Below, piece after piece: positions 1-64,000 of a stretch of 64,000 nucleotides of DNA; the stretch's first letter is position 1; each line of letters starts with the position of its first letter. The position numbers and the translations under genes were made by a program. This stretch comes from Siphonodentalium dalli (lineage: Eukaryota; Mollusca; Scaphopoda; Gadilida; Siphonodentaliidae), in contig CP136067.1 of assembly GCA_032622095.1 (NCBI GenBank), positions 80,192,705 through 80,256,704 on the forward strand. The letters run 5' to 3'. A model generated the notes under the pieces. It made no database searches and was not told where the DNA came from. It saw nothing but the letters and a program-made list of their open reading frames with translations.

Positions 1-1768
1 ATATTTTTAACTGGTTGAATATGACCTCTACGGTAGCCAGAGTATAAATTCATGACATGATCTAATACTTGGCGACCCATTCCTATATTCTGTAAGAAAG
101 ATATTCAGCATATACTGCAAATCATGCAATTTACTACGATAATGATGTTGGATTGAAATTTAAATACAAATGCATCTCAACATAATTACTTATTATACAT
201 GTATAAGTAATATTATGTTCCTTTCTGAACCCCATCCCCCAATCGCACCATCGCCATGTCTCGGATAAATTCAGGCTGACCGTCCTATCATTAAATTCTT
301 GTCAACACAGACCATTTTTCTCACAGGGACACATACGATCAAATTGAAACCCCTTTATCGCGTACCGTAAATTATAAGACGCTGGGGAAGTTTATTTACG
401 ATTACACCCGGAAATCCTCGGCTCTTGTCGGTGATTGCATCATCCAAAAATGGCAGCTATGTTGGAAAAAATGTTCGGGACCCGAACATTGCTATTTTAT
501 TGTAATTTTCATGACTTGAATGCGTCATATATGGGAAATATATTTGTCGTAGAAAGGTAGTTTGGGTATTTATCTACCTATTTTGATACCGGGAAAATTT
601 CAAAAGCGAATATTATTTTGTGTATTTTGGAGCGCAAACCGCCATGTGGCTTTAACTCTTTCAGTAACTCCCTTAACCTTACACTGCTAAAGGGCCAGGG
701 CTATATCGGCCCTAATATTGGCCAGGTTTTAAGACTGTTTATTTTGGTAATAATTGCATGACAAAACATGCAATTATATTATGCAAACTTAATAGCTAGA
801 ATTATGTATTATTTTATTTTCAGCGACTTATATTATTTATTTGGTGTTTATTTGAAAATCACATGAGAATAGAAAATGAATGTTATCAAGAACTTTCATG
901 TCAGTCATTTTGGTTGACCACATCATTACGACAATTGGCATAGTAACAGTCTTTGTATTAATAAAAATTGTTTCCTATTATTCAAAGATATATAGGCATA
1001 ATTTAATAATTAGTATTTATTAGTAATTTCCTTTTTTTTAAATTGATAAATTGGCCAACTAATACCTACAGACATGTAGCAGTTTTTGTATATGGACATT
1101 TGCTCGAATTATTGCCATTGTTGGCACTATATTCCAACTTAGCAAACATTTAGCATTATAACTTCAATACCAGGGGAGTGATACTAACATATAACAGAGT
1201 TTAAGCAGATTCTTATCACAAACCTTATGGGACTTCTTTGTTGTGCACCCTCTTGTTGATTTTGTCACTTATGTGATTGATCATCGACTAAATTAGGGTC
1301 TCTCACAATGGCAGGTACACAAGCAGTTCAGCCTGTCATATTAAAATGTTTGGTAACTTTCAACCTGTCAAAGACATGCCAGTTTTTCAATGCTATAGTA
1401 ATGCCCTAAATAATCGACTCCTTAACCACAGCAGAATTATGGGTAACTTTTCAGGATTTAGTTGGAAATATGGCTTGTTGCCATTCATCGGAAAGCTCTC
1501 AGTGAGAGCTTTCCGATGAATGGCAACAAGCAATATTTCCAACTAAATCCTAAAAAGTTACCCATAATTCTGATGTGGTTAAGGAGTCGATTATGTAGGG
1601 CTTTGCTGTATGTGATGATAATGGGAAAGTTTCAAATGTAAACTCCTTGCTTCTCTATGATTTATAAACGAGGTAATCCTTTTGGCAAATTCTTGCTAAT
1701 TGACAGGACTGATGGTGACATTCTACTAACAACCCTTCTACGAGTAACTTTGTCATTATCTTTTGCAG
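1..1768. other. Non-coding leader, probably intron of the left gene
   Basis: No convincing coding exon was seen on either strand. Apart from the MITE at 1396-1608 the stretch is AT-rich single-copy-looking sequence. It ends in a pyrimidine-rich tract and CAG acceptor at 1766-1768, so it is read as an intron of a gene that starts upstream of the window. Confidence 0.5.
1396..1608. mobile_element. TA-flanked palindromic MITE (family A, mariner-like target)
   Basis: The element is an almost complete inverted repeat. The left arm runs from the TAGTAATGCCCTAA-type end through CCTTAACCACAGCAGAATTA and ends at CGGAAAGCTCTC, and the right arm is its reverse complement. It is flanked by TA on both sides. 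Other copies lie at 22316-22523, 29149-29338, 42825-43010 and 49618-49731, with a half copy near 10065-10146. The consensus terminus CAGTAATGCCCTAA and TA target duplication suggest a Tc1/mariner-type non-autonomous element. No coding capacity. Confidence 0.75.
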
Positions 1769-1851
1769 GATATGCTGAGGACTTTGTCTCCAGAGAGCAG
1801 TTTATGGGTCCATGTTACATTCCTTGGACTGTTCTGAAGCTCAAAATTGAG
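1769..1851 (+). CDS. Left gene, internal exon
   Basis: Acceptor TTTTGCAG ends at 1768 and donor GTATGC begins at 1852. The 83-bp exon starts with the last two bases of a codon and reads YAEDFVSREQFMGPCYIPW and then TVLKLKIE. It is open in this frame only with this boundary set, and it ends on a codon boundary. Confidence 0.65.
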
Positions 1852-4800
1852 GTATGCTACTGAAAGCTATCATTGTTTCAATACAGAGCAGATGGTAGAA
1901 TATACAGGGACCTTTGTAGAAAACAATGTTTACATAAAATAAATATATATAAAAGGGGACAACAGGCAGTATTCAATTTCGTAAAATCGTTGAATTTCTG
2001 ACTTATTGCAGCGATTGTTGCCAAGTAAATGGCATTGTCTTGTATATTTAGAATAGTGCTGGGACGGTTGTCCGGATATCCGGTTACGGTTCGGTTACGC
2101 GTGTCAACCGGTTGGAGGAGGCCACAACCGGATAACCTTTCTATTGATAACGATCATACTATCATCGTAGTACTTCGTGTAAATGTCGCCGAAATCATTT
2201 ACGGAAGTTAAAGTAACGAGAGTAAGAATAAGAAGCTGATTAGAAGCGATTTGGACAGTTGATTGTGTATTCATATACCCCACAACACATGCCCGTTTGA
2301 TCACCGGCAGCTTTTCTAGACATGAAACTAACAACTACACTCTGTGTGACTGTGTCAGTCTGCGAATCACTTGCTACACATTCAATGCCAATTTCCTTTG
2401 GCGGCATTACATGACGTTCCCGCTGTACATCGTCAATAGTTTGTCTGTTTTCTTGAAACTGCCCCCCCCCCTTGTCATTATCATTAGTTCATCTCAAAGC
2501 GATGGCAGAAGACCTACAAAAACGGAAATCGAACGTTTGGGGACATTTAGTCCTAATTGAAGATGAGGAAAAAAAATGGGCGGAATGCATGGCCTGCCAA
2601 ACGTGATTCGTTTATTCTGGATCAACATCCAATATGAAGTCGCATATCCAGAAAAAACACATAGGCCTACTGGTATTGGGAACTCAGAGTATATCTAGTG
2701 ATGTGTTCGATAACTTTATTTCCTAAACACTGGCTGGGGTTTGTGTAATGAATCACCACGATTTTATTTGTTTTAATTTGTTTATTAAATAATTGAAGTA
2801 ATATCGTGGAGCCACTGTGATTAATACATACCTACCTATACCCAAACACTAGTAAACATTACTAAACAACAGTATACCTGCCTCCAGTACCTTGTAGTAG
2901 GCCTACACATGTTTGGGCTAATCGTGCCCGGATATTCACGAGGAAGGAACTATATTTCGTCGCTAAAGGTTTTTCAAGCAAGTGTTGTTTATGCGGTGCG
3001 GAACTCCCGTAAACATCGATATGCTAGCGCAGTACTCACTGGGGGGAAACTGTTTCACCATGATCGATTCTATCGCCCGTTTGTTCCATCTCTATCGGCA
3101 TTGAGATCCGACTCCATTTTGACTTTCTAATTTTGTTCCAAAAGTTTTGCGCTCCATTTTCACAAAAAAATGACACAAAGGTTAGTTTAAAACTAATATT
3201 ATTGATGTATGAAAGGTTTCTAGCAATTCAGTAATAATATTTATGCAATCGATGTTGTGTTACGTGCATATATCCACACATTTAGACCATACAACTCGAG
3301 CGTAGTCATTTCCTATGTAAAATCAATGTATCATTCAACGCTGCAAATTCGGTCTATTCGCCTGTAAATCCAGTTGGAAATGATCAGGACGTATACCAGG
3401 TTGGTGGCAGAGTATAATGACACCATCTCCCAAGATTCCCACAGCAGAATAACAATCTAAATGAACCGTCAAAAATAGTGAAAAATGTTCCTACTCATTT
3501 GTGATTTTCATGTTCTAGATCGATTCTATTGTCCGGTTCTAGTCGATCGACACTTGTTTTCTCAGACTGCTCAGCTTCATTTTGCCAGTTATGACACACA
3601 AGGACAGCACGGAACGGGTAACATAAATGGTCACCAATGATTATCGAATATGCGATGAGATTATGGTCCTTTTGCAGTCTAATGTACCAGTTTTGGATGT
3701 CTATGGCTTTTGAAGTCATATCGTTATAAAGGTTGCCACACCGGCTGCAACCAGCACGCCCGTCAAAGCTGTCGTTCAAAAAGATCACCAATGTACAGAA
3801 TGTGACTACAGTTCGAATTTTCTCTCGAGTTTTCGTAGACACCAGAGGGGCACGAGAAACCGAAGGTCAAGGTCCACACGCATAAGCCAAATCCTGATAG
3901 TTCAAACGAGCATCTCTGCCATATGTTCCAAGCTATACAACATATCTCAATAAGTGTGTTGAGTCAGTATAAAAAATGATCCGATGGGTACAAAATACGT
4001 AGTGGGGTGAAGGAGAAGATCACTCGATCTTTTCGACCATCCCGGGCGCTTCGTGCCCATCTACTCTCTTGCATTTTTTTTAACAAAATACTTATGTCGA
4101 CTGAGGTAAATAAACACCGATAGCGAAATCGAAAGTAATGCTATAACCAATCAGATAACAGCGCCGCCTGGTGAGACCTCGCACGGTACCTCCCATTGCC
4201 TGCGATTGCATGTTGCAATAAAACACGATCATCCTGATCGTTACAAGTGTTCAGTTTGTGGTGTAGCAAAATTCAACAAATCTGATCTGAGAGATCATTT
4301 GAATGTCCATGCCGAAAATACCCCTTTCGAATGTACCCTTTATTGTAAGCATCAAGTTTCGCTTAAGAACTCTTTAAATAAACATATCATGAGTTGCCAG
4401 GGGCCGCGTCTTAATTGCGACAAGTGCGCGAACTCTTTTAGTTCAGCAAGGAATCCTCGGGATCACATGAAGTCTGTCCATCAGGGACTCAAATACAATT
4501 GTGACTGTGGCAAACAATTTTGCTGGAGACAGATCTTGAATCGACACCTTAAAGTGGCAGGGCATATTAATGCTGACCGCTAGAGAGACATTTGTTTTTA
4601 GCTATCCCCATAATAAATATTGTCATATTATTATTTTGTATCAAGACGGTTGAAGACTCCCACTTGATGCTGATATGTTTTTGGAATGTTTCAATAAAGT
4701 ATGTTTTTTGTTTCAGTAAACAGAACTATTGCTACCAAAAATTAGTGTGTTGATTGAATTAATGGTCAGCTCAATTTTACAGCATAATTAGTAGTTATGT

Positions 4801-7800
4801 TATTTAGCTTACTAATAAGCTTATTTTCCTCTGATACAAACGAAAATGCGGGTGGCAGATACAAATTGTGTACATTTGTATCATAGTTAGCAACAATTAT
4901 AACATTGGTAACGTCACGCGCAGGCACTTGACGATATTAAACTGAAAAATTAGTGCTAATATTGTCGAAAAAGTCACGATTCTGTGAATGGTTTCTACTC
5001 AACGTCATCTTCTCACTAGAATAACAAGTTCATCATCAGGATGTGAATCTACAAAATATCTAACGTGATTTTCACCCACGGCAAACCTCTTCTTGCAACA
5101 ATAGCATCTGATTCTCTGGAAATAGAGATATATACGTGTGTGACTATAGAAGGTATCTGCAAATGATGATCTTACGATTGAAATTTAACTGTATATATGT
5201 TTGACGCAAATAGTCAATAAACATATATAAGCTTCGGTGGAGTCCAAAATAAGTTTTGAAGCTCCATGTCCATTTACTAATGCATTGCTCTGTCTTAAAA
5301 TCAGAGTAATTTCGTATCGATCGAACCGGCAATCAAATCGGAACCTATAAATTTGGGGTGAGAAAGAGTTGGAACCAAAAATTATAGAGTCGGAACCCAT
5401 GCGTTACTTTACAATTACGCGTTTTACTGATTGTTTTTTACTTTTTCAAATAGTTTGATGTGTCAAGATTGAACTTATATGATCAAATATTATATAAATC
5501 GTATTGAAACAGACGAGATCCTCTCTTGTTTCATAATATTTCGAAGGTTAAGATGGAGTTTTGAAAAATTATAAACACAATACAACTGATCATCACGTAC
5601 AATTAACATTAATATGTGATATGGAGAGTGTTTCCATTCTGGAACATTGAAATGAATGTTTCCTGGATCTAGATCCACTGAAGTATGTGTGGAGAACTAT
5701 TTTGAAACTATATACTACCATTTTTCTGAATGTTGTCCTTACTGATCACATTTTTGTCATTCAAAATGGTTGAAAAATCAGTAAATGTAACAATAGGGTC
5801 GGAACGGAAATAGCGATAGAATCGATTCTGGTGAAACAGTTTCCCCCCAGTGCTACTAATATATATTATATTTTAGTTTGTTTGGGCTCAAAACTGAATT
5901 AATTTATACACATTTACCACTATTTGATTGCCGTAACGGGATCGCATTGTACGACCAAGACATCGTTTGTGATCGCACGTATTTCAATGTTTCCGGGACG
6001 CGTAATAAACACTCGTTTTGCCGATATAGTGACCAGTGTATTCAATCTCGTACTTAGGGTAATGATGATCGCGGTTAACTGGTTATGATTAGGTTAATGC
6101 CCGTGGTTAGCCGTTTAGGAAAAAACCCAACCGTCCCAGCACTAATTTAGAACTGCTTTCAAAAGTGATATACAACATCCTTACCTGTTCAATGCAGTGG
6201 AATGTAGATATGAACCTATTTTATAATTTGAAATTATAGAAATGCTTCATGGCATATGACTAGAGTCGCTACTAATAGGGAGCAAATGCGACCTATTTTC
6301 TCATTGGTCGATATTTAATATACAATTTGCAGTAGGCCTCCAAATGCAGGCTGGACCTAATAATGGAGGATGTCATTTGGCATAATTCAAAACGACAATA
6401 AACATTCGTGGTTTCCCTTTATATGAATTCCTCCACGAATATTATTTAGAACAAGCCACCTCCCTTTAAAGTTGACCAGTTCACAGACTTTTAACCTTGC
6501 CACTGCTCTGCTTTGGGCGTCATTATTATCTCAGTGAAAGGCACATTTTAAAGAGCGACAGCGTCATAGTGTTTCACCTATGAGCTAGGGATTAGTCTGC
6601 TTTTAATGATGTGTTTTTCGCCCATTTTAAGTGACCTCCGTGAATATCGGGAACTCTGAAAATTCTGACAATTCCTTGTGGTAACCTCGAAACAATGTGG
6701 CTAATTTTGAAGCTTGGAAACTGATTCTATTTTCAACCATAAAGATGTGCACGTAATATTATATTAACCTCTTGTCAGGGTTCGCGCTGGCCCAAAATTC
6801 CTAGGTGCCAACACTGTTGCCAATTGCATTATTTTAGCCACTTTATACTTTCTGTTGCCACTTTTTTCCGACCAGTATTTTTTGGTGCCACTTTTGAATT
6901 TGGTATTTCAAAAAAAACAAGCAAATTACCTATTATATGTATATATTTATTTTATCGGTAATGTCTGAATGTCCGAAGAAATCAGTAACTTTCTTCATTT
7001 TAGAAGGATGTTGCGTGTCTGAAATCTAACTTGCACTTACATTTCATATTTGCTGTATGTCACAGTTTGTGAAAGCTGAGTTACGAAGGAGATATTTGTG
7101 ATAATTTATCTAACACCTACTATCAATACACAGCTTCCTAATGATGTAGACTTCAGGAAGCCCTTTGTTTGATTAATGTTTGTCAAATTGGAGTTCAATA
7201 GCCGTACTTAGTGTTATTATCGAGTAGAAATTCGAAACCCTTTTACCCCCGCGATAAAATAAGTCAATCTGACATAATCTATTATACGCTTTCAATTAGG
7301 ACCCAATTAGCTATGTCGCGACCGGATATTGATGTGTGTTTTGTTTCCGACCGATTGAATGCAAGCTTTATTATATGCCCGATGGGTATCAATTGCCAAA
7401 TGCCAAAAAGCTAGGTGCCACTTTTTGTAGCCAATCGGGATTTTTTTGGAGCCATTTCATTTTTTTTATTGCAATTTGGCTATCGGCAGCTCGAACCCTG
7501 CCTCTTGTGGTTATATTGTTAACCTTCGCCATATTCAAATCAATGAGAAGTGGACATAGACGAATGATTGCATTTGTGTGATAATCATTATAGTATGTGA
7601 TAATGGAAGGTCAGGTTATATATGCAATCAACGTCAATTTTTGATGCATCTGTCGATGGGTGTCTGATGGGAGTTACATACTGTATAATTCCCCAAAGCG
7701 AAATTATACTAAGTATGTAGTTCGGCATTAGACACTTGTATATGCCGACAGGTGCATCGAAAACAACGTTGATTGCTTATAATTATGTCAATCCGCATAA

Positions 7801-10800
7801 ATTATTTGGTGATTAAACTAGTTTTATGAAGAAACTATATTAAAACACCAAAAATAGTAAAACCACCCCCAACTGATACTTGTTTCTGGACTTCATCTGG
7901 TCTTTTAATGGAAATTGGGTCAATAATAAATGGGCAACCGACCAGAAGTTCATAAAATTGACACAATTCGATCTCTGTTTCCAACAATAAACTACACAAA
8001 AGCAAGACACCACCCGTCAACTATTAAACTGTACATGCTGGTGTAAAATTCACTTATTTAAAACAATTATAGAACATCTATTATCATCAGCACACTCAGA
8101 GTCTATAGAAATTTCGAAGTGGTGTTCACGAACTTCTCCACCATATTTGAGGTCTCCGATGACAAACTCAAAATGTAAACAAATGCCTTAATTGTCACAT
8201 TTTATGCTCTCCTGATCACTGTCATATTAGTATTGGTACGAGGCTGGAGAAATGTTAATAAATAGGTATGTAACGTAACACATTCCTTTATCCCCAACTA
8301 AAGTATCGCATTTCACAGTTTCACTGATCAGTCTCATACATTAATTTTCTTTTCGCGGCATTGTAAATATGGACGTGTTTACGAAATGACGTCATGATGT
8401 GGGTTGACCATCGGAGTGACCCAATTTCTTAAAGTATTACTCTGCATTGTGATGTGGGAAACAACATTACCCTTGGCTGATAGAGATTGTCACTACCAAG
8501 CATATCTAAATGCCTTGACCAATCAATTGCATGCATTTAACTGAAAGCGAAAGTAGTTGTAATTATATTCATATAGTAAAACTAATAATGCCCTGCACTG
8601 ATAATAATGAAATGATCGCTCAGTAACAGCCCACCCATATTTTGTTTGTAAACAATTAGCAATAAAATTATTTTGATGGAATATTTGACTATGGTAAATA
8701 ATTTCCTGACTTCAGCAACACTTCACAATTTTTATAGTTTCAGTATATATATTAAATTAAACTCCAGACTTATAATTATATTGGACTAAATCACTGTGTT
8801 TCCTGATTCATATGAATTGCTATAAAATAATAATTGAAGATATTATAGATATTAGCTGGGTTTTTTTCTTTTTGTTCATTCCCCCTTCAATATTTGAGTC
8901 ATTGTACATGAATGGTAATAATAGTAATAACATGAAACCAAACTGGACCCTCTGTAAACCGAATCCCACTCCATATCAAACGAATTGTCCAGTCCCTAAT
9001 TCACCCAAGTACATTCTCACTATCTGCATTATCTGTTTAATTTATGTTTTCAGTTGATTTTCGTAGTTCGATAAATTTAATCAATAATACAGTGTTTATG
9101 TCTGGGTCACTCTTTGTAATGGCGGCAATATATTCAGATGGGGGCGTGATTTTCTATAAACCCTAAATCTCTCTAAAAACGAATGGAAGGGCCGGTCAGA
9201 AGGATGTTTAGTTTAGAGAGATTCTACTTTATTATCAGCCCTTCAGAAATAATTAATGGCCCACCATCTAATAGGATGTTGAGTTGTAATAACTTTTGTC
9301 AGGCTGTTAATAAACCAAAATGTCCTCCAAAATCATGTTATTATTATAATAATGTACATTCTGTACTTTTTTTTCACAGTATTTTGAGTCAGCTGCCTTT
9401 AAATATTCCATGAGAAGATTTAGTCCTTTTCTATACTAATTCAGTTATAAAAGTATACATTGGAACAGCCTATCATTTATTTGGAGGGGTGTTCGGGTAA
9501 TAAAAGCAGACGGCAGTCAGAAAAACAGATAATACAAGAGCAGAATGATTCATATTCTTTGGTGGGAAATGTTCAGATAATAAGTTCAACAAACATTTGT
9601 TGAAATTATTATCTGAACATTTCCTAAGGCAACTACTAGTCAATGAGTATTTAATATAGAAAGGGTCAATTCATGATTTTCATCTTTTTTTAATGCCAAA
9701 TAAAGCCAGACAGACATGGATACCCAGTGATACTTGTCTTGCCGAATGAAATGGGCAAGACCAAGAGAGCAGACCGTAGACAGTCAATGCATGATCACGG
9801 TGGTGGAAGCAGTGCATATACTGAATCTGTTAGCCGGATGTGTCTTGTCAAACATAGAGAAGATCAGACAGTTGTTAGGAAAAGAGCGCCGGTATGTATT
9901 ATCTACTAGTATGTCATACTGGCAACTGTTGTTGTTATTGTTGTTTTTGTTTTCTTATAGAAATGGATTCCATCTGTCCATCATTGAGTCTGTCTGTCCA
10001 TGTCCATCCGAACTTTGGAGGTCTATATCTCAGTCATCTTTGCTATGCTGATGAATTACCATGGCACTCACTGAGAGCTTTCCGATGAATGGCAACAAGC
10101 CATATTTCCGGCTAAATCCTGAAAAGTTGCCCATAATTCTGTGGTTACGTGTTTCAGCATTTTCTGTTGATATGTTTCATGTACAATATGTAAACAATGT
10201 GCTGAAGTACTATAGATCAACACCCATTTTGCTTTCATTGAAAGCGTTCAGAAATTCCTGCCAAGCAGTATGTAGATAGAATGACCCAAGTGTGTGAACT
10301 GGTTAACGTTATTGCGCCAGTTGTGACGTTATGGTAAAACGAGAAGAGGAGATTCAAGTTTTACCTCACGCAACGACAAACAAATTTATTTTTTATTGCA
10401 CACTCTGAAGTTTGTAGCTTGTAGAAATTTAGGTCGCTATTGGTTTATTTAATTGAACAAACTTGTCATCTATGTCGACTATAACTCAGAATTTAGTGAA
10501 TTTCTATTACAGTTGACATGATCTATGATGTTGTCAACGTAATTGTTTTTTATTGTCAAATGACAAGACATTTGCATATTTACATGTAATCGGTCCGCAA
10601 CTACAATGTTTTTATTAGTTTAATAGAGATGAATTAGGGCCCGACGAATTGGCAATTTCAACATCAAATCAAATTTTGAATCGAATCATGAAAATGATTC
10701 GAAATCGAATCGAATCTCGAATCAAATCTTTTTCAAACACTTTAATAGTTTGGCGGTACCTATCAGTGGGAGGTACGAGCAAAAATGGGGGCAAATGTCC

Positions 10801-13800
10801 GATGACTTTGTAACGTCAGTGAGATAACTCAGATTACGAAGGAGGCTCATTATTAATTTGTATGACATGAAATAAACAGTATTTAATCACAGTTTTAAAC
10901 AGGCTAATCATCCCGCTAATGTATGAGAATGGCACTGGGACACTGCCACTGTGCATGAAGTTCGTGAAAAGTAAGGAGTTTGGAACTTTGGAGTCAATGG
11001 AGTCTGATTCGAGTCATTGCAAACGAAAACTCTTCTGTGCATGTAATATAAATTCTTCAGTTTTGGAAGGTAAGGACTAAGGTCTGATACAGCTTTAAAA
11101 GAATGTGAAAGAATAATTTTTTCAGTATGGATTCATTGGAAAACAACCGAATATGCATGAGATCGATCACCTGATATTCAAATGTTTGTTTGCTCCAGAT
11201 ATCCTCAGACTTGTGTGTCTCAGAATTGTTGTACTTATCCTATTGAAGTCAGAAAACATCTCTGGAAAAATAGATCTTTGTTTAGGCCTAAAAAAAATAC
11301 CTTTGTTTCGCTAATGGACTGAAGAAAAATATAGGGTTGGTAGGAGGGTTAAACTTTTTCTTATTTTTCCTTTTTAACTCTAACAAAGTTTGAGCTATTG
11401 CCATGGGTTTGCATACATGCAGCAAAACATTTCCTTTGGCACACCCTATAGGCCGCATCCCTTATCCAATCTTCATCAAACTTTATATGTAGCTTCAAGG
11501 TGATCTATAGATGGAAGCTACCAAATTTTTCTGAAAAAATAATGCAGCTAGCAGCCATCTTGTATTTCAAATTTGTATCCATCGGCCCACCCTGCAGCCC
11601 GTATTTATGGCCAGATCATTTTCAGACACTATTGTAATCACCGGTAGATGGGAACTATCAAATGTTAATTATTTTCGATGAAAAATATGGCCGCTGGCAG
11701 CCATCTTGGATTTTACTCTTTGCATGACTAACTCATTTGGCTCACCCTACAGACCCATTCCTCACTGATCATCGCCAAACATCATATCGATATCGGATGA
11801 ACTCTAGATGGGAGCCTCCTATTTTGACTTAAATTTGTTGAAAAACATGGCTGCCAGCAGCCATCATGGAATTTACTCTTTGTATGACTAAATCCTTATG
11901 CACAACCTACATACACATTTCTCATCCGATCATCACAAAACTTCATATGGATCTTTGGGGTGACCTCTCTTTCCTTCTTTATCATTATATTCATTGCTCA
12001 GCAAAAAATTAGCTCCTTCCCAAGTTGAGCTATAATGTCATTGATACTTTCATTTTTTCTCAATATCTTCCTATTAATTCAACAAAATAGTGCCCACCCC
12101 AATGTTTAACGCACAAGCACCAACAAGCTGGTAAATACAGTGTATAAAACAAAACAATCAACTCTTTCACAAACCATTTTGTCTTCATTTGGAATAATCC
12201 AGTTCTAAGATGAAGTGGGAAAACTTAAGTCATATCTTACACATTATGTTTTATTAGACTGTTCAAGTTATAAATTGGTCTCACCTTATTCAATAATCAT
12301 ACATATTTCTCTATTTCTGGTTTGGTCTGCAAAAGAGTTTTTGAAGTCAAATATCATTCAAAGTACCTATTAATTCAAGGGACGATGGGCCAAATAGAAA
12401 TTTTCTTGAGTGAATTGCTGATAATTTAAGATCAGCTTCCATGCACAGGCAAGGTCAGGCATTTTAAAACCAATACGAAATCTCAAACTATTCTTGAGTG
12501 GCTTTATGGGTATAAAACATAATAACATAGAGTCACATTCACTGTTTTAAAATGGATAGGTCAATCAATTTTTGCCAAAGTTTGTTTTAATTAATTTTTA
12601 ATGAATAGTTGGTGACATTTTCATGATTTGAAGAAATTAATATCACTGAAAGGATTAAGATACTGTATATGATATCTTAACCCTTTCATGACTGGAGCTT
12701 CCTAAAATGTTTGCTAAAACCCTGTGCCAATGCATTCCCTTATACATAGGGAGCCTCTCATATATAAGAATACATCGCCCTAACAATATTTACCTTGACA
12801 GTGTAAGCCAGTGCATTCTCTTATGTGAGACTTGCATATGTATGAGAATGCACTGGCACAGAATCTTTAATGCTGCACCAACTCAGCTCCTGTCATGAAA
12901 AGATTAATTTGTTTCTATATTAATATATCTATTCTATTATTACAGGAAGTTCATGGAGTGAAGTATGCCAGCAGTGTTGCAGACATGATTCCATTGGGGC
13001 GGAGGAATCTTGGCAGTGAAGATGAGGATTCATCTAATGACCAAAACAAGTGAGTTACTGATGCATATATATGCTGAATACTCACTAATGAGTAGTTATT
13101 TAAATTTATTATGTGACTGACCCCCGGGGGAGAATTGGTTCGTAAAGTCAAGATCAAGGGTATGATGGGTTCGGACTAACCCAACCTGGATAACAGATTT
13201 CCCTTGTTGCCCCAACTACCAGTAGTTGTACAGGGTTCCATGGTTCATTTAACCACCACGTCAGCATTTGTCGGCATCCGGGTCTGCCACCTTGTCGTTA
13301 TCCAGGTCTGCCAACATGTCGACTTTTGTCATCAGTAATAAAAGTATATTGTTACTCTATTTGGCACCATATTTGAGCATTTTTAACAAATCAAAGACCA
13401 ACAGTATTAGTATCTATGGAAAGCTGAAATCATAGCTATCTTTCAAATTATTTGGTATATTTGATTGATGTTATGCAGATTTTCACAATGAAACCTTTCA
13501 AGATAGCTTTTATTTTCAACAACAAAAATATTGCCGAAGCCATCTTCGCATTTTCGGCTGTTGTCAGAGACACTTTCTTGTTAACCATGTGTTCTACAAG
13601 GTCGTGAGGGAAAGCTACATGGAATTGACTTGAAATTGGTTTTTATATTGAGAAATGTGTTATTTCAGTGATGGTGATTTGTTATTTCAAAAAAGTGCTT
13701 TATAGAGATATTTTGTCAGTCCTAAAATAATGTTCACAGCGAAGCTAGATCTAATCGTAACATTTGCATAACTGGGATATTTTCCATGTTGAGTTCTATC

Positions 13801-16800
13801 AGGCACATGATGATAAACAAAAATGTTTATAATCAAAAACTTTTATATTAACTAACAAAAGTAATTTCAGTCATTTATATCAAATATTTATTATGTGCTG
13901 GCTAATGTGCCCGACTTCGTCAAGGATATTTAGCGATTTCTTTGTGATCGCCTCTGTCTGGTCCAGAAACATGCCTATTTGAGCATATGTGTCAAGTTCA
14001 AGGACACAGTCGCATGAGAAATTGGACTGGCCCACATTGTTCCCGTGATCAAAGTAGCCCTACATACCAAATTTGAGTCGGATCGGTCGAGGTCCAGAAA
14101 CATGCCTTTATGAGGTTATATGAGCGAGGTCAAGGTCAAGGACACAGTCGCACTTGATATTGGACCCACTCATATTGTTCCAGGGAATAAAGTAGGTCTA
14201 CGTACCAAATTTGAGTCAGATCATTCGAGGTCCAGATACATGCCTATATGAGCGAGGTCAAGATCAAGGACATGGTCACACGTGAAATTGGACCCGCCCA
14301 TATTGTTCCTGGGATCAGAATAGGCCTACATACCAAATTTGAGTCAGATCAGTCAGTGGTCCAGAAACATGCCTATATGAGCGAGGTCAAGGACAGGGTC
14401 GCACGCGAAATTGGAACCACCCATATTGTTCCCGGTATCAAAGTAGGCCTACATACCAAATTTGAGTCGAGCATACATACATACATACAGACAGAAGTTC
14501 CAAAATATATAATAGACTAGCCGATGAGCCCGACGTTGTCCGGGCGACGTTGTCCGGGCTATTCAAAAACCAAATTTCAAGTCGATAGCTCCACCCTTTT
14601 CCGAGATCTGGTCTGCGCATGCGCGAAGCTGGCGTCGCACGGGCTCGGCGACCCGATAAACTTCGTATCCGGGGCAAGATACATTCACATACCAAATTTC
14701 AAGTCGATAGCTCCACCCGTTTCCGAGATATCATCTGCGCATGCGCGAAGCTGGCGTCGCACGGGCTCGGCGATCCGATAACATTCGTATCCGGGGCAAG
14801 ATACATTCACATAGCAAATTTCAAGTCGATAGCTCCACCCGTTTCCGAGATCTCGTCTGCGCATGCGCGAAGCTGGCGTCGCACGGGCTCGGCGACCCGA
14901 TAAAATTCGTATCCGGGGCAAGATACATTCACATAGCAAATTTCAAGTCGATAGCTAAACCCGTTTCCGAGATCTCGTCTGCGCATGCGCGAAGCGGGCG
15001 CCGCACGGGCTCGCCAATACGACAACGTCCACCGCCTGGTCAAACTACACACACGTACCAAGTTTCGTCCCGATCGGTCGAGAATCGTAGATTTGTATTA
15101 ATGACAGACAGACAGACAAACATACAGACAGAGGTCTTCAAAATATATATGAGACTAGCAGGTTAGCCCGCCACCGGCGCCCGGCTTGTCCGAAACATGA
15201 CATTTTTTTATATATTTTTTTTTTATTTTTAGCTCCACGCGTTTCAATAAGAAAAATTTGTACCCGGTAGCTCCACCCGTTTCCGAGATCTGGTCTGCGC
15301 ATGTGCGAAGCTGGCGTCGCACGGGCTCGGCGACCCGATAAAATTTGTACCCGGCGCAAGATACATTCACATAGCAAATTTCAAGTCGATAGCTCCACCC
15401 GTTTCCTAGATCTCGTCTGCGCATGCGCTGCACGGGCGTCGCACGGGCTCGGCGACCCGATAAAATTTGTACCCGCGCAAGATACATTCACATACCAAAT
15501 TTCAAGTCGATAGCTCCACCCGTTTCCGATATCTCGTCTGCGCATGCGCTGCACGGGCGTCGCACAGGCTCGCCAATACGACAGCGACGACCACCTGGTC
15601 AAACTACACTCACGTACCAAGTTTCGTCCCGATCGGTCGAGGTGTTGGTATCTGATGCAAAAGACGAAATTGTGAGTGTTGGTCAATAGTCCCCGCCGTG
15701 AACCTCATCGTCGCAAAGAGCGGACAGTCAATTAACCCCGTTGTGAACCTCAATCACCAACGCGACGTAAACATGTGTTGCGTTCTAAAAATAGGAAAGC
15801 ACTTTCTCTCTGCATAATTCTGCAGATGCTAATAACGTTGCTCCCCGTAGGTAGCAATATCGTTGTTGTTGATATTTACGGCTTGGGGGCTATTTTCTTA
15901 TTTAGCAAGTTTGAGCTCAATCGGTTCGAGTCTATAAAGGACACACTCATATATATGACACTTCCCGTGGGTAGCAAGTTTGAGCTCAATCGGCATTCCC
16001 TGGAATTTCCCGTAGATTGGCAGATTCCAGTAGCTTTATAACGGTATATCTGGGGAGAAATCTGATGCTATATTCGTGATTATCTGGGATGATTTCGGTA
16101 TATAACTATATACTGTAAAAACAAAGCACGCCATCCGTGCTCGCAGGGTTGGTCAGAAACAAATGTTTTTTAAATTTAATGTATGTTCCGTATATCTCTC
16201 TGCAGATGCAAATAACGTTGAATGGCAAACAGACGCTCTTTATAGAGATGCGTCAAAAACAAACGCTCATTAAATAATCACTTGATTAACCCACGCCGTG
16301 CCTTTGCGGTGATTTGAGATTGCAGAACGGGTGCTCTGAGCTTCTCTAAACCGCGACCACGGTCGTGTCGGTGGGATTTGACACTTACATAGGAAGTTTG
16401 AGCTCAATCTTTACACGCGTTTTGGATTCTATGAAGTACATACATACATATATACGAAGTCTCAAAATATATAGTATAGACTAGCAGGTTAGCCCGCCAC
16501 TGGCGGCGTTCGTCAGAAACATGACAATTTTTAATTTTTTAATTTAATTTTTTTTTCAATGAGTTAATATTAATTTTTTTTTTATAACATGAGTTAACCT
16601 CTTCGCTGCTATGACGTCCGTATCTATTACGGACGTAAAAGTGCACGCCGTGTGCTATATGGTCCGTAGGTACTACGGACTTACTTCAGCACACTAGAAG
16701 TAGGCCATTATACATAACTGGAACTCAGAGATTAGTGCATCGGAATAACTGTATCTCTACGTTTCAAACAGTGTATGATGTTCCACGATTGTGAACAATA

Positions 16801-19800
16801 ATAGCCTTTCAGCTGAGTCACTTTTATGGTTCTTTTGACATTCCTGCTATATTTTCCCATCGGAAAATGCCAATAACGTCAACAGCCCAGCACACGATGG
16901 CATAACGTCATTTAGCAGCGAAGAGGTTAATTGTGCATTTTTAATTTACTGGATTTTTAAATTTATTTTTTGGATTAATTTTTTAATTTAATTTTTGGTT
17001 TTTCAATATTTTACCCGATTAGACCTTATTTTACCCGATTAAGGTGAAGAAGACATAAGAATCACACAACACGCAGTACCCGTCCCTAAAAGAGGTATGA
17101 TTTAAGGTACATCGGGCGGAAAAACTGACCTGATGAAAAATTCCCCCGTTCCTAGAAACGACAGACATAAGAATCACACAACACGCATTTTTTGTTTTCA
17201 CACAACATGCAGTATCCGTCCCTAAAAGAGGTATGATTGAAAATTTCCCCCGTTCCTAGGAATGACAGACATAAGAATCACACAACACGTTAATTCTGCC
17301 ATTTTAATCAAGATAAATGCATTTCGCGTTTTGCGTCCGTAGTTTCGTACACATGGGTAACCGTTTAGCAACGCCGATGGCAATAAAGAGCGTTAGTCGG
17401 TTAACAACTCCAAATATGGTCAATATAAAGATCGTTGATGCCTTAACCCCCGAAGTGCCGTTTGCGGTGATTTTGATGATTGGGAGTGGAGAATGAGTGC
17501 TCAGAGCTTGTCCAAAATGCGACGTTGACCATCCCCGTGGGTTTTTACCCTTATATACGAAATTTGAGCTCGATCCGCGCAGCCGTTTTCGATTTTATAT
17601 AAGTACCCACACACATATATACACACATATATACGGAAGTCTCAAAATATATAGTAGACTAGCAGGTTAGCCTGCCACTGGCGGCATTCGTCTCATGGCT
17701 TTGTTAGAAAAAGCAATTGCAACAGGTTCCGAGACACTTGTGCTGCATTTGTACCAAATTTCGTCGAAATCAGCAAGTTTTACCCGATTTGACCTTGAAT
17801 TGACAATTTTGTAGGTCAAGGTCAGGTCGTGGTCGTGATTTGACCCGTCCAAAACACTCCCCGGACAAAAGTACAGAAATCCGCCAGTTTTACCCAATTT
17901 TGACCCGTCCAAAACACTCCCCAGACAAAAGTACAGAAATCCACCAGTTTTACCCAATTTGACCTTGAATTGACCAGTTTGAAGGTCAATGTCACATCGG
18001 GGTCACGATTTGACCCGTCCGTGACATTTTCGGGACAAATGTACCCATAGGTAGCAAGTTTGGGCTCAATCGGTTGACCCGTCCCGAGTTGACCATTTTG
18101 CACAGAACAGCTGAGCCCCAAAATTTATTAACACATGATTTCGCATTCAAATCGATTTATGTCGATAAAACTCTTATTTTTCAAAATTTCAAGCTGAGAC
18201 TTCGTGTGACTGCGTGTAATACTTATATATTCTTAAAATGACTCAGTCCAACACGTAATTATGTTTTAGATGGAAGAAATAAAAAAATTTTGATGCTAAA
18301 TTTTAATATAGGATTTCCCATTAAAATTGATTTATGTCGATAAAACTCTTATTTTTCAAAATTTTACGCTCAGACTTTGTGTGTATGTGTGTAATACTTA
18401 CATATTCTTAAAATGACAGAGTCCAGCATGTAATTATGTTTTTGATAAAAGAAATTAAATTTTTTCGATGCTAAATTTCGAGCGATATCGTTGCGTTGAA
18501 TTGTAAACAAACACTCTTTTATAGCTACGCGTCATATACAACGTCACTTGATTAACCACCGCAGCGCCGTTTTTTGTGACTGAGATTGGAGAACGGGTGC
18601 TCTGAGCTTCTCCAAAATGCGACATGGACGATCCCCGTGGGTTTTTACACTTATATACGAAATTTGAGCTCGATGGGTGCATCCGTTTTCGATTCTATAA
18701 AGTACACACATATATATATACGGAAGTCTCAAAATATATAGTATAGATTATTTAAAATTTATTTCATAGCAATACAAGGAACTTAGTAGAATCTTCCGGG
18801 GAAATAGCACATTTAGCAATTTCTGAACATGTGCGTTCGATCGAAGTTGGGCGCGAATTTCAATCTTTTAATTATCAATAATTTTTCAAGAGATATTTAT
18901 CATTTTAATCGAAAAAAATTTGCTTTCTCAGTATTAAAAGTTGAACATATACCCAACATTATATTTTGATTAGTTAATTTTAACGGTAATCACTTTTAAT
19001 TATTGCATCATCAAGACACCAGGGGTGGTATTCACCGGCTGGGTTTATAATATAGTCCAGGTAGTTTTACGAGGCGACTCTCAATGCGAAGCTATCGGTG
19101 GACATCGATGGGAAGACATCGCCGCGCGGTATAGGATTATCCAATCAAGGTGATTGGCGTCAATCATAGATTGACCACCGGTCACATAAACATGCTGCGC
19201 GTAACTGTCCACGTTTGGTTCATTTCAACAATGAGCAACTGAGGAAAAGGACGTGGGGAAAAATATACCACCGACGACAGACGAGCGTAAAACGTTTTTG
19301 GGCATTGTGGAGAGAAGAATCAAGATATTAGAGAACAAAGAAACCGGCACCATTCGGAAAAATGATACATGGAAAGAAATTTCTTTGGAAATGGCAGGGA
19401 AATTTCCAAACAGAACCAAAAGACAAACAAAATTCTTCTGAGACGTTATCTTCTTGGCTCTTCATATTCACACTGTGCTAATTAAAAAACCTCATTAATA
19501 TCATTGAAATTCATTCTGCAGATGTTTAAACTCCAGCATGAGTCTCCACACAATTATACCCAAAAATTATACCGCTATACATGCCGATTGTGGCCGGTGA
19601 GTGTTCACGAATTAGTCGTGAGACGGTGTCAATTGACAAGTGACAAATCTGATAGATTGGATCAATCACATCATCGACAATGTGTGTCGTTGGCGCTAAA
19701 GCAAAGATACCTTTGCGTTCAGCCACTACCAAATAAACTACCTGGTTTATAAAATAGTCTCGCTTGGTGAATACCACCCCTGCTGTTACTAAGGACTCTG

Positions 19801-22800
19801 TTTTATTCTATTAACTTTATAGGCCCTATATGTTCTGAAATAAAACTTATTGCAAATATGATTTTTTTTTATCCCGTTCATCACTAAGACCATTTTAAAA
19901 ATATTTATTTTAATACATTGACTGAAAAGTGTTGACAATTTAATAAAGTTTTGATGGAAAAGACTGATAGATTTTAAATAGATTTTATCTCCACACATAA
20001 GTATGCGGTATGTCCCAAGTCAGCCCAATGTTGTGGGCACGGAGTTTGATTTAGGTTAACCCTTATTAAAAGATTTGGATGTCTTTTGTTGTAGCGTCCA
20101 TATCGTCTTTTGACGTCTTTAATTTTTGCATTTTCCACACTCAGATTTGTGACAAAAATAAAGAGTTATAATGACGATTTACATTTATTGTGAAAAAATA
20201 TCTATAATAATTTTTTTTAATCAACTGAAAATATAATGAAGATACATATTTACATCTTTCCTTTCTATATATTACACAATGTTGACATAGAGCACGTACT
20301 CAGTCTAATTTTGTCTAATAAAATATAATGAAAACAAACGAAACTGAAACACGAGGTTGCGACGAAGACGAAATTTGTCTCAATATTAGGTGAACCTCTC
20401 CACAAACAAAATGTGAAACATATTCAATAAGTGTCACAATTGTTGTTTAATTTGAGAATGCGAACATTGTAATTCCACATTGATGTCTCGAAGTGGATCT
20501 TTCTACTTTTATTACACAAATTTACTTTGCGAAATCAGGTTGTGTTGGAGCATCGGAATATTATTTCCAGTTGTAATGTAACTACGGACATGCCGCCCCG
20601 TTGTGTTGTGATATCGGCGGGATTCTAAACACATATTAAATTTTTTTTTAATTTATATATATAATCTACAAAATTAGTACAATAAATTTATGATATATTA
20701 CTCTATATATCCATCTGTTCAAGATTTCAAATCCACTGCGTAAAAGACCCTCGACTGCCATCGACCCTAATAAAGTAAATATCTCCTGGTTTGATGTCAA
20801 GTCAGCCCAATGTGAGTGCTGGTAAATAAAGGTGCATTTAAAGTTCCCATGCAAATATCTCAAATTCATCTTGGGAAGCTTTTTTGTGTGTGTGCATATA
20901 TAATTACTGAGTATAAAGTAATTGGGTACTTATATCAATGCAATATTGATAAAACAAAGAATATCCCAAGCGGCGCATTTGAGCATGCACCTGCTGGCGA
21001 TAACGCCGATGTCTTAAGTTAGCCCACTGCCAGGGGCGCCGGAAGAGTGGGGGCAGAGGGGGCAGCTGACCCCCCTGCCCTTGACCAAGGGGGGCAAGCG
21101 GGGGCAGGACTTGCCCTTTTTCTGGAGACAGAAAATGCTTTTTGTGTGTTTAATCTCGTGTTTTTATAGCAAAATGTGACGTTTTTGGTCCAAATACCAC
21201 CAATTTCACAAGGAATATTAATTTGTTGTCAATTTAAACGGCCATAAAAACCGACAAATACCATTAAAATAGGGATTTTTGCCACAATGAATTTACGGTT
21301 ATTTTCCCGAGTTTGCGGAGAAAATGCCCTTTTTTGCGGAAAAGTGCCCTTTTTGTAGGCTCTGCCCCCCTGCCCTTGGATGCTTCCGGCGCCCCTGCCC
21401 ACTGCCATTTTGAACAATTCAGGCTCGTTTCTGTGATCTAATTAGCATCAATGGGAAACTCCACCCCCTAAACTTGACCCAATGAAATCAGTTCACACTT
21501 AATGAATGGTTATAATCATCGATTTCATTGGTTGGCAATGACAACATTTCATAGATTCAACAAAAAGAGACCTTTGAACATGTGGTTTTTGCACGAAAAT
21601 TGAAACTTTCACAAAGCAACGTGACATAATTGCTATTAATTTACACTTTTATCGGAAATCTTTTTACGACTTTTGTCAAATCATGGTTTATATGATTCAT
21701 TCACATCAAATATAAAGACGTTTGATTTAATTATTTTATTTATAATACTGTTTTTGTTTTAAAAATCATGAATTATTTTTGTTCAATCAGGACAGAAGTT
21801 CGTGGGGAAACAAACATAAAGGATAGGCTTACCGTAAATTGGAATAATCTGATTCGGTGGAATTGCAAGTCATGTTTTGACTCGCATATGTGATAAAATG
21901 AAGATAAACAATTGTTTGTGGGCACATATTTAGTTTGTCTACTTGTTTATGTTTCCATTATGGTATACAAACAACTATTCATAGAGACACAAAAGTGAGC
22001 TAGAGCATGTGTGTTGTTGCATATCTAATGATATACATATGGTACATATACCTGCGGCAAGTGTGGGAAACACCAAATGATATTATAACGTCAAATGCGT
22101 ACCTGTTGGCTGACATAATTACCTTCATACTGACTTTGGCTATATGACATGGTGTAACTACAGGTGCTATTCGAAAAAGTGTTAATATGCAAATTCTTAT
22201 GTATATTCTCCACACTATAATTGAAAAATACCAAGAAATGGCCAGCTGATGATGATAAAAATTCCAAGGTAGATTGATGACATCAGCACTCAATGTTACC
22301 AAATACAGTAATGCCCTAAGTAATCGACCCCTTAACCACAGCAGAATTATGGGTAACAATTTTCAGGATTTAGTCGGAAATATGGTGAGAGCTTTCCGAT
22401 GAATGGCAACAAGCCATATTTCCGATCAAAATATGGCTTGTTGCCATTCATCGGAAAGCTCTCAGTGAAAGCTTTCCGATGAATGGCAACAAGCCATATT
22501 TCCGATCACTTAGGGCATTACTGTAGCACAAATGTGCATGGGCTGAATATGTTCTCTCGTTATTATTCTCTGTGCATTAACATTGTGATATGCTCCAGTA
22601 AAGATCAAAATGAGGTCCCCAGATGGTGAATTTGGTGATGCTAGCAAGCTGTGTGGGGTAGCATCACTAAATTTACCCCTCTGAGGACCTCATACTGCAA
22701 ATGACCGGCACACTAAACTCAGGCTTGTACACAACTGAGTCAGGTTATCTTTGCGGATGAACAGAATACCTCTATCTCCAGCTGATGAGCTGAACATTGT

Positions 22801-24712
22801 GGCTAAACAATTTTATCCCACTTTTTGTTGCACTGTGGCTGCAAGCAAGTAGCTTAATGGACAAGTGCTACACAACAGTGTGTATTGGTGTGGGGGGCCA
22901 CCATTTTGAATTGCGCAGAATGCGGATCGGTGAATTATCAGCGTAGTTTTATGAACTTGCGGATGCCAAGCGATCGAAATAAAATTAGCGTAACCGGAGG
23001 GTCAATAAACATTAATAAAATTAGTAGGGGCGGGGGTTACAAATAGGGAGAGTGGGTTATCGGAAACATTGGTAGTTTATTTTGGGCCTTACGAGTATTT
23101 TGGTTATGTTGAGATAATATTAGTTTTATTAACTGAACACTTCACACAGTAAATCACACAAATTAATAGGAATCCTTTTGTATTGTCTAATTGTGTTTCT
23201 GTAATCTGCTCATTTCACTTGAACACCACTCCAAATTAATGATTGACCATTCCAATGTATGTTTTTATAGCTAAGTGGGAGAATCCATTAGTAAAGAAAG
23301 GGTTAATTATACCCCCACTTTCGAAGAAAATGGGGGGTATACTGGATTGACTGCGTCTGTCCGTCATGCTTTCTCCCTCCGTGTGTCTGTCCGTCCGTCG
23401 TGCCATCAGTCGAGCCGTCCGTCCGTCCGACCTCATAACTCGAACAACTATGAACCAATTTCAATAATTTTTTGTATGCAATCTCTTTAGGACTGCCTCT
23501 CCGCATGATGCTAATTGCGGTTCGGTCCCACTTTTTTTTTTAAAGTTACGCTCAATTTCTCACTTTTTCGGTTTCCGGATGATATGTCAAGTTTGGATCC
23601 TTTAATTGCAAATACCATTTTATTGTAGATCAGTCATATCAAGATACAGGTTGAGTTCGAATTTGAGTTTGATCCGATGATTTTTTCTAGAGTAATGGAC
23701 TTTTTTCGACTTAGAAAATTCAATTTTCCTTTTTTTTATTTTGGTTTCCAGATGATAACTAAAGTTTGGACTGTTCAATTTAATATTCTGTTTTTTTTTT
23801 TTGGGTCGTTCATATCAAAATACAGGTCAAGTTCGAATTTGAGTTTGATCCAATGATTTTTCCCAAAGTTATGGGCCTTTCGACTTTGAATTTTTTTTTT
23901 TATTATTTTCTGTTTTTCTGTATGAGGGTACCTTCATGGTGTAATCAACTACTCCTACAGTTTTGATCGTAGATATTTGAACTTCCTTTATTTTATGCTA
24001 TCACACTCGACAAAAGCCATCTTAGATGTTAAGGTTGCGTTTCATTTTCTACCCTTTTTTGGGTTTATGCAATCATTTGAACAAATATGAACCAATATCA
24101 AAATTATTAATCCAAATTTTTCTTTAAAGTTAAAAAAAAAATTTGTTGGGTTTACGGATAATGCGGGTTGAATTTGCCACGGTGGGGGTATGCTAGCACT
24201 CGAGTGCACACCTTTTGTTTGTTTATGTTTTCAGATTTTACAACAAAAGAATGTCAAGTCCCGCTGTCATGACTGACAATCCAGCATCCAGCCATTCTGA
24301 AAGTAACATTCATCCCATTCCACCAAGGGCTGTATCACCACTGGCGAGTCCACGTCACCTTTTGGAACAAAGAATGAAGGATCATGTTAAACAAATATAT
24401 TCTTCTGATTTTGAAGCTGGTCAAAGTGCAATCAATTTAAATTTGAATGCTGAAGACTATGCCTCGAGTTATGAAAACTGTTCAGGTAGTTCCAGCAATG
24501 CTCAAAATAGCCTAGAACTGGGCACAGATATCAGCACATCGAATGTGAATAGTAATCTGAACGCTATTGTGGTTGGTCAAAATATACACGGACTTCGTCG
24601 CCGGAGAAAATGTCGCTGTTGTTCATCTAACATATATCCTATTACAGACGAACTTTATGCGGACAGGCAGGATGCATCTGATGATGATTTTGAAGGAGAC
24701 GGTGATATTTAA
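1769..24712 (+). CDS. Unidentified protein-coding gene, 3' part (three exons)
   Basis: I do not recognise the family. Three exons on the plus strand join in frame: 1769-1851, 12946-13049 and 24235-24712 (stop TAA 24710-24712). Each intron has GT-AG borders, and phases fit without adjustment: exon 1 ends on a codon boundary, exon 2 ends after two bases of a Lys codon and exon 3 supplies the third. Exon 1 has a conserved-looking aromatic/Cys stretch (GPCYIPWTVLKLKIE) and exon 2 gives EVHGVKYASSVADMIPLGRR followed by an acidic run. Exon 3 encodes about 159 residues that are rich in Ser, Asn and Pro, with a short Arg/Cys cluster (RRRRKCRCC) and an acidic C terminus. The tail looks disordered. Two introns of about 11 kb each are filled with transposons. 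The 5' part lies left of the window. Extra small exons inside the introns cannot be excluded. Confidence 0.65.
2502..2726 (+). pseudogene. BED-type zinc finger remnant of a hAT transposase
   Basis: From the ATG at 2502 the frame reads MAEDLQKRKSNVWGHLVLIE, then a Trp, an A-E-C-M-A-C pair and, after one in-frame TGA at 2604-2606, a STSNMKSHIQKKH block, before a stop at 2724-2726. The spacing (W..H, C..C, then S-N-x3-H-x4-H) matches BED fingers that sit at the N terminus of hAT transposases. The TGA is where a CGA codon would fit. The rest of the transposase is missing, which fits an internally deleted copy. Confidence 0.7.
3792..3855 (+). pseudogene. Single C2H2-like finger fragment
   Basis: The plus strand reads CTECDYSSNFLSSFRRHQRG: a C-x2-C pair, twelve residues, then a first His, with no second His at the usual spacing. 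It lies about 350 bases upstream of the four-finger ORF at 4206-4583 and inside the same nested element. It may be an exon of the same gene or a decayed finger. Confidence 0.4.
4206..4583 (+). CDS. C2H2 zinc-finger ORF carried in a transposon
   Basis: An uninterrupted 125-codon frame encodes consecutive C2H2-type fingers. Finger 1 (YKCSVCGVAKFNKSDLRDHL...H) and finger 3 (LNCDKCANSFSS...H-x4-H) have canonical spacing. Finger 2 has C-x3-C and ends in Cys, and finger 4 has C-x-C, so these two are atypical. In-frame sequence continues upstream (a ...LRLHVAIKH end of another finger), so the true start may be an upstream exon. AATAAA-type polyadenylation signals follow at about 4612 and 4694. It sits between the inverted ends of the element at 3037-5852, so it may be the element's own protein or captured host sequence. 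DNA or RNA binding is the family's usual role; no specific function can be given. Confidence 0.5.
   Translation: MHVAIKHDHPDRYKCSVCGVAKFNKSDLRDHLNVHAENTPFECTLYCKHQVSLKNSLNKHIMSCQGPRLNCDKCANSFSSARNPRDHMKSVHQGLKYNCDCGKQFCWRQILNRHLKVAGHINADR
6776..7500. mobile_element. hAT MITE with perfect 8-bp target duplication
   Basis: Terminal inverted repeats (CAGGGTTCGCGCTG at 6776; CAGCTCGAACCCTG ending at 7500, one mismatch) are flanked by an exact 8-bp duplication CCTCTTGT (6768-6775 and 7501-7508). The ends also share an AGGTGCCA/AGGTGCCACTTTT subterminal motif. At 725 bp with no transposase frame, it is a non-autonomous hAT element. Confidence 0.88.
7509..9470. other. Intron 1 stretch without recognised features
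   Basis: AT-rich sequence with no coding signature, no recognised repeat family and no splice-flanked frame on either strand. Treated as ordinary intron of the left gene. Confidence 0.4.
9480..9670. repeat. Repeat family D copy (GTTCAGATAATAAGTTCAACA)
   Basis: Contains a short palindrome GGAAATGTTCAGATAATAAG...reverse complement, followed by a tail ending TAGAAAGGGT. Related pieces lie at 37845-38015, 45240-45440 and 45640-45980. The tail alone recurs at 23215-23300, 28998-29072, 32040-32155 and 38955-39055. A non-coding interspersed element; class not assigned. Confidence 0.5.
10065..10146. mobile_element. Half copy of MITE family A
   Basis: About 80 bases match one arm of the family A palindrome (CTTTCCGATGAATGGCAACA through CCCATAATTCTGTGGTTA). 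The second arm and the TA-flanked terminus are missing. Confidence 0.6.
10622..10745. repeat. Possible hAT-like end with ATTCGAATCG repeats
   Basis: Begins TAGGGCCCGACGAATTGG and continues into alternating AATCGAATC motifs on both strands. A similar end in the opposite orientation (CGAATCGACGAATGCACAGC) is seen near 35495-35530. Only one end is visible at each place, so element limits and class are uncertain. Confidence 0.3.
11430..11960. repeat. Degenerate ~115-130 bp tandem repeat (GCCATCTTGGA type)
   Basis: Several diverged units share, in order, a CCGATCATC..CAAACTTCATAT segment, GGTGACCTC..AGATGGGAGC, ATTTTCGATGAAAAACATGG and GCAGCCATCTTGGATTTA. The same family occurs at 27760-28490 in the same orientation and at 50190-50710 in reverse. 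High divergence among units suggests age. Confidence 0.6.
12681..12903. mobile_element. TTAA-flanked double-hairpin MITE (family B2)
   Basis: Starts CCCTTTCATGACTGGAGC directly after TTAA (12677-12680) and ends before TTAA (12904-12907). Contains two hairpins built on GTGCCAATGCATTC...reverse complement. The TTAA target and CCCTTT terminus suggest piggyBac-type mobilisation. Relatives: 38532-38777, 42457-42708 and 46683-46847. Confidence 0.7.
12946..13049 (+). CDS. Left gene, internal exon
   Basis: Acceptor ATTACAG ends at 12945 and donor GTGAGT begins at 13050. The 104-bp exon begins on a codon boundary, matching the end of the previous exon. It reads EVHGVKYASSVADMIPLGRR, followed by NLGSEDEDSSNDQN and the first two bases of Lys. 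The second half is acidic. The exon lies 43 bases after a TTAA MITE. Confidence 0.7.
13898..14516 (-). mobile_element. Helitron A of a five-element tandem array
   Basis: Read on the minus strand, the 5' end is TCTATTATATATTTTGGAAC, preceded by the CTAG 3' end of element B. The 3' end aligns with that of element B (GACnAnGTCGGGC hairpin arm, then CAT.AGC.AG) but the final CTAG has decayed to CCAG. The interior holds about four diverged 130-140 bp units with the motif ACATACCAAATTTGAGTC. No Rep/helicase frame, so it is non-autonomous. Confidence 0.55.
14517..15154 (-). mobile_element. Helitron B of the array, with 122-bp repeats
   Basis: Minus-strand 5' end is TCTCATATATATTTTGAAGA. The 3' end is a hairpin (AGCCCG/CGGGCT stem), then CATCGGCTAG. 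The same ends and interior occur in the plus-strand copy at 55435-56125. The interior has tandem GC-rich units of about 122 bp with GCGCATGCGC and GTTTCCGAGATCTC. Its 5' TC abuts the CTAG end of element C without spacer. Confidence 0.72.
15155..16480 (-). mobile_element. Helitron C of the array
   Basis: Minus-strand 5' end is TCTATACTATATATTTTGAG. The 3' end is a GCCGGTGGCGGGC hairpin, followed by TAACCTGCTAG (plus-strand start CTAGCAGGTTAGCCCGCC at 15155). The interior again has 122-bp GC-rich units (about 15265-15590), then unrelated AT-richer sequence. No transposase frame. Confidence 0.7.
16481..17658 (-). mobile_element. Helitron D of the array, interrupted by a MITE
   Basis: Minus-strand 5' end is TCTACTATATATTTTGAGAC and the 3' end is a GCCGCCAGTGGCGGGC hairpin plus TAACCTGCTAG. 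The interior contains a TTAA-flanked MITE (16598-16927) and three copies of a unit with AGACATAAGAATCACACAAC (near 17050, 17163 and 17267). Confidence 0.7.
16598..16927. mobile_element. TTAA-flanked MITE inside Helitron D
   Basis: Inverted ends CCTCTTCGCTGCTATGACGT and its near reverse complement (ACGTCATTTAGCAGCGAAGAGG) are flanked by TTAA at 16594-16597 and 16928-16931. The interior has a small hairpin on ACGTCCGTA..TACGGACGT. The TTAA target points to piggyBac-type mobilisation. It must be younger than the Helitron it interrupts. Confidence 0.8.
17659..18747 (-). mobile_element. Helitron E, the outermost array member
   Basis: Minus-strand 5' end TCTATACTATATATTTTGAG lies after a host A (plus T at 18748), the A^T context expected for Helitron insertion. 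The 3' hairpin (GCCGCCAGTGGCAGGC) plus TAACCTGCTAG starts at 17659. Internal duplications: a unit with GACCCGTCCAAAACACTCCC (17836-17945, two copies) and a unit with TCGATAAAACTCTTATTTTT (near 18163 and 18336). Confidence 0.7.
19020..19782. mobile_element. Harbinger-like TIR element
   Basis: Inverted ends AGGGGTGGTATTCACC at both sides, with further partly matching subterminal sequence (TTTATAA.ATAGTC, CCAGGTAGTTT). The terminus and an internal Myb/SANT-type frame (19253-19441) both resemble PIF/Harbinger elements, which normally encode a transposase plus a Myb-like DNA-binding protein. No matching 3-bp target duplication could be fixed, and no complete transposase was recognised in 763 bp. 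Confidence 0.55.
19253..19441 (+). CDS. Myb/SANT-like DNA-binding domain ORF
   Basis: The 62-codon frame starts MGKNIPPTTDERKTFLGIVE and continues with RRIKILENKETGTIRKNDTW and a KEISLEMAGKFPNRTKRQ segment. The pattern (helix with repeated hydrophobics, ENK.T.....KND.W.EI, then a basic R-T-x-x-Q-x-K) matches the Myb/SANT-like domain of Harbinger accessory proteins and MSANTD-type host genes. In such domains the third helix usually continues with a second Trp (KKKWKNLK). Here the frame stops right after QTKFF, so the domain is truncated. Likely a remnant of the element's accessory gene. Confidence 0.5.
   Translation: MGKNIPPTTDERKTFLGIVERRIKILENKETGTIRKNDTWKEISLEMAGKFPNRTKRQTKFF
19783..21022. 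other. Intron 2 stretch with no gene seen
   Basis: AT-rich. The only structure noticed is a 15-16 bp direct repeat CAAGTCAGCCCAATGT near 20020 and 20797, too little to define an element. Confidence 0.35.
21031..21397. mobile_element. hAT MITE (CAGGGGCGCCGGAAG ends)
   Basis: Perfect 15-bp inverted ends CAGGGGCGCCGGAAG/CTTCCGGCGCCCCTG are flanked by an exact 8-bp target duplication CCCACTGC (21023-21030, 21398-21405). The subterminal regions are rich in GGGGGCAG and TGCCC. 367 bp, non-coding. Confidence 0.9.
22316..22523. mobile_element. MITE family A copy
   Basis: Ends CAGTAATGCCCTAA and TTAGGGCATTACTG with TA on both sides. The centre carries an additional duplication of the CGGAAAGCTCTC/GAGAGCTTTCCG palindrome, so the hairpin is repeated. 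Confidence 0.8.
22608..22735. mobile_element. Palindromic element family C copy
   Basis: The two arms read GAGGTCCCCAGATGGTGAAT and its diverged reverse complement (ATTTACCCCTCTGAGGACCT), followed by CTGCAAATGACCGGCACACT. Other copies: 38811-38937, 39437-39689, 41346-41594, 41897-42320 and 45466-45620. Confidence 0.65.
23306..24216. repeat. Unclassified interspersed repeat with CCCCCACTTTCG hairpin start
   Basis: Begins with a short hairpin (ATACCCCCACTTTCG...AAATGGGGGGTAT), then CTGTCCGTC-rich DNA and two diverged repeats containing TACAGGT.AAGTTCGAATTT. It ends CGGTGGGGGTATGCTAGCAC. A similar start (TATGCCCCCGATCTCCGATG...GGGGGTATA) is found at 33691. The closing end is only about 18 bases upstream of the acceptor of the last exon of the left gene. 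Confidence 0.5.
24235..24712 (+). CDS. Left gene, terminal exon
   Basis: The acceptor (TTATGTTTTCAG) ends at 24234. The first base completes a Lys codon begun in the previous exon, then FYNKRMSSPAVMTDNPASSH. The exon encodes about 159 residues to TAA at 24710-24712. It includes a likely helical segment (LLEQRMKDHVKQIYSSDF), a Ser/Asn-rich linker, a basic RRRRKCRCC patch and an acidic end (DASDDDFEGDGDI). Composition is unlike the surrounding DNA and the frame stays open for almost 500 bases. Confidence 0.75.
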
Positions 24713-25108
24713 ATAGTTGATTAAAGTTAGAATGTCTTCAAAATTAGTCTTATAGTCACATATATTTGTCTCAGATGTCCAAAATTTTGTCCTCGGTCAC
24801 TTCTCTATTGACACATACTACCATTACTGGTAAAAAGTGTCTATAGTTGTGTCACAGGGTTCTTGGTGGGTTTGAAAGCATGGAAATCACTGACGTATAA
24901 CTACTCAAGATATGGAATGTTCTTATAATTCCATAGGAGCCTCGATTTTATCATCATAATCTCGGCTTTTGATTCTGATATAGTTTACAAATGTAAGTAT
25001 CTGAAACAATATTAACATAAATAATTGCAAATCCGCTATCATCATACTCATACCTCAGTTTATAATAATATGAGTCGATAATGGTTATAAAGTCTTTCAG
25101 CGATCGAC

Positions 25109-25114
25109 AATAAA
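25109..25114 (+). promoter_or_regulatory. Candidate polyadenylation signal of the left gene
   Basis: AATAAA about 400 bases after the stop codon is the first exact hexamer found downstream. It lies just before a MITE at 25174. No other support. Confidence 0.25.
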
Positions 25115-25173
25115 GGCTGTTCCAATTTATCACAATGCGCTGCGAGAAGAAATGTTTAGCAATACCATTATAA

Positions 25174-25555
25174 CCCTTTACCCAACAAACCGGCCAAATA
25201 AAGCTTCAACAGCCTAAAATATCTTCGGTCTGTCTCAATAGAACCATACACATATGGATATCATTGGAACCGGCTCCTTGACCACATTGTGATAGTTACA
25301 GTTATACCATGTGCCAATGCATTCTCTTATATATGCGAGTCGACCATAGGTCGCCTCGCATATATAAGAGAATGCATTGGCCTAAAAAAAATCTTTTTTT
25401 AACACTTTTTACCATTTTTTCTTACATTCTTTAACAATTTTATAATTTTTAATGTGTTAAGCCAATGCATTCTCTTATATATGCGAGGCGACCTATGGTC
25501 GACTCGCATATATAAGAGAATGCATTGGCACAGGGCCCTTCTGTTGGGTAAAGGG
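25174..25555. mobile_element. TTAA double-hairpin MITE, family B1 copy 1
   Basis: Terminus CCCTTTACCCAACAAACCGG on the left and TGTTGGGTAAAGGG on the right. The right flank is TTAA; the left is ATAA, probably mutated. It contains two long hairpins, each about 67 bp, made of GCCAATGCATTCTCTTATAT..CGAGTCGACC and reverse complement, separated by about 90 bp of T-rich sequence. Near-identical copies: 37419-37810, 39838-40208 (reverse) and 40704-41094. Confidence 0.8.
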
Positions 25556-27750
25556 TTAAGTAGTATAGTTTCCAGTCTCTTTCAAAAGGCGATGGAAATC
25601 CTAACAGATTTACATCTCTAGGTCCATTGTTTACTTTTCATTTCTGTATTGATGAGATTCCATCCATTGGTTATGGTACAGAGCGTGAGCTCATTGGTTA
25701 GTGGCGTAAACCGCTTAGCAGATCACTTCAACTGCAGAATCTAATTTCTATAATTAGCTGATAACAATGACAAACACTGCTTCATGGTTGGTTACATTTA
25801 AAATTTGAGATTCGAAGTCAATGACATTTTGTCAGTTTTTCCACGACAACAAATGTTATAATGCAGAATACATGCGACACACTCATCGCAATCTGGTAGA
25901 CTTTATTTTCTAGTTTTTATCAGGCGACGATATTTATTAGTGTTTATTCTTTCGCATTTTGCTTTTATAATTACTACTAGATACTACGATTCTCACAAAC
26001 AATTACTATGCCAGACATGCACTCCATATTTGGAATCGATTTATTTTGTCATCTTGGGAAAGTTGCATCATCCTAGAAAATGAAAACTGAATCACAGATC
26101 TAGAGAAGTTGATCTGTTAGAATTTCCGTCCGCTTTTCAAAGAGACTGTGTAATTTCTTGATATGTCCACATGTTAAGTTATATTGTGCTTTACAAAAGA
26201 ATCATTCTTTGTTTACATTGTACAAGGTTTCCAAATATTTATACGTCTCGATTAGGTCTCCTCTAAATCATCTATATTTAACAGACATCAGGTTTAACTT
26301 TATTAACCGCTCTCATTTTGCCTATATATGACCGACCACTTGCTCATCACAAAATTAACTATCTTGGAAAAGCAAAACATCAAAATTGTCCATAAATTGT
26401 ATTGAATGTTTTTGAATTTCAAAATATAGGGCCTTGAAAAATTTTATGTAATGGAGATGAGTAGCCTTGAATTTCATTAGATCTGAGGTGTGGCAACCAT
26501 ATGTTGAGCTGTTTTGTCTTCATTAATTCTTATCAACCCATGAATTTAACAAATTGGCAGTGCTTCTGCATATCCTGTTGGGGTTATAGTAATTAATTGT
26601 GTTGCATATTGTTCTGACTAAATTTTAAGTTGGATATACCATTGGGAAAATCATTTCATTACATATCATTACCCATATATTGTATGAGTGTGTAGACCCA
26701 GGCAGATTGTTGATGATTCCGACAAATAGCACATCTGCAATCTTTATTCTCTTGGGTAACATATATTTCAAAAACAGTTGGAAAGCTTGAAATACAGCTG
26801 GAAAAATCCAACCCAAGGGGGTGGGTGCATATGGAATTCCCAGACTGGGACTGCTTCAAGGGGGAGGGGGTGTGCAGTTGGAAAAGAATGATTGGGACTT
26901 CAAAATGTTGTGATGTTACAATGTTTATAAAATTCCCAACAGGAACTCAACTTTTCAATACTCCTGCACCTACAGATTGGTTTCAGATCGCGCCGGTACA
27001 TATCCAGGGGGAATAATCTCTAACATCAGACACCTGTACGTAATATCATGCAGTGTTTTTTTACACGCTTGTTCCTAGAATTACAGTGTCTTGTTGTACC
27101 GCATTTACAATCTATATGCCGCACATGTTCCATACACATCCCATTGATGTCACATGACATAAATGCCATTTTCCTCAACCATGAAACTGGAATTATGAAA
27201 TAAAAGCATCATCACACATGATAAAATAAGCACTGTATGTGCCTGAATAAATGTAAGTCTGTTGTTAGAACAACTCGTGGTAAGATGTGTTGCAAGCTTA
27301 TGTCATCAGTACAGAATTTGCACTGTGTAGAAAAATTCTCTAGGGAGTTGGCTACGTAAAATTAAGACGTTTCAAGGAAAATTTTGGACCAGGATTGTTC
27401 CATGGAGTCTTCAATACAGCTGTCATATTTTGCTGTTATTGCGATAAATTCTTTCATAATTTGGCCAATAAACGCATTACAAAGTTAGTATAGTAGTATG
27501 TTTTGAAAAAGCTGTAGCATTTAGAGGTATAGAATTTCTAGGACTGTAAGTCCAAACTAGGAGATACAGTTTTATCGACAGAACAAATGAGCTAGCTTGC
27601 AATGAACAACAAAAACTCCTGACCTGATGTCACGAGCTGACGGTGACAATTTTCATTGTTTGGAGATTGTCTCAGTAGTGCTGCAGTCTACCAATTTTAC
27701 GATTTTAACTCATTCAATGCCATCTTTTTGGGGATTTCTTACAATTATAA
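25556..27750. other. Intergenic stretch without recognised genes
   Basis: AT-rich. A repeat segment at about 26630-27015 (GGAAAGCTTGAAATACAGCT, CCAACCCAAGGGGGTGGGTG) resembles pieces at 47180-47450 and 60165-60300. No exon-like frame was found. Confidence 0.35.
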
Positions 27751-27759
27751 CTGTGTACC

Positions 27760-28490
27760 GCACACCATCCAATCGTCACCAAACTTCATATTGATCTTCA
27801 GGGTGACCTCCAGATGGGAGCAATTGAGTTTTTCTGAAATTCTTTAAAGAACATCTTGGATTTAAAATTTGAATCCATCAGCATTGGATTTATTGTACAT
27901 TTATTGGAGAATTATTGTGAACATTAATGGATATGTTTAGGATAACTTCTAGATGGGAGTCACATGGCCACCAGAAGCCATCTTGGATTTAAAATTGGAA
28001 TCATTTTTAGGATCATCTCCAGATGGGAGCTATTTAATTTGAACGATTTTCAATGAAAAACATGGCTGCTGTTGGCCACCACTCTTTGCATTACAGGATA
28101 ATTTGGCACACCGTTACTGGCCACAGCATCCGATCATCAGTAAACTTCATATGGATCTTCAGCATGACCATTAGATGAAAGCCATCAATTTTTTCCAAAT
28201 TTCATTACAAAACACGGCCGCTAGCAGCCATCTTGAATTTCAAAGTTGAATCCATCTCACAGCAAACCATGCATTTAACATTTATTGGAGAAATGTATTG
28301 AACATTTACAGGCATGTTCAGGATCACTTCCAGTTGAACGGTATCAAATTTGAATGATTTTCGATCAAAAACATGGCTGGTGGCAGCCATCAATTGATTT
28401 TACTCTTTGCATTACTAAATATTTCGGCATGCCCTACATCCAACATTTATCCAATTGATCCCAAACCTCTTATGGCTCATGGAGCTGACC
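27760..28490. repeat. Tandem GCCATCTTGGA-type repeat, second locus
   Basis: About five diverged units, each with CAAACTTCATATGGATCTTC, an AGATGGGAGC segment and AAAACATGGCTGCTGGCAGC or a variant. Same family and orientation as 11430-11960. Confidence 0.6.
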
Positions 28491-28626
28491 TCTGGTATTA
28501 CTTAGATATTTAAACTTTTCACATTCATTATCACTCCATTGACTGTAATATTTGAAATTATCACCTCTTTACTGTGTCATTAACACTTTCATTTTTAATC
28601 CACGGATTCTAGGAAGGGTGACGTGT

Positions 28627-28789
28627 AATAAACACAGAATGATATGTGTGTTAGTGGGTTTGTCAATACGACACTTGTGCCATCGCTGAAGGATAGAACT
28701 CGTGGCTGTGGCACTCATTCAATCCTTCTGTGCTAGCACTCATGCCATACCAACAAACCCATTAACAAGTGTCATTCTGTGTATTTATT
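28627..28789. mobile_element. Short palindromic element
   Basis: Inverted ends AATAAACACAGAATG...and CATTCTGTGTATTTATT, with further matching GTTAGTGGGTTTGT/ACAAACCCATTAAC sequence inside. About 163 bp. A partial relative may lie at 39085-39190 (CAATCAATAAACACACAACT). Confidence 0.5.
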
Positions 28790-29148
28790 GCTGGGGTTTG
28801 TCTTCATCAGGTAACAGAGAAAAACTTTAGGTGAAATTCAATTGATTTGTTATTTTTACAGCTGAAGGCAATTTTATTATAATTATCATCCTTTTGTGTA
28901 ATTTTTGTCACATTCTGAGGATGTTGTACAATATATAAGTGAAATACTTTTATACAGACTTTTTATTCCACACCCATCGACGTGACCTGACCATCCCTCA
29001 AGTTGAATAATAGACCATTCCAATATATACTTCTATAACTGAATGGGTGAATCCATTTAGTAAAGAAAGGTTTAAGATTCAACTTAACAGTGTGGATATT
29101 GTCCTGCACCAAAACATTACACGTTCATATTGTTCCATCTCTATCATA

Positions 29149-29338
29149 CAGTAATGTTCTAAATAATCGACTTCTTAACCACAGCAGAATTATGGGTAAT
29201 TTTTCAGGATTTAGTCGGGAATATAGCTCTCAGTGAGAACTTTCCGATGAATGACAACAAGCCATATTTCCAACTAAATCTTGAAAAATTACCAATAATT
29301 CTGCTGTGTTAATATGTTGATTATTTAGGACATTACTG
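29149..29338. mobile_element. MITE family A copy
   Basis: CAGTAATGTTCTAAATAATC on the left, GATTATTTAGGACATTACTG on the right, TA on both sides. The arms are more diverged than in other copies. Confidence 0.78.
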
Positions 29339-30240
29339 TACATACTGAAATGGGGTCTTCCCGTTCACCCGGCAGCTATTGTTTCGGGTCAAGGTGTCAT
29401 AATCTGGTACATCATAGAGATGCCGACTATAGTTTATATCTTTGTTTGGTGGAGAATTCCCAGTGACCCGACAAATTTGTAGCCGATGCGACAATTTCAA
29501 TTTCACACATTTTAATTAATAGATAAGAGAACATGATGTAATAACTTGTTGTCGCCCTCTCTGAAAACATGTTTGAAATGTCCCAGTGTTCTTTCATGTC
29601 ATAAGTCGACCACCAACACTCAGCTGAATGATCAGCATGGCTTGCTCTTTTCAGATGAAGTCTATCATCTTGTATATGTTCGGATGGGAACCATTGATGA
29701 AAAGCTAAAACATTACTTAAATAGCGTTTGGTTGATATAATTATTATGTCTTCCCGCCACTGGAAATAATAACAAACACCCATTTATGTTTGGAAACTAG
29801 CCACGATGAGTGACTTTCCTGTGTATTGCTCTGATCGCATAACGGTAGGTCTGACGATGTTGAAACTATGTATACAGCCCCAGTAACGACGGCCTCCCCA
29901 CCGGCCAGAAAAATACCACCTTACCATTCTGATTATATATATTTTTTTTAATGGCAGAAATCTGTAACCAGAGCCTTTGTGAAGCCCGTCTGCAGGGTGA
30001 AATGCTGGTCCTCATCTCAATATTAATGTGTATATTCATGTTGGCATGGACCCCAATCTTTGACCAACAATAATATAATTTTCTTTCCATTATACCCGGT
30101 AAATGACATCGTCTTGAACAGACAAATGAGTTCAGGTTCTGAGATTTGTTTGGACTATTCGGGAATACAAATATGACAATTTACTTGAATTCACTTCCGT
30201 GTGGAAACTTGTCTTTCCATGAATATATAGTGCCTGCTAT

Positions 30241-30948
30241 ATTGAGTATTCCTTGTGAAAGAAAAGCTTGGGGCCAACATGACATAAATACACATTTATG
30301 CACATCTTATTTGCATATTAATGAAGTGCACACAATATATAATTCTTTTATAAACCTCTGAATTTGTTATGAGAACTTTCTATGCGCTTTTGACCCGATA
30401 ATATAGATTTTTTTAACGCCTCATTCAATTTTGACGAAACGTCTTAACCCTTTCAGTGCCAAGTCCGATTTTTGTATCAACCCATATTTCCTTGATCATT
30501 TTTCAAATTTATTGATTATAATTATGTGATACATTGATGGAAAGAGCTCTAATTGAGTATTCCTTGTGAAAGAAAAGCTTGGGGCCGACATGAATACACA
30601 TTTATTCACATCTTATTTGCATATTAATGAAGTGCACACGATATATAATTCTTTTATAAACCTCTGAATTTGTTATGAGAACTTTCTATGCGCTTTTGAC
30701 CCGATAATATAGATTTTTTTAACACCTTATTCAATTTTGACGAAACGTCTTAACCCTTTCAGTGCCAAGTCCAATTTTTGTATGAACCCATATTTCCTTG
30801 ATCATTTTTCAAATTTATTGATTATAATAATGTGATACATTGATGGAGCTCACATCAATGTATCACATTATTATAATCAATAAATTTGAAAAATGATCAA
30901 GGAAATATGGGTTGATACAAAAATCGGACTTGGCACTGAAAGGGTTAA
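30241..30948. repeat. 311-bp direct duplication ending in a TTAA hairpin element
   Basis: The segment 30241-30541 is repeated at 30552-30846 (offset 311) with few differences. Both copies end inside a TTAA-flanked sequence starting CCCTTTCAGTGCCAAGTC (30448 and 30754). After the second copy the sequence turns back, so 30754-30944 is a near-perfect 191-bp hairpin with TTAA at 30750-30753 and 30945-30948. Non-coding. Confidence 0.8.
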
Positions 30949-32358
30949 ACCATGCAACATTACCCCCAAATTACTATTATATATTGTACTGTGCATCCAA
31001 AATTCCAAAACACGCTCTGACATTTTTGAAATTTGTCGAATCTTGACAAATTGAATATTTGATTTTGTTAACATTCTTTAGCTTATATTGAACAAAAATT
31101 CTAACAAAATTTTTATTAGGAAGTTGACGGGACGAAAATCATGCTAGAAGTGAATCTGATTCGAATGAGCCATGTCACCACACTCTTTCTTGCAGCAGCG
31201 CCAGTGAACAAAGTCATTTATTTCTACGGGACTTAATACTGAACTTATAACTATCAAATATAAGATATTTACCGCCTCTACCATTTGTGATGTAATGCAC
31301 TTTTATTTGCGCATTATAACCATGGTGAAATAAGATGGTTTAAAATGAGAAATATCTCATATATAACATACTGATTAATAGTTACTGACCACAATTCATA
31401 TATAGTGAACAAACTCAGTGATAGCATATCAAGGTTGAGCCATGAGTGTATATATATATATAACTGCGATAGGAGAAATGTAAATTGCGACTGAAACAAC
31501 ATCCTCGCAACGGTACTCAACACTGCCGGGCAAGTGGGAACAAACATACTCTTAAGTTGATATGGACTATAACTGAGACTTGTTAATTATGTAACTGCTG
31601 GCTGTCCGGTGAACGGGAATAACCCACTGAAACGTTACTGTGATAGGGTTGCATGTGGTTCGCCATATAAATTAACTTTAATAGTGAACTGAATGTGAAC
31701 CAACAGGTTGGGATTCTTATAAAAATGATAAACAATAACTTGAATATATTTATTCAACATATATACATTCACAATCACAAATCAACAATTGTTAGTCATG
31801 ATATATCAATCAAACACATACATAGTGCCTGAAATAATCCACTCAAAAAAAACAAGGCATCTACATTTCCTATTTAATCCTTTGAACACTAGCTGATACT
31901 TGATTCCCATTCAGTTATTACTTATTAACTGAACATCCCTGCAGCTGCAAATCTATAATGCCTTGATATCAACAAATGATATAATTTAAGCCTTCCAATA
32001 AATACTCTCTGTTTTGCAATTACTTGATTCCCATTGATTCATTTCAGGGATGTTCAGTTATAACTTATCAGCTGAACATCCCAAGAGATGAAGAATGGAC
32101 CACTATAATATAAACTTTTAGAACTGAATATGGAATCCATTCAGTAACAAAGGGTAAAATGACGGGAGCTTCTATGTGTTCTAACATACCTGAAATTCAT
32201 GCTGAGCCAACCATTTGTTGGAAATGTAAAATGCAGCACATTGAAAAGAAAAAATATTTACTGCCTGTTTTACATCACAAGTCTCCCCTCCATTGAGCTA
32301 AAGGCATACATGGTGTTCCACAAATTGTTTAACATTTCATGTCATATACCTTATCAGC

Positions 32359-32499
32359 ATGGAAAAAAGCTTAAAGACCCAAGGTGGTTTGGAGCCTCAA
32401 ACTTTAAAGGATTGCTATCCTGATGAATACAAAAAATCATTATCGGAAAGCCACCCAAATTATGATCACAATGATCCAATTCCCATAACAATCGCGTAA
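32359..32499 (+). CDS. Short coding-like frame, possible terminal exon
   Basis: A 46-codon frame reads MEKSLKTQGGLEPQTLKDCY, then PDEYKKSLSESHPNYDHNDP and IPITIA, and stops at 32497-32499. Residue composition is protein-like, unlike nearby chance frames. A possible acceptor (ACCTTATCAG) ends at 32357. No family was recognised and no partner exon found. It could be a gene fragment, an alternative 3' exon, or chance. Confidence 0.25.
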   Translation: MEKSLKTQGGLEPQTLKDCYPDEYKKSLSESHPNYDHNDPIPITIA

Positions 32500-33749
32500 T
32501 ATTTAAAACTAGGGGATTGCCCGTCGCAAAATGACGGGTATATAAATGTTCTTTGTTATTTTCTAGTGTCCGCTTTCATGGACACATGGAATGGTCATGC
32601 TTCTCTTTTTTTTTTACTTTATGCACGTTGGAACACTTTATTTCACTAAAACTGTATTTCTACACACCCAGTCTACATATGCACATGCACATATTGAACG
32701 AAACAAAATCAGTATATTATTTAAATACTACTATGCACCAACTGAAACATACTCAATTCAGGAGCCTTCATTCGGGAGCTTGTTGCACATTTTGAACGGA
32801 CCCAGTTTGGAACCTGTATTCCGCATGCCACCTAATTATCATACGCCTGCACTGTGCGATCCATTTGTATGAACACTTTTCAATAAAATTGTATTTTTTA
32901 CCCCCACCCCCATCTCCCCAACCCATGTGTATGCATGCACATATGGAACGCAACAATCAAAATATTGTACTTTATCTATACTGAAACAGGCTCAATTCGG
33001 GAGACTTTATTTAGCGGGGAGGGGTCTACATCCCCTTTCTGCGCATCGCTTCGCTTCGCGCACATAGTGGTCGCTTCGCGCACACATAGGGAGCTTGCAG
33101 CACATTTTAAACGGACCCCCTTTGGAACCTGTATGCAGCATGCAGCCTAATGATCACACACCCTGCACTGCGCTGCCCATTTGTATGAATACTTTATTTC
33201 AATAAAACTATTTTTGCCCCCACCATCATCTCCCCAAACCACGTATATACATGCACATATGGAATGCAACAATCAAGATATTTAACTTTATCTATAGGGC
33301 TTACTAACTGAAACAGGCTCTATTCGGAACCTTTATTTAGCGGGGGAGGGGTCTGCAGCCCTTTAGTGAGCTTCGCGCACATTATAAGAATTTAAACTGC
33401 GTGCGCTTCGCGCACATTGTGATCTTTTAAACATTTATTTTTTTATCAGATTTGCACTCAACCGAAAGATTAAAAGAACATTAATTAGCGTCGTAGTATT
33501 GTTTACACTGTAGGCCCTATTATTAGGCCTGTCCCGGGAATGTGATTTTTCTAACTCAGTTTGGCGAATTTACTGAGTTCACGGTACCCACTGGCGGGAG
33601 GCCAGACTGTCCATTCGCCATCTTCCGTGTATACCGGTACTCCTTCGATACTACATTCAATGCACAACTTTCGTATCAAAGACAGCATTATTATGCCCCC
33701 GATCTCCGATGGAGATTTGGGGGTATATAGTGGAGCCCTCCTTCCGTCC

Positions 33750-34250
33750 GTCCGTACGAACGTTTCAACTCGTAACTTTGGTTTCGCTAACTCAATTCAG
33801 TTGATCTTTGGTATGCTAATAGACCAGCTGGGGGGACAAGATTTCCCCATAACTGCGGTTTCGTCCGCCCATTTTTTCCAGAGTTACGCCCCTTTTTGGA
33901 CTTAGAAAATTGTCGACCCGTACGAACGTTTCACTCATAACTTTGGTTTCGCTAACTCAATTCAGTTGATCTTTGGTATGCTAATAGACCAGCCGGGGGG
34001 GGGGGGGGACAAGATTTCCCCATAACTGCGGTTTCGTCCGCCCATTTTTTCCAGAGTTACGCCCCTTTTTGGACTTAGAAAATTGTCCGTACGAACGTTT
34101 CAACTCATAACTTTGGTTTCGCTAACTCAATTCAGTTGATCTTTGGTATGCTAATAGACCAGCCGGGGGGACAAGATTTCCCCATAGCCGTGGTTTCGTC
34201 CGCCCATTTTTTCCAGAGTTACGCCCCTTTTTGGACTTTTTTATTTTGGA
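33750..34250. repeat. Three tandem 168-bp units
   Basis: Units start CGTACGAACGTTTCA at 33753, 33920 and 34089, and share ACTTTGGTTTCGCTAACTCA and CCAGAGTTACGCCCCTTTTT. Near-identical, so recently amplified. The second unit differs by a longer G run. Confidence 0.8.
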
Positions 34251-34848
34251 TTGTTTTCTCATGAATAACATAACTTTACAAAGTGCCATTTAATAAGCAT
34301 TTGCACTTGGTTTACTTATGTTTAAACCCAACTGGCAAATTAAAATACCATATTAGCACCCATGCCCAACGACGAACGTTCGAGTCTTGACTCTGCACCC
34401 CACTACATCCACCCATTCCCAACGATGGTAGAACGTTCGAGTCTTGACTACACCCCACTATACATGCACTTCCGCGACAAAATCAACATTCGTTATTTAA
34501 ATTCACAATGAACCTGAACTGACACATTAATTTAGCGCTTATTTCCAACAACGCTTTGGTTGGGCGCATGGAAGTTTCGCCTACAATAGCAAAGCAAGTG
34601 TTGTACTGCGTTCGACGTCAATGACGTCATTTGGACAAACGCCATAAGAAATAGTGTCTACTTGAGTGCAGATACTGCATTTGGGGACCATGTTAGATCT
34701 CAAGTTTGCTTGGACCAATCGGCGTGAAATTTGGTGAGTCACCTTTTATGACACACTATAGGCCGTGGTACAAATTTGGGCCACATTGGACGCATGGTTA
34801 AAAAGTTATAAACACGCCAAAAGCGTGACCGAGTTATACACATGCACA

Positions 34849-34872
34849 CATACACACACACACACACACACA
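34849..34872. repeat. (CA)n microsatellite
   Basis: About 12 CA units, located near the 5' terminus of Helitron F, where the other Helitrons here also carry simple repeats. Confidence 0.85.
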
Positions 34873-34891
34873 GACGACGGGTTTTATATTT

Positions 34892-35038
34892 AAGAAATAA
34901 ATACACGGTGTATCGGTGTGTATGGTCAAGTTGTACCACAAAAAACTGATTGTAGGACGACGCGTAGCGTCGTCCTACAATCAGTTTTTTGTGGTACAAC
35001 TTGACCATACACACCGATACACCGTGTATTTATTTCTT
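34892..35038. repeat. 147-bp perfect palindrome
   Basis: Two 72-base arms are exact reverse complements around a GTA centre (34964-34966). The left arm starts AAGAAATAAATACACGGTGT and the centre reads GGACGACGCGTAGCGTCGTC. The palindrome touches the 5' end of Helitron F on the left and a GTAATACGAC motif on the right, which recurs inverted at 35926-35937. Confidence 0.92.
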
Positions 35039-35937
35039 TTGTAATACGACTGAAAGTTTATGGTCACAATTCGACTGAATAGTCAACGAAATACTGCGCT
35101 TTTTCGGTCTCAGGTGAGAAAACATTTTGTGGTGTAATTCGTATTGGGCGTACTCGATTTCTTTGCATGGAGTACTCTAGTAATGTCTTGTCTTGTTATG
35201 AAATTCCCCCGTTGACTTTTCGAGGCACCTCTTCTAGAAATAATCGTTGTGATTGGCTAAAAAACGATGTGTTTTCAGCGGCGCCCGTGCGTTTCATTTA
35301 AATTGTACAGGTAATACGATGCGGTCATTTCTGTTTTGAACGTTGTTGGGACAACATGAATATGATCATCGACTATGGACCATTTTCCTTACACAAAGCG
35401 ATCTAAATAATCTAGTTTACTAAACTAATCTTATTCCCCTTCTGTACTGGTGAACAAACGCTTTCATTTTCAACTTGATTCCGAAATATCGAATATGATC
35501 GAGATTCGAATCGACGAATGCACAGCCCGGCCCCATGGCCATGGATTTATTTTGTCATTTAATATACTTATTAAGTAACTTTCTTTGGTCGTAACATATA
35601 TCAATATACCATAACATCATTTGGACCATATTCATTGGCAACCAAACTGGTTTCAAGCGACAAATCGCTAGAAAATTCGCAAGATTGTCAAGATGTAGCA
35701 AAATTCAATCAAAGGGTTACGGGTGCGGGTGTACTCCGTTGATGCCCCGTTTGCGCGGAGTTAGAAAAGACGGGAAAAGTCGCGTGCGGCGATCTGAATA
35801 AACCGATTTTTTTGGTGGTACAATTGGAAAAAGTAGAATTGTACCACAAAACTGGAACGAGATAACCATGGTAACTCGGGCCACTGGCCAATCAGGACAT
35901 GGCTTTTAAGCATAGTTAGGCAGGGTCGTATTACAAA
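35039..35937. repeat. Segment bounded by inverted TTGTAATACGAC
   Basis: Short inverted ends TTGTAATACGAC (35039) and GTCGTATTACAA (to 35937) enclose about 0.9 kb, with an internal GTGGTACAATT/AATTGTACCAC hairpin at 35816-35848. GTGGTACAA also occurs in the adjacent palindrome. No target duplication was found; class unknown. Confidence 0.35.
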
Positions 35938-35940
35938 TAT

Positions 35941-37286
35941 AGATAATCCGATAAATAAATAAATAATACTCCTATCGGTTGTCGGCTATCTCCGTCGCAA
36001 ATCCTCATATGACGTCAAATGAGTAGACTAATTAAAAACACGGAATCGGAGTCAGAGTTTATTGTGTCTACTATATGACGTCATCACTATTATGTAATCG
36101 CGGTGGCGAGTGGCGATGTTAAAAGCACAGAATCGACAGAGCGTGTGTGTTAATAGAAAAACTTTATGGTAGCATGTCAACAATTGAAATTAGGGCTTGT
36201 ATATGGTGTAATTTGGGCCGGGCTAAGGTTTATATATAATAATGTATATATTAGAGTTGTGAATTGAATTGAAGATTTTAAAAATAACATTGTCGTCGTG
36301 GACATTTTATCACCGGGATATTCAATAGACCATTTCGCACTAAGGCACTAACCATGCACAGACACAGCGAATTTTCATCAGTGGCAGTCGGCAAGATTGT
36401 TTTTGGGGGGGGGGGGGCAATATTCCGAAATATATATATACACCCTATTGCCCTAATATATACATGATTCATAACTATGAAAATGAACTTATCATATCAT
36501 ATTGCTAATGAATGGCTTGATTATAATTTATTAAGTCTGACAGCAATAAACCGAATTTGTTTTGCCGTGTTACGATAAATTAAAACGAAATGCTCTTTAT
36601 TGCCACGCGACTAAGGGCATCTGGAAATTGAAATGTTTACGAGATGATAATTGTCTAATAACTGTGCAAGTCTGCGCATATATATGCAATCTTTATATGA
36701 ATATATAATATAACTTGGGACTATTCCGGTAACGAAAAAAAAGAGAAACACGAGCACGTGCTTTAATATATAGATAGCTGCGTGAAAATCCTAAATAATA
36801 TACGATAATTTATTAATACATTAATGGTAGAATATACCAAAGTCTTCATCTGTGATTTCGAGAACAGTTGTAGACTAGCGAGGTCCTATGTAAAATACGG
36901 GCATGGCTTTATAATAACAATACATCGCGATACATATAATAATAATACGATAAAGACGTTTAATCGTGAGAACTGCAATGTATTTCGGCGAAGTTTTGCA
37001 TTCGCAGTGTTCTCCCGTAACGTGACAAACTTCAAAAACCGCAATCGAATTCATAATCGCTTTGCGCGTGCAAACTTTATATGCTATCATTGCCAATCTA
37101 TAATTTTTATGCGTTGTCAATGAGTTACCACGTGATCAATTATGTGACTATGCTTCTGTTTACATGTGACAATCATGTGATCGGTCGATGATCACGTGTC
37201 TACAATACAAAATCTTCGGCTACCTTCGGAATTATTTTTAATCGTTATAAAAATAACGATTGGCGGCCGAATATTAGATTATATCC
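35941..37286. other. Intergenic stretch without recognised genes
   Basis: AT-rich. It contains a run of 13 G at about 36405-36417. Frames present on both strands at 36824-37123 look like chance. No repeat family identified. Confidence 0.35.
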
Positions 37287-37383
37287 GCATAATGGACATT
37301 TTATATATATACTACCGGTATATTGAAAGAAAATGCGCATAATGGACATTTTACATATATGCTATCGGTATATTGAAAGAAAA
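37287..37383. repeat. Two tandem 50-bp units
   Basis: GCATAATGGACATTTTATAT and GCATAATGGACATTTTACAT start two nearly identical 50-bp units ending TATTGAAAGAAAAT. Confidence 0.85.
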
Positions 37384-37418
37384 TACTATATTTTTTTTTC
37401 ACGATCATATTCCTTTAA

Positions 37419-37810
37419 CCCTTTACCCAACAAACCGGCCAAAACCGGCCAAATAAAGCTTCAACAGCCTAAAATATCTTCGGTCTGTCTCAATAAAACC
37501 ATACAGATATGGATATCATTGGAACCGGCTCCTTGACCACATTGTGATGGTTACAGTTATGCCCTGTGCCAATGCATTCTCTTATATATGCGAGTCGACC
37601 ATAGGTCGCCTCGCATATATAAGAGAATGCATTGGCCTAAAAAAAATCTTTTCTTAACACTTTTTACCATTTTTTCTTACATTCTTTAACAATTTTATAA
37701 TTTTTAATGTGTTAAGCCAATGCATTCTCTTATATATGCGAGGCGACCTATGGTCGAATCGCATATATAAGAGAATGCATTGGCACAGGGCCGCTCTGTT
37801 GGGTAAAGGG
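37419..37810. mobile_element. TTAA double-hairpin MITE, family B1 copy 2
   Basis: Flanked by TTAA at 37415-37418 and 37811-37814, with ends CCCTTTACCCAACA/TGTTGGGTAAAGGG. Two hairpins, as in the other copies. Compared with copy 1 it has an extra AAAACCGGCC unit next to the left end. Confidence 0.88.
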
Positions 37811-37844
37811 TTAACTAATAATTTACACATTTGTCACATTTCTG

Positions 37845-38015
37845 CCAGGATATATAAGCAGATGACAGACAGAAAAATGATAATACAAATGCAGAACGAT
37901 TCATATTCATTGGTGGGAAATGCTTAGAACATAACTTCAACAAACAGCCTACTTATGATCTGAACATTTCCTAAGAGAACAATACTCATCAATGAGTATT
38001 TAGTAAAGAAAGGGT
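37845..38015. repeat. Repeat family D copy
   Basis: Matches 9480-9670: AAGCAGATGACAGACAGAAA, a GTGGGAAATG...CATTTCC palindrome and the TAGTAAAGAAAGGGT end. Confidence 0.5.
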
Positions 38016-38531
38016 ATTCATATTTAGATTACAGAAATTTGTTTTCACGTTTTTTGTCTGAGGAAAGTTAGAAACGAAAATAAATTTTCATCCAGTAAGA
38101 TCACACCTTCAAAACGTGAAGTTAAGTATTGAGAACAAACGCTGTGTTTGCCTTTGGGCATTCTACAAATATCACAAGCCTTCAGAATCCAATGTTAGTA
38201 ACTGACATAAAACCATAATTAATTTCCTTCATTTCAAATTTTAAAAGTGGCACATATATCAGTTGTGCAATAATATACAATTTTCTGTATAGATTTTGAT
38301 GTATAAAATAACAAGTTTGAGTCGGGGAGACCTGCCAACAGAAGCTTCTGTCACTAGGAAATAACAGTTTTCTCCATTTAATTTCTTTGAAGTGGGACAG
38401 ACAATATGGCAACATTTTTATTGGAAATCTCAGTGTCTTTTAAAACACTGTTGAAATATGTGCAACCCCAGTTATTTCTCTTCTGTGCTTTTGGTAATAA
38501 TCATTGAAAAATGGCTTGAAAAGGAGTTTAA

Positions 38532-38777
38532 CCCTTTCATGATGGGAGCTGTGCTGGTGCAGCTTTAATGATCTTGTGCCAGTGCATTTTCTTATATATG
38601 CAAGCTTACCATGGGAGACTCGCATATATAAGAGAATGCACTGGCTTACAAGGTAAATATTGTTGGGCCAATTTATTCTGATTTATGCGAGACTCCATAT
38701 GGGAGACTCGCATAAATAAGAGAATGCATTGGCACAGGGTTTTCGCAAAACTTCAGAAAGCTCCAGTCATGGAAGGG
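38532..38777. mobile_element. TTAA MITE, family B2 copy
   Basis: Flanked by TTAA at 38528-38531 and 38778-38781. Ends CCCTTTCATGATGGGAGC and GCTCCAGTCATGGAAGGG. Two hairpins with CGCATATATAAGAGAATGCA arms. Confidence 0.82.
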
Positions 38778-38810
38778 TTAAGAGAAGGACATAAGATGAG
38801 ACCTAAGCGG

Positions 38811-38937
38811 AATGAGGTCCCCAGAGGGTGAATTTGGTGATACTAGCCCACTGTGTGGGATGGCATCACTAAATTCTCCCTCTGGGGACCTAATTCTGCT
38901 AATGACAGTCACACTATATATAATCAGGCTTGATAGG
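38811..38937. mobile_element. Palindromic element family C copy
   Basis: GAATGAGGTCCCCAGAGGGT arm with its reverse complement. The centre is ACTAGCCCACTGTGTGGGAT. One hairpin only. Confidence 0.75.
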
Positions 38938-39436
38938 ACCCCTTCTGCACTTTCGTCTTATTTGTCCTGAACACCCCTCCAGTTGAACAATATACCATTA
39001 TAATGTATACATTCATAACTGAGTGGGTGAATCAATTTTGTATAGAAAGGTTTAAGGATCTCACCATATACTCTGGTGTTCTCCAATCAATAAACACACA
39101 ACTATTATAAAGCACTTGTGTGTTTTTGGTCACAAGTTTATGGTATGAGTGTGATGGCATAAGGACGGCACGCTCTAGTTCTCTGTCTCGAGTGTTATTC
39201 TTCTGCAATCACAAGAGTGCCATATACTGATGGCCACTGATGTTGGCCACTATGTTTACACGTTTTAAAGTTCAGGTTTCGTAGTAGAGTCCAAAACTAA
39301 TTACGTCATGTAACATCAATGTCGTTGTATTCCACAAACATGCATGGAACAGTTCAAAAATATGACATGAGCTGTATAAAAGGAACATTGCGATTTTCAG
39401 TATAAACAGGCATGTAATAAAAATTGTTCACTGACA

Positions 39437-39689
39437 AGCCTTGAAATAGGGTGTCTGTCATTTGCAGAATGAGCCAGAGGGTGAATTTAGTGATGCGTAA
39501 CCCCGCATAGTTGGCTAGCATCACCAAATTCACCCTCTGGGGACCTCATTCTGCTTACACCTCAGCAGAATGAGGTTCCCAGAGGGTGAATTTGGTGATG
39601 CTAGCCCGCTATGCGGGGTTGCATCACTAAATTCACCCTCTGGGGACCTCATTCTGCAAATGACAGACACCCTATTTCAAGGCTTGTTC
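39437..39689. mobile_element. Family C element, two hairpins inside outer inverted ends
   Basis: The outer ends AGCCTTGAAATAGGGTGTCT and its reverse complement enclose two successive hairpins with GAGGGTGAATTTGGTGATGC arms. Flanks carry a 12-bp direct repeat TGTTCACTGACA, longer than typical cut-and-paste duplications; part of the match may be chance. Non-coding. Confidence 0.82.
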
Positions 39690-39837
39690 ACTGACATGTC
39701 AGGACATGTTACATTATAATGTGAGAAAATACATTTCATACTCACACAAATTAATTGTTAATTTATTTTTTTCTTCATCCGAATTCCAGAAATATGACTA
39801 CCAATAATAATAAAAATAATTATTAAAACATTGTTAA

Positions 39838-40208
39838 CCCTTTACCCAACAGAATAGAAGGGCCCTGTGCCAATGCATTCTCTTATATATGCGAGTCGAC
39901 CATAGGTCTCCTCGCATATATAAGAGAATGCATTGGCTTAACACATTAAAAATTATAAAATTGTTAAAGAATGTATGAATTTTTTTTTTAGGCCAATGCA
40001 TTCTCTTATATATGCGAGGCGACCTATGGTCGACTCGCATATATAAGAGAATGCATTGGCACAGGGCATAACTGTAACCATCACAATGTGGTCAAGGAGC
40101 CGGTTCCATTGATATCCATATTTGTATGGTTCTATTGAGACAGACCGAAGATATTTAGGCTGTTGAAGCTTTATTTGGCCGGTTTTGGCCGGTTTGTTGG
40201 GTAAAGGG
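39838..40208. mobile_element. TTAA double-hairpin MITE, family B1 copy 3 (reverse)
   Basis: TTAA lies at 39834-39837. The right flank is TTAC, one change from TTAA. Same two hairpins in reverse order. The T-rich spacer is about 15-20 bases shorter than in copies 1, 2 and 4. Confidence 0.85.
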
Positions 40209-40424
40209 TTACATACAAGGTAGAATTTTGGTGACTTGACTTTCAACAATATTTACAGGTATAAATAGCAAGAATAAATAACAACATCTCATATCTAGAA
40301 AATGATGAATTCACATAATTATTCGGCCAAACAAATAACAATTTGTGCTTACAGGGACCTCCCATATCACCTGAAAGCACCTCATAGTTTGTTTTTATTT
40401 AAACTTCAATCTCAATACATAAAA

Positions 40425-40570
40425 AGAGGATCTCTAATGAGTCACAATTCTATACAAAATTTATTAACAGAGTGCACTAAATTAGATTTGAGATGAGCTT
40501 TTGCGAGGCTCAAATAGAATTTAGTGGACAAGGTTAATAAATTTTGTATAGAACTGCGAGATCCATTTTA
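40425..40570. repeat. Imperfect palindrome
   Basis: ATTCTATACAAAATTTATTA on the left pairs with TAATAAATTTTGTATAGAAC on the right. The match continues outward (GATCTC/GAGATC) and inward (TTTGAG/CTCAAA). Probably a single-copy MITE-like hairpin. Confidence 0.6.
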
Positions 40571-40703
40571 TCACATAATCACATTATAGCAGGGAAAAAG
40601 GATCTCGACACGGCTGAAATTAAAACAATGTAATGTTGATTTCCTTTTCACAAACAAAGAGGAAGTAAAGACACCTTCAAGAAAAAATATAGTTCCATTT
40701 TAA

Positions 40704-41094
40704 CCCTTTACCCAACAAACCGGCCAAAACCGGCCAAATAAAGCTTCAACAGCCTAAAATATCTTCGGTCTGTCTCAATAGAACCATACAAATATGGATA
40801 TCATTGGAACCGGCTCCTTGACCACATTGTGATAGTTACAGTTATGCCCTGTGCCAATGCATTCTCTTATATATGCGAGTCGACCATAGGTCGCCTCGCA
40901 TATATAAGAGAATGCATTGGTCTAAAAAAAATCTTTTTTTAAACTTTTTACCATTTTTTCTTACATTCTTTAACAATTTTATAATTTTTAATGTGTTAAG
41001 CCAATGCATTCTCTTATATATGCGAGGCGACCTATGGTCGACTCGCATATATAAGAGAATGCATTGGCACAGGGCCATTCTGTTGGGTAAAGGG
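40704..41094. mobile_element. TTAA double-hairpin MITE, family B1 copy 4
   Basis: TTAA at 40700-40703 and 41095-41098. Almost identical to copy 2. It lies only about 500 bases from copy 3, in the opposite orientation. Confidence 0.88.
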
Positions 41095-41345
41095 TTAAAT
41101 GTGACTTTTCATGTTGACAACATTCTTCAACCACCATTATCACCCATGTTTGTCTCAAAATCAACACTAAATACCGGTAACCCAACTCAAGTTGAATATC
41201 TTAATTATATTCTAATGAACATAATAAAGTTCTGACATCAACATCATTGCGCTAACCTCTGACATCACTGTGCGTGGCAATAATACACATGTGTCTTACT
41301 AAAAGATATGAGCCCAGGTTATGGGGATAATTATGTGACAAAAAG

Positions 41346-41594
41346 CCTTGTAATAGTGTGTCTGTCATTTGCAGAACGAGGTCCCCAGAGGGTGAATTTA
41401 GTGATGCTACCCCGCATAGTGGGCTAGCATCACCAAATTCACCCTCTGGGGACCTCATTCTGCTTACACCTCAGCAGAATGAGGTTCCCAGAGGGTGAAT
41501 TTGGTGATGCTAGCCGGCTATGCTGGGTAGCATCACTAAATTCACCCTCTGGGGACCTCATTCTGCAAATGACAGATACCCTATTGCAAGACTT
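41346..41594. mobile_element. Family C element, two hairpins
   Basis: Same organisation as 39437-39689: outer AGCCTTGTAATAGTGTGTCT end, two GAGGGTGAATTTAGTGATGC hairpins joined by TGCTTACACCTCAGCAGAAT, and a closing inverted end GACAGATACCCTATTGCAAG. Confidence 0.8.
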
Positions 41595-41896
41595 GCAAAC
41601 ATAAATTATATTTATGTTTTTGCTTTGAGATGTAATGGCATAAACTGTAAATTGGAGAGAAAGGTTTTATTGATTGGTTGTATAATTGCAGGATAATTAA
41701 GAAGACACATGAAAGGCTATTAAAGAAATCACAAATTAAATCAAATTTAAAGTGAATTTTCAGGTTAAATTTTCTACTGGGATATGTATAAAATATAAGG
41801 AATAACATTTCATTTGAGAATATTTGTGCTGAAACTCAAACACATACTGCTATTTAATATGTTTGTGATCGAACATTTGAACACGTGTTCAAGTCT

Positions 41897-42320
41897 GGAA
41901 ATATGGTGTCTATCATTTGCAGAATGAGGTGCCCAGAGGTTAATTTTAGTGACGCTATCCCACATGGTGGGCTAACATCACCAAAATCACCCTCTGGGGA
42001 ACTAATTCTGCTTTTGCCTCTTCGTCTGAGAAATATCTGTAGTCTCAAATTAACATTGTTTTTAGTTACTTTTTCCCTTCTGTTCAATTTCTATATCCCC
42101 TAATTTGCAGAAGATAAAAATGCGTAATCAAGGTGACTAATGGGTGAACATCACTTCAACTGGAAAACTTCAATCTGATCCTTGGTCTCCCATAACTGGC
42201 CTGAGCAGAATGAGGTTCTCAGGGTGAATTTGGTGATGCTAACCCACCATGTGGGATAGCGTCACTATATTCACCCTCTGGGGACTTCTTTCTGCAAACG
42301 ACACCATAGTTCCAGGCTTT
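41897..42320. mobile_element. Family C element with hairpins separated by about 190 bp
   Basis: Outer ends CTGGAAATATGGTGTCTATC and GACACCATAGTTCCAG match as inverted repeats. The two hairpins lie at 41920-42010 and 42203-42297, so this copy has a longer centre. It is more diverged than 39437-39689. Confidence 0.68.
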
Positions 42321-42456
42321 CATATGATTCGTGCATTTATACAATGTAGTCACATTAGGAAACAACAAAATTTATTAATATTGTTCCTTTTATTTCTCTG
42401 CAAGTACAGGGTAATGATTCCCATAGTCATATCTATAAATAAAAAAAAAATCTTAA

Positions 42457-42708
42457 CCCTTCCATGACTGGAGCTTCCTGAAATTTGGTGAAAACCCTGT
42501 GCCAATGCATTCTCTTATATATATCTTCATAAGGAGCCTCGCATATATAAGAGATTACATTGGCCTAACAAAATTTACCTTGACTTGCATTATGTAAAGC
42601 TAGTGCATTCTCTTAATATAAAGTGGGAGGCTCCCTATGGAAGACTCGCATATATAAGTGAATGCACTGGCACAGGATCTTAATGGTGCACCAGCACAAC
42701 ATAAAGGG
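42457..42708. mobile_element. TTAA MITE, family B2 copy
   Basis: TTAA at 42453-42456 and 42709-42712. Left end CCCTTCCATGACTGGAGC and right end ...AAAGGG. The two hairpins are more diverged than in family B1. Confidence 0.8.
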
Positions 42709-42824
42709 TTAATATTGTTTCAGTTGTCAGCCACTTAATTGGCATCAACATCAACAATTTCCCTTTGAATCTAGACCATAGATGTTCAACTTATGATGGA
42801 AAATATTTTTCTGCTCCTATGATA

Positions 42825-43010
42825 CAGTAATGCCCTTAGTAATCGACTCCTTAAACACAGCAGAATTATGGGTAACTTTTCAGGATTTAGTCGGAAATAT
42901 GGCTTGTTGCCATTCATCGGAAAGCTCTCACCGAGCCATATTTCCGACTAAATCCTGAAAAGTTACCCATAATTCTGCTGTGGTAAGGAGTCAATTACTT
43001 AGAGCACTAT
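42825..43010. mobile_element. MITE family A copy
   Basis: CAGTAATGCCCTTAGTAATC on the left after TA. The right end (TTACTTAGAGCACTATAC) is slightly decayed. Confidence 0.72.
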
Positions 43011-43019
43011 ACTTATGCC

Positions 43020-45460
43020 AAGGATAATTAACACAACTCTAAACTATATAAAGTTTAATTAGAAATAATCTGGTACTTTAATATAACCATAATTTGTATG
43101 TGGGCTTTTATTTAACCCTTTTTATAACTTCATATATATGGCGTCATGCATGAATTTAATGTCAACGTCATAGGAATAATTATTAACAAGTTCGGGTCAA
43201 AAGGGTCCAATATTTCGTTTTAATTTATCTATTTTCTGCTTACGTGTGCTATCATATATAATCTATTGCACTTATACATTGGGACATTATATTAATCAAA
43301 ATATCTACTATACAATTCATTTATAAATCAGATGATAATTGAAGTTATGTCTACATAAAACCTGGGACTAATATTAGTCCCAGATAAAACTGACACTTCC
43401 TGCAACGACATATATCTCATTCCACTCGCGAACCATATGGCGACATATTTGTCATTCTACTCACCAAGTTAAAGGTGCTAAAAGTACTGAGGGATTGATC
43501 TGAATATATCGGAAGTCTGAATCTGACACTAAATCACACTGCCGCTATCAATCAAGTCTTCAATATTCACAGGAGAACTAATATATTAATATGAAATTTT
43601 GTATGAAATGACATTTATATCAAACTATTTCAAAATTGTTTGAGAGTATGAGACAAAACTCATCAAATCACATGCATCATATTGCAGCAGGGTTCACATT
43701 GCAATAAAATTGCAGTGCAATCTGCAAAATTGTCCAATATACTTTTAAAAGCTGCCATCTGTTTCGAACAAAATGCCAGCATATCTTCATGAAGGAGTGA
43801 ATCAATTCTATCCTTCTTTCCAGATAAATTTTAAGAAAATAAAATTCATTTATGTCACCTGATAACAAATATTGGTTGTAGTGTAGTATAATTGGTTGTA
43901 GTGTTAACCCTTTCATGATGGGAGCTGAGCCATAGACATTTTCACAGCGGGATAGTATAACCAAATTTGTCCTTTGGGGACCTCATCTGTTATGGGAGAC
44001 CTAGACATAGATTTAAGTTCCTCATTCTGCAAATATCCAGCACCATATATATGTTGAGGTCTGTTAAAATTGTAGGTCTCAATACTGATATAATAACTCT
44101 CGCTCATAGATCATATTCCTCATGTTGCATGAGATATGTCCAAATCTGATTTGTGACAGCTGATAAAATATTCTGTTATTAAATTTGTGAAGTGGAAAAA
44201 TTTTATAGTTAAAAAAAAAGTAACTTACAATGTGAACCCTGTATCACAGCCATACAACATATATATACCGTACTCAACTGGCAAAAGTCCTCCTAACTGA
44301 TAGAGCAATTTCACAAAACATTTCTAACTATTTTGTACTTCATCGTGAACAAGCTTCTCTGTGGACAAAGTCTTCTCTGTCCATAACAGTTTGGGATATT
44401 TGTTGGATTGATGCTGTTTTCCAAGGACCAAGTCCCATCCTGTTACTCTTCTATAATGGACTTTACGCCCAGAATCATGGGCGGGAGTTATCTTGCTTGT
44501 ATGTCTTTGGTCAAATGGACACTTTGCATATATGAACGTAGAGGGCAGCCTTTTCCAACCATGATGATATCATACATGCATATATCAGAGGTCCTTTGAT
44601 TGTTAAAGCAACAAGATTTATAAGAAAACAAAGCCTTATTTTACAGAGAATTTTGATTTGTCATGCTATCAGAAAATGTTTGTAAACAATATATTAAACA
44701 ATCGTATCATCACTTTATCATTTCTATCACGGTAAATGATATATCATTTTGAAGGCAGATTATTCATGGACATGTCAGATGATTAATCAAATGCAGACAT
44801 TCACTTGAACGTCTGGTCTTCACTCTTCACATGTAAATGTAATACATCTTTTCAATGAAAGTCTGTCACTCGGTCCAAAACAGCATCAACCCAACCGATA
44901 TCCCAAGCTGTATTTGACCTTGAAGAATTGCTCTAGCTTCTATGCAGTCCACAATGGGCCATATGTTTTACCAGCTAGGTGTGCTGTAGACTTACTTTCA
45001 CATAGATCTCCATTATTTTAAACCTTTAAGAATGGTAACTAGTCGCCGTACTTGGCCTGGAAATTCTATTGGAATAAAAAATGATATGGATCAGTCACTT
45101 TTACATCCAGACTCTCGTGCTCCACATGTTCATCGTTCACTGTATAAACATATTTACACCGGGATAACTTCAAATGACCGACTTCAATAACTGTACAACT
45201 TGAAAATGATGAACAATTAACCCGTAGTTACATAATTCCCAGTATTTCATTTGTAGGGATGTTCAGCTATCAAGTCTAATAAACAAGCAAAGGCAAACAA
45301 ACCAAAGTGGTTTCTCTGGCTGTAATATGCTATGCTCCAAACATCTCTACAAATGAAAAATGGATCATTCCGATGTAGACTTCAACCCTTTTTAACTAAA
45401 TTCTCATTGACGAGTAGTTCCATTAGGAAATATTCAGATAATAAGTTCAACAAACAACTA
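43020..45460. other. Intergenic stretch with only repeat remnants
   Basis: A truncated family B2 end (CCCTTTCATGATGGGAGC) starts at about 43907 and is followed by a decayed family C arm. A family D piece lies at 45240-45440. No coding exon recognised. Confidence 0.4.
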
Positions 45461-45465
45461 TCGGC

Positions 45466-45620
45466 TGCAATCCTTGAAATAGTGTGTCTGTCATTTGCAG
45501 AATGAGGTCCCCAGACGGTGAATTTAGTGATGCTACCCCGCATAGCAGGCTAGCATCACCAAATTCACACTCTGGGGAACCTCATTCTGCAGATGACAGA
45601 CACACTATTTCAAGGCTTGG
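45466..45620. mobile_element. Family C element, single hairpin
   Basis: The outer end CCTTGAAATAGTGTGTCTGT and its inverse bracket one GAGGTCCCCAGACGGTGAAT hairpin. Flanks CGGCTGCAA and TGGCTGCCA may be a 9-bp target duplication with two changes. Confidence 0.72.
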
Positions 45621-45639
45621 CTGCCATTGAACTTATTCT

Positions 45640-45980
45640 CTGAAGTTCTGAACATTTCCCACCAATGAATAGGCATTATACTTTTATAATATCTTTAAGA
45701 ACCATTCAGTAATTAATCCAAGTGGGTTGACCTTTCTTATTTACTGAATGGATTCTCCCATAATAGTATAGGCTGGAATATAGTCTATTATTCATCTGGA
45801 GGGATGTTCTTGAAATATAAGCAGATAACACAAGCATAGAAGGATTCCTTTTCATTGGAGGGAAATGTACAGATAAGTTCAACAAACAGCCAATGGTCGT
45901 TTGTTGATTGAACTTATTATCTGAACTTTTCCTAAGGGAACTACTCTTCAATGAGTATTTAGTAAAGAGAGAGTTAACAG
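45640..45980. repeat. Repeat family D copy, compound
   Basis: Contains two partial family D units in opposite orientation, including GATTCTCCCATAATAGTATA and AAATGTACAGATAAGTTCAA. No coding potential. Confidence 0.45.
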
Positions 45981-46212
45981 GCATTTGGTAAGTGTGAAAT
46001 GAATTTGTCAAGCTTCCATTATTGTCGGTCTTCCTGCTTGTACACAACACACAAGCTGTGTCTTAAAGCTCTACAGTACATGTTCATGTACAATTCTATG
46101 CCATTTAAATTTGAACTTCTTATAGAGCATTGGCTTTGAATTTAACTTTTTCTTAAAGTCTCCAAAGTTTCTAAAATTTTAGCTCTATCTACTGAGTGCT
46201 GTATTTGTTGGT

Positions 46213-46340
46213 TTACACTGAGGTGCCCTTTCTACGCAGCAAGTTACAGTTGGTGACGATGATGAAGATGAATTCCATCATCTCGATGATCGATATTAAG
46301 CTGAACCCGAGGAACAAGCTGATCTGTCCTCCCAGTGATC
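46213..46340 (-). CDS. DEG/ENaC channel, terminal exon (TM2 and C tail)
   Basis: Acceptor CAG at 46343-46341, stop TAA at 46215-46213. Encodes SLGGQISLFLGFSLISIIEM, the rest of TM2 and a 12-residue cytosolic tail with an LLRRKG basic stretch. Gly-x-Ser (GFS) is the selectivity filter of the family. Confidence 0.93.
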
Positions 46341-49300
46341 CTGAAATAAGATAAAATATGTCCTTAGCAACCAGTTTCTATATTATTTATATCGTAATAT
46401 TTAAATGGACATGGCTTTTTTAAAGGGACCCGAGGCACTCACAGTGGTAAATGTGCAGTAAAACATCACCACCTTGAAGAACATGAAGAAATAGATAAAC
46501 TTCGCTTCATTATTGATATCATTCATTTTTCAAATGATACAATTGAAAATTGAAGAGACATGATTTGTCATTCTGGAAATTTATGATTACAAAGTTTGTA
46601 ATTATCTAAGACAGCCACATGTGAAGAAGTGTTATGTTCGCCAGCTGTGTAAATGTAGCCCTATATAAGTGTTCAAATTTAACCCTTTCATGATGTTGAT
46701 GTGAGCTGCACTGGTGGAGTGTTTAATATCCTGTGACAGTGTATTCTCTTATATATGTGAGGCTCCCTATGGGAGACTCCCATATATGAGAGAATGCATT
46801 GGCACAGGGATTTTGCAAAATTTCAGGAAGCTCCAGTCATGGAAGGGTTAATGTCGGGGTCAAAGTAAAAATTGTTAGCCCACTGTATTCTCTTATATAT
46901 AAGAGGTTCCCTATGGGAGCGTCGTATATATAATCGAATGCTTTGGTACAGGGTTTTTTTGCTAAATTTCAGGAAGCTTCAGTCATGGAGTTTTCAAGAA
47001 GTTTTCAAGAAACCATGTTTTTCAACTGTGGGAAACTAACACCCCAATGGTTAAAATTTTCCAATTTGATACCCACTTCAGCCCCAATTTTTTTTTAAGT
47101 AGGTAGACAATCGGCTTTTAGTCTAAATACACCAAATTCCACAGTATTACTTGTTGGAAAATCATATTATAAGAAAAATGTCATCTATTGAAATTTACAA
47201 ATGATAATGTGACATTTGGGGGTTGAAAAAACAAATACAACAGTTTGTGGCTGACACAACACAACATTTGGTATAACATTTTGTCTGAAATGGCCATCAG
47301 TTGAAAATGCTACACGTAAGATTGGAAATTTCAAAAGTTGGAAAGTTTGACATACCATTTGGAAAGTTCCAACCCAATGTGAGTGCAGGGGACAGAGGGT
47401 GCGTGTGGACACCCCTCCCCAATGGATACCCTCTAGCCACCCCCCTGTTCATCTAAGCAGTCGAGTGGGATCTGACTTACCAAGAAGTGACTCTAAAGTG
47501 TAGACTGGAATCTGATGAATCTCGTTGACAATTGGGCTCTCAAAATGCACATGTAACCGGATCAGATCGAAGCTTGACTCTGAGTATGTTCTGAATAAAA
47601 AAAATAGATAGAAGCTGTCACCAACCAAATGCTCACATAACTGTAAACATGTACAACGATTTTATATAATTTTGCAGGTTGATTTGACTATTAAATTGGG
47701 CAGAATATACAGAAGTCTTATGGATCAAACAAAACAGCCGAACCCGGAAGCTATGGATACTATTATGTTTTGTGTGTTTGGTAAACATATTCACAGGAAA
47801 CAAATTCTGGGTATTCAATAATATACATATAAAAAAATAGTAAGTTCCCCCCCAATTTGCGCCAAATACATTGACCCATATTTCGCAAGAATTGGATATG
47901 ATTGCTATGAATTTTCACATTTATCTCTATGATCAGGTTGAGTAACTGTGGTAACACAAAACACTTGATCGAAATTATGCTTGAATGAGAGCCAATGTAT
48001 GGAGAAAAATTAAATTACAAAATCACAGTTGAGGATTCAAACCGCAAAATCCATTCATTAACCCTGTTGTTGCCATAAGTGGTCATGCATATCGCTTCTA
48101 TAGACTTACAGACATGTAATTTGATCCGTCTGACACAGTTGTTTGACAAGTTGAATTGGAAGGCTATATGATCTCTTTAAATAGCATGCACATTTGGTTT
48201 GAAAGCATGGGTATAGTAATTATGCATGCACTCACCAGTAGTCGCTCATGTTCACAATTCGTCACAGTAGTACTCGTGTATGGGCAGCCATTTGGTCAGA
48301 AAACACATTAAATAAAAATTAATTGTGGATTGTTAGATTTTCATGGACTGCTGTTTGTTTTGTATTGTCGTATATTGATAGAAATGCTATTAAAATGAAA
48401 TTGACGTATACTAAATGTACGATAGCTATATTAGAATGTATAATTGCTGTATTAGAATTTTTTTTTACATATTGGGTGGAATATGAGTACTATTGAATTG
48501 AAATAGAAAATTAATTGTGCATCGATCAACATTGGTTAGAAAACGATATATATTAGAATGAAATTTTCTCATATTGAATTTATAAAGACTATTGGTTTGG
48601 AAATGAACACCATTGCATGGTTGGGTAATAATATATTGATTTAAAAAAGATTGCTATTAAAATGGAATATACCTATATTGAAGGTTTGATGCATGCAATT
48701 AGTTAAACAATCCACTATTAATTTTTGTTTTACGTATTTTCCGACCAAACGGCTGCCCATGGATACATGTGGCTTGTTTGACAAGGCTGCCCATGAGCTT
48801 AACACTATTATTGGTATGTGATATAACCCATGTACGTTCTGTGTGCTATTGTGCTCCAGTTGATTTATGAAAAATTGTATTTGTTCCTTTAACCAAAGTT
48901 CATTTTCTCAAGGAATCAATAGTTTGCACCATGTATATATGTTTATACGTTTGGTTCTTCATTAGGAATCAAATAGTCAATGATTGTATTGGATGCAAAT
49001 GTTTCGTTTTCTTGTGCAGAAGCAATGTCGTTGTTCTTTGGTAACAGTGATAAAACTATCCTTACCAAATTTTTACATTGTACAAACGTCAAATGACAAA
49101 CTAAACATAATGATTACTGGGCAGAATATGTAAATATTTGGTTCAATGTTTGAGATGTTGGTAATGGACTATATATGAGCAATATTGCAAATTTTGCTAA
49201 GCTCGATTGCTCAAGTATGCGCCGGCATTTATGCCATATCTCTCCTCTACAGATTGAGGTCCCTGCCCATCGGTCTTGAAGATTAATATATACAGCACTT

Positions 49301-52300
49301 TAATCTTACTCTTTGAAGAACTGTGTTTCCCTTATATTGGCACATGTGACTGATGACTTGTAGGATGTGGATTTGCAAGGCATCACACAGTTACATTTAT
49401 GGTCATTTCTGCCACCATAGTAGTGGACTGAAATACAGAGAAGGAACCATAGTATAGTCTCATATCTGTGTCCGCACATGGAATACACAGAACAATTAAA
49501 ACAAGAAAACCATAGTCAGAAATGTTAACACCCTCAAGATCATATTATTACGCATACAAAATATAAAATATACTGTTTTCATGAATGCACCACCTCAGAA
49601 TTCCGTTAAAACAACTACAGTAATGCCCTAAATAATCGACTCCTTAACCACAGCAGAATTATGGGTAATTTTTCAGGATTTAGTCGGAAATATGGCTTGT
49701 TGCCATTCATCGGGAAGCTCAGTAATTACTGTAATCCTTCAAATTATTACAACTACACTGAAGGTTTAACCACACCAGAAAGCCTTTCAATACAGACCAT
49801 AAATCTACTAATCGGATTATTAAACTACAACCCGATACTTTGTAATAGGATATTTAGTCTACATTCCAACTGAGACATACTTCATCACCAATGTTAGATG
49901 TTATATTATGCATTGTGTTCATGCAATACAATCTTTAAGAGTGGCCCAGCCATTGTTCACACCTAAATATTGAAAGCAATTAATGCGACCATAAAAGTTA
50001 CATACTGCAACAATAATACATCCGCGATGTTACATCCTGCAAAAAGTCTAACCAGTATGCAATATAGCGAGTATGTTATTAATAAAAGTTACCCCATAAC
50101 ACCTATGACATTAGACTCGTCCCTAGCTTATATGTGAAACACTACGACGCTATCGCTCTGTGACGTGCCCTCCCATAATATAATAACGACGTCGAAAGCA
50201 GCCACTGTTGATTGTACAAAGTATTTAGTCATACACAGTGTAAAATCCAAGATTGCTGTGGTGGCCATGTTTTCCAACGAAATTTGTAAAAAATTGATGG
50301 CTCCCACTAGGCTGGTGGTCACCCAAAAGGTCCATATGTGGTTTGGTGATAATCGGATCAGGGATGTGGTCTATAGTGTTGTGTCAAAGGATTTAGTCAT
50401 GTAAAGAGTAAAATCCAAGATGGTTGCCGGTGGCCATGTTTTTAACAATTTTCAGAAACAATCTATGGCCCGGCTCCCATCTAGAGGTAATCCCGAAGAT
50501 CCATATAAAGTTTGGTGACAAACGGATGAGGGAGGTTGCCTGTCATCAGACAAATGGTACGGCGTGTATAGCCCGTGCTAATGGTTTGAATTGTGAAATC
50601 CAAGATGGTGGCCACGTTTTTTCATCCCGAATGACCCCAGCCAAAAGGAATCATTTCCCTGGTACATCATAGTGACAAATTTCATAATGATCCGAGAAAA
50701 GGTACAAGATGTGGGCCGTGCTAATGAAAATTGGACACACGCACATACAAGTTGAACTAAAAACAGTATACAGGATGCCGTTGTCACATTCAATTGTGAC
50801 CCCCCCCCCCCCCCCCCCAAAATTCTTCAAGGTTTAATCACGTTGGTGTAAACATTATTTATTTAGTATCCCAGATTTATACAACAATTTACAAAATGAT
50901 GTTAATATATATATATATGTAAGTATGATAAGTCTGAGAGAGAAGAGGATTTGACATCAAGCGCCAGGCGCTTATATGGAGCCATCTCCTCATCACGTTG
51001 ACTAAGACGAGAATAATGTACATGGTACTGTTCTTCAGAGCCATAATAGTGTGGTCGTCGGAGGGTTAGACCCAGAAGAAATTGGTAAAGAAGTGGTTTT
51101 GGTGTCATTCGACGCGGGAGAATCTCGTGTATAACATATCCAAAATCCGCTTTGGGCAAAATTCAGGATCCAAGATGGCGTCCAACATGGCTGCCGTTAG
51201 TCAAAAGATACTCTGACTGAGATTAATTCGATAATAGTGAGAACAAATGTTGTCCTATGTATACAAATGTATACATTTTTGCAAAGGTAAAATATTGTGC
51301 CACCTGTTTATGGCAAAAATGGAACCCCTTGTCCCAGATGGCGGCCTAAACTCGAACATTTGAAGTTTTTGCCTAATATCATAAAGATCAATTCCTGTTG
51401 TTTGATAATGGTTCAGACTGGCGACTTTGATTAGGCTTATTCATGTTAATTCAGCATTGGAGCAATGAAAGATACCATAAATGGGGTCCCATACTCATCT
51501 ACACCCTCAAAAATTCGATTTTACAGAACGCGGTATAAAATTCCACAAAACTCGCCATTGTGATTACAGTCATATATCAACAAGAAATGGACAGAACTGT
51601 ACAATGTAAGTTGGGCATACCAATATCTACGAATACTCCAATTCAATGAAACCATAATTGGCGCTTTGTCTCAAAATGGCGGTCAAAATATGGAAAATGG
51701 CGGATATTGATCACTGTGTCATTCAATCCATTATAAGTAGTGGTTGATGAATAAAAGTGACTAAATAAATGCGAATGTATACCTCATTATGATGCCATTA
51801 TGCTAGCTCTATGTAAAAACTTAAATATCAGTACCAAAAATGGCCACCCGATGTGAAAAATACTATTTTCTATCACTTCTGTTTATCACTTGTTGCTCTC
51901 TGAACTGGGAAACAATGGGTATATTCTTTCAATGATCGTGCCAACTGATCATTACAGCAATGACATGTATAATCGATTAAATCATAGTTTACTCCGGTCC
52001 TTCACTAATAAGTTATAACGAATATGCGGTATGAAATTTAACCAAAATCGACTTTGGGGTTCTGGTCACATTTGATATTTAGGGATGAGCAGATCTGGTC
52101 TACAAAATAATTGATCGTTTCTTTTGTTTGTGAACATTCCATCTCAAATAGACCAAACGAAACAATAAATTTGATCTAATATGGCTTCCAAAACGAAAAT
52201 GGTAGACTCTGCCCAGCTTATCATATAATGGAAGTTGTGAGTGGTGGATGCAGTTGATAGTTGGCTAATATACAAGTATGTGGCTCATATACATCAACAC

Positions 52301-55300
52301 TAATTATTTTCAATCGTTTGGTGGCTTCCCGCGGGTTGACAAAATCTTGACGCATCAGTGCTATAATGTCGTAACTCCATTATGGCGGGAAATGAGTATT
52401 TGATACCATTCGAATCGTGAGAAAAAATCCAATCCGATGGGCCAAACTGTCTTTGCATTGGATGACAAATATTCGCACAAACCAGTGCGTATCTCCAGCG
52501 ATCTTTACAATTATCCGTGCTATGAGGTCGTATGTCAAACAGCAGCCAATCGGACGCTTCAGGTTGTCCACGTGACTTCTGTTTTGTGTTTGCGAATTAT
52601 AAAATGTGTGCTATATGGTAGTATCTCCATGTTAGTCACGTGATCATTTGGTGATTTAAATTTTGTGATTGTTCCACACATTTCTGTATGATGATGCACA
52701 TGGGTGAATTTTCATAGTGTAGAATAGGCACTTTTTAGTTCATAGACACATGCGATTGCCACCATATTTAGCTTAATCTGCATTTATTAGCACAACTTCC
52801 TTATAGCATGGAAACGAATCGTCGCTGACATACGCAAAATGTCATATCTCCAAACAAGCTATTGCTTTTTAAAAGAAAACGAAGGAGTAAACAGAAAACA
52901 ATATGTGGTTCAATGAACAGCTAATGTCAGTTTTCATTGGGATAAATACAACAATACGTCATGCTTTGTCAACATTTATAGGAGAAATGTTGTCTAAAAA
53001 CTTCAACCTTCATTTTCTCGGAAAGTTGAAAATGTGGGTTACATTATAGCACTGATGCGACGAAATATTAACTATTCGGGCTCGGCCACCATTTTCAAGT
53101 TTCAAGCTGGAACTAAATGTAGCCCATGGATTCCCCATTTCGACATGTAAGAAAAGTAGTTTTACTCTGATCTCTTCCCAGATATCAACTCTCCGGTAAA
53201 TGGTGATCTCTTATGTTCTAGAAAATGCGTATGCCAAATACATATATATATGAAGAAACTATCCCCATACATTGTTTACACATCGACTCCGTAAGTATGT
53301 GGAGGTTTTCTTGGACAAGCGGGATTTTCAAACCTCCAAACCGTCCGTACAAACAATAAAAGTTAATAGGAAATGACGTTGCGGATGTAGGTCTAGAGTA
53401 CGTCGTCCGCATGAAATAGTTTTCGTGTCATTAATTTGCACATATTTCGTGCTCTGGTGAGCATGGATGAACGCCTTATGTGGCAGTTTGATTGTCTAGC
53501 ATCCGGAAAATAACATGTTCATTGTTCACATTTCTTAGACAAACATGTTGTTAATCACCATGTTCATGTGGCATTTCTATCCAATGACAACCTTGAAATA
53601 CCAGTTCATCAAGCTAAATGGTTGATACCTTTACGCCTACGGGTCAGATCCATCCGTGGCGCACATTGTGTCTACATATCATTGATGAAATTCACTTAAT
53701 GTGTAGAAGATATCGGTGCGTCTATATATTTACTATAATGTTTCTATCCACATGTATATACCCACAATCGCATGACACGGAATTGTCACATGGAGTGTGA
53801 AGGGTATACAATGTACGTGCGAATTTTCATTTTTCCTCTTGATATTGAAGAAAATAATTTTACTTTGATACTCCCCAGCTCCGATAACCAACTTGCCCAC
53901 CAATTAAGTAAACCCCAGATTATTCGCTTTTCCCTCCTGTCCTTTTCACTTTCGCTATCACTGGAAAACCCATTATAGCCTGATGCTTCCGGCCATTTTG
54001 GTAGCCATCTTAGCATTTTGAATCGTGATTGGCTACTCATACCCACAAAAAACATTGATTTCAATCAATGATGTGTATTGGTGCCGAAGTGGCGTTTTGT
54101 CGAATGGGTTTTCGTGAATAACTACATATTTGCCATTTTCATTATTATTGGCGACCATGTTGGACGCCATCTTGAATTCTGTATTTTCCCCAAAGCGGAT
54201 TTTAACGGATTTTGGATATGTTATACACGAGATTCTCCCGCGTCGAATGACAACAAAACCGCTTCTTTACCAATTCCATCTGGGTCTAACCCTCTGACGA
54301 CCATTCTAAATATCTGCCATTTTCCATATTTTGACCGCCATTTTGGCAGCCACTTTAAGACAAAGCGCCAATTTGGGTTTCATTGAATTGGAGTATTTAT
54401 AGATAATGGTATGCCCAACTTACATTGTACAGTTCTGTCCATTTCTTGTTGATATATGACTGGAATCCAAATGGCGATTTTTGTGGAATTTTATACCGCG
54501 TTTTGTAAAATCAAATTTTTGAGGGTGTAGATGAGTCAGGGACCCCATTTATGGTATCTTTCATTGCTCCAATGCTGAATTAACATGAATATGACTAATC
54601 AATGTCGCCAGTCTGAACCATTATCAAACAACAGGAATTGATCTTTAAGATATTAGGCAAATACTTCAAATTTTCGAGTTTAGGCCGCCATTTTGGCAAC
54701 CATCTGGGGCGAGGGGTTCCATTTTTTCTATAGATAAGTGGCATAATACTTTACCTTCGCAAAAATGTTTACATTTGTATAAATATGGCAACATTTGTTC
54801 TCATTATGTCGAATTAATCTCAGTCAGAATCTCTTTTGACTAAAGGCGGCCATGTTGGACGACATCTTGGATCCTGGATTTTGCCCAAAGCGGATTTTAG
54901 CGGATTTTGGATATGTTGTAGAAGAGATTCTCCCGCGTTGAATGACACAGAGATCGCTTCTTTACCAATTTCTTCTGGGTCAACCCCTTTTTTTGCGTAC
55001 CACGACCACACTATAAATACTGCCTCATACCATTGTGACGATTTTTGAACTTTACTCGTGAAGTTGGTGAACTTAAAAAAGGCCCGTCGCTGGAGCTTTG
55101 GTTCTTGTTTAATATGGGTATATTACCAGTCGTCGGTGGATTTATCTACACGTTCAACAGATTTTCTAGAGTGCTAGAGTGAAATTATGTGTACATAAAA
55201 TGAAACAATGCCGGTGACTCACGTTCAGCTTCTCTGAAACATTTCACCAGCTTTGGCAGCGGACAAACTGGCTCTGGTCCTGAAAAATAGTATGAAATAT

Positions 55301-58300
55301 AGCCATGACTACCAGGATTATAGATTTCAGTGAAAATCGTAACACTAAATCTAACCGTTAGCCCAACCTCCACCATGCCTCCGCCAACTCAGAGAGGACA
55401 TTGTATACACACCAGTCCTTCGATTAGTATTTCATCTCATATATATTTTGAAGACCTCTGTCTGTTTGTTTGTATGTTTGTCTGTATGTTTGTATGTTTG
55501 TCATTTATACAAATCTACAATTCTCGACCGATCGGGACGAAACTTGGTACGTGTGTGTAGTTTGACCAGGCGGTCGACGTTGTCGTATTGGCGAGCCCGT
55601 GCGGCGCCCGCTTCGCGCATGCGCAGACGAGATCTCGGAAACGGGTGGAGCTATCGACTTGAAATTTGCTATGTGAATGTATCTTGCCCCGGATACGAAT
55701 TTTATCGGATCGCCGAGCCCGTGCGACGCCAGCTTCGCGCATGCGCAGACGAGATCTCGGAAACGGGTGGAGCTATCGACTTGAAATTTGGCATGTGAAT
55801 GTATCTTGCCCCGGATACGAATTTTATCGGGTCGCCGAGCCCGTGCGACACCAGCTTCGCGCATGCGCAGACGAGATCTCGGAAACGGGTGGAGCTATCG
55901 ACTTGAAATTTGGTACGTGAATGTATCTTGCCCTGGATACGAATTTTATCGGGTCGCCGAGCCCGTGCGACGCCAGCTTCGCGCATGCGCAGACGAGATC
56001 TCGGAAACGGGTGGAGATATCGACTTGAAATTTGGTATGTGAATGTATCTTGCCCCGGATACAAATTTTATCGGCTTGAAATTTGGTTTTTGAATAGCCC
56101 GGACAACGTCGGGCTCATCGGCTAGTATAATATATTCTCAAACCACAGGCATGGTGTATGCATAGAGACAAAATGCGCCAATATGCCCCCTTGCAATTTA
56201 GTTATTATATTCACACAGATATATGTTGCGTTTTTATATACTAAGTACTGCCAAGGATTTTAATCCTAATATTTCGCATTGATATTGATATATTCAGATA
56301 AAGTACTCCGAAACACATCTTACCTGGATGAAGGAAATGTCTGCACCCTCCGCACTCTATGACGGTGTAGTTCATGAAACATTCGCTCTCGCACGCCTCA
56401 CGGGAGTACTCACTGAACCGAATAAGTGGGTTTCGGAATTCACCCTCAGACATATCGGCACATGCACTGTCCCCGAATGCTAGATAAGGAGGTCCAAGCC
56501 CGGCTCGCTGGAAATAAATAAATAAACAAATATATATATATATATTTGAGAATTTGAGAGCAGAACAAAAACATATATACAAAAAAGTCAAACACATCAT
56601 GTGATGAAAATCAGAGAAAACATATACACATAAAAATAGATTGACGAGAATGCTGGATTAAAGATGGTCTATCTATTTGTAAACACGTTTTATATAGATT
56701 ACTGGGTATAACATAGCATATATGAGTCGAATACACTTTTCCGGAAACGCTATACTATCAATTAATATCGATTTTATATCAATATTTTCTTTTATTCCAC
56801 ACCCATTGGATTGACGTGAGTCACATGTATTCAACGGAATCCCAGCCATTGAATACATATTAGTGTATACCTCTAGTGGAATACAAGCCGGAACTATTCT
56901 TGTTGACGTTGTCGCCAAGAAAGATGCCGTACATTACGTCGAATATCCGCTTCCGGTGATCCCCCCATAATTACTGGTTATTTGTCAGACTTAAATCACA
57001 ATATAGGTAGCTATAGTAGCAATGAAGGTGCTATTCATGGATTGAACTTATCTGACTGAACGGTGTAGAATAAATACAGAACACAACTTGCATCATAATC
57101 TCAAATCTTTTATCGAACTCGTTGCGGACGGCGCAAAGTTATATTTCGCTCTCGCTACGCTCTCGCGAAATATATCCTTGCGCCATCCGCAACTCATTCG
57201 ATAAAAGAGTCTCGATTAAGATGCGCGTTGTGTTCTGTCTATTTATTCCACACCCATTGACGTGAGTCACATGTATTCAACGGAATCCCAGCCATTGAAT
57301 ACATATTAGTGTATACCTCTAGTGGAATACAAGCCGGAACTATTCTTGTTGACGTTGTCGCCAAGAAAGATGACGTACATTACGTCGATCATCCGCTTCC
57401 GGTGATTCCCCCCATAATTACTGGTTATTTGTCAGACTTAAATCACAATATAGGTAGCCTATAGTAGCAATGAAGGTGCTATTCATGGATTGAACTTATC
57501 TGACTGAACGGTGTAGAATAAATACAGAACACAACTTGCATCATAATCTCAAATCTGTTATCGAACTCGTTGCGGACGGCGCAAAGTTATATTTCGCTCG
57601 AGCTACGCTCTCGCGAAATATATCCTTGCGCCATCCGCAACTCATTCGATAAAAGGTCTCGATTAAGATGCGCGTTGTGTTCTGTCTATTTATTCCACAC
57701 CCATTGACGTGAGTCACATGTATTCAACGGAATCCCAGCCATTGAATACATATTAGTGTATACCTCTAGTGGAATACAAGCCGGAACTATTCTTGTTGAC
57801 GTTGTCGCCAAGAAAGATGACGTACATTACGTCGATCATCCGCTTCCGGTGATCCCCCCATAATTACTGGTTATTTGTCAGACTTAAATCACAATATAGG
57901 TAGCTATAGTAGCAATGAAGGTGCTATTCATGGATTGAACTTATCTGACTGAACGGTGTAGAATAAATACAGAACACAACTTGCATCATAATCTCAAATC
58001 TTTTATCGAACTCGTTGCGGACGGCGCAAAGTTATATTTCGCTCTCGCGAAATATATCCTTGCGCCATCCGCAACTCATTCGATAAAAGAGTCTCGATTA
58101 AGATGCGCGTTGTGTTCTGTCTATATATATACTACTATAATCAAGTGGGACATGTTTTCGTTACTATTTTTATAATTGTTAGATATTATCCCGTATGGTA
58201 CGCTCCGAACGAACGCGAGCCGTAAAATGTCCCAAATTGATTGTATGTGTATTATACCAGAAAATATTAACTGGTAGAAGGGTTTCCAGACAGGTGTTTT

Positions 58301-61300
58301 CGTTTAATATCTATTATTTTATACACAGGAAACTATAGAAAACTTATTAAAAGGAAGAGACAGACCATCTTTAACAAAAGTCGATACAAAATTAATATAC
58401 GTGAAATGAAAATTAAAAACAATAAGTCAAATCCAACTTAACACAAGTCATTTTAAAATCAAAATAAAAATAAAAAAAAGTATTAGATGTTAAATAACAA
58501 TAAATGTTTATTTTCAAGTTTATAAAATATAGGCCTATATGTCAATTCCAAATCAATAGACGTCTTTTCCAAATTATAGACATTTCCAAATTAATTTGAC
58601 GTCTTTTCTAAATGAATAGAAGTTCTCCACAATTAACAGACACTGCTCATTCGTTGTCAATATCAATGCAAACTGGTTGAAATTATGAAAATGTTAAATT
58701 ACGCAAAAATAATGTAAAGTTTGGATGGATTATTGCTAAATATTAAAAAGAAATATATATGGGCGACGGAAACTCCAAAACAAGTGAGGTCACAGTTTTG
58801 TTGGCGTGGGGGGGGGGGGGTACAGTTTTATGTACGTGGGGCCCTGCATGGGAGGAAATACCAGGCTGGGTATACTGCATTTGTAGTTCGGCACATAGAC
58901 AATGCGTCCACACTGAACACTGCCAAAAATACACGTGATGGCAACATGGCGCAATGATTGACACGTGCAATGGCAAATTTACCCATACAACTAAAATTGA
59001 AATAAACCATATGGCCATGGAATAGCACGCTAGTTTCATTCACGTTCGAAAATAGACTATTTAGATAGTTATTCCGCATGCTGCGCTCCAAACGAACGCG
59101 AGACGTAAAATGTCCCAAAAATTGCTTGTATGTATATTATACCAGAACATTCGAAATAAAACCAATTAAGTGATAGAAGAATGTCCAAACTCATTCGATT
59201 CATATTTATTACTTTACTAAAATTGTACCCAGGAAACTATATAGAACTTATTTTAAAATAAAAATTTAAATAAAAACGACTTATGTTAAGTTGGAAATGA
59301 CTTATTGACTGTAATTCGACCTTAATTAAATTTCATTGCACGTATATTGATTTTAAATTGACTTTATGTTGGAGTTGAATTATTGGCTGTAATTCGATAT
59401 TTATTAATTTTCAACTGACGTGTACTGATTTTTAATTGGAATTGACTTATTGACTGCTAATCAACATCCTTTAATTTGACTTCTATTAAGTTACTTAATA
59501 GAAGCTGGAATTGACTTATTTAACACCTATTGATTTCACGCATTTTAGAACAAATGGTCGCCCATAGATGAAGTCTTTCTTTTGAAGTACTAGTATAAAA
59601 TAAGAACTCGCCTGATTTAAAAAAAAATGATTTAGGATTTTTGAAATGGAAGCTCACATATATGCAGCGAGCAGGGACTTCGTTTTGAACGTTGTGGGTA
59701 AGACATCACGTCCAGTACATAGGGTGCGAATGGGTTTTTCTCTGATAGTAGACGTGTTGCCAGCATTCCTGCGAGGTATAGCTGACGACCAGGGACGACA
59801 GGAGATGGGGCAGTAACCAACTTCAGACCAAAAATAGCTTGAAAGTAAGCCAACAGTTCCGTGTTCTCTCGATACAAAATCATGACATGTTTTGTTTAGA
59901 CCAAAATTGAAAGGGGTTAATTGCAATGAAAATTTCCAGAGTGAAACATTTTGGTTCAGTTCAAGTGAATGGGTGAAGTTTTAAGGTACCCTCTACCCAC
60001 CCACACCAACGGCCAAATACTCTCTAATTACACGCTCTGATGCCGTTATAGCACACAGGGACGTCAATATATAGAGGGTCCCAGTTGTGGTTGTCCACAT
60101 TAGAATTTATATATGTACCCTGGCCTTGAATCAGACCAAATTTCCAAATCCGGGAAGTTCCATCTTGACATCACCCTTGGGTTGGAATTTTCAGACTGAT
60201 ACCTCAGACTTTCTAATCCATATGTTGGAAATTCCATTCTGGTCTTGTATTATCTGTTTATCCTTTCAAACCTAACACTCACTATGATATATTCTTGGAA
60301 ACTTTCCAACTAATGGCCAATTCAGTGTAAATATTTGGGAAAAAATAAACCTAAATGAAGTATGACTGATGCGCTCTGGTAAAGATTGGTGCGATTGATA
60401 ATCGGCCACAAGGACGACGAACTGGAATTAAAGAATAATAGAGTTACTCCGCTTCTTATACCTAAGAAACACCAACTGTAATGTTCTTGAAACGCACATT
60501 TTGCAATGCACATCGGAACATTTGCCAATCTTAAGTCACTATAAAGTCAGACCAGATGTGTGCTATAGCATCAACTCCATTGTTGAAATATCATCGTTTT
60601 TTTTTCCAGCTGCAAACATCCTCTCAAAGTATTCATCGAACGTTTCCGGCCCTTACATTTCAGAGTCTATATAATTCATTGATATTTATAACATATTTAT
60701 TAGTTGGAATGCAACAGAATATACTCACTGGGACCCGGAACAAAAGGCAAACGAATTTAAAAGCATGCATTAGCATTTAACATCACAGCTGGGTGGGTAT
60801 GGGTCCATGGGAGGGGTGTATCCCATCAATAGAGGGTGCCAATTCCATGCATATGTAAAAACAAATCAGCCAATACGCAAAGGATTATATAGCAAACAAT
60901 ATATCGTGGCCAAGAGAATGTGAAGTCGTGGCAACGACTTAACTTAATTCTCGTGGCCACGACTTCACATTCTCGTGGCCACGACTATATTCTCGTGGCC
61001 ACGACTATATTCTCTTGTATATATATGCATTATACAGTATTAAGGCAGATGCCGAAAAGTTGCAATAGTGTAGACAAATACATATTGGAATAATTCGTAT
61101 TAAAACGCAGCAAAAAATTGTTGGAGGAAAAATATATATTGACGTAGGGGGTGGAGGGTCACTGGTTGGGCGGAATTTTTATTTTCAGCTCTGTGCACGG
61201 AATGTTTTGGCACCCCCTGTTAGTGGTGCCAATTAAATGACCACGGCGAAATGTTTTGGTGGCAAATGACCCATATAGTCGTTAAAGGTAATCAATCCGA

Positions 61301-63995
61301 TCAGACGCTCCTAAATTACTATTTCTTTGGCTTCGGGGGTAAACAATATTTGATTCGAGTCGAGGAACCCACCCATCACAGCTCAGAGTGGTCAGATATC
61401 GATTTTTGAAGTTTATTATTTCTCGAGATGCGTAATAATATGTGGCCCAGAAACATGTGGTCAAACGGAGGATCTCGGACAAAATTGCGGGTGAAGATGG
61501 ATAACTCTAAAATCAAGTGGTAATACGGTCAACTTTCGTGATACAAAGTGATAATACGACCATATTTTGTTGAACAAAATGTTGATAAATAACAAGTTTT
61601 GGGAAATTTGATACCAATAGTTGACAGCGGTTAGCATTATTTTGTTGCAATAAATATCTCTAGATTCTGATAACTATAAAGCGTACTTTGAAGAAATATT
61701 GTTGCCGTTGTATCTTGGTGGTATGGGGACCGTCTGTTCGGATTGAGTACCTTTAATATTCTCGAATATGGAATAATCAACGGTTGCTTCCCCGACCCCT
61801 ATTGTTGGAGTTTAGGCCTGGTCCAGATGTGTAAACACCTGTACTTACCACCGTCTTGTCGACCTTGATGTCCGCATAACAGTTGGAGTTGACGATGAAT
61901 CCTTGGGCGGCTGGTAGAGGTGTTGTCGACGGATCATGTAGAACGACCTGTAAATTAATATGCATGTCAGCTCAACTTTCAACTTGTTAAGAATCAAATA
62001 TGTATTAATATGATAGAGTAGAGTGGGGGTGGTCACGACTGAGACGAAATATTTTCTTATATATACACAATTATAGATCATAATATTATAGGCCTACTTT
62101 GATTATCAGAGCGTTGATCCGGCGTCATGCACTCCTGTTCTACACATGCGTTACTACGTAACGCGTGTACATCAGGAATGTCTCTTTTGGGACAGGGTGA
62201 TGGGCCCTTTCCTTTGTGAAAATTTGCGCCATACATAGAGGCTTAACATTGAATTGGGAATGAGTGACTTAGAATGTAATAACATGTGAAAATCACTGTA
62301 ATCAAACAATTCAATGAATTTCTAAGTAAAGGTACTTTATCGGGCCCTGTAGTTGTCTCAACAAAAACAAAAACAAAACAAAAAACAAAAATCCCTGCAC
62401 ATATAAAAACTTATTATTGGCGAGACCTGGTTTAAGTGATTTTGAGCAGAAGAATACACCAAAGTTTACTGCAATGCTTAAGTAAAAACTAGAACATTGC
62501 AAATTTATAAATCCTATAACGTTTGAACAATAATATCACTAAGACAAGTTATGACTAGAATAGTGCTCTTATATGTAAAAGTGGGAACATTTCGCGTTAT
62601 AAATGCAATTGTTCAATTAAAGGGGTACTGTGCGCCATTTTCAATAAATTTCCGGTGATAACAACGATCTATTATCGATACTATATAGAAACATAAGTAA
62701 TTTGAGTCGAAGATGTATTCTGTAAACGCTCAGGTTAATAGGCTATCTTAAAATTTAATAATTTAAAAGTTAATAATTTAATATAAATTGAATTTATGGC
62801 TGGAGCCATAAAATGGCGTAAATTAAAATACGAATTTCCATGTACAAAACGTAATCAAATTATAATTGAGGGATATTGGATTAGTAAACCCACGGTCGTT
62901 TGAAACATTATGCTTATACGGGGAGAAAACTCAAGCCACTCATTGACTATAGTGACGATACAATAACTCAAATGAGTATATGGGACTACTATGCATATCA
63001 TATAATTTTTATTTGATTCATTGGTTGAAAACTGTACAAAATTACTCGATAACGACAATTTGTATTTTTGCATTCCGGTAAATTTGCCATCCGTAACACT
63101 ACTTCGTACTCAACAGACTTTCAAAGAATGGAAAAGTTGTTACCCTATTCTCCGACTCGGGGATTATAGAAACCAACAACAACATCTTGGGTACAGTACC
63201 CCTTTAAAGTGAGTTGCGGATCAAATTTTCCAAAAGTTTCGGTATTTGGAAACTCGAATATTGACAATTCTATCCCTCTAAGAAAATATACAACTTCTTT
63301 ATTGGTATATTGATATTTTGAAAATACCACGACAGTATAAGCATACTTTTCCAATACGCCTTGTCACTTTGTCGCGGCCATATTGGATCCACCCAGTCCC
63401 GCTTGGTTTTTTAATGCTACATGTCAAAGTTCTGGAGTAGCATTCCATATATGAAGGTTTTGAATATTCATGAATTCCATTGACTAGTGACACAGCTACT
63501 CCAGAAATTTTACCTGTGGCACTAAAAAAACGGAACGGACAGGATAAATTCAATGTGGCCCGACTGAGCGACAAGGCGTATATCGATACGTACTCTGAGT
63601 CCATCGAATTGGTAGACCCTGTACATAATGTCATTTTTGTCTAACTGCAGAAACAAATCGAAGCCTCTCATAGCATTGGACACCATCCTGTTTTCGTCTC
63701 CAGTAGAGTTCTCAATGCTTGAGGGGTTAATTGTGTAGCAGAGTCCCATTTCCGTGATCACTGGGTGAATGAATTGGCCGCAATCCTTCCAGAAGTGTTC
63801 ACCATAAGAACATGGAATTGGTTGTAGTTGCGGTTGTGTTAAGTTATTAACCCACGCCTGAACTTCACTGCCGTCCACTGTGCTCGGATCTAGCGGTATA
63901 TCACTCAACGGCCCGTATCGATGGTTCACTGCATCCCTTCCGAAACTGTTATATATGAATGGGTGACCCGTAATCTGTCCCAGGAACCTTTGTGC
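46213..63995 (-). CDS. DEG/ENaC/ASIC-family sodium channel, C-terminal two thirds
   Basis: Seven minus-strand exons with GT-AG borders and fully compatible phases: 63594-63995, 61849-61947, 56324-56507, 55223-55279, 49310-49427, 47481-47590 and 46213-46340. They give about 365 residues. Order of hallmarks: an extracellular start with MGLCYTIN (family G.CY.FN motif), GLR|VVLHDP (finger/palm HDP motif), GLGPPY, the Cys-rich YSREACESECFMNYTVIECG region, CNCVMPCKSTSYKSS, a pre-TM2 strand (DLIRLHVHFESPIVNE), then LLGSLGGQISLFLGFSLISI and IIEMMEFIFIIVTN. The last part is TM2 with the Gly-Phe-Ser selectivity filter and a short tail NCNLLRRKGTSV. The family forms trimeric, amiloride-sensitive Na+ channels in the plasma membrane, gated by ligands, acid or force; which one applies here cannot be told. 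TM1 and the N terminus lie beyond the window edge. CGGC replaces the commoner C-x-C. Confidence 0.93.
46683..46847. mobile_element. TTAA MITE, family B2 short copy
   Basis: TTAA at 46679-46682 and 46848-46851. Only one hairpin is left, so this looks like a deletion derivative. It lies in the last intron of the channel gene. A further half copy follows at about 46870-46995. Confidence 0.75.
47481..47590 (-). CDS. DEG/ENaC channel exon (pre-TM2)
   Basis: Acceptor CAG at 47593-47591, donor GTAAGT from 47480. Translates to TYSESSFDLIRLHVHFESPI and VNEIHQIPVYTLESLLG, matching the beta strand and 'Y..E.LL' region just before TM2. Confidence 0.9.
48280..48760. mobile_element. TIR element with TGGGCAGCCATTTGGTC ends
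   Basis: Inverted ends of about 23 bp (ATGGGCAGCCATTTGGTCAG and ..CCGACCAAACGGCTGCCCAT, two mismatches) enclose AT-rich sequence with repeated TATTAGAAT/TATTAAAATG motifs. No clear target duplication. It lies in a channel-gene intron. Confidence 0.6.
49310..49427 (-). CDS. DEG/ENaC channel exon (C-x-C..PC motif)
   Basis: Acceptor TTTCAG ends at 49428, donor GTAAGA from 49309. Encodes HYYGGRNDHKCNCVMPCKST followed by SYKSSVTCANIRETQFFK. The CNC..PC..T.Y pattern is a signature of the family's extracellular domain. Confidence 0.92.
49618..49731. mobile_element. MITE family A, internally deleted copy
   Basis: A full left end (CAGTAATGCCCTAAATAATC) runs to the centre CGGGAAGCTC, then directly to a right tip TTACTG. 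TA on both sides. Most of the right arm is missing. Confidence 0.65.
50190..50710. repeat. Tandem GCCATCTTGGA-type repeat, third locus (reverse)
   Basis: At least three diverged units with AAATCCAAGAT, GGTGGCCATGTTTT and GGTCCATATGTGGTTTGGTG or variants; the inverse of 11430-11960 and 27760-28490. Confidence 0.6.
50800..50818. repeat. Poly-C run of 19
   Basis: A homopolymer; exact length is likely to vary or to be misread. Confidence 0.9.
51045..55014. repeat. Large inverted repeat with about 2.6 kb centre
   Basis: The left arm 51045-51707 and right arm 54311-55014 are diverged reverse complements. Examples: ATAGTGTGGTCGTCGG against its inverse at the right edge, CGGGAGAATCTCGTGTATAA against TTATACACGAGATTCTCCCG-like sequence, and GGAAAATGGCGGATA against TATCTGCCATTTTCC. 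On the right, about 150 bases of the outer end are also repeated directly at 54151-54305, offset 695 from 54846. A shorter inverted match (GCATCAGTGCTATAATGT) links 52354 and 53042. No coding frame; resembles a foldback-type element or inverted satellite units. Confidence 0.7.
55223..55279 (-). CDS. DEG/ENaC channel micro-exon
   Basis: 57 bp between TTTTTCAG (ending at 55280) and GTGAGT (from 55222). Completes a Gly codon, then PEPVCPLPKLVKCFREAE. It adds two cysteines of the extracellular Cys-rich region. Phase matches both neighbours. Confidence 0.88.
55435..56125 (+). mobile_element. Helitron with four 122-bp repeats
   Basis: The 5' end TCTCATATATATTTTGAAGA follows host A. The 3' end has hairpin AGCCCGGACAACGTCGGGCT, then CATCGGCTAG, followed by host T: the expected A^T insertion. 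The interior has units of exactly 122 bp (GCGCATGCGCAGACGAGATC at 55615, 55737, 55859 and 55981). It is the same element as Helitron B at 14517-15154, here on the opposite strand and inside the channel gene. No Rep/helicase frame. Confidence 0.8.
56324..56507 (-). CDS. DEG/ENaC channel exon (Cys-rich domain)
   Basis: Acceptor TTTCCAG ends at 56508, donor GTAAGA from 56323. Encodes RAGLGPPYLAFGDSACADMS, EGEFRNPLIRF, then SEYSREACESECFMNYTVIE and CGGCRHFLHP. The Y-S-x3-C-x3-C and 'C.C....P' motifs are diagnostic. Confidence 0.93.
56791..58127. repeat. Three near-identical ~449-bp tandem units
   Basis: Units start with TTTATTCCACACCCATTG at 56791, 57242 and 57689 (periods 451 and 447) and are nearly identical. 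Each contains an inverted repeat around TATTTCGCTCTCGC...GCGAAATA with CTCGTTGCGGACGGCGCAA against TTGCGCCATCCGCAACTC, able to form a stem of about 40 bp. The third unit lacks part of the stem loop. Located in a channel-gene intron. Confidence 0.9.
58186..59250. repeat. Diverged direct repeat, about 880 bp apart
   Basis: GTACGCTCCGAACGAACGCG...GTAAAATGTCCCAAA at 58197 and GCTGCGCTCCAAACGAACGC...GTAAAATGTCCCAAA at 59080 start related segments of about 150 bases that also share TATTATACCAGAA and CAGGAAACTATA. Confidence 0.6.
58758..59566. mobile_element. Possible TIR element with TATGGGCGAC ends
   Basis: Short inverted ends TATGGGCGAC/GTCGCCCATA. The right end (TATGGGCGACCATTTGTTCT on the minus strand) resembles the ends of 48280-48760. 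It contains three roughly 100-bp repeats near 59290-59480 (GACTTATTGACTGTAATTCG). Confidence 0.35.
59570..60890. other. Channel-gene intron without recognised exon
   Basis: Phases of the flanking exons (61849-61947 and 56324-56507) join directly, so no exon is required here. Minus-strand frames at 59632-59926 show no family motif. A repeat fragment (CACCCTTGGGTTGGAATTTT) lies at about 60172. Confidence 0.45.
60900..61016. repeat. Minisatellite of about 22 bp built on CGTGGCCACG
   Basis: Repeated ATTCTCGTGGCCACGACT units, some with TATATT and some with TCACA between them. The core CGTGGCCACG is self-complementary. Confidence 0.75.
61849..61947 (-). CDS. DEG/ENaC channel exon (HDP motif)
   Basis: 99 bp, phase 0 at both ends: acceptor TTACAG ends at 61948, donor GTAAGT from 61848. 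Encodes VVLHDPSTTPLPAAQGFIVN followed by SNCYADIKVDKTV. 'GLR|VVLHDP' is the usual family context. Confidence 0.92.
62621..63203. mobile_element. TTAA-flanked MITE (AGGGGTACTGT ends)
   Basis: Ends AGGGGTACTGT and ACAGTACCCCT between TTAA at 62617-62620 and 63204-63207. 583 bp, non-coding, in a channel-gene intron. A third terminus type sharing the TTAA target with families B1/B2 and 16598-16927. Confidence 0.78.
63594..63995 (-). CDS. DEG/ENaC channel exon, first in window
   Basis: Donor GTACGT from 63593. The frame is open to the window edge; TGCAG at 64000-63996 may be the acceptor (phase 0), otherwise the exon continues outside. Encodes RFLGQITGHPFIYNSFGRDA, a linker, then YGEHFWKDCGQFIHPVITEM and GLCYTINPSS, the conserved post-TM1 G.CY.FN motif, and ends YQFDGLR. 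Confidence 0.85.
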
Positions 63996-64000
63996 CTGCA

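Follow-up and report, generated by a model that had tools for sequence, protein, structure and literature searches.

A block of five non-autonomous Helitrons, belonging to two or three families, is arranged as a head-to-tail array in the 64-kb stretch of Siphonodentalium dalli DNA analyzed here, which we refer to as the window. The five elements probably arrived serially, each newcomer entering at the A^T of the 5' edge of the element already resident. The original prediction had offered repeated insertion at a pre-existing Helitron end as one of two routes to such an array, and this is the best reading of four observations: the exact junctions between units, the unlike interiors, the A at the outer 5' edge, and the presence of unit 2 as a solo copy elsewhere in the window.

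Organization of the array

The coordinates of the five units, of the solo copy of unit 2, and of an element nested in unit 4 are collected in Table 1. Read 5' to 3' on the minus strand, the units follow one another in the order 5, 4, 3, 2, 1. Spacer-free contacts of the form CTAG/TC had been predicted on this strand at 14516/14517, 15154/15155, 16480/16481, and 17658/17659, and all four junctions are found at exactly these bases. Every one of the five units, like the solo copy of unit 2, begins with TC. A 3' end of the CTRR type, in the form CTAG, is present in four of the five units and in the solo copy, and the corresponding bases of unit 1 are CCAG. The outer 5' edge of the array (18747/18748) reads A/TC, with the A that is expected beside a canonical Helitron. 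At the other extremity, unit 1 reads CCAG and then C in place of the expected CTAG and T; this outer 3' border is the weakest of the ten ends and rests on 14 of 18 bases.

Table 1. Helitron units and related features in the window
Feature	Coordinates	Strand	Length (bp)	Description
Unit 5	17659..18747	-	1089	5'-most; A/TC at 5' edge, CTAG at 3' end
Unit 4	16481..17658	-	1178	TC...CTAG
Unit 3	15155..16480	-	1326	TC...CTAG
Unit 2	14517..15154	-	638	TC...CTAG
Unit 1	13898..14516	-	619	TC...CCAG, decayed 3' end
Solo copy of unit 2	55435..56125	+	691	Flanked by A and T
piggyBac-like MITE nested in unit 4	16594..16930		337	TTAA at both borders, 14-base inverted ends

The solo copy lies 40 kb from the array and has both ends of unit 2, starting with TCTCATATATATTTTG and ending in GGCTAG. 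It sits between A and T (A/TC...CTAG/T), the canonical Helitron site, and shows no target duplication. In an end-to-end alignment with unit 2, 602 of the 624 paired bases are identical, and 81 gap positions are gathered into three blocks, two of which (16 and 51 bases) are missing in unit 2, while the third comprises 14 bases that are additional in unit 2 at its 3' stem. The two 5' ends agree at 30 of 30 bases. Homology ends at both element borders, and the flanks beyond them are unrelated. Since the solo copy has the same two ends, both borders of unit 2 are independently fixed, and unit 2, at least, is an element in its own right. It had been argued beforehand that the borders would be wrong if the units never occurred alone; unit 2 does occur alone, and a search of the remainder of the 64-kb window at an E value of 1e-3 returned no part of the other four (units 1, 3, 4, and 5).

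End sequences and families

The 18 bases that close the 3' end of unit 2 were compared with all positions on both strands of the whole window. Two exact matches were obtained, namely, unit 2 itself and the solo copy. Three sites matched with 4 mismatches, one at the end of each of units 1, 3, and 4; of three more with 5 mismatches, one is where unit 5 ends and the other two are unrelated. The top five matches to the 3' end in the entire window are thus all element ends. An 18-base 5' motif is exact in units 3, 4, and 5 and has 2 mismatches in unit 1, and when up to 4 mismatches are allowed, it is matched elsewhere in the window by a single unrelated site, at 4 mismatches. A separate variant of the 5' end is shared by unit 2 and the solo copy and occurs nowhere else in the window.

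Helitrons are assigned to families by the identity of their ends, and this rule underlies the single family proposed here for units 3, 4, and 5. Over the last 30 bases these three units cluster together (25/30, 24/30, and 28/30), unit 2 matches the solo copy at 29 of 30 positions, and unit 1 matches unit 2 and the solo copy at 20 and 21 of 30, respectively. For 3000 random 30-base pairs the best identity was 66% and the mean was 47%, so that the 3' end of unit 1 is barely beyond the chance level when compared with unit 2 and the solo copy, and within it when compared with units 3 to 5. The 5' ends are closer throughout, with at least 23 matches over 30 to 33 columns between different units. 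Judged by these ends, units 3 to 5 are one family and unit 2 is a second; unit 1 is a weaker and probably older relative, or it may simply be a member of another family. Where five different Helitrons had been predicted, then, three come together as one family, and units 1 and 2 stand outside it.

Each unit had also been credited with its own 3' hairpin. Stems can indeed be drawn, but none of the five units folds clearly better than its dinucleotide shuffles: calculated for single-stranded DNA, the z values for units 5 to 1 are -0.59, -0.40, +0.07, -0.34, and +0.16. The solo copy gives a z of -1.64, with 12 of 200 shuffles folding equally well. The unit 4 stem is CCGCC/GGCGG, whereas in units 3 and 5 another stem beside the end, GCRGG/CCTGC, is preferred or additional, and unit 1 in its best fold does not form the expected stem. 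Scanned for a perfect stem with CTAGT after it, the window yields one site, which is where unit 4 ends. The same pattern also turns up in 5 of 20 first-order random sequences, and a scan for the stem plus CTAGT therefore does not by itself detect these ends.

Interiors of the units

The interiors are largely unlike, and what the units share consists of their ends and a repeat block common to units 2 and 3. At the 5' end, 214 bp are common to units 4 and 5 (81%) and 214 bp to units 3 and 4 (71%); at the 3' end, these same pairs share 34 bp (94%) and 76 bp (80%), respectively. Units 3 and 5 have 269 bp in common (77%), and identity in the shared 5' parts of units 3 to 5 ranges from 71 to 81%. 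A 389-bp stretch of 122-bp repeats is common to units 2 and 3 (90%). Unit 1 shares with the rest only 41 to 45 bp of its 5' end (80 to 85%), and with unit 2 only about 41 bp (85%). From the pattern of these matches unit 3 is a chimera, in which ends of the unit 4/5 type surround a repeat block of the unit 2 type, an arrangement which indicates that the units do exchange parts.

Part of the distinct interior of unit 4 is an insert, since this unit holds the piggyBac-like MITE. The longer tandem repeats have lengths of 128 bp in unit 1, 122 bp in unit 2, 121 bp in unit 3, and 60 and 175 bp in unit 5. Among the 28 open reading frames listed in or across the array (at least 55 amino acids, G+C above 0.38), the 10 that were scanned gave no match to a transposase and none to RepHel; the same scan returned two hits, both below the curated cut-offs.

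Proposed growth of the array

A canonical Helitron inserts between A and T, so that the 5' edge of a resident element, made up of the host A and the element's own first T, always presents an A^T target again. A newcomer entering at this edge would have its CTAG joined to the TC of the resident, as at the junctions seen here. Unit 1 would then be the oldest member, followed by units 2, 3, and 4, and unit 5 would be the youngest, still adjoining the host A. We infer this order of arrival, together with the independence of the arrivals and the role of an autonomous partner, which was not seen in the window.

Random landing accounts poorly for the array: six landings on 13,494 oriented AT sites in the window predict 0.0011 abutting pairs, and four such pairs are seen. 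The predicted figure takes all AT sites as equal and is uncorrected for the fact that it was the shape of the array that drew attention to it, but four hits in succession call for a cause. A and T make up 15 or 16 of 20 bases on the resident side of the 5' edges, whereas the 3' edges are G+C-rich. In human cells the Helraiser element prefers an AT target within AT-rich surroundings, chiefly on the 3' side, according to the part of the report available (PMC4778049). However, AT-richness equal to or greater than that of the resident edges is found at 16 to 28% of the AT sites in the window and so cannot alone explain the four hits. It is conceivable, and we put it forward only tentatively, that Helitrons land preferentially at the 5' ends of residents, since these ends (A/TC) are where the transposase itself cleaves; arrays would then grow in one direction, each time at the 5' edge, families with similar 5' ends could join them, and four such steps would be recorded here.

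Base composition bears on the order of arrival. The observed/expected ratio for CpG is 0.71 in unit 1, compared to 1.19 to 1.57 in the other four units, 1.62 in the solo copy, and 0.84 in the window. The corresponding values for TpG plus CpA are 1.26 in unit 1, 0.86 to 1.13 in the other four, and 1.21 in the window. The broken end of unit 1 and its near-background CpG content fit a first arrival and an array that grew at its 5' edge. Across units 2 to 5, however, the CpG ratio drops (1.57, 1.37, 1.30, and 1.19), the reverse of the gradient expected for that order, so that the evidence of age is one unit deep, in unit 1 alone. Base content may explain the reversal.

Among the alternatives, we consider it unlikely that the units were joined elsewhere and that part or all of the block came in as a composite element, in one event that ran from the 5' end of unit 5 past the inner terminators. 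Such bypass of an end has been demonstrated for Helraiser (PMC4778049, in the part available), the 3' stems of the present units are weak, the outer 5' flank is A, and the chimeric unit 3 indicates that units swap parts. Yet the first adjacency of unlike elements is left unexplained, the outer 3' flank is C instead of T, and unit 1 appears older than the other units. Rolling-circle read-through, the second route originally proposed, likewise does not explain why neighbors are unlike, although part of the block may have moved in that way. Multiple copies of one circle, or rolling-circle amplification of one element, are ruled out by the mostly unlike interiors.

Identical junctions would result if newcomers had instead entered at the 3' edge, at the G^T between the CTAG of the resident and the host T, with unit 5 then the oldest and unit 1 the youngest. 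This seems rather improbable. It agrees with the trend in CpG across units 2 to 5 and with maize lines that hold only the 5'-side element of a Helitron pair (Du et al. 2008, PMC2267711, as far as the available text goes). On the other hand, it makes the youngest unit the only one with a broken end and with background-like depletion of CpG, and G^T is not the canonical target: in the available part of the Helraiser report, 46 of 1,751 insertions missed AT, and the chief alternatives were TT, AC, and AA (PMC4778049).

There is a very slight chance that circular Helitron intermediates integrated by recombining with a similar 5' end of a resident. Helraiser circles are described as having exact end-to-end junctions, and the 5' ends of the present units are similar. 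Neighbors, however, first differ at base 5 (units 5 and 4, and units 4 and 3) or at base 4 (units 3 and 2, and units 2 and 1), so that a crossover would be needed within the first 3 to 4 bases each time, and no swapped 5' end is seen in unit 2, which keeps that of the solo copy in full.

It is just as doubtful that the array is an assembly artefact, or a single composite repeat whose borders were placed by chance. For units 1, 3, 4, and 5 no lone copies turned up in the window, as such an error would have it, but unit 2 has a solo copy with the same two ends, and the five best matches to its 3' end across the window all fall at element ends. A Helentron or HINE, for which the rule is TT insertion with T-runs at the borders (PMC4067079, available part), is rejected because the solo copy has A and T as its flanking bases and TC and CTAG as its ends.

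Surroundings of the array

The array had been placed inside one intron. An exon-like segment bordered by AG and GT is present at 12947-13049, but Pfam gave no match for the frame that contains it (12871-13050), and a downstream exon was not found. Three minus-strand frames match the ASC sodium-channel family, an animal family and hence a sign of animal DNA, two of them above and one below the curated cut-off; a search of solved structures with one of these frames returned nothing at an E value of 0.01. No copies of the array units turned up in eight exact-pattern scans of viral contigs, in two of bacterial and archaeal genome contigs, or when phage records were searched for distant matches to unit 5, a result of little weight for animal DNA and for scans that require exact matches.

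Comparison with known tandem Helitrons

The array is longer than the cases found in the literature searched, and both its layout and the route proposed for it have been published before. Five unlike Helitrons in one array were not found in that literature, outside of which lie the main bat and plant papers, and such a case may be in print. Tandem Helitrons have reportedly been described from the bat Myotis lucifugus by Pritham and Feschotte in 2007 and by Thomas et al. in 2014. The bat elements resemble those of the present array in their exact head-to-tail junctions, and distantly related ones are said to be directly adjacent at times; the bat arrays, however, are tandem repeats ascribed to a bypassed termination signal, whereas neighbors in the array here are unlike. 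Helitrons lying "directly next to one another" are mentioned for both bat and maize in the available part of another report (PMC4067079). A further paper (PMC3789558) is one of four cited jointly for head-to-tail junctions and tandem arrays, and the part of it that was available has no passage with "tandem" or "head-to-tail."

Against the expectation that a tandem is usually built from copies of a single element, maize offers a direct counter-example, in which two unlike Helitrons at r1 are joined head to tail by a CTAG/TC (G/T) junction, for which consecutive insertion was argued (Du et al. 2008, PMC2267711). The maize pair differs from the array here in having two units rather than five, in interiors that carry gene fragments rather than non-coding tandem repeats, and in having been tested for alleles, the present array being known from one sequence. 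In the available text, those authors consider two possible targets, A^T at the 5' edge or G^T at the 3' edge, and leave the order open. They also report maize lines holding the 5'-side element only, to which insertion at the 3' edge (GT) is the simpler fit. The apparently greater age of the 3'-most unit of the present array, unit 1, bears on this same question of entry at the 5' or the 3' edge.

If growth at the 5' edge holds genome-wide, resident Helitrons would be targets for later ones, and this would offer a route to chimeras like unit 3. Maize Helitrons are described as favoring insertion near or inside other Helitrons (PMC3288121, available part). For three Helitrons in tandem in Metarhizium acridum, the same two explanations have been given, namely, that newcomers twice entered a resident at its 5' end or that a circle underwent rolling-circle replication; unlike the units of this array, those elements are three in number and are related to Fusarium Helitrons with non-canonical ends (PMC5148889, available part). 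Mothra, a non-autonomous Helitron of rice, differs in that no head-to-tail array of elements is mentioned in the available part of its description (PMC4683698), but it resembles the present units in its TC...CTAG ends, its interior of tandem-repeat blocks, and its lack of a RepHel gene.

Aligned with its solo copy, a lone relative outside the array that has the same two ends between A and T flanks, unit 2 of the head-to-tail Helitron array carries 14 additional bases, located at the 3' stem, and lacks stretches of 16 and 51 bases that are present in the solo copy. In units 3, 4, and 5, the members of the array that form one family by their ends, the sequence immediately ahead of the terminal CTAG could pair into either of two overlapping, mutually exclusive stems, CCGCC/GGCGG or GCRGG/CCTGC.

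Other repeats and frames in the window

The stretch at 19020-19782 has 17-base perfect inverted ends, CAGGGGTGGTATTCACC, and is possibly a DNA transposon; a frame within it, at 19235-19438, gives a Myb/SANT-like match below the cut-off. An 80-base palindromic repeat with arms GCCAATGCATTCTCTTATATATGCGAG has 12 matches across 25309-46954 and is a local, MITE-like family. A three-copy tandem repeat with a period of 447 bp and 96% matches occupies 56810-58128. Three minus-strand frames match the amiloride-sensitive sodium channel family PF00858, one of them below its cut-off, and these matches point to an animal genome.

Features located in the window
Feature	Position	Strand	Remark
3' end with possible alternative stems, unit 3	15155-15196		
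3' end with possible alternative stems, unit 4	16481-16522		
3' end with possible alternative stems, unit 5	17659-17700		
piggyBac-like MITE	16594-16930		nested in unit 4; TTAA borders
Amiloride-sensitive sodium channel family (PF00858) match	49309-49515	-	below PF00858 cut-off
Solo copy of unit 2	55435-56125	+	
PF00858 match, frame	56244-56657	-	
PF00858 match, frame	63525-63998	-
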